This document shows positions 1 to 20,931 of a DNA stretch of 20,931 bases, in pieces. The position numbers and the translations under genes were made by a program. Each line of letters opens with the position of its first letter. Position 1 is the first letter of the stretch. The DNA is taken from the IMG/VR virus record IMGVR_UViG_3300035698_035316, positions 1-20,931 of that record; one strand, written 5' to 3'. Below the pieces are notes generated by a model that saw nothing but the letters and a program-made list of their open reading frames with translations, was not told where the DNA came from and made no database searches. This stretch comes from a virus.

Positions 1-132
1 GATGCTATCAATAACGTCATAAACACAACTATTAATGGATTATTTTTAAAAGTTGTTGTTATACTATCATTAGTGATTGCTTTAGGGTTGGTTATTATTG
101 GTGGGTTTTGGTATTTAGTTAGTTTATTTTAA
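1..132 (+). CDS. C-terminal end of a membrane protein (partial, 5' end outside window)
   Basis: An open frame runs from the first base to a TAA at 130-132 and gives 43 residues. Most of it is one hydrophobic stretch (roughly residues 18-43) rich in Val, Leu, Ile and Gly, which reads as a transmembrane helix at the extreme C-terminus. The start lies upstream of the window, so neither length nor family can be judged. It is followed directly by the phased A/T repeats and promoter of the next block, so it probably ends the preceding operon. I do not recognise the family. Confidence 0.5.
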   Translation, partial: DAINNVINTTINGLFLKVVVILSLVIALGLVIIGGFWYLVSLF

Positions 133-180
133 ATTATTTTAACTTATTTTAAATTATTTTAAATTATTTTAAATTATTTG
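131..180. repeat. Five tandem 10-bp A/T units upstream of a promoter
   Basis: The unit AAATTATTTT is repeated five times in perfect 10-bp register, with one C substitution in the second copy and a terminal G in the last. The repeat ends at the -35 box of the promoter at 178-206. A-tracts and T-tracts phased at the helical repeat are the classic cause of intrinsic DNA curvature, and A/T tracts just upstream of -35 can act as UP elements that bind the alpha C-terminal domain of RNA polymerase. The repeat is seen directly; the regulatory role is inferred. Confidence 0.7.
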
Positions 181-206
181 CATTTTGTATTTTATTTTGT
201 TATAAT
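178..206 (+). promoter_or_regulatory. Sigma-70-type promoter of the first rightward block
   Basis: TTGCAT (178-183) and TATAAT (201-206) are separated by 17 bp, close to the sigma-70 consensus. The box lies 20 bases before the start codon of the HD-domain gene, whose ribosome binding site AAAAGGGG lies between. The upstream phased A/T repeats could strengthen it. It probably drives an early block. Confidence 0.75.
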
Positions 207-226
207 AAACAAAAAGGGGATATAAG

Positions 227-742
227 ATGTTAGTTATAAAAGCAATACAATTCGCAGCTCAAAAACATTTTGGACAAGAACGCAATGATACTTATTTACC
301 TTATATAGTTCATCCTATGACTGTTATGCATCTCACTTCAAAGTATAAAAAAGATTCGAAAAATCTCGAAAATCTTCAATGTGCAGCATTATTACATGAT
401 ACTTTAGAAGATACAGATTGTTCATATTCTGAATTAGAGCGTGAATTTAATCCGATGGTTGCTTCAATCGTTTTGGAATTAACCAATGATGATGAAAAAA
501 TCAAAGAACTTGGCAAGAATGAATATTTAAAAGTTAAAATGATAGGAATGTCAAAATACGCTTTCCTTTTAAAACTTATAGATAGATTAGCTAATGTTTC
601 AGACACTCCCCGTATAAAATACGTTGAAAACACTTTAGATATGATGACCAACCTCAGAAATAATCGTGAAGGTTTAACAGCAACACAATTACGTGTTATA
701 AGTGAGATCGAAAAAGTATGTTTAGAGTTTCGTAAGTTTTAA
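227..742 (+). CDS. RelA/SpoT-type HD hydrolase, small alarmone hydrolase-like (MESH1-like)
   Basis: This 171-residue protein matches the stand-alone HD hydrolase domain of the RelA/SpoT family in length and motif order. It has a YIVHP motif (His29), the paired LLHDTLEDTD motif (His57-Asp58 metal ligands, Glu61-Asp62 that activate water in the family) and KLIDRLANVSD (Asp119 as last metal ligand, Asn123). Family members bind Mn2+ and remove the 3'-pyrophosphate of (p)ppGpp; animal MESH1 also acts on NADPH. No synthetase domain is present, so a hydrolase-only role is likely. It is the first gene after a strong promoter, suggesting early expression. The inferred role is to lower host alarmone and keep growth-type metabolism during infection. 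The HD-hydrolase assignment is strong; the substrate is not proven. Confidence 0.82.
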   Translation: MLVIKAIQFAAQKHFGQERNDTYLPYIVHPMTVMHLTSKYKKDSKNLENLQCAALLHDTLEDTDCSYSELEREFNPMVASIVLELTNDDEKIKELGKNEYLKVKMIGMSKYAFLLKLIDRLANVSDTPRIKYVENTLDMMTNLRNNREGLTATQLRVISEIEKVCLEFRKF

Positions 743-822
743 AACTTTAAAACGAAATATAATATCATTTATCAATATGATACAGAATTAGTTTGATGGT
801 GATGAGAAGGAAATAATATAAT

Positions 823-1488
823 ATGATTTTACATATTCCACATTCAAGTGTAAATACGTTAGGACGAAATATTGAAAAGTTTGATATTGATTATTTAACG
901 GATTGGTACACAGATGAATTATTTCAACATACTGATTCAGATAGGGTTGTATTTGATATTTCCCGTTTTGTTTGTGATGTTGAAAGATTTACTGATGACA
1001 AAGAAGAAATGGTCAAAGTGGGACACGGAATTTCTTATACTAAAGGTACTAGAAATAATGATATTGCACCTATTGATAAAGAAGAAATATTAAGTTATTA
1101 TTATAAACATCATACCAAGTTGAATAAATTAACCGCTAAAACCTTAGCATATTTCAATAGTGTTGTTGTGGTTGATTGTCACAGTTTTCCAAAGGATATG
1201 TCAGATTTTGATTTTTGTATAGGGTTCAATGAAGAATCTGCACTTAATAAAGAAATTATTGAGTATATCAGAAATAATGGGTATACAGTAGGTGTCAATT
1301 CGCCTTATTATGGATCTTTAGTACCAACTAATTATATAAATGATTCAAGAGTTGAATCCGTTATGATTGAAGTTAATAAAAAATTATACCTTAATGAAGA
1401 TATGAGTAAATCCCCATATTTTTTTGAACTTAAAAAATTTATAAATAATATTTTAGAAATTATTTCAAAATATGAGAACAGATTATGA
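823..1488 (+). CDS. N-formylglutamate amidohydrolase-like enzyme
   Basis: The 221-residue product carries the usual landmarks of the N-formylglutamate amidohydrolase (HutG/FGase) family. These are an N-terminal LHIPHSS segment, an SRFVCDVERF segment (residues 48-57) matching the family's SR..vDvNRf motif, GHGISYTKGTR (67-77), VVDCHSFP (117-123, with the family's D-H-S signature) and a late MIEVNKKLY segment. Bacterial members hydrolyse N-formyl-L-glutamate in histidine breakdown and are zinc-dependent. A phage has no obvious use for that pathway, so another formyl or amide substrate is possible. AAGGAA lies 10 bases before the ATG. The stop codon overlaps the next start as ATGA, implying translational coupling. 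Confidence 0.72.
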   Translation: MILHIPHSSVNTLGRNIEKFDIDYLTDWYTDELFQHTDSDRVVFDISRFVCDVERFTDDKEEMVKVGHGISYTKGTRNNDIAPIDKEEILSYYYKHHTKLNKLTAKTLAYFNSVVVVDCHSFPKDMSDFDFCIGFNEESALNKEIIEYIRNNGYTVGVNSPYYGSLVPTNYINDSRVESVMIEVNKKLYLNEDMSKSPYFFELKKFINNILEIISKYENRL

Positions 1489-2060
1489 ATTTTAGGGTAT
1501 ACTTAGAACGTTTTAAAGATATGGGCAAACTATCAGATGTTGAATTACAAAAAGGCCAAAGGTTAGATAAAAACACAGGTGACAACTTTAACGAAGTATC
1601 TGCTAGAGTTTTTTACAAAGCTGTATCTAAAATTAAAATCAATGATATGGCTAGAGGTGATGAAGCAAAGGGCTTAGATACATTAAGTGTATATTCAGTG
1701 AACGAATATAAAGATATGAAATGTTATTTAGGAATTAATAACTCAAGTGGATATGCTTTACATAAGTCTGAATTAGTTTCTGTTTTTAGCTCTAAAGGTA
1801 GTTCAGGTTCCGCTATTGTACAAGATGCCATTAAAAACGGGGCTAAACATTTAGATTGTTTTGCTACTCGTATTGATGGAAAAATATCAGGACAATTATA
1901 TTCATTATATAGCCGTAATGGATTTAAAATTGATACATCTATGAATACTGGAAACCCAGGCGAAGCCTATGCTATTCAAAATGGTGTAAGTGATTACGTG
2001 GATGATGATGGAAAAGTATATCCATATGATGAAAGAGTCGTCATATTTATGAAGAAATAA
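1485..2060 (+). CDS. Putative acetyltransferase-like protein (GNAT-type C-terminal half)
   Basis: The protein has 191 residues and its start overlaps the upstream stop codon (ATGA). Residues about 96-150 have the look of the GNAT-like segment common in phage proteins. A Ser/Gly-rich turn (FSSKGSSGSA) precedes an alpha helix, then GAKHLDCFATRI, then a helix ending in LYSRNGFK. This corresponds to the pyrophosphate-binding loop, beta strand and 'Y...GF' helix of such folds. The C-terminus ends in a beta strand (RVVIFMKK). The first 90 residues are not recognised. Catalytic activity and substrate cannot be assigned. Coupling to the amidohydrolase suggests the two act together or are needed in equal amounts. 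Family assignment is tentative. Confidence 0.45.
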   Translation: MNFRVYLERFKDMGKLSDVELQKGQRLDKNTGDNFNEVSARVFYKAVSKIKINDMARGDEAKGLDTLSVYSVNEYKDMKCYLGINNSSGYALHKSELVSVFSSKGSSGSAIVQDAIKNGAKHLDCFATRIDGKISGQLYSLYSRNGFKIDTSMNTGNPGEAYAIQNGVSDYVDDDGKVYPYDERVVIFMKK

Positions 2061-2076
2061 AGGAATACAGATAAAA

Positions 2077-2121
2077 ATGACCATGAAAAAATTATGGTAT
2101 TTAATAAGAGAAATTAAATAA
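2077..2121 (+). other. Possible 14-codon mini-ORF before the clamp-loader gene
   Basis: In the 104-base gap before the clamp-loader gene, an ATG at 2077 (with a second in-frame ATG at 2083) follows AAAGGA at 2059-2064 and opens 14 codons ending in TAA. The peptide is basic with a hydrophobic core (KKLWYLIREIK). The Shine-Dalgarno spacing is 12 bases, which is long. It could be a leader peptide, or simply chance. Confidence 0.2.
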
Positions 2122-2141
2122 TATTGTAATATAATATTATT
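2117..2141. repeat. A/T inverted repeat before the clamp-loader gene
   Basis: AATAATATT (2117-2125) and its exact reverse complement AATATTATT (2133-2141) flank a 7-base spacer that contains part of a TATAAT box (2130-2135). No good -35 box lies 16-18 bases upstream. The pair could be an operator, an mRNA hairpin overlapping the end of the mini-ORF, or low-complexity coincidence in AT-rich DNA. Confidence 0.3.
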
Positions 2142-2164
2142 CGATCAAACAAAAAGGATAGAAT

Positions 2165-3118
2165 ATGTCAGAACACTTAAACCCAATGAAAATTATTGAT
2201 GAAAAGAAATCCGTGTGGTATGAAAAATACAAACCACAATGTATTGATGATTTAGTATTACCGGTTGAATTGAAAAACAAACTAAAAAAATATATTGAAA
2301 CACAAAATATGCCACCGCTTGGATTATTTTCTAGTTCACCTGGAACTGGAAAAAGTTCAACAGCTAATGCAATTATTACAGAATTGGGTGGTGAAGCTAA
2401 GTGGATTAATGCATCAATGGATAAAGGTATTGATACACTTCGTGGACAAATCCAAAGATTTGCATCACAATCTGCATTTGATGATAATATTAAAATTGTT
2501 GTTATGGACGAATTTGACCATTTTAGTAAAGACGGTCAAGCAGCATTCCGTGGATTCATTGATGAATTTTCTCAAAATTGTAGGTTTATCTTTACCGGTA
2601 ACTACAAAGAAAAAATTATCGAGCCCCTTTTAGAACGCTTAGAAGTATATGATTTTAATTCTTTTCCAATTGAGGAAATGCGTAAACCTATTTTCGGTAG
2701 ATTATGTTGGATTCTTGAAAATGAAAACATCACATACGATAAAAAAGATTTAGTTCCAATTATCTATACGTATTATCCAAAAATTCGTTCAATGATTGGA
2801 GCTTTACGAAAGTTTTCTAATGATGGTGTTCTTAAAGTTAATGAAAGTGAATTAGATGATATTCATAAATTTGATACTGTTATGCAACAAGTTAGTGTAA
2901 ATACTTTTACACAAATGATTACCGAAGTGAATAAGTTGAATGCACCATCAAACATGTATAGTTTTTTATATAAGAATGCTAGTAAATATTTCAAACCTGA
3001 AAGTTACCCACAAGTTGTAATTACTACTGCAAAATATCAACACATGGCTGAATCCGTGAGAGATTCAAATCTTAATTTATCAGCATGTCTAACAGAATTA
3101 ATGTCATTACGCAAATAA
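2165..3118 (+). CDS. 44: Clamp-loader large subunit (T4 gp44-like AAA+ ATPase)
   Basis: This 317-residue AAA+ protein is nearly the length of T4 gp44 (319). It starts with the family's WYEKYKP motif, then has Walker A SSPGTGKS (57-64), Walker B VVMDEFDHF with DEFD at 115-118, and sensor 1 in FIFTGNY (Asn146). The trans-acting arginine lies in the position of the SRC motif, which here reads ERL (Arg158), so Ser and Cys are replaced but the arginine is kept. Clamp loaders of this type hydrolyse ATP to open the ring-shaped gp45 sliding clamp and place it on primer-template DNA. The partner subunit appears to be encoded at 6927-7304, not next door as in T4. The ribosome site AAAAAGGA precedes the ATG. 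Confidence 0.92.
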   Translation: MSEHLNPMKIIDEKKSVWYEKYKPQCIDDLVLPVELKNKLKKYIETQNMPPLGLFSSSPGTGKSSTANAIITELGGEAKWINASMDKGIDTLRGQIQRFASQSAFDDNIKIVVMDEFDHFSKDGQAAFRGFIDEFSQNCRFIFTGNYKEKIIEPLLERLEVYDFNSFPIEEMRKPIFGRLCWILENENITYDKKDLVPIIYTYYPKIRSMIGALRKFSNDGVLKVNESELDDIHKFDTVMQQVSVNTFTQMITEVNKLNAPSNMYSFLYKNASKYFKPESYPQVVITTAKYQHMAESVRDSNLNLSACLTELMSLRK

Positions 3119-3127
3119 GGTACATAT

Positions 3128-3580
3128 ATGAGTTTTAGTGATTTTTTAAAAGAAACTACCCAAAAAGGTACATATGCAGCTGTAAAGTTTTCTGATCTTA
3201 CAAATCATTATTTAATGAACCTAATTAAAGAATTAGATATTGAAAATCCAGTTACAGTGGACGATTTACATTGTACATTATTATACAGTACTAAATATTT
3301 ACCTAATTATAAACCTATTGGTGAAATTAGAGAAATTGCAAGACCAAAAGGCTTTGAAATTTTTGAAGGTGATACTAATTATTTAGTATTATTGTTGAAT
3401 TGTGAATTTTTAACAAAGAGACATAAATATTTAATGAAAAAACATGGAGCAAAATATTCACATGACGAATATAAACCACACATTACATTGAGTACAGATT
3501 ATAGTGGAGCCTTACCAACACTTATACCAAGTGAGTTTATAGTATTAAATAATGAATATTCAGAAGATTTAAACGACTAA
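3128..3580 (+). CDS. 2H phosphodiesterase, Acb1/T4 57B-like anti-CBASS candidate
   Basis: The 150-residue product has the two histidine motifs of the 2H phosphoesterase superfamily: HCTLLYS (His48, Thr50) and KPHITLS (His118, Thr120), 70 residues apart. The length, the N-terminal DFL...YAAVKFSD segment, the LHCTLLYS-KYLPNY context and the HGAKYSHDEYKPHITLS segment resemble T4 57B, now known as Acb1. Acb1 degrades cyclic oligonucleotides made by CBASS immunity and so blocks effector activation. The gene follows gp44 after 9 bases and lies in an early-type block. General RNA 2',3'-cyclic phosphodiesterase activity is the main alternative. The 2H family call is firm; the Acb1 assignment is from remembered similarity and needs alignment. 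Confidence 0.72.
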   Translation: MSFSDFLKETTQKGTYAAVKFSDLTNHYLMNLIKELDIENPVTVDDLHCTLLYSTKYLPNYKPIGEIREIARPKGFEIFEGDTNYLVLLLNCEFLTKRHKYLMKKHGAKYSHDEYKPHITLSTDYSGALPTLIPSEFIVLNNEYSEDLND

Positions 3581-3588
3581 GGAGAAGT

Positions 3589-3804
3589 ATGATTAATTTT
3601 ACCATTGAAGGAGTTATGTTAGGACTTCAGATTTATTTAGAAATAGCAGTAGTTTTATTATTAATTAATTCTGTATTTGCAGGGTTTAATGAACGAAGAG
3701 TTGATGCTTGGGATGTTTTAGAATCATTAACATGGCCAGTTTACTTAATGAATGATTTAGGTTCACTTGTAAAAATTATCACAACTAGAAAGGAACCAAA
3801 ATGA
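3589..3804 (+). CDS. Small single-pass membrane protein, unknown function
   Basis: The 71-residue product has one clear hydrophobic segment (about residues 11-32, rich in Leu, Val, Ile and Ala), followed by a charged stretch (NERRVDAWD) and an amphipathic tail ending in basic residues. A strong AAGGAGA ribosome site lies 4 bases before the ATG. The stop overlaps the start of the following AAA+ gene as ATGA, so the two are probably translated together. I do not recognise the family. A membrane anchor or partner for the AAA+ protein is possible from the coupling but is not shown. Confidence 0.6.
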   Translation: MINFTIEGVMLGLQIYLEIAVVLLLINSVFAGFNERRVDAWDVLESLTWPVYLMNDLGSLVKIITTRKEPK

Positions 3805-4982
3805 TTAAAAATTTAAGTTTAACAGTTAATCATAATTCTGAAACATCAATTGAAGATATAGTAATGGATTATAATGATGTTTCACAGGGTTTCATCTATA
3901 ATATTAAAGATTTATTGTGTAAGTCTAAAGAATTTGATAAAATTTTAAACAAAGTTGAATTGGTTCACACAGACTTAACTAAATTTGATTTTTCAAGAAC
4001 TAAGAATAGGGTTTTCAAGAAATACATTGGTAAAGATTTACTCATTTATGTACAAGGAAATTCAACTGAATTATTGTGTTCATTTATTTCAAAGACTAAT
4101 GAAGAATCACAAGTTATTTGGGACATCTATAATGAAGTTGTTGAACCAAATACAGATATGGTTAGTTACATGTATTCTTATGGAATACAAGGTGGTCAAT
4201 TAATTGAAAAATCATCTGAACTTGAAGTTGAAGAGTTAGAATATATTTCAAAGTCTTATTATCCTTATTTAGATACAGGTATGATGTTCGACCAATTTTT
4301 CACAGGTGATGAAAATATTATGTTATTAGCTGGGAAACCTGGCACTGGTAAATCGAAAATATTAGCTTTAGCTCTGAAACATGCAATCTCTAATCCTGAC
4401 AATTTACCATATAATAAAGTAACTGAAGAATCCTCAGTTGAAAGCCAATTTATGATGGTTGTAAACGTTAAAGGTATTGATGTGTTAAGTCTTGATGAAT
4501 TTTGGGGTAGATTAGAAGAGTTACAACCAGATTTCGTGTTTATTGATGATTTAGACCACATGCTAACAAGCCGTGATGCGGATGTTATGACGCAAGATGA
4601 TGCAAATAAGAATATTTTCCTTGACCATTTTCTGACATTTACTGATGGTGTAGAAAAAAACAAAACAAAGTTTATTATCACTACTAATCAATCACATGAT
4701 AATATTGATACCGCTTTACTTAGAAAAGGCCGGTTATTTGACTTATTAGAATTCCGCGAATTAACCTTTGATGAATCGAAAGTTATTTGGGAAGAAAACG
4801 AGTTAGATGTAGAGGATTTTGAAGAATTATTTGATAATGATACCATTTTACCAGCAGACTTAGGTTCAGAAATTAATAAACGTTTAAATCCAAGAATTAA
4901 AACTGCTACTGAATCATACTTAAAGGAAGATGGTATTTCAAAAGTAGAAACCGCAAGTATTCAAAAACGTATGTCATTATAA
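3801..4982 (+). CDS. AAA+ ATPase of unknown role
   Basis: The 393-residue protein has an N-terminal region of about 165 residues I do not recognise, followed by a classic AAA module. Walker A is GKPGTGKS (178-185) and Walker B is FVFIDDLDHM with IDDLD at 248-252. The sensor 1 strand FIITTNQ is followed by the ALLRKGRLFD segment that carries the arginine finger in the FtsH/Bcs1/Spastin-type AAA clade. Proteins of that clade unfold or remodel other proteins, whereas clamp loaders have a different SRC motif, so this is not a second gp44. It is last in its block, translationally coupled to the small membrane protein, and followed by a hairpin. The substrate is unknown. Confidence 0.75.
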   Translation: MIKNLSLTVNHNSETSIEDIVMDYNDVSQGFIYNIKDLLCKSKEFDKILNKVELVHTDLTKFDFSRTKNRVFKKYIGKDLLIYVQGNSTELLCSFISKTNEESQVIWDIYNEVVEPNTDMVSYMYSYGIQGGQLIEKSSELEVEELEYISKSYYPYLDTGMMFDQFFTGDENIMLLAGKPGTGKSKILALALKHAISNPDNLPYNKVTEESSVESQFMMVVNVKGIDVLSLDEFWGRLEELQPDFVFIDDLDHMLTSRDADVMTQDDANKNIFLDHFLTFTDGVEKNKTKFIITTNQSHDNIDTALLRKGRLFDLLEFRELTFDESKVIWEENELDVEDFEELFDNDTILPADLGSEINKRLNPRIKTATESYLKEDGISKVETASIQKRMSL

Positions 4983-5004
4983 ATTTTACTGTATTTCAAG
5001 GGAT

Positions 5005-5033
5005 ATTACAGTCCGTTCCAAACGGATTGTAAT
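5005..5033 (+). terminator. Strong hairpin ending the first rightward block
   Basis: A 13-bp stem with a 3-base CCA loop lies 23 bases after the AAA+ gene. The arms are ATTACAGTCCGTT and AACGGATTGTAAT, with one G-U-type pair. The following bases (TTAGTGAG) are only weakly T-rich, so it departs from the ideal intrinsic terminator and may act mainly as an mRNA 3'-end or partial terminator. Its place between a block end and the next promoter (5072-5100) supports the call. Confidence 0.55.
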
Positions 5034-5071
5034 TTAGTGAGTATATTTTGTTAACTAAAGAAAAATAGTTA

Positions 5072-5100
5072 TTTACATTCAGCCAATTTTAAGTTATAAT
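5072..5100 (+). promoter_or_regulatory. Sigma-70-type promoter before the 5135 gene
   Basis: TTTACA (5072-5077) and TATAAT (5095-5100) are separated by 17 bp. The predicted start of transcription is about 25 bases before the ATG at 5135, which has AAGGAA at the correct distance. The promoter directly follows a hairpin terminator, marking a new transcription unit. Confidence 0.7.
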
Positions 5101-5134
5101 AGATTCAAGAAATAAAGAAAACAAGGAAACGCAC

Positions 5135-5437
5135 ATGAATTTATTTACAATTAAAAATGTTAATGCGATATTTGATGATTTGAAAGATAAAGAAGTAAAT
5201 TTTGTAATGTATAACAGACTTCTTAATGAAGGTATACTGACAATAGATGAAGGTGAATCACGAAAAATAATTAATATAACTGATAGACATGGGGTTGTTG
5301 GTAAGTTCATTGAACTGGAAACATTCAACTTTAAAACAAAAAGAACAATAAAGGTTGAAAAATATTATTTAAACTTTATCCAAACTAAACAATTATCTAA
5401 ACGAGTTGATGAAATTTGGGTTAAGAATTTGGGTTAA
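5135..5437 (+). CDS. Unknown small protein in its own transcription unit
   Basis: The 100-residue product is not recognised. It reads as a mixed alpha/beta protein with several short beta-like stretches (NFVMYNRL, GKFIELETFNF, RTIKVEKYYLNF) and a C-terminal amphipathic stretch. It has a private promoter, AAGGAA six bases before the ATG, and convergent genes downstream. The same frame stays open for 28 more codons after the TAA (5435-5437) to a TAG at 5522-5524, which may mean a shortened gene or readthrough. Confidence 0.6.
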   Translation: MNLFTIKNVNAIFDDLKDKEVNFVMYNRLLNEGILTIDEGESRKIINITDRHGVVGKFIELETFNFKTKRTIKVEKYYLNFIQTKQLSKRVDEIWVKNLG

Positions 5438-5524
5438 TTAAATACATTAAACAAATTTAATGATATTGAAGATGTTGAAGAATTTATTTATAAACTTTCT
5501 AGTATTTTAAACAAAATTAGATAG
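5438..5524 (+). other. In-frame coding-like extension after the stop of the 5135 gene
   Basis: After the TAA of the upstream gene the same frame continues without interruption for 28 sense codons before TAG. The conceptual peptide looks like a real amphipathic helix (EDVEEFIYKLSSIL), with no ATG, GTG or TTG start of its own near the beginning. It could be the remnant of a once longer protein, a readthrough domain, or chance. Confidence 0.35.
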
Positions 5525-5555
5525 CCCGTGAAAAATAAACTCTTTATGTGAGATA

Positions 5556-5573
5556 AAGGTGTATATACACCTT
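5556..5573. terminator. Perfect 18-bp palindrome between convergent genes
   Basis: AAGGTGTATATACACCTT is a perfect palindrome between the rightward 5135 unit and the leftward gene ending at 5572, and it overlaps the TAA of the latter. Position and symmetry suit a bidirectional terminator. T-runs after it are short on both strands, and with no true loop a protein-binding site is an alternative. Confidence 0.45.
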
Positions 5574-5946
5574 ACTTATTTTGGAATTTATTTGTTAAGT
5601 TATCCAATTTTCTGTTGATTACTGACAATTGTTCCATATTTTTATTTTCAATATTATCTATAGATGTGTCTAACTCACGCATTCCTTTGTGAAGATTTTC
5701 AAGAACGACTTTATTTGAAATTCGGTATTCTTTAAAACGAATTTCAAACTCAGCAACTTTAGTTTCAATATACACTTGTTTTAAATTACCTATTTCCAGT
5801 TTTGTGACAATAGATGTATAAATTGTAACAGCACTGCCCAATATAGCAACAACAGCTATAAAAATTGGGCCATACTTTTCCACTGTGCTTCTTTCCGCAA
5901 TTCGTTTATCAATTCGTGGATATTGAGGATCTATTTTACTTGGCAT
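5572..5946 (-). CDS. Membrane-anchored coiled-coil protein, unknown function
   Basis: The 124-residue product has a charged N-terminus, one transmembrane segment (about residues 25-48, GPIFIAVVAILGSAVTIY) and a long helical C-terminal half. That half has heptad-like spacing of hydrophobic residues (LENLHKGMRELDTSIDNIENK...LSVINRKLDNL), suggesting a coiled coil. AAAGGTG precedes the start. It lies 10 bases after the leftward gene at 6385-5957, with which it forms an operon. The architecture fits accessory envelope, lysis or superinfection-exclusion proteins, but no family is recognised. Confidence 0.6.
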   Translation of the reverse strand: MPSKIDPQYPRIDKRIAERSTVEKYGPIFIAVVAILGSAVTIYTSIVTKLEIGNLKQVYIETKVAEFEIRFKEYRISNKVVLENLHKGMRELDTSIDNIENKNMEQLSVINRKLDNLTNKFQNK

Positions 5947-5956
5947 ATTTCACCTT

Positions 5957-6385
5957 TTATAATTTTGGTTTGAAACAGTTTAGAATTGTAATAGGGGTAT
6001 TTAAGAAACAACGGTTAACTAGTTGAGGTGATTTATAGTAATAATAATGTCTTTTAATAATAGCACATTTACCTATTTTAAAAATTACATCTTCCTCATC
6101 AACATCTTTAAGTTCTGATAATGTTTCTTTTGAAATAAGTGAGATATTTTTAAATAATAAATTTCTAGATGGTTCAAAAATACAGTACATCTTGCCTTTA
6201 ATACTGAATGAGTTGATTGATGCATTTGCTGTTATTGTAATATCATATAACAAATTACCCTCAATTGGATGAAAAATATGGTCATCATCAACACGTGATA
6301 TAATAACTGAATTGTAGTTTTCTGAAAGACACACAAAACTTTTTTCCTTAAATAGTATAATGTCTTGAGCTACATTTAGTTCCAT
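5957..6385 (-). CDS. Unknown protein, first gene of a leftward pair
   Basis: The 142-residue product has no motif I recognise. It looks beta-rich, with alternating hydrophobic strands (SVIISRV, YDITITA, SFSIKGKMYCIF), and has a Tyr-rich basic patch (KRHYYYYK) towards the C-terminus. AAAAGGA sits at the right distance before the ATG. Both a sigma-70-like promoter (6414-6441) and a T4-late-type box (6463-6470) lie upstream on the same strand. Together with the leftward strand shared by terminase, these hint at late expression of this pair. Confidence 0.55.
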   Translation of the reverse strand: MELNVAQDIILFKEKSFVCLSENYNSVIISRVDDDHIFHPIEGNLLYDITITANASINSFSIKGKMYCIFEPSRNLLFKNISLISKETLSELKDVDEEDVIFKIGKCAIIKRHYYYYKSPQLVNRCFLNTPITILNCFKPKL

Positions 6386-6413
6386 GTGTTAATCCTTTTT
6401 TAAATACGTTTAT

Positions 6414-6441
6414 GTTATAATATTCTAATGGGAACATTCAA
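6414..6441 (-). promoter_or_regulatory. Sigma-70-like promoter for the leftward pair
   Basis: On the minus strand TTGAAT (6441-6436) is followed after 16 bp by TATAAC (6419-6414), about 28 bases before the start codon. Both boxes are one or two bases off consensus. It is divergent from the promoter at 6493-6521. Confidence 0.45.
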
Positions 6442-6462
6442 AAAGAATATCACTATTGTTAT

Positions 6463-6470
6463 TATTTATA
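6463..6470 (-). promoter_or_regulatory. T4-late-type promoter box (TATAAATA), leftward
   Basis: The minus strand carries an exact TATAAATA, the -10 element read by the T4 late sigma gp55, about 78 bases before the leftward gene pair. An 8-mer made only of A and T occurs by chance several times in a window this AT-rich, so position is the only support. Confidence 0.3.
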
Positions 6471-6492
6471 CAATAAACAAAAATAATTTATA

Positions 6493-6521
6493 TTGACTTT
6501 TTCACTAATTTATATTATAAT
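6493..6521 (+). promoter_or_regulatory. Near-consensus sigma-70 promoter of the channel/DHH operon
   Basis: TTGACT (6493-6498), a 17-bp spacer and a perfect TATAAT (6516-6521) make this the best sigma-70 match in the window. The predicted transcript begins about 45 bases before the GTG start at 6574 and can cover six genes without an obvious terminator up to 10341. Confidence 0.8.
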
Positions 6522-6573
6522 ACATCTTGAAACATTAAAAACAATAATAAGATTTAACTAAGGAGTGTTACCA

Positions 6574-6915
6574 GTGTCAAGTATCTCAAATAGTATCGTT
6601 TTCCCAAAGAACTTTAAATTGGCCGAATCAACTACGCCAAAGTCTAAAAAAGTTTCTAAGCGAAAAACTCAAAAAGTTGTTAAATTTTCAAAAGTTACCA
6701 TGACAACCCCATTAGTACAATTAAAATCTAACAATCCGTCAACTAGAGAAACACCTAATAAACCTAGATACATTTTACATAATGTTGGTGAATTAGGCAC
6801 AGTAACAGAGAATTTAAGCAATGGTGAGTGTAAATCGCGTAAAGTATATCATATGGGTGAATCAGGAGTATTATGTGAAGATTTAGAAACATTCATTTCA
6901 TGGGAACAATTTTAA
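6574..6915 (+). CDS. Small protein with basic N-terminus, unknown function
   Basis: I choose the GTG at 6574 because AAGGAG (6560-6565) lies 8 bases before it; the GTG at 6565 would overlap that ribosome site. This gives 113 residues. The first 50 are strongly basic and Ser/Thr-rich (KKVSKRKTQKVVKFSK), suggesting nucleic-acid binding or disorder. The C-terminal part, about residues 67-113, looks folded (RYILHNVGELGTV...VYHMGESGVLCEDL) with two similar 'GE.G' beta-turn units that could be a short internal repeat. It is the first gene of the operon with the gp62-like subunit and the K+ channel. The family is not recognised. Confidence 0.6.
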   Translation: MSSISNSIVFPKNFKLAESTTPKSKKVSKRKTQKVVKFSKVTMTTPLVQLKSNNPSTRETPNKPRYILHNVGELGTVTENLSNGECKSRKVYHMGESGVLCEDLETFISWEQF

Positions 6916-6926
6916 AGGAATAACGT

Positions 6927-7304
6927 ATGTTTAAAGTATTTACTAGTGTATTGAACCCAAAATCAAAACCAACAAAATTAGAACTAAATAAGATTTCATC
7001 ATTTATGTTTTGTCGATGGCTGTCATTTAATCCAAGAACTATATTAGCTTCAAACCAAATAAATTACTATTACAATATTCCTGTTGAAAATCAGTATGAA
7101 TTGATTCAAAAAGCGTTTGCGGGTAAGATTAAATATATTCAATTTCCTAAAAAAGTTTCAAATGAATCACATAAATCAGTAGCGTATCTACAAGAACACT
7201 TTAAGATTACTGAAGAAAAAGCAAAAGAATATTTAGAAGAAATAGATAAAGACGAACTGAAAATGATTGTTAACGTTTATTCAGAACGAGATTTAAAACG
7301 TTAA
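6927..7304 (+). CDS. 62: Clamp-loader small subunit, gp62-like (phage clamp-loader A family)
   Basis: The 125-residue product follows the pattern of short phage clamp-loader A subunits. It has a conserved FMFCRWLSF-type segment (residues 26-34), then NPRTILASNQINYYYNIPVENQYELI, where a run of Asn/Tyr precedes the '..QYe.i' helix. A basic stretch ending in a W/F-P-K motif follows (KIKYIQFPK, 67-75), and then a helix-turn with LQEHFKITEEKAKEYLEEI. In T4, gp62 forms the fifth subunit with four gp44 copies. It is shorter than T4 gp62 (187) but similar to small versions in distant T4 relatives. Location away from gp44 is unusual. The assignment is from motif memory, with no alignment available. 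Confidence 0.6.
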   Translation: MFKVFTSVLNPKSKPTKLELNKISSFMFCRWLSFNPRTILASNQINYYYNIPVENQYELIQKAFAGKIKYIQFPKKVSNESHKSVAYLQEHFKITEEKAKEYLEEIDKDELKMIVNVYSERDLKR

Positions 7305-7332
7305 AATATTAACAAATATAAAGAGGATAGAC

Positions 7333-7797
7333 ATGAAAGATTTTTTAGCCCCAATATTAGCACTAACAACTGTCGGACTTATTGGATTTTATGTGGGTGA
7401 TGGTTATTTTGGGGAACGTTTAATTAACGCATTTGAGTGGGTAATATACATACCGATTATTTCACTCACTTTATACGCAATTTCGTTCACATTAATATTG
7501 TTTGTTACTCCAAACAAAATTCCTGTAAAAAATAAAGTACTGTTGAAATACTATACAGTTATTTTCCCATTTATTCATTTATTGCTCATTGATAGAGTTA
7601 TAAGTTCTATTAATTATGATGCCACTTCATTTGCAACTTTGACTGATTTATCATCAATGTTTACATATGGGGTATTTGTAATTTTTCAGATTGCATATTT
7701 TCAATACAAAAGTGTTAAATATGGCGATGATAATAAATCATTAAAAGATGAATTTAAAAAACAGTTAAAACAATACAAGGATTCAATTGATGGATAA
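7333..7797 (+). CDS. Multi-pass membrane protein, unknown function
   Basis: The 154-residue product has about four hydrophobic segments, near residues 5-22, 35-59, 75-93 and 108-124. A charged Lys-rich C-terminal tail of about 28 residues follows that is likely cytoplasmic and helical. No catalytic motif is visible. It starts after AGAGGA and overlaps the next gene, the DHH phosphoesterase, by 8 bases. It is two genes upstream of the potassium channel. It could be a channel partner, a holin-like protein or a superinfection-exclusion factor. None of these is shown by sequence. Confidence 0.6.
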   Translation: MKDFLAPILALTTVGLIGFYVGDGYFGERLINAFEWVIYIPIISLTLYAISFTLILFVTPNKIPVKNKVLLKYYTVIFPFIHLLLIDRVISSINYDATSFATLTDLSSMFTYGVFVIFQIAYFQYKSVKYGDDNKSLKDEFKKQLKQYKDSIDG

Positions 7798-8737
7798 CTC
7801 TCAAGAAATTATTATTTTTGGACATAATGACTTAGACCAAATGGGTTGTAGTCTAAATATTGAATATAAATTTCCAACAGTTCAAAAGAAATATTTCCAC
7901 ACCAATTATTATAATATTCCTGAAAGAATCACGGAAATTATTAATTATACTGAACAAAATAATATTAAGCATATTCTAATAACCGATGTAACATTTTCAG
8001 TTAATAAAGATTCACTAATGCGTTTATATGAATTGACTAATAATGGTGTACACTTAACACTAATTGACCATCATATGCAATCTGAAGGTTTTTTTGATGA
8101 TATGTCTAATATGAAAGTGATACATGATACTACTAAATCAGCTACTAAACTGTGTTTTGAGTATTTTTCGAATTCGGGCAATCCAAACCTCGAAAAGTTA
8201 ACATACATTATTGATGTATATGATTTATGGCAGAAAAACGATGTTATTTTCGATTTTTCGCAGGATTTGAATAATTATTTTTGGGAAGTTAATGATATTA
8301 CTCAGTTAACAAAAGATATTGTAGCTAACGGTTATAAATTACCTACTAACTTCAAAACTGTTGTTAATGAAATAAACGAGAAATGTCGAACTACTGTTGA
8401 AGATTTTGAGTCAAGGAAACTTATTCAAAGAAGTGATGGTATTACACTATGTTTTATTGATGAATATTTTAATCATGTAATGTTAAATGAAATGAAAAAT
8501 GGTCAAAACTTCGTTATTGGAATTAATAGTTATGGAGTAATTCGTGTCAGAATTCGCCAAGAAGCTCCATTTGGAGATGATAAGATTAATAAACTTAGAG
8601 AATTATTAACAGGTAATGCAGAATATGGACATAAATATGCCTTTACATTTCCTTTAAAGGGTAACGTTAGTTTTAAAACATTAATGAAAGAAGCCCAAAG
8701 AGTTGTTGAATCCATTGAAAAGGTTTTTTACATCTAA
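7790..8737 (+). CDS. DHH-family phosphoesterase (NrnA/GdpP-like)
   Basis: The start is the ATG at 7790, 8 bases after AAGGA (7777-7781), giving 315 residues. The DHH signature set is present: motif I FGHNDLDQMG (His12, Asp14, Asp16), motif II ITDVTFS (Asp66), motif III LIDHHM (Asp93-His94-His95) and motif IV IIDVYD (Asp142/Asp145). A C-terminal region with a degenerate DHHA1 glycine/histidine motif, GNAEYGHKYA, follows. These enzymes use two Mn2+ ions to cleave phosphodiesters. Substrates in the family include nano-RNA, pAp, pGpG and c-di-AMP. The DHHA1 GGGH element reads EYGH, so substrate choice may differ. The gene lies in an operon with a K+ channel, and in many bacteria c-di-AMP controls K+ channels. 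That parallel is suggestive only. Confidence 0.82.
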   Translation: MDNSQEIIIFGHNDLDQMGCSLNIEYKFPTVQKKYFHTNYYNIPERITEIINYTEQNNIKHILITDVTFSVNKDSLMRLYELTNNGVHLTLIDHHMQSEGFFDDMSNMKVIHDTTKSATKLCFEYFSNSGNPNLEKLTYIIDVYDLWQKNDVIFDFSQDLNNYFWEVNDITQLTKDIVANGYKLPTNFKTVVNEINEKCRTTVEDFESRKLIQRSDGITLCFIDEYFNHVMLNEMKNGQNFVIGINSYGVIRVRIRQEAPFGDDKINKLRELLTGNAEYGHKYAFTFPLKGNVSFKTLMKEAQRVVESIEKVFYI

Positions 8738-8752
8738 GCCGAAGGTCTGAGT

Positions 8753-9742
8753 ATGAGAGATTTTATTTTTAGCGATGGGTACTTTTTTAAGTTCCTTAGA
8801 ACATTTTTATTTGCTGTATTGTCGATGTTTATTTTTACATTGCTAATTATTCAAATTGAAGACTTTAGTTATGGTGACGCTTGGTGGTTGGCATTAAGTT
8901 CAATCACTACGGTTGGTTATGGTGACCTTTCAGCAAGTACTGGGTTAGGCAGAACGATTTCCGTTATATTCCTATACATACCATCATTGGTGTTGATTGG
9001 AGTTGTGTCAGGTAATATAATTGAATTTTTTATCGAGAAAAGAGAGAATAAGAAGATGGGAAAAGTTAGTTTTGAAAATATGCAAAATCATATTGTCATA
9101 GTAAATGTACCAGATATTAACACGGAAAAATACTTAACAATGATGAAAGACCAAATTGATAATTCAAAAAATCTAAAAGGTAAAAAAGTCATCATTTTAA
9201 GTGACCATTATTCAGGTATTGGATTACCGGCATCTTTACGTGATTGGAAATATGTGGATGGTGTTGGACTAACAAAATCAGATTTGTTAAAAACGGGGTT
9301 TAAATTCGCTGATTACATTTTCATTTTTGGAGTTTTTGTGAAGTGTGATAGCGATACACTAATGACATTAATGAATATTAAAAAGATTGGAACAACTGCA
9401 CGTATTATTAGTGAATATACGGATAATGAAGGTAAAGAACTATTATTAGAAAATGGTTGTGATAATGTTATTCGTCAAGTTCGGGCATATCCTGAATTGA
9501 TTGTTCGAACCGCTGATATACCTGGAAGTGAAAAGATTTTTGAAAATTTATTCGATTTCAATGGGCAATCTATTACTGTTATTCCTAATCAAAAGGAACA
9601 AACATGGAAAGAAATTTGCACTGAATTTATTACTCTTGAAAAAGGTATTCCACTCGGTTATAATACAGATAATGATGTTATATTAAATCCTAAACACGAC
9701 ATCACTATTGGTAATGGTGTATCAATTTTCGTAATGCTTTGA
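8753..9742 (+). CDS. Two-helix potassium channel with cytoplasmic RCK domain (MthK-like)
   Basis: The 329-residue product begins with a transmembrane helix (about 14-35) and a pore helix, then the canonical K+ selectivity filter TTVGYGD (52-58) and a second transmembrane helix (about 69-92). A linker leads to an RCK/TrkA-N Rossmann-type domain from about residue 112. That domain shows the order of strands seen in MthK: NHIVIVNV, KVIILSD, a GLTKSDLLKTGFKFADYIFIFG unit, the DSDTLMTLMNIKKIG helix and RIISEY. A smaller TrkA-C-like region occupies about 270-329. The first Rossmann loop lacks GxGxxG, so NAD binding is doubtful and an ion or another ligand may gate it. It should act as a tetramer in the host inner membrane. 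AAGG lies 7 bases before the ATG. Confidence 0.9.
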   Translation: MRDFIFSDGYFFKFLRTFLFAVLSMFIFTLLIIQIEDFSYGDAWWLALSSITTVGYGDLSASTGLGRTISVIFLYIPSLVLIGVVSGNIIEFFIEKRENKKMGKVSFENMQNHIVIVNVPDINTEKYLTMMKDQIDNSKNLKGKKVIILSDHYSGIGLPASLRDWKYVDGVGLTKSDLLKTGFKFADYIFIFGVFVKCDSDTLMTLMNIKKIGTTARIISEYTDNEGKELLLENGCDNVIRQVRAYPELIVRTADIPGSEKIFENLFDFNGQSITVIPNQKEQTWKEICTEFITLEKGIPLGYNTDNDVILNPKHDITIGNGVSIFVML

Positions 9743-9750
9743 GGTAAAAG

Positions 9751-10341
9751 ATGAAACCAATTTTAACAACTAAAACGGTAAAAGTATATACGTGTCCACA
9801 TTGTGAAGATAATTTCTCAAGTATATCTGAGGTTCTTTCACATATAGATACTTGTAAATTATATATAACTAAAGCAAATGCCACACAAAAATTAAAAGCA
9901 GAGTTAAGTGATATTCAAAAAACATCCAAATCTGTACATGAATTTATTGTTGGGTTAGTTGATGCTTTTGCAAAGGTCGATGTACATATAACATTTACTG
10001 AATACCCATCTTCGTATGGTAGATGTAGTAATTCTCATAGTTCACCCAGAGGATATAAGACTTGTTGGGGTGAAGGTGATTTAGAAACACCTAAATATTA
10101 TCCAGGATGGCATGGTATTTGGAAAGGGCATATTACAATTGGTGATGGCAACCCTCTGAACTTTGATAAATTTGAAATGAGCACTATTAGTCAATTTATT
10201 CCAGCAGTTAAGACTGGCTCAGGTCGTCCAGGACAAAATTTTGAAATCAGTGGAGTGTTGTTTCTATATGATTTTGATGCAATGCATGACGAGTATTTAA
10301 TAAGTGGTAAATTAGTTACAACTTATTGTCAGGAATATTAA
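9751..10341 (+). CDS. Zinc-finger protein of unknown function
   Basis: The 196-residue product has an N-terminal C2H2-like finger at about residues 15-35: CPHC, then an LSHIDTC segment, giving Cys-x2-Cys and His-x3-Cys ligands. A helical linker of about 60 residues follows. The C-terminal domain is rich in Gly, Tyr and Trp (PGWHGIWKGHITIGDGNP) and is not recognised; an additional Cys/His-rich part (GRCSNSHSSPRGYKTCWGEG) could hold another metal. GAGGT overlaps the preceding stop and lies just before the ATG. As last gene in the channel/DHH operon it may act in regulation or bind nucleic acid, but no function can be named. Confidence 0.6.
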   Translation: MKPILTTKTVKVYTCPHCEDNFSSISEVLSHIDTCKLYITKANATQKLKAELSDIQKTSKSVHEFIVGLVDAFAKVDVHITFTEYPSSYGRCSNSHSSPRGYKTCWGEGDLETPKYYPGWHGIWKGHITIGDGNPLNFDKFEMSTISQFIPAVKTGSGRPGQNFEISGVLFLYDFDAMHDEYLISGKLVTTYCQEY

Positions 10342-10351
10342 GATACCGTAA

Positions 10352-10700
10352 AACGCTATTTTTGAACGGTATGATAATTTAAAAAATACTGTAATACTAA
10401 ATAACGATGAATTAAAAGAAATATCTAATTTGATTTTGAAATTAAATAAGTACAAAGATCAGTTGAATGGATTACAAACTAAATACACATCTCATTTAAC
10501 AGCTGCGTTTAATAAGAATTACGGTATTAAATTCCCAACACCACCAAGTGCTTTCTTAAAAGTTAATGAAAAAATATAAGACGAGAATACAAGAAACGCA
10601 AACGTATCCAACACATGATGATACAAACATTCATAATGAACTTAAAGTATTAGTTGAATCAGTTAACAATCAAATAAAAGTAATGCCGAAATATATATAG
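10352..10700 (+). pseudogene. Broken gene: start-less frame plus one-base shift at an A6 run
   Basis: Between the zinc-finger gene and the helicase promoter, a frame is open from 10352 to TAA at 10577-10579 (75 codons). It has coding-like composition (NLILKLNKYKDQLNGLQ) but no ATG, GTG or TTG near its beginning. A second frame opens at ATG 10566 and runs 44 codons to TAG at 10698-10700. Removing one A from the A6 run at 10569-10574 joins the two into a single protein (VNEK then YKTRIQET). The missing start plus the shift suggest a decayed gene; a homopolymer sequencing error or a small real 44-codon gene are alternatives. Nothing else is visible in this 463-base stretch apart from the repeat and promoter region after 10718. 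Confidence 0.45.
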
Positions 10701-10717
10701 ACAGGTTTCCTGAAAAT

Positions 10718-10749
10718 TTTGTTTAAAAGTTCAACATATTTTAAACAAA
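10718..10749. repeat. Operator-like 11-bp inverted repeat upstream of the helicase gene
   Basis: TTTGTTTAAAA (10718-10728) and its exact reverse complement TTTTAAACAAA (10739-10749) are separated by 10 bases, so the half-sites are 21 bp apart, two turns of the helix. They sit just upstream of two TATAAT boxes that have no -35 partner. This geometry fits a dimeric activator or repressor site. An mRNA hairpin is less likely since the repeat precedes the predicted start of transcription. Confidence 0.5.
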
Positions 10750-10756
10750 TTCACTA

Positions 10757-10774
10757 TATAATAAATCCTATAAT
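10757..10774 (+). promoter_or_regulatory. Two -10 boxes before the replication block, lacking -35 elements
   Basis: TATAAT occurs at 10757-10762 and again at 10769-10774. No recognisable -35 box lies 16-18 bp upstream of either, while an inverted repeat occupies that region. This resembles T4 middle promoters, which keep the -10 box and rely on an activator bound around -30. The activator here is unknown. Confidence 0.45.
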
Positions 10775-10804
10775 AGAAACAAATGAATCAAATGAAGGAT
10801 TACA

Positions 10805-11524
10805 ATGTCAGAACACATAACAAATTTTGAAAATATTTTAATTAATAAACTTATCAATTCAGGCGAGTTTTTTGGTAAAGTATTACCAATTATCAAACCA
10901 AAATATTTCAATAACCCAGGAAATCAAGAAGTTTTCACCCTCATCAAAGGGTATTATTCAGAATACAGAGATATTCCATCATTAACTGAATTAGTTGCAC
11001 AAGTAAAAAATGTTGCAAATTCTGAAATCCGATCTGAAATAGTTAAATCTCTTAAAGAAGCAAATTCTGTTTCAGAAGTAACTAATATCAAATTCATGAT
11101 TAAAGAAACAGTTTCATGGATTCAAGATGCCTTATATACAGAAGCTTTGATGAAAGGTTCTGATGGATTGATGAAGAAAGATGAAAAACTGAAATTAGAA
11201 GCTAAACAGTTAATGGAGGAGATGTCAAAAGTTTCTGTTGACTCTGAGCTTGGGCTAGATTTTGATGATATTGATGAAATGATTGCGTATTATTCAGAAA
11301 GAATGTTAGGTATCAGGACGCAACATAAAGAACTTAATAAACGTTTAGGTGCTGGTTTTTTACCTGAAACATTATCACTAATATTAGCGGCATCCGGAAT
11401 TGGTAAATGTAGTAAATCAACTGATTATATAAATATATTTTTAGATGTCACCCATTACGATATTTACAAGGAAAAATTAGATGACATCAGAAGTAAGAAG
11501 GATATTAAAACGAAAGCTATTTAA
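10805..11524 (+). CDS. 41: Replicative helicase gp41, N-terminal fragment fused to a 38-residue N-intein
   Basis: The 239-residue product comprises an N-extein of 201 residues and an N-intein of 38. The extein has the DnaB-like N-terminal helical domain and linker of T4-type helicases and runs into the ATPase domain, ending in LILAASGIGK, the first seven residues of Walker A. Then comes Cys202 (TGT at 11408), the first intein residue. The chain stops at 11522 in all three senses: extein incomplete, intein incomplete, and next gene already begun at 11481. Alone it cannot bind ATP. With the fragment at 12706-14079 it would rebuild a 526-residue helicase (T4 gp41 has 475). AAGGA precedes the ATG. 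The helicase call is strong because of the C-terminal partner. Confidence 0.85.
   Translation: MSEHITNFENILINKLINSGEFFGKVLPIIKPKYFNNPGNQEVFTLIKGYYSEYRDIPSLTELVAQVKNVANSEIRSEIVKSLKEANSVSEVTNIKFMIKETVSWIQDALYTEALMKGSDGLMKKDEKLKLEAKQLMEEMSKVSVDSELGLDFDDIDEMIAYYSERMLGIRTQHKELNKRLGAGFLPETLSLILAASGIGKCSKSTDYINIFLDVTHYDIYKEKLDDIRSKKDIKTKAI
11408..11521 (+). other. N-part of an atypically split intein (38 residues)
   Basis: The segment starts with the nucleophile Cys1 directly after GIGK and continues CSKSTDYINIFLDV, matching block A in position. It lacks block B, which is found instead in the C-part. Canonical split inteins (DnaE, gp41-1) have N-parts of about 90-100 residues, so this belongs to the rarer class with short N-parts, as in AceL-TerL and the metagenomic VidaL inteins. 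The chain is charged and Lys-rich at its end (DDIRSKKDIKTK), possibly for electrostatic pairing with the acidic start of the C-part. Confidence 0.8.
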
Positions 11525-12752
11525 AGATTTGAAATGGAATTTTACAGAATTGAAAGAATTGTATAATTTTGTTTCAAAAACAACTAATTACACAAATTCA
11601 ACATATCAACGTATATATAATTTTAAACTGAATAATGTGAAGTTTTGGTATAGAAGATTAAAAAGACTTCAAACAAGGGGTAGTAACGTAAACGATATGC
11701 TGAATTTTTATTTAAGATATGGGAAAAATGGGGTACTTAAATATAGGAAATATTTGGATAAAGTTCGGGAATCATCTTCTAAAGAAGGTCTTATTGCTCG
11801 GTTCGGCTACGAAAAAGCCAATCGCATCAATCACGCAAGAGGGAAATCATTTAGGAATTCTGATATTCAACGTCAAAATTCATTGAAATTAAAGATAAAA
11901 AAGATGGAAACACCTGAGAAGTATGTTGGTATGTTGCCGACACAGTTAGAATATTATTTAAACAGAGGGTTTTCAGAAAGTGAAGCGAAAACCGAGTTGA
12001 GTAAAAGGCAACGAACCTTTTCTTTGGAAACATGCATTAAAAAATACGGGAAAATAGAGGGAACTGTTGTGTTTAACGAAAGACAACGTAAATGGATGAA
12101 CACGTTGAATAGTAAAACACAAAATGAAATAGATGACGTTAATAGACGTAAAAATGCATGTCTAATTCGAAATGATGAAACAAAGGACGCATATTTTAAA
12201 CGGCTATGTAATATTGGAAAAGTTTTGATTTACGATGACGAGGATTTGAGAAAATATATTGTTGAAGAATTAACAAAATCTAAATGGAAATATCTTACTA
12301 GAGATGAATTCGTTAACAAACTTCCGTTTTTTGGTAATGCGAAGACCCATCCTTGCCAAATATTAGAAACGTTAAGTTTTAAATTCCCAAATAAAAATCA
12401 AATATTTAAAAACGGTAGATGCTACACCCTAACTGTACCCGAAGGATATCTAAGGTCTTCTATTGAGATAGACTTCTATTTCAATTTAAAGGATAGAAAT
12501 GTACCGTTCACTTTAGAGAAACTATACTTAAACCAAACAAAGCATAAAACGGATTTCTTTATCGAAGAATTTGATTTGTACATTGAAATCGCAGGTACTT
12601 TGAATAATACTGAATATAATGATAAAATGAAAATGAAAGAGTCTAGATATGACGCTTTGATTTTAACCCCGAAATTAATTAAACCATTTTTTAAAAGGAT
12701 TGACAATGCAGGATTTAAAGGGATTAAAAGTTACATACGAGGAATTATTTGA
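11481..12752 (+). CDS. Freestanding nuclease between the helicase halves (putative homing endonuclease)
   Basis: The 423-residue protein is read in a third frame and overlaps the end of the N-intein by 44 bases and the start of the C-intein by 47. AAGGA lies 8 bases before its ATG. Residues about 70-215 hold basic helical modules of a type common in phage homing enzymes, with repeated YG...G...F..R elements (YLNRGFSESEAK, KRQRTFSLETCIKKYGK, NERQRKWMNTLNSK). The C-terminal part has the acidic core of a Vsr-like/PD-(D/E)xK fold: EIDFYF (Glu329), KTDFF (Asp358), DLYIEIAG (Glu369), where the usual Lys or Asp after the Glu is replaced by Ala. Dassa and colleagues described a Vsr-like EDxHD homing family in fractured split-intein genes; this is a probable relative. 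Target and activity are unproven. Confidence 0.7.
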   Translation: MTSEVRRILKRKLFKDLKWNFTELKELYNFVSKTTNYTNSTYQRIYNFKLNNVKFWYRRLKRLQTRGSNVNDMLNFYLRYGKNGVLKYRKYLDKVRESSSKEGLIARFGYEKANRINHARGKSFRNSDIQRQNSLKLKIKKMETPEKYVGMLPTQLEYYLNRGFSESEAKTELSKRQRTFSLETCIKKYGKIEGTVVFNERQRKWMNTLNSKTQNEIDDVNRRKNACLIRNDETKDAYFKRLCNIGKVLIYDDEDLRKYIVEELTKSKWKYLTRDEFVNKLPFFGNAKTHPCQILETLSFKFPNKNQIFKNGRCYTLTVPEGYLRSSIEIDFYFNLKDRNVPFTLEKLYLNQTKHKTDFFIEEFDLYIEIAGTLNNTEYNDKMKMKESRYDALILTPKLIKPFFKRIDNAGFKGIKSYIRGII

Positions 12753-13101
12753 GCTTTTAGAATTTTCCCAAACAGATTTTAATAAGGCACAGTATAGTGA
12801 TAAACCATTATACGTAGAATCTCCATCAGGTTATGTAAAAATTCGTGGTGGAGTTATCAAAAACGATTTAGATATGCATAATTTAAAATTTGATGATGGT
12901 TCCGAATGTAACGTTGCGGACACTCACATATTTTCCGTTGAAGGGCAAGAAGTATTTGCAAAAGACGCAGAATTCGTGGATAGTAAACACGGTCGTTTGA
13001 ATATTACTGAAAGGTTAGACATTGGCAAACATCATGGATATGATATCAATATTGATGCCCCACATTGGTATTATGCACCGAATGGTGCGATTTATCACAA
13101 C
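12706..13101 (+). other. C-part of the split helicase intein (132 residues, holds blocks B, F and G)
   Basis: Block B is visible as ECNVADTHIFSV, with the conserved His but Ala in place of the usual Thr of TxxH. Blocks F and G are GYDINIDAPHWYYAPNGAIYHN followed by Ser+1, with the standard penultimate His and terminal Asn. Total intein length is 170 residues (38 + 132), a mini-intein size without an internal endonuclease. The nuclease function is instead in the separate gene at 11481-12752. The first residues are acidic (YEELFELLE), opposite to the basic end of the N-part. Confidence 0.85.
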
Positions 13102-14079
13102 TCGTTATTAATGACTGATTTAATTTCAGGAATGGTTAAAGACAATAAAAATATTCTTTTAGTTTCTCTTGAAATGGCTGATAAAGAAATTATGAAACGG
13201 GTTCATGCCAATGCAATGGATTTACCTATTAATTCTTTAATAGATTTGAGTAAAACTGATGGTGAGATGAAACAAATCATGGAAGATGATCCTATGCACG
13301 TTAGGGTTACAAAAGAAATGGTTAAAAGTGCTTATAATAAAATTAAGTCATCAGGAACTTGTGGTAAGTTCTTTGTAAAAGATTATCCAACTGGTTCCTT
13401 TTCACCATTAATGCTTGAACAATTAGTTGAATCATATAAGATTGAAAAGGGTATTGAATTTGATGCAGTTTTTGTTGATTATTTAGGTATTATGAAGTCA
13501 GATTTGATTTCACCAAGTGCCGGTTTATATTCTTATGTTAAAAGTATTGCTGAAGAATTACGTTCTGTTGGAGGTAAGTTAAAATTACCAATTATTAGTG
13601 CAAGTCAGTTAAATCGGAGCGCAGTAAATAATACCGATGATGCAGATAACTCATCTGTTTCAGATTCACTTGGTTCAGTAATGACAGCTGATTGGATGCT
13701 TTTTTTACTTCAAGATGATGAAATGAAAGAACGTGGGGAGATTGTTGCTAAGTGTACTAAAAACAGGTTCAACGGTCGTACAGATACGTGGATGATGAAT
13801 ATTGACTATAGTCATATGAGATTTTCAGATATGCTGATTCAAGATGCCACCAGTATTAACGAAGTTTCATCATTTAACACATCGAAGGGGCTTGATGATG
13901 ACTTTGGAATTGTAACTGCAGATAAACAAAAACATGCAGAAAACTATGCAAATACTGAAGTTAAGAACATTGTTAGAAATGATTATGAAATTCTAAATAA
14001 ATCAACACCGCCCGAAGCTAAAGACCCTTTTAATAACGATATTAACGATATTTTCGCCGAATTAGGTATTGGGGATTGA
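12706..14079 (+). CDS. 41: Replicative helicase gp41, C-terminal fragment preceded by a C-intein
   Basis: The ATG at 12706 is chosen because AAAGGA (12694-12699) lies 6 bases before it, whereas an upstream TTG at 12700 touches that site. The product has 457 residues: a 132-residue C-intein (12706-13101) and a 325-residue C-extein beginning with Ser+1 (TCG at 13102). The extein supplies the rest of a DnaB-type RecA ATPase: the Ser that completes Walker A, LLVSLEMA, Walker B AVFVDYLGIM, the SASQLNRS motif and the KNRFNGRTDTW arginine-finger region. After trans-splicing the P-loop reads AASGIGKS. The role is 5'-3' unwinding at the fork with primase and polymerase. It is followed by the DUF3310-like and polymerase genes. 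Confidence 0.88.
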   Translation: MQDLKGLKVTYEELFELLEFSQTDFNKAQYSDKPLYVESPSGYVKIRGGVIKNDLDMHNLKFDDGSECNVADTHIFSVEGQEVFAKDAEFVDSKHGRLNITERLDIGKHHGYDINIDAPHWYYAPNGAIYHNSLLMTDLISGMVKDNKNILLVSLEMADKEIMKRVHANAMDLPINSLIDLSKTDGEMKQIMEDDPMHVRVTKEMVKSAYNKIKSSGTCGKFFVKDYPTGSFSPLMLEQLVESYKIEKGIEFDAVFVDYLGIMKSDLISPSAGLYSYVKSIAEELRSVGGKLKLPIISASQLNRSAVNNTDDADNSSVSDSLGSVMTADWMLFLLQDDEMKERGEIVAKCTKNRFNGRTDTWMMNIDYSHMRFSDMLIQDATSINEVSSFNTSKGLDDDFGIVTADKQKHAENYANTEVKNIVRNDYEILNKSTPPEAKDPFNNDINDIFAELGIGD

Positions 14080-14137
14080 CAGGTTTTAATAAAACAAACG
14101 TTATAATTTATACGAATATGAAATATTAAGGATTAAT

Positions 14138-14377
14138 ATGTCTGATACAGAAAACAATGGTGGTTCAACGGATTATTACCGTGTTGATAAAACATGGGAA
14201 ATGGCACAAGATGTTATTGAATCAAGGGAAATGAATTTTTCACAAGGTAATATATTTAAGGTAGCGTTCACTTTCAATATGGGTAGACATGATGCCACTA
14301 ATTATACCCGTGAATTGAACAAGATTGTGTATTTTGCTAATAGAGAATTGAAAAGAATAGAAAAAGGTGCCGAATGA
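14138..14377 (+). CDS. DUF3310-like small protein
   Basis: The 79-residue product has the pattern of the DUF3310 domain common in phages: an N-terminal DYYR segment, then WEMAQDVIESREMNFSQGNIFKVAFTFNMGRHDA, where the motif 'f..GN..Ky..R.g.Kd' is typical, and a final helix with NRELKRIEKG. DUF3310 occurs in T7 gp1.7, a nucleotide kinase linked to dideoxythymidine sensitivity, but most members are uncharacterised. Some expected Arg/Lys residues are changed (AFTFNMGRHD instead of ..R.GRKD). It lies between helicase and polymerase and overlaps the polymerase start (ATGA), so a role in nucleotide supply or the replisome is plausible but inferred. AAGGA lies just before the ATG. Confidence 0.6.
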   Translation: MSDTENNGGSTDYYRVDKTWEMAQDVIESREMNFSQGNIFKVAFTFNMGRHDATNYTRELNKIVYFANRELKRIEKGAE

Positions 14378-17300
14378 GTAAATTATTTGAAGGAACATAC
14401 CGCGATGGATATGTAACATACGAACGTTACTTTGATGAGGTTTTAAATGATTCTTTTGTAAGTAAAGTATCTGTGCCGAGTGAGCATTATGTTGAAGATA
14501 GAGAAGGTAAATTCGAGTATTTATTAGATTCGAATGTTCGGTTATCTAAACGTTATGGTAAACCTACTGAAAGTATTACGTATGGTAAAAACACTCAAGA
14601 CTCAATTCATATTCGGGATAATTATTGGAAGTCAGAAAATAGTTTATACAATATGAATCCAAGGAAGTGGTACATAGATATTGAAACAACTGCACACAAT
14701 AAAATTAATGTATTTGAAGTTGCAGAAGAAGTTGTTTTGATGCAGATTTATGACTCCGTCACTGAAACGTTAATATTATTAGGTACACGTGATTGGACGG
14801 GGCAAGAAAATTATGAATATGATTTTAAAGTTAGATATATTAATTGTAAAAATGAAATTCAACTATTTGAAACATATTTCACATTGATTGCAAGAATGAA
14901 ACCACTAATCGTAATGGGGTGGAATACTAATGGTTACGATTATCCATACATGTACAATAGAGCAAAGAAATTAGGATTAGACACGAATAAATTCAGTCCA
15001 TTCAACAAAGTCAAATTAGATATGAAGACAGTTAAATTTAGGGACACATTTAAGTTGATTGCTGATGGCATAATCTATATGGATTACTTAGAAATGTATC
15101 AAAAATATACGTTTAAACCCCGGGCAAGTTATTCGCTTGATAACATTTCATTTATAGAACTTGGTGACAGAAAAATTAATCATGATATGTATAGTACGTT
15201 TGATGGTATGCGAACAGGTGAAAATTACATTTTTCCTGAAACTGAACCTGAAGATGAATATGATAAAAAAATGTATAACTTACAAATGCAATACAAAAAC
15301 AACCCAACTAAAGAGTTAAAGGAAAAAATTCATGATTTAGCCAACGATTTATTTGTTCATTATGGCTGTATTGATACGCATCTTGTTAAAAAATTAGATG
15401 ATAAACTACTTCTAAGTAATGTTTTAATCATGATTGCAAGTAAAATGGGTGTGAACATCAATGATGCCATGGGCACAGTAAAACCTTGGAGTTCTTATAT
15501 AAACAACGTTGCTTATTTAGAAAAAATGATTTTGCCGAACTTAGATGTTGATGAATCAGAAATTCCAATCAAAGGTGGTTATGTTGCAGAACCACAAAGT
15601 GGTAAACACGATTGGGTTGTTTCAGTTGATATTGATTCAGCGTATCCAAACTTATCAATGCGTGGATTTAATATGAGTGCTGAAACATATGTTAAACCAA
15701 AAGATTTACCACCTGAAATGAGAGATTTAAATTTAGCGTATTTTAATAATGAAGATGAAGAAGCCCGTTTTGAAATGTATTTAAAAGAACCTGAAATATT
15801 TGAACGCTATTCACAATTAGCAGAAGAACATGGGTTTTCTTTAGGTATTAATGGTGCAGTCTTTTCCCAAAAAACACTAGGAATAATTCCTCGACTAGTC
15901 AAAGAAATATATATTGATAGACAAAAACAAAAAGCCGAAATGAATGAATGGGCCAAAAAAGCCGAAAATTTAAAAGAAACAATGGGGAATAATAAAAAAC
16001 TTATTGAAGAATATAAACATTCCGTTTATATGGCACAACAATGTGACACAGGACAAAAAGTGGCTAAAGTTTTAATCAACTCACTTTACGGTTGTTTAGG
16101 TAATAAGTATTTTAGATTGTTCAACGAAAATATTGCAAGGGCAGTCACTGGCAATACCCGTTTCTATATTCATTTACTTAATCTTAGAATCAACAATTAT
16201 TTAAAAGAAAAAACAGGTATCGACAAAGATTTTGTGGTTTATAACGATACGGATAGTGTTGTTGGGTCAACGGTAGTTAGGACATCACAAGGTGACATTA
16301 AAATTGAAGACTTATATGATGTAGTTCCTGGTGAAATAACTGTAAGGGATTCTGATAATTTTATTAAAAAACCTTTTATTAAAATAAGGGCGGATAGTGT
16401 AAGTGCTGATAAATGTCTTCAACAAAAAAATATAAAATATATTATGAAGCATAAAGTTAAAAAAAGAATGTTTAAAATTAAACATAAAGATTCCGAAGTT
16501 ATAGTTACCGAAGATCATTCAATCATTATTTCAAGATGTAATGAATATATTTCAGTGAAACCATTAGATATTATTAAAGGTGATAAAATTATTTGTATAA
16601 ATGAAAAAATGAATGATTTAAAAGAGTTTGAAGAGTTTGAAGAGTTTGAAGAGTTTGAAGTAATTGATTTAGGCATACAAGAAAATTGGGTATATGATAT
16701 TGAAGTTGAAGATAATCACAATTTCTTTGGTAATAATATACTTGTGCATAACAGTGCGTATATCACGTTAGCTGATGTTGTTAATAAATATTATAAGGGT
16801 GAAAAAACCGCGGTTAAAATAACTGAATTCTTAGACAATTTAATTAAAGCTGAATTAATGCCGATTGTGCAAAGTTGCAATGATGAGCTTTCAAAATGTT
16901 TAAATGCTTATGAAAGTGAAGCAATTAGTACATCACGTGAAGCTATTGCGGATAAAGCAGTATTCCTTAATAAAAAGAAACAATATTTCATGCGAATATT
17001 TGATTTAGAGGGTGTGAAATATACTGAAAATGACCCATATATTAAAAAAATGGGGATTGATATTATCAAATCTGGAACCCCAGAATTTGTTAAAACCCAT
17101 TTGAATCATAGTATAGAAATTATTCTTGATAGTGATGAAAAAGAAATGCGGGAATGGTTGAAGACTGTTAAAGAACAGTTCATGCATGTTCCAATTGTGG
17201 AAATTAGTAAAGGAACAGGTGTTTCAAGAACCGATTATGATTTAAGTGAAAAGAGTGTGCCTATGAATAGTAGAGCAGCGATTTCGCATAACGTCTATTT

Positions 17301-17559
17301 AAATTCTAATTCGGAATTATCGCATAGATATAATATTATCACACCTGCTGATAAAATAAAAATTGCGTATATGATAACACCAAACCCACTAGGTCAGAAT
17401 GTTATGGGATTTGTTGACCCAAAATTTGCCGAAATGTTTCGTGAGTATGTTGATTATGACACGTGTTGGGAAAAATACCTCATAAAACCATTAGATTTTA
17501 TGATTTCACCACTTAATTGGGACATAAATAAAACTACTGAAACACTAGAAGGATGGTAA
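14374..17559 (+). CDS. 43: Family B DNA polymerase gp43 with an in-frame intein
   Basis: The precursor has 1061 residues: N-extein 1-627, intein 628-793, C-extein 794-1061. The spliced enzyme of 895 residues almost equals T4 gp43 (898). The proofreading exonuclease has Exo I YIDIETT (Asp102, Glu104), Exo II WNTNGYDYP and Exo III around HYGCIDTHLV. The polymerase has motif A DIDSAYPNL (Asp419), motif B KVLINSLYG (Lys565, Asn569, Tyr572) and motif C YNDTD^S (Asp625, Asp627) at the splice junction. It copies DNA at the phage fork with the gp45 clamp, loaded by gp44/gp62. Because the intein separates both metal-binding aspartates from the following Ser, the precursor is probably inactive. AAAGGTG precedes the start, coupled to the DUF3310-like gene. 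Confidence 0.95.
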   Translation: MSKLFEGTYRDGYVTYERYFDEVLNDSFVSKVSVPSEHYVEDREGKFEYLLDSNVRLSKRYGKPTESITYGKNTQDSIHIRDNYWKSENSLYNMNPRKWYIDIETTAHNKINVFEVAEEVVLMQIYDSVTETLILLGTRDWTGQENYEYDFKVRYINCKNEIQLFETYFTLIARMKPLIVMGWNTNGYDYPYMYNRAKKLGLDTNKFSPFNKVKLDMKTVKFRDTFKLIADGIIYMDYLEMYQKYTFKPRASYSLDNISFIELGDRKINHDMYSTFDGMRTGENYIFPETEPEDEYDKKMYNLQMQYKNNPTKELKEKIHDLANDLFVHYGCIDTHLVKKLDDKLLLSNVLIMIASKMGVNINDAMGTVKPWSSYINNVAYLEKMILPNLDVDESEIPIKGGYVAEPQSGKHDWVVSVDIDSAYPNLSMRGFNMSAETYVKPKDLPPEMRDLNLAYFNNEDEEARFEMYLKEPEIFERYSQLAEEHGFSLGINGAVFSQKTLGIIPRLVKEIYIDRQKQKAEMNEWAKKAENLKETMGNNKKLIEEYKHSVYMAQQCDTGQKVAKVLINSLYGCLGNKYFRLFNENIARAVTGNTRFYIHLLNLRINNYLKEKTGIDKDFVVYNDTDSVVGSTVVRTSQGDIKIEDLYDVVPGEITVRDSDNFIKKPFIKIRADSVSADKCLQQKNIKYIMKHKVKKRMFKIKHKDSEVIVTEDHSIIISRCNEYISVKPLDIIKGDKIICINEKMNDLKEFEEFEEFEEFEVIDLGIQENWVYDIEVEDNHNFFGNNILVHNSAYITLADVVNKYYKGEKTAVKITEFLDNLIKAELMPIVQSCNDELSKCLNAYESEAISTSREAIADKAVFLNKKKQYFMRIFDLEGVKYTENDPYIKKMGIDIIKSGTPEFVKTHLNHSIEIILDSDEKEMREWLKTVKEQFMHVPIVEISKGTGVSRTDYDLSEKSVPMNSRAAISHNVYLNSNSELSHRYNIITPADKIKIAYMITPNPLGQNVMGFVDPKFAEMFREYVDYDTCWEKYLIKPLDFMISPLNWDINKTTETLEGW
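16255..16752 (+). other. Contiguous mini-intein in polymerase motif C (166 residues)
   Basis: The intein begins with Ser1 (AGT at 16255) after YNDTD and ends with HN before Ser+1 (AGT at 16753), so splicing restores DTDS-AYI. Block A is SVVGSTVVRTSQGDIKIEDLYD, block B is VIVTEDHSIII with TxxH, and blocks F/G are WVYDIEVEDNHNFFGNNILVHN. There is no LAGLIDADG or other endonuclease domain; a (EFE) repeat lies where one is usually inserted. The site is the 'pol-c' position used by polymerase inteins in archaea and viruses. The nucleophile is Ser at both ends. Confidence 0.92.
16624..16659 (+). repeat. Four exact 9-bp repeats coding EFE in the polymerase intein
   Basis: GAGTTTGAA is repeated four times without change and in frame, encoding EFE four times, between intein blocks B and F. 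Perfect identity of the copies indicates a recent slippage expansion in a loop that tolerates length change. Confidence 0.9.
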
Positions 17560-17561
17560 AA

Positions 17562-17569
17562 TATAAATA
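17562..17569 (+). promoter_or_regulatory. T4-late-type promoter box (TATAAATA) before the acidic/basic protein
   Basis: An exact TATAAATA lies in the intergenic gap just after the polymerase stop and about 54 bases before the ATG at 17623. It marks the switch from replication genes to late-type genes. The match alone is weak in AT-rich DNA, but its intergenic place and the matching box upstream of terminase support it. Confidence 0.5.
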
Positions 17570-17622
17570 ATGATAACTAGGCTTATAGCTTTTTTTATCA
17601 ACTTTTTAATAAAGGAATACAA

Positions 17623-18189
17623 ATGGGACAATTTAAAAAATTCTTAAAGGAAAATGAAGAATTATTAGCAAAAATTAATGGAATTCTAGTGGAAATGTCT
17701 GATGAAGATATTGATGATTTTGGGTATTTTCTAAATGAAAACTTTTTTGATGATGACGCAGTTGATATTGACGGAAATCCCATCGAACCGGATGACGAAT
17801 ATACAATTGATGAAGTAAATTTAATGATTGAAGCTCTTGGAGCGGAAATGTATGAAGATATCTTAGATTTATTATCAGAATATGATGAAGACGAACTTGA
17901 AGATGAACTTGAAGACGAACTTGAAGATGAACTTGAAGACGAACTTGAAGAAGCTATTTCAAGACGTTTAAAAGCTAAAAATATGAACCGCAAAAAGCGT
18001 AAATATATGAAGTTATCTAAATCAAAATTACGTCAATCTAATTCAGAAAGAAAAAAGAACAACCGTAAAACACGTGCAAAAAGAAAACGTACTTATAAAG
18101 CGAATAAGACAAAAATAGCAGCTTATCAAAAGTCAAGAAATAAAGCAATTAAAATGGGTAAACATAAAGTAAAAGCTCGTAGAGTATAA
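17623..18189 (+). CDS. Acidic/basic two-part protein with EDEL repeats; possible head-core protein
   Basis: The 188-residue product splits sharply. Residues 1-110 are acidic with a tandem run of DEL/EDEL units (about residues 90-109), then residues about 113-188 are very basic (KAKNMNRKKRKYMK, RKTRAKRKR, KHKVKARR). A late-type promoter and AAAGGA ribosome site precede it. The junction LEE-A fits the T4 prohead protease rule (L/I-x-E followed by a small residue), so cleavage could release the basic part as a DNA-binding internal peptide and the acidic part as a core peptide, as happens with T4 gp67/gp68 and internal proteins. This role is inferred from composition; no family is recognised. Confidence 0.6.
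   Translation: MGQFKKFLKENEELLAKINGILVEMSDEDIDDFGYFLNENFFDDDAVDIDGNPIEPDDEYTIDEVNLMIEALGAEMYEDILDLLSEYDEDELEDELEDELEDELEDELEEAISRRLKAKNMNRKKRKYMKLSKSKLRQSNSERKKNNRKTRAKRKRTYKANKTKIAAYQKSRNKAIKMGKHKVKARRV
17890..17949 (+). repeat. Five 12-bp repeats coding DELE in an acidic tract
   Basis: Five units of GAY-GAACTTGAA encode DELE five times. The third base of the Asp codon alternates C, T, C, T, C, so the pattern grew by duplication of 24-bp pairs, not by single 12-bp steps. Confidence 0.9.
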
Positions 18190-18243
18190 TATCAAAATCA
18201 AACATTTTGTGAGTGATAAATAAAAGTAAAAAGGAAAATTATT

Positions 18244-18495
18244 TTGTTTAGAAACTCGCAATTTGACACATTTTTACATGAAAAGCTTAAAAACCCGATT
18301 ATTCAATACGGGTGCTATAAAGGTATAATTAAAAAAGATTACCCGAAATGGGCTGGTTGGAAAATAATCAATGCATTTAAAGCTAGAGGCATAGATATTA
18401 AAGATATTAAGGATGATAAACTTGATATTTTAGTAGAGAACTTTTACTATCTTGAGTTTATACAAGAATCGTTTGAATACCGGTCATACACATAG
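18244..18495 (+). CDS. Small protein resembling a GH108 lysozyme segment
   Basis: I take the TTG at 18244 as start because AAGGA (18231-18235) lies 8 bases before it; the product has 83 residues. The segment YGCYKGIIKKDYPKWAGWKII, followed by LVENFYYLEF, resembles the middle of glycoside hydrolase 108 muramidases ('tYKGI..k..P.W.GWkiid', then 'lv..FYk..yw'). The catalytic glutamate segment (EGGY) found near the start of that family is missing, so a full enzyme is not encoded. It could be a truncated lysozyme, a cell-wall-binding remnant or a structural protein with a similar motif. A near-late box (GATAAATA, 18215-18222) lies upstream and a hairpin follows the stop. Confidence 0.5.
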   Translation: MFRNSQFDTFLHEKLKNPIIQYGCYKGIIKKDYPKWAGWKIINAFKARGIDIKDIKDDKLDILVENFYYLEFIQESFEYRSYT

Positions 18496-18518
18496 TAGTA
18501 ATATTATATGTATGAACC
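18482..18518. terminator. Hairpin between convergent genes, overlapping both stop codons
   Basis: CATACACATA (18485-18494) pairs with TATATGTATG (18505-18514) with one non-Watson-Crick position, and the stem extends by GGT/ACC past a single bulged A. The loop is about 10 bases. It spans the TAG of the rightward gene and the TAA of terminase. T-runs are absent, so it may serve as a bidirectional mRNA end and not an ideal intrinsic terminator. Confidence 0.45.
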
Positions 18519-20327
18519 ACCATCCTCAACTGCATAACCATTCCATGTTTTGGGTGATGTGCTATCGTCATCATCTGAACCATCATCAAAATTCCCAATA
18601 GCTAAATTATCACCAAAATTAAACTTTTCTTCATCGGATAAATCATCATTGTAAAGGTTTTTAACTAGTGATTTCATATCTTCAAAGTTTTTTGAATTGA
18701 CAAACGGTGAAAACACTAATGCTAGTGACATAATCATATCATCATGACAACCATCATCAGCTTGATACTTATTGTTAATTAATATGAATTGAAAGAATTC
18801 GTTAATAGTTAATGAATCGTTTATAGTTATCTTTTTATTTTCAATAAATAATTTTAGAGTTTGAAGTATCTGTTTTCTACTTTTCTTTGTTGTTCTAAAC
18901 CCTGGATATTTTTTCTTTTTATTCCGCCCTACATCTTTATCATAATGAAGATTTTCATACTCATAATCATTTTTCATTTGGTCTGCAATTGATTGACCAG
19001 CTCCTTCATTATTTTCTATAATTAAATATGGATTATTATACAATTCGCACCATTCATTAATAAATTCAGGCATTAATAAATAATCAATCTGTAATTTAGC
19101 TGTGGCAACTTGCTTAAAGTGAAAATCCGTGATATCAACAATTTGGACAGCAAAAGCATCTTGGCCATCTTTAGCTGCATCTACTGTAAATATATATTTA
19201 TGATTTTTGATTGGATATTCATAAATATTTAATTTTCCATCACGCATTTCTTCAATTTCAGCACTTTCCATTAACTTCAACCTATCGGAACTGATTAAGG
19301 TGTGTGATGAACCAATAGCTTCATTTAAATAGTTCTGATTAAAATATAAAATACCGTACTTGTTTATAACAGAATCCATAAAAGATTCAGGGGAAATTTC
19401 TTCTCCTTGCTTATTATATCTAGGTACCTCGCTCCATTTAGCTTCATGGAAGTGGTATTCATCACTTTTTTTAGCCTTATTTACTATGTCATACCAGTGA
19501 TTTAACCCTTTCATCGTACTGGTCATTATTGTTTTTTTCCATGCTAGTGCGCCCTGTGCGGGGAATACTGCATCTTCAAAATCAACCCATGAACTATTCT
19601 TTACCCATGCAACTTCATCTAAATATAAACAATTTACTGTGTACCCACGAAAACTATCCCCATTGGTACTATCTGTTAAAATTTTCACACCGTTTTCAAA
19701 TTCAACAAATGTTTTATTCCAAGATAACACACCAGGCATCATCCAAATTGGTAAACCTAAGAAAATATTTTTAATTTTGTTTAAAATCTCTTTGGCAGAT
19801 GAATTCCTATTTGCCGCGATACCAATTAAAATATCAGGTTTAAAGATTGCTAACCATAATAAATAAATACCAGCAACAACTGATTTACCACTCTGTCGTG
19901 ATTGAAGACTTACAACAGCTTCTTCATCAACCATCGCATCTAAATATTCAACTTGATATGGACGTAATTCAGGATAATTCGTGCCATTTTTAGTCACAAT
20001 TTTGCAATAATTACCCATAAAATAATGAATATCATCCATACATCTTTGAATTTCTTCTTCATGGATAGGCAACAAATCTAACTTTACATTCGCACCCTTT
20101 AATGTGATAATACCCTTATATGATATTTTATCACCGAAAGAATTTTGGTAGTAACCTTCTTGATGTTTTGACATATCAAGTAATTCAAAAGCTAGTTTTT
20201 TACCGGAGTTCCCAAATGAACGAATTTCTGTCAATAAATCATATGTAAGTAAATCTTTATTACTCTTTAATTGTGATATTACATCGTTAGTGAAGATTTC
20301 TTTTATTTTTGTTGCATTTTTGCTCAT
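18504..20327 (-). CDS. 17: Large terminase subunit gp17 (packaging ATPase and nuclease)
   Basis: The 607-residue protein equals T4 gp17 in length (610). The ATPase half has the adenine-binding LRPYQVEYL, Walker A SRQSGKS (143-149), Walker B CLYLDE (Asp237, catalytic Glu238) and the coupling motif TSTMKG (269-274). The RNase H-like nuclease half has Asp383 (FTVDAAKD), Glu438 (LIIENNEGAG) and Asp529/Asp530 (GCHDDM). It cuts concatemeric DNA and drives it into proheads as a portal-bound pentamer. A TATAAATA late box lies upstream. I see no clear Shine-Dalgarno before the ATG, so initiation may be weak. No intein is present, though terminases of related phages can carry one. Partner gp16 is not in the window. 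Confidence 0.95.
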   Translation of the reverse strand: MSKNATKIKEIFTNDVISQLKSNKDLLTYDLLTEIRSFGNSGKKLAFELLDMSKHQEGYYQNSFGDKISYKGIITLKGANVKLDLLPIHEEEIQRCMDDIHYFMGNYCKIVTKNGTNYPELRPYQVEYLDAMVDEEAVVSLQSRQSGKSVVAGIYLLWLAIFKPDILIGIAANRNSSAKEILNKIKNIFLGLPIWMMPGVLSWNKTFVEFENGVKILTDSTNGDSFRGYTVNCLYLDEVAWVKNSSWVDFEDAVFPAQGALAWKKTIMTSTMKGLNHWYDIVNKAKKSDEYHFHEAKWSEVPRYNKQGEEISPESFMDSVINKYGILYFNQNYLNEAIGSSHTLISSDRLKLMESAEIEEMRDGKLNIYEYPIKNHKYIFTVDAAKDGQDAFAVQIVDITDFHFKQVATAKLQIDYLLMPEFINEWCELYNNPYLIIENNEGAGQSIADQMKNDYEYENLHYDKDVGRNKKKKYPGFRTTKKSRKQILQTLKLFIENKKITINDSLTINEFFQFILINNKYQADDGCHDDMIMSLALVFSPFVNSKNFEDMKSLVKNLYNDDLSDEEKFNFGDNLAIGNFDDGSDDDDSTSPKTWNGYAVEDGGSYI

Positions 20328-20356
20328 ATTATGTTATCATTGTTATGTAGTAAAAT

Positions 20357-20364
20357 TATTTATA
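20357..20364 (-). promoter_or_regulatory. T4-late-type promoter box (TATAAATA) before terminase
   Basis: The minus strand has TATAAATA about 30 bases before the terminase start codon. That is the right distance for a late promoter with a leader of about 20 bases, and terminase is a late gene in T4. This is the best supported late box in the window. Confidence 0.6.
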
Positions 20365-20391
20365 TAAAGCAGTATAGTTAAGATAAAACGA

Positions 20392-20420
20392 TTTACAAAT
20401 AGGCAAAAATATGTTAAAAT
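20392..20420 (+). promoter_or_regulatory. Sigma-70-type promoter before the 20449 gene
   Basis: TTTACA (20392-20397) and TAAAAT (20415-20420) are separated by 17 bp, about 28 bases before the ATG at 20449. It diverges from the terminase late promoter, so early and late control meet in this gap. Confidence 0.5.
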
Positions 20421-20448
20421 TGTATTGAATTTAAAAAGGGAGAAGGTA

Positions 20449-20931
20449 ATGCAGGAAGTTTTAGGAGTTATTGCAGTATTGGTAGTAGCAGTTATGGGAT
20501 TTTGGATGTTTAAAAAATATAAATCTACACCAGAAGAAACAAAAGATACAAGTATTGATTTATTTGAAGTATTAAATGATATCAATTTTGCAGTTCGTTG
20601 TTCAACAACAAATAAAGAAGTTTTAACGGTATTAGAAGATTTAGTTGATTCTTCTGCAACTTTATATGATAAACTACTTGAAATTGATGATGGTAACACT
20701 ATTCTTGGACCAAAATTTCAATTAGTTCACATGGTAACGGAACATTTATCACCATACGTAAATAAATATATTGAAACGTTAACGGTTTCAGACCGAATTG
20801 ATGATGACGAATTTATCAGTTCATTAGAAACCATTAAAACTGATGTTGACAAAACATTGAGATTTATCAATGATGGAAAATTGAAAGATTTTGAAATGAA
20901 TCATCAATTTATCGCAATTAAATATAATTAA
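20449..20931 (+). CDS. N-terminally membrane-anchored helical protein, unknown function
   Basis: I choose the ATG at 20449, which follows GGGAG (20438-20442) at 6 bases; a TTG at 20425 lies upstream of that site. The 160-residue product has one N-terminal hydrophobic helix (about residues 4-21, LGVIAVLVVAVMGFWMF) followed by KKYK. A predominantly helical acidic domain (residues 35-160) is presumably cytoplasmic by the positive-inside rule. The TAA is the last codon of the window, so the gene is complete. No family is recognised. Its own sigma-70-like promoter suggests early or constitutive phage expression. Confidence 0.6.
   Translation: MQEVLGVIAVLVVAVMGFWMFKKYKSTPEETKDTSIDLFEVLNDINFAVRCSTTNKEVLTVLEDLVDSSATLYDKLLEIDDGNTILGPKFQLVHMVTEHLSPYVNKYIETLTVSDRIDDDEFISSLETIKTDVDKTLRFINDGKLKDFEMNHQFIAIKYN

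Follow-up and report, generated by a model that had tools for sequence, protein, structure and literature searches.

A 2TM-RCK potassium channel gene in the replication block of a T4-like phage

Analysis of a 20,931-base virus record, the whole of which is referred to here as the window, showed that a T4-like phage carries a gene for a 329-aa potassium channel of the 2TM-RCK type (two membrane helices followed by an RCK module). The gene is an optional element in a variable part of an otherwise conserved replication block. The unusual element is the RCK module in a T4-like phage, whereas potassium channels in T4-like phages are already known. It is nearly certain that the product is a K+-type channel with an RCK domain and very likely that it conducts and is gated. 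The whole explanation that we lean toward, with some reserve, is a ligand-gated K+ channel carried as cargo that tunes host K+ and membrane potential. The features of the gene and its surroundings are listed in Table 1.

Table 1. Features of the channel gene and of the flanking replication block (positions in the window)
Feature	Position	Strand	Evidence
gp62-type clamp-loader subunit, left anchor of syntenic block	6927..7304	+	phrog_225 2.9e-15
154-aa membrane protein, second insertion here	7333..7797	+	ORF; hydropathy; locus comparison
DHH phosphoesterase, 15 bases upstream of channel	7787..8737	+	Pfam; homology; fold
2TM-RCK potassium channel gene, 329 aa	8753..9742	+	ORF; Pfam; PDB phmmer; AlphaFold2; VIA-align
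Outer membrane helix, aa 10-36	8780..8860	+	DSSP of model; hydropathy
K+ selectivity filter TTVGYGD, aa 52-58	8906..8926	+	read directly; conserved in family alignment A4
Inner membrane helix and linker, aa 64-101	8942..9055	+	DSSP of model; alignment
Internal ATG (M102)	9056..9058	+	read directly
RCK N-lobe, about aa 112-245, no GxGxxG	9086..9487	+	Pfam; model; VIA-align; alignment
RCK C-lobe, about aa 247-329	9491..9739	+	model strands and helices; aligned up to MthK residue 322
gp41-type replicative helicase, two pieces with an ORF between, right anchor	10805..14079	+	phrog_19 1.3e-45; DnaB N-domain; alignment

Sequence and predicted structure of the channel

The channel ORF, as read directly, starts with ATG, has GAAGG upstream, and keeps an intact frame; GAAGG is a plausible Shine-Dalgarno sequence. 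The gaps to the upstream and downstream neighbors are 15 and 8 bases, respectively. No terminator-like site was found within positions 6400 to 11000 of the window, and a promoter scan was uninformative (23 found compared to 32.9 expected).

An earlier note on this DNA, made from the letters alone, had described the product as a perfect K+ filter with two membrane helices and an RCK module, and all three elements are borne out at a level far above chance. The TTVGYGD filter is present, and it is flanked by hydrophobic stretches at aa 9 to 40 and 63 to 95 that agree with the two helices of the model. In Pfam, Ion_trans_2 matched above its cut-off (3.6e-9) and Slo-like_RCK at its cut-off (24.1 bits compared to 24); NCBIfam gave only a weak pore match (20.6 bits compared to a cut-off of 300), and PADLOC gave no match for the channel. 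Three lines of evidence bear on the RCK module. First, the best phmmer match among all PDB sequences was MthK (3.6e-12, aa 21 to 263). Second, the RCK part has homologues in 80 bacterial loci, described below. Third, the AlphaFold2 monomer model, built from 55 family sequences (mean pLDDT of 89, pTM of 0.79), retrieved MthK first in Foldseek (2.9e-19), then Slo1 and GsuK, and VIA-align placed model residues 12 to 329 on residues 18 to 322 of the MthK chain (Z of 18.1, rmsd of 5.5, 280 aligned). The RCK assignment is therefore secure.

MthK, the Ca2+-gated K+ channel of Methanothermobacter, has a tetrameric pore and an octameric gating ring. The phage channel resembles it in having a pore, two helices, and both RCK lobes in one chain (329 compared to 336 aa), but it is phage-borne, only 20 to 24% identical, and lacks two of the three Ca2+ ligands. 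These ligands, which we take to be D184, E210, and E212 in MthK, align with F195, E221, and T223, only one of which is acidic. E221 is invariant in 54 bacterial relatives, and in the E212 column Glu is not among the commonest residues of the bacterial clade either. Because F195 and T223 are nonacidic, Ca2+ gating as in MthK is unsupported, and by these comparisons the phage channel is MthK-like in layout and not a Ca2+-gated MthK orthologue. The absence of GxGxxG from the Rossmann loop, which the earlier note had taken as a sign that the ligand may differ from NAD, was confirmed, but it is a trait of the whole clade and not a peculiarity of the phage: none of the 55 aligned family members has the motif, and the usual loop is N-T-P or N-S-P. 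NAD gating through GxGxxG was therefore dropped, and throughout the clade the classic NAD mode is improbable.

MthK makes free RCK subunits from an internal start, and M102 of the phage channel presumably lines up near the residue where those subunits begin. Translation of a free RCK subunit might begin at the M102 codon, which is given here as a lead only; M102 is not conserved in the relatives, where the alignment column is mostly K or R.

Bacterial relatives and other phages with RCK channels

A search of a genome collection with the RCK-part alignment matched 153 stretches, 82 of which encode a relative; 80 were kept. Going by record titles, all but one of these 80 belong to Pseudomonadota, the exception being a Desulfuromonadales bacterium, and all 80 combine the 2TM-RCK layout with a T[VIT]G[YF]GD filter. 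The full-length identity of the phage channel to this clade reaches 34.6% at most. Of the 51 positions with 90% or higher conservation in 54 relatives, it keeps 35, the filter included, compared to a median of 98% and a minimum of 83% for the bacterial members. With a likeness of up to 35% over the full length and the GLPxSLR-like and RxVRAYPE motifs in common, the phage channel is probably a divergent, outlying member of the proteobacterial 2TM-RCK clade. It differs from the clade in its long branch, its shorter N terminus, the lack of operon partners, and Ser78, a position at which 51 of 54 bacterial relatives have Gly. In a 28-row tree it was outermost in the clade (support 96/92) on a branch of 2.09 that drew a long-branch warning; in an 82-row tree its branch was 4.5 and it had no settled place.

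For 60 of the 80 bacterial loci we examined the neighboring genes, 20 Marinomonas near-copies being left out. Spermidine-synthase-like genes were found in 34 loci, DUF2170 in 32, PspA in 29, and DUF350 in 27; a DUF4178-like neighbor, named by gene order and likeness with no Pfam match, was found in 34. The four Marinomonas loci that were kept have none of these genes. Such partners are thus common in the clade but do not define it. Operons of the PspA/DUF350/spermidine-synthase-like type are described in Ravi 2024 (PMC11237479), in which the passages covered on the second operon group name no channel. The 20.9-kb window contains no PspA, spermidine synthase, DUF350, or glutathionylspermidine synthase gene, and DUF2170 appeared at an E value of 0.51 only, so the link to a stress operon is drawn entirely from the relatives. 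Among the bacterial members, those of Marinomonas (for example, L131 and L146) and some of Methylococcales (L191, L199, and L202) have the filter TTGYGD instead of TVGYGD. One distant member (L315, 14872-16053) is located on an 882-kb Vibrio parahaemolyticus plasmid, directly after an RNA ligase gene.

Phage relatives with an RCK module were rare. When 50,697 phage records were searched with the channel by tblastn, three matched, namely Roseophage DSS3_VP1 twice and an Enterococcus contig whose 240-aa protein lacks an RCK-sized tail. The DSS3_VP1 channel as the query matched its own two records, a DSS3_PM1 fragment, one likely bacterial contig, and short stretches of Streptomyces phages. A bacterial relative (L132) matched six phage records and a 282-aa RCK channel (L218) matched 37, none of them covering 80% of the query. 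We did not count one Salmonella record (H43, H51) of the phage collection, as it is likely a bacterial contig. In IMG/VR, the channel alone matched 7 stretches and the RCK-only alignment A2 matched 17, none of which encodes a relative. Alignment A4 gave 99 relatives, of which 80 were kept, and an RCK-sized tail (more than 150 aa behind the filter) was present in 3 of these 80 channel loci (L247, L252, and L218). L247 is 75,087 bases long, the same length as DSS3_VP1, and L252 is a contig of the DSS3_VP1 type. The L218 channel (9875-10723) has a shortened RCK and lies on a 545-kb contig of doubtful viral nature. A TTVGYGD scan of IMG/VR, a check proposed in the earlier note, returned at least 120 loci, with the motif in frame in 120 of the 120 listed (L006 to L125). 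Four of the 120 have more than 200 aa behind the motif and read as phage structural proteins, that is, chance matches; two with shorter tails read like a glutamate-receptor-type channel (L023, 163 aa) and a DNA methyltransferase (L029, 147 aa).

Phage K+ channels so far are small bare pores of unknown use. Kcv of the chloroviruses is likewise a viral K+ pore, but its viruses are algal and, to our knowledge, it lacks such a cytoplasmic domain. The channels of Phycodnavirus members are given as 79 to 156 aa, and those of phages, T4-like vibriophages included, as 117 to 259 aa in the main text of Greiner 2018 (PMC6163359), where the word RCK does not occur. The pore-only channels of the KVP40 group are similar to the window channel in being phage-encoded, in having a G(Y/F)GD filter, and, for some, in belonging to T4-like phages, whereas the window channel has 329 aa and an RCK domain. 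A 215-aa channel of Vibrio phage D69 is matched by 36 Vibrio phage records, including KVP40, and some Atacama viruses encode potassium channels, as stated without further detail in a passage of PMC8269230. The view that the channel is unusual for a T4-like phage thus stands for its RCK module, rare among the IMG/VR channel loci, and not for K+ channels as such, which are published and found in these Vibrio phage records. A literature search found no phage RCK channel, an absence that is unproven as subscription articles were mostly outside its scope.

The RCK module itself is not unique to the window, as it is also found in Roseophage DSS3_VP1. The DSS3_VP1 channel (QGH74676.1, annotated as hypothetical) has two membrane helices and an RCK-like cytoplasmic part, as does the phage channel of L252. 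Both differ from the window channel in that they share about 20% identity with it, belong to an unrelated phage, and fall in a glutathionylspermidine-synthase/PspA group, with the glutathionylspermidine synthase gene directly downstream (channel and synthase together at L002 4866-7025 in DSS3_VP1 and at 36-2380 in L252). They group with Rhizobium and Photobacterium channels (support 100/98), and the annotated genes of Rhizobium NXC14 run in the order PspA, YjfI, ion channel, YjfK, DUF350, DUF1190, and glutathionylspermidine synthase. RCK channels thus occur in two phage groups that are unrelated to each other, and by sequence these channels fall in two PspA/polyamine-enzyme-linked groups, an association made through their relatives.

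The gene within the replication block

The window carries a T4-type clamp loader, a family-B polymerase, a DnaB-type helicase, and a terminase large subunit. Among the matches listed for the polymerase, Vibrio phages of the phiTY18/Va1 group came first at about 42%, and the DHH protein shares about 50% identity with its Vibrio phage counterpart. The channel gene is within 1.5 kb of the clamp-loader subunit and about 1 kb from gp41.

Using the window proteins as queries, we searched 25 loci, of which 14 (12 from IMG/VR and 2 Vibrio phages) hold both DHH and gp41. The channel was found in none of the 25 and so in none of the 14 comparable DHH-gp41 blocks, which means that it is optional and nonessential to this phage type. 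It was also absent from the whole records of nine relatives, a count that carries little weight by itself. The interval between DHH and gp41 varies among the related blocks. It includes small ORFs, what reads as a ThyX-like gene in L211, what reads as a DNA-methyltransferase-like gene in L309 and L310, and an Acb1-like gene in L004 and L005. A relative of the 154-aa membrane protein (31% over 104 aa, 1.5e-6) is located behind DHH in L303, with no channel.

Proposed role and alternatives

In the mechanism that we favor, four 2TM subunits, the layout of which comes from sequence and model, would assemble into a conducting K+-selective pore, and the RCK domains would form a cytoplasmic gating ring that is opened or shut by binding a small ligand or ion. 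The gene would have been acquired long ago from the proteobacterial clade, whose members are often beside PspA, DUF350, and spermidine-synthase-like genes, and would be kept as accessory cargo in the variable DHH-gp41 stretch. The T4 replication genes are early or middle genes, and the channel is probably made at that stage of infection because it lies within the replication cluster. Its most likely effect would be to keep the K+ and membrane potential of the host within limits that favor the phage; a possible benefit would be an envelope steadied under infection stress, or hindrance to the DNA entry of a second phage. On balance, we consider it probable that the channel acts early or middle on the host ion state rather than in lysis, and the particular link to envelope stress is doubtful.

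Gating would imply that the phage requires K+ to flow at one specific time or upon one specific cue, and the ligand of the RCK ring would reveal the host state that the phage watches. The RCK channels of the two phage groups offer a testable way to connect phage infection with K+, with polyamines, and with the unsettled function of PspA/polyamine operons. A broader proposal, which we rate as rather unlikely, is that on two or more occasions phages captured the channel part of PspA ("phage shock")/polyamine operons, drawing on different channel groups, the T4-like phage from the spermidine-synthase-linked clade and the roseophages together with glutathionylspermidine synthase. The RCK ring would then sense a polyamine-linked metabolite, letting the phage set K+, membrane potential, and the host envelope-stress response.

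The same protein could instead be a subunit that joins a host 2TM-RCK channel or gating ring and disables or biases the PspA/polyamine-linked envelope-stress system. This fits with the genes that adjoin the nearest bacterial relatives and with the second phage lineage having a channel of another PspA-linked group. However, the filter and most conserved positions are kept, needlessly for a mere poison subunit, and an identity of no more than about 35% to any bacterial member found is low for coassembly with a host channel; such interference seems improbable.

To a similar degree, we doubt that the gene is a passenger without present use and on its way out. Its absence from the 14 other blocks would agree with this, as would changes at family-invariant residues (T70S, N227G, R230L, and P242Q). 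Against it stand 329 open codons at about 30% GC, an intact filter, the plausible Shine-Dalgarno sequence, and a phage-like composition. The GC and GC3 of the channel gene (0.311 and 0.233) resemble those of the clamp loader (0.305 and 0.195) and of part of the polymerase (0.312 and 0.238), and GC is even along the whole window; the channel is therefore probably an old resident.

Holin timing depends on membrane energization, so a K+ flux that sets the membrane potential could also set the moment of holin firing, and the channel would then be a late lysis helper. The location of the gene argues against lysis timing, which the earlier note had suggested as a possible role beside host depolarization, a block to secondary infection, and turgor adjustment: it is surrounded by replication genes (clamp loader, DHH, gp41, and polymerase), and the terminase is on the strand opposite to the channel and these genes. 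We hold out only a slim chance for it.

A c-di-AMP module, in which the DHH phosphoesterase would cut c-di-AMP and the RCK channel would sense it, is very unlikely. The two genes are adjacent, and other bacteria have DHH enzymes that handle c-di-AMP and RCK domains that do so too. However, DHH occurs near gp41 without the channel in 14 of 14 related blocks, and the idea of DHH and channel as one module was dropped for this reason. The DHH protein had no sequence match in the PDB; its model (pLDDT of 84, built from three sequences) was nearest in fold to a Helicobacter protein, PAP phosphatase, RecJ, and the pGpG enzyme PggH, and no c-di-AMP enzyme was among the best 50 fold matches listed. A search of IMG/VR with the DHH protein alone gave no relative, and alignment A3, used instead, gave three loci. 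Nor did the literature search find an article joining c-di-AMP, DHH, phage-encoded, and potassium.

Finally, bacterial DNA misfiled as viral can practically be dismissed even though the channel family is bacterial, because the gene is flanked by T4-type clamp-loader and DHH genes on one side and gp41 on the other, and in 14 related phage blocks these flanking genes follow the same order.

Other genes of the window were also read. An Anti-CBASS protein Acb1 family gene is present at 3128-3580 (+) (Pfam 2.5e-31), and a relative is also found in Vibrio phages, between DHH and gp41. At 227-742 (+) is an HD protein with a likeness to the hydrolase portion of RelA/SpoT (NCBIfam spoT_relA 6.2e-20), possibly a phage (p)ppGpp hydrolase, and at 823-1488 (+) is a member of the N-formylglutamate amidohydrolase family (Pfam FGase 2.7e-32) with no PHROG match. 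The family-B DNA polymerase at 14374-17559 (+) has an intein (Pfam Intein_splicing 2.2e-11). The two gp41 ORFs are separated by a 423-aa ORF and have intein-like ends at the P-loop, an arrangement that we take to resemble a split-intein "fractured gene" with a homing endonuclease.

What the first reader, a model, noticed from the sequence alone, without database searches (positions are those of the whole stretch)
10805..14079. Replicative helicase gene fractured inside its P-loop by a split intein, with a nuclease gene in the gap
The helicase is encoded as two separate genes whose junctions read GIGK^Cys1 and HN^Ser+1, so ligation gives an uninterrupted Walker A (AASGIGKS). The two halves are in different frames and a third frame encodes a 423-residue nuclease that overlaps both. 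This fits the 'fractured gene' arrangement reported by Dassa and colleagues in marine metagenomes. In this phage the consequence is strict: neither half can bind ATP, so DNA replication should require protein trans-splicing.
Basis: partly seen in the sequence, partly recalled or inferred. Interest (0 to 1): 0.85.

Follow-up and report, generated by a model that had tools for sequence, protein, structure and literature searches.

The report
Phage helicase gene split in ATP-site
A phage's essential DNA-unwinding enzyme is encoded as two separate genes, interrupted exactly in its ATP-binding loop, and must very probably be joined after translation by a split protein-splicing element, with a DNA-cutting enzyme gene sitting in the gap; this is one example of an arrangement found here at about 60 places in phage genomes.

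Summary
A T4 gp41-type helicase is encoded as an N-half (201-aa extein + 38-aa IntN) and a C-half (132-aa IntC + 325-aa extein; true start ATG 12706), broken at GIGK^Cys1 / HN^Ser+1. A 423-aa nuclease ORF overlaps both. The ligated 526-aa protein aligns end to end with intact relatives, without a gap at the junction.

The intein is not of the gp41-1/gp41-8 type: it is atypically split (short IntN, long IntC), nearest in sequence to the engineered Cat intein. IntN is divergent but clearly homologous to that of another phage helicase split at the same codon. The nuclease is of PD-(D/E)XK/Vsr fold, nearest I-Bth0305I, but lacks the EDxHD histidine.

A scan keyed only on the nuclease showed the context: 58 of 66 distinct nucleases sharing its central module lie directly upstream of an atypical IntC. 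Where the junction could be read, 50 of 51 lie in a canonical P-loop (helicase, terminase, PhoH, Clp, SbcC-like, UvsW-like) and the 51st in a variant P-loop.

Trans-splicing and homing remain inferred, not shown. New variant of a known kind.

The parts
10795..10799 (+). Shine-Dalgarno-like AAGGA of the N-half
   Evidence: sequence
10805..11407 (+). N-extein: DnaB/gp41 helicase N-terminal part up to AASGIGK (201 aa)
   Evidence: phrog_19 E 3.9e-29, Pfam DnaB 2e-4 just below cut-off; alignment to intact relatives
11408..11524 (+). IntN, 38 aa from Cys1 (CSKSTDYINIFLDV...) plus stop
   Evidence: in frame with N-extein; 7/10 identical, ungapped, to the IntN of same-site helicase L079, 0 of 10,480 decoys
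11468..11472 (+). Shine-Dalgarno-like AAGGA of the nuclease ORF, inside the IntN coding region
   Evidence: sequence
11481..12752 (+). nuclease ORF, 423 aa, overlapping both helicase halves
   Evidence: relatives
11928..12176 (+). shared module of the nuclease (about residues 150-232, core FSLETCIKKYGKIEG...RQRKW), probably DNA-binding
   Evidence: conserved in 66 other distinct nucleases
12417..12731 (+). nuclease catalytic domain (about residues 313-417): Glu329 or Asp331 region, Asp358, Glu369, Lys386
   Evidence: D358, E369, K386 invariant in A5; Foldseek best hit I-Bth0305I 3r3p; VIA-align Z 6.3-6.9 to VRR_NUC, I-Bth0305I, TnsA, Vsr
12695..12699 (+). Shine-Dalgarno-like AAGGA of the C-half
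   Evidence: sequence
12706..13101 (+). IntC, 132 aa, ending His-Asn
   Evidence: Cat intein 6dsl E 0.0035; 55% to L018, 43% to vB_VmeM-32; model of the C-half hits gp41-1 intein 6qaz at E 1e-3
13102..14079 (+). C-extein: helicase C-terminal part from Ser+1 of the P-loop (325 aa plus stop)
   Evidence: Pfam DnaB_C 4.8e-16, phrog_19 1.3e-45, T4 gp41 8dtp E 1.3e-7 by fold

Best explanation
The gp41-type replicative helicase of a T4-like phage is made as two polypeptides. Each carries one piece of an atypically split class-1 intein: a 38-aa N-piece starting at Cys1 and a 132-aa C-piece ending His-Asn. The pieces assemble, Cys1 and Ser+1 act as nucleophiles, Asn132 cyclises, and the exteins are ligated into a 526-aa helicase with an uninterrupted Walker A motif (AASGIGKS). 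The nuclease ORF in the gap is a homing endonuclease with a shared, probably DNA-binding, module and a PD-(D/E)XK/Vsr catalytic domain. It most likely cuts intein-less alleles so that the intein-plus-nuclease block is copied in by repair. The fracture most likely arose when a nuclease gene replaced a short loop-coding stretch near the N-end of a contiguous intein. Shown here: anatomy, homology, purifying selection, recurrence, and a contiguous/fractured pair in a related system. Inferred: splicing, cleavage, homing, direction of the change.
For: (1) The ligated sequence matches intact helicases through the junction in 17 loci. (2) IntC: Cat intein in PDB, HMM, intein fold in the model (gp41-1 intein 6qaz E 1e-3; DnaB inteins 6bs8 and 6rix). 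(3) IntN homologous to that of L079. (4) Same-site intein in L018 with Thr+1; gp41 of vB_VmeM-32 and L031 fractured three residues upstream (GVN or PVN ^ TGKS) by related inteins. (5) Purifying selection: pN/pS 0.22/0.64 (N-extein), 0.21/0.73 (C-extein) against L002; 0.29/0.80 (IntC) against L018. (6) 58 of 66 distinct module-bearing nucleases sit just upstream of an atypical IntC although the scan used only the nuclease; 50 of 51 readable junctions rebuild GK[ST]. (7) Campylobacter phage CP20 has a contiguous TerL intein; in F379 the same intein (92% and 95% identical flanks) has 47 nt replaced by about 1.16 kb carrying a module-bearing nuclease. (8) Nuclease D358, E369, K386 invariant; best structural hits are I-Bth0305I, Vsr, TnsA and VRR_NUC.
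Against: No splicing, cleavage or homing was observed. Against the general block A profile of 47 IntNs the window's IntN scores below all of them: the Thr found at position 6 in 37 of 47 is Asp here, and position 2 is Ser instead of hydrophobic. The block B Thr is Ala in IntC (shared by close relatives). The nuclease lacks the His of EDxHD and its structure model is poor (mean pLDDT 53.7; catalytic part about 75-82), so its fold match is suggestive only. No second locus with the complete IntN-nuclease-IntC set of the window's own helicase clade was found (L018 is cut at the contig edge). Nuclease and IntC divergence correlate only weakly (Mantel r 0.22, p 0.0014), so the pair is not strictly co-inherited.
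Confidence: 0.85

Rival explanations
1. The intein has decayed and no longer splices; the helicase halves are relics, or work as a non-covalent two-chain helicase, and an intact gp41 copy exists elsewhere in the genome.
For: IntN block A is divergent (Asp6, Ser2); the record is a 20.9-kb fragment, so a second copy cannot be excluded.
Against: All three reading frames are open over 3.3 kb; pN is far below pS for both exteins and for IntC; helicase positions invariant among relatives are kept; phage records with this helicase almost always hold one copy (2,497 records, 2,499 places); a break inside the Walker A loop leaves no half able to bind ATP by itself.
Confidence: 0.09
2. The nuclease is not a homing enzyme for this site but a free-standing nuclease gene that landed in the intein by chance; the split intein is maintained only by the helicase's need.
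For: Module-bearing nucleases also occur without an adjacent atypical IntC (8 of 66, e.g. Caulobacter phage Cr30 beside an intact terminase); in L031 the gap holds a flagellin gene instead of a nuclease; weak nuclease-IntC co-divergence.
Against: 58 of 66 distinct module-bearing nucleases lie in the gap of a fractured gene; catalytic residues conserved; patchy presence of the intein among close relatives fits mobility, though it also fits loss.
Confidence: 0.25
3. The interruption is removed at RNA level (self-splicing intron carrying a nuclease gene) or bypassed by programmed frameshifting.
For: Introns with nuclease genes are common in T4-like phages (established knowledge).
Against: No Rfam match, group I or II introns included, anywhere in the window; the extein frames run on into intein-homologous protein on both sides, which an RNA intron would not require; the N-half ends in a stop 1.2 kb before IntC begins.
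Confidence: 0.02
4. Assembly or chimera artefact.
For: Metagenomic contig; single copy.
Against: Same kind of arrangement in the cultured phages vB_VmeM-32 (gp41) and Campylobacter F379 (TerL) and in many IMG/VR contigs; flanks are phage-consistent.
Confidence: 0.02

Closest known systems
Fractured genes with split inteins and inter-genic endonuclease (Dassa et al. 2009; paper not held, known from citing papers)
   Same: Host gene in two pieces, each with an intein half; nuclease gene in the gap; phage replication gene (gp41).
   Different: Here the split is atypical (short IntN) and in the P-loop; the nuclease has a PD-(D/E)XK core without the EDxHD histidine and carries a module shared across many ATPase genes.
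Atypically split inteins AceL-TerL / GOS-TerL and the engineered consensus Cat (6DSL)
   Same: Short IntN, long IntC; Cat is the best PDB hit of IntC.
   Different: Host is a gp41-type helicase, not terminase; IntN 38 aa with unusual block A (Asp6) and block B (Ala).
gp41-1 / gp41-8 naturally split inteins
   Same: Same host protein family; fold hit to the gp41-1 intein structure 6qaz.
   Different: gp41-1 is listed as split at the endonuclease site (about 100 + 40 aa; PMC11923092). The site SQLNR^S, gp41-8's from memory, is uninterrupted here; it is interrupted in relatives L019-L022.
Mycobacterial DnaBi1 and phage TerL1-a P-loop inteins
   Same: P-loop insertion; TerL1-a between Lys and Thr, DnaBi1 with the P-loop Ser as catalytic residue (PMC6195587, PMC5050341).
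   Different: Those are contiguous genes; this one is split, with a separate nuclease gene.
I-Bth0305I / EDxHD homing endonucleases
   Same: Best Foldseek hit of the nuclease model (3r3p); D...E...K core.
   Different: His of EDxHD absent in the window's subgroup (GTLNN, FGLLNGK); low-confidence model.

Membership tests
Fractured gene arrangement | One host protein encoded by two genes whose ligation restores the ancestral protein | tested here: met
   Continuous alignment with 17 loci
Fractured gene arrangement | Split-intein pieces at the junctions | tested here: met
   IntN and IntC homology
Fractured gene arrangement | Endonuclease gene in the gap | tested here: met
   423-aa ORF with nuclease core residues; relatives in gaps
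Atypically split intein (AceL/Cat type) | Short IntN, long IntC holding block B and C-terminal blocks | tested here: met
   38 + 132 aa; Cat hit E 0.0035
Atypically split intein (AceL/Cat type) | Cys/Ser1, block B His, penultimate His, terminal Asn, Cys/Ser/Thr+1 | tested here: met
   Cys1, His74, His131-Asn132, Ser+1
Atypically split intein (AceL/Cat type) | Block A like most members (Thr at position 6; present in 37 of 47, so usual rather than strictly defining) | tested here: not met
   Asp6; score below all 47 IntNs of the set; but homologous to the L079 IntN
Atypically split intein (AceL/Cat type) | Trans-splicing activity | not testable with these tools
   needs co-expression
gp41-1/gp41-8 (typically split) inteins | Split at the endonuclease site, IntN about 100 aa, IntC about 40 aa | tested here: not met
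   38 + 132 aa
EDxHD homing endonucleases (I-Bth0305I) | Catalytic E, D, H, D residues of the name | tested here: not met
   Acidic residues and Lys present, the His of GxxxH absent in the window and in L051, L057, L077
EDxHD homing endonucleases (I-Bth0305I) | Vsr-like fold | tested here: inconclusive
   Foldseek E 0.19, prob 0.87; VIA Z 6.5, tied with Vsr, TnsA, VRR_NUC; poor model
T4 gp41 / DnaB (SF4) replicative helicase | DnaB_C domain and P-loop after ligation | tested here: met
   Pfam 4.8e-16, phrog_19 1.3e-45, 8dtp fold hit

The most novel reading that the evidence does not exclude
The window belongs to a widespread, P-loop-specialised mobile partnership: a nuclease with a common module plus an atypically split intein has colonised the Walker A codons of at least six families of phage ATPases (helicase, terminase, PhoH, Clp, SbcC-like, UvsW-like), so that replication, packaging and repair in many phages wait on protein trans-splicing. 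The nuclease module, not only selection on the protein, steers insertion to P-loop sites.
Probability: 0.3. Interest if true: 0.8.

Novelty: new variant of a known kind. Interest (0 to 1): 0.62.

Why it matters
It ties an essential enzyme's active site to protein trans-splicing in a way that cannot be bypassed by either half alone, and places the case in a previously scattered but, by this scan, coherent class. The class supplies dozens of natural short-IntN split inteins (useful for protein labelling) and a contiguous/fractured pair (CP20/F379) in which the origin of split inteins by nuclease-gene insertion can be tested directly. It also asks why P-loops are the near-exclusive site: stability against precise deletion, or a targeting preference of the nuclease.

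Tried and rejected
Single-sequence scans of IMG/VR with IntC and with the nuclease found nothing; only alignment queries worked. Scoring IntN against a general block A profile left it below every known member and against most single IntNs gave no significance; the same-site helicase IntN of L079 resolved this. An RNA intron was tested and rejected. A PDB sequence search with the nuclease found nothing, nor did Pfam. The helicase tree did not resolve where window and L018 sit among intact relatives, so homing against loss could not be separated. Dassa 2009, Taylor 2011, Stevens 2018 and two JBC papers on split inteins are not held, so statements about them rest on citing papers or memory.
Full report
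Anatomy. The reading frames are as described. The N-half runs 10805-11524; its first 201 residues are the N-terminal part of a DnaB/gp41 helicase and end AASGIGK, then Cys1 (11408) begins a 38-residue tail. The C-half is best started at ATG 12706, six bases after AAGGA, giving a 132-residue IntC ending His-Asn and a 325-residue extein beginning with the Walker A Ser. A third ORF, 11481-12752, with its own AAGGA, encodes 423 residues and overlaps the N-half by 44 nt and the C-half by 47 nt.

Is it a real fracture? Ligating the exteins gives 526 residues that align over their whole length with helicases encoded by single genes in 17 loci at 60-70% identity, with no gap at the junction. Phage records of this family almost always hold one such gene (2,497 records, 2,499 places). 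Both exteins and IntC are under purifying selection (pN far below pS; dS is saturated, so exact ratios mean little).

Is it an intein? IntC's best PDB relative is the engineered consensus atypically split intein Cat (6dsl, E 0.0035). It is 55% identical to an IntC at exactly the same helicase position in L018 and 43% to one in gp41 of the cultured Vibrio phage vB_VmeM-32, where the break lies three residues upstream. The AlphaFold model of the C-half is weak (mean pLDDT 55) but Foldseek returns T4 gp41 first (8dtp, 1.3e-7) and the gp41-1 intein as best intein hit (6qaz, 1e-3), with DnaB inteins below it. IntN needed more care. Against a block A profile of 47 IntNs from other fractured phage genes it scores below all of them, because the Thr common at position 6 is Asp. 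But against IntNs of helicases split at the same codon, L079 matches 7 of the first 10 residues without a gap, and none of 10,480 Cys-anchored decoys does as well. So IntN is homologous but divergent; whether that affects splicing is unknown.

The nuclease. Sequence searches of Pfam and PDB found nothing convincing. A family alignment shows invariant D358, E369 and K386, a PD-(D/E)XK pattern. The structure model is poor overall (53.7) but the catalytic domain is modelled at about 75-82 and its best Foldseek hit is I-Bth0305I (E 0.19, probability 0.87); VIA-align gives VRR_NUC, I-Bth0305I, TnsA and Vsr at Z 6.3-6.9, which are tied. The His of the EDxHD name is absent here and in the closest catalytic relatives (L051, L057, L077), but GxxxH is present in others that share the module. 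Catalytic domains vary around a constant module: one relative in a TerL gap has a T5orf172-like domain just below cut-off.

The wider class. Searching IMG/VR with the nuclease alignment alone gave 113 loci, of which 80 were kept. Together with phage records fetched before and leaving out the window itself, there are 66 distinct nuclease ORFs with the module; 58 are followed on the same strand by an ORF beginning with an atypical IntC (HMM E < 1e-8), typically overlapping by a few bases. Among the loci fetched through the helicase (L002-L022, L029), only L018 gave such an IntC hit. In 51 the upstream IntN could be located; joining the exteins restores GK[ST] in 50, and the 51st (F379 terminase, RQSSKS) is a variant P-loop. 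The junction finder looked for P-loop-like residues before Cys, so it favours such cases; the seven not located show downstream sequence of the same kinds. Host genes by Pfam: DnaB-type helicase, T4-type terminase, PhoH, ClpA/B-type AAA (both P-loops in L077), SMC/SbcC-like and ResIII-type (UvsW-like) helicase. The window's exact site in a helicase recurs in L044, L047, L067, L079, L080 and L111, and by its downstream sequence in L063. Nuclease-module and IntC divergence are only weakly correlated over 56 loci (Mantel r 0.22, p 0.0014).

How it arose. Campylobacter phages CP20 and F379 carry nearly the same terminase intein; in CP20 it is contiguous, while in F379 47 nt of it are replaced by about 1.16 kb holding a module-bearing nuclease. 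This is a natural contiguous/fractured pair, although the direction of change is not proved. The window's break lies nearer the intein's N-end than that of F379 (before, not after, the first helix; reading of the alignments), so the fractures are probably independent.

Verdict. Ordinary in each part (P-loop inteins, atypical split inteins, inter-genic nucleases are all known), unusual in combination, and part of a class that this scan suggests is large. Experimental splicing and cleavage are the missing steps. I found no paper in the held library describing this nuclease-module/P-loop class, but the most relevant papers are not held, so I do not claim it is unknown; a 2025 paper reports a large unrecognised outgroup of EDxHD/Vsr-like phage nucleases with repeated accessory domains (PMC12350094), which may overlap with it.

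Noticed in passing
L031:3069-3932 (IMGVR_UViG_3300021087_000107): A complete flagellin gene (Pfam Flagellin_N 2.6e-39, Flagellin_C 4.3e-18) sits in the gap of a split-intein-fractured gp41 gene, where relatives have a nuclease.
   Followed up: partly
L077:1859-7292: Clp-type ATPase with both of its P-loops fractured by atypically split inteins, each with its own nuclease: three gene pieces needing two trans-splicing events.
   Followed up: partly
window 16255-16752: Contiguous 166-aa mini-intein (Ser1 ... His-Asn, Ser+1) in the family B DNA polymerase at DTD^S, without endonuclease.
   Followed up: partly
window 8753-9742: Phage-encoded potassium-channel-like protein with TVGYGD filter and RCK-like domain (Pfam Ion_trans_2 3.6e-9).
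   Followed up: partly
window 3128-3580: Anti-CBASS protein Acb1 homologue (Pfam PF23474, E 2.5e-31).
   Followed up: partly
window 823-1488 and 227-742: N-formylglutamate amidohydrolase-like protein (E 2.7e-32) and an HD-domain protein next to each other.
   Followed up: no
L019:2081-6177, L020, L021, L022: Same helicase clade interrupted at SASQLNR^ (gp41-8 site from memory) by a typically split intein; two further ORFs in the gap of L019, and a BspA-like repeat ORF begins after the N-half of L021.
   Followed up: partly
L018:2930-5257 (- strand): Terminase with a contiguous intein outside the P-loop, on the same contig as the same-site helicase IntC; the window's terminase (18504-20327) is intein-free.
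   Followed up: partly
L023:715-2697 (Vibrio phage vB_VmeM-32): UvsX (RecA-like) also in two pieces with intein parts and a SegG-like ORF between them, so two fractured genes lie side by side in this phage.
   Followed up: no
L025:3584-6302 (Caulobacter phage Cr30): Module-bearing nuclease directly upstream of an intact terminase with no intein: possibly a remnant or an intermediate of the class.
   Followed up: no
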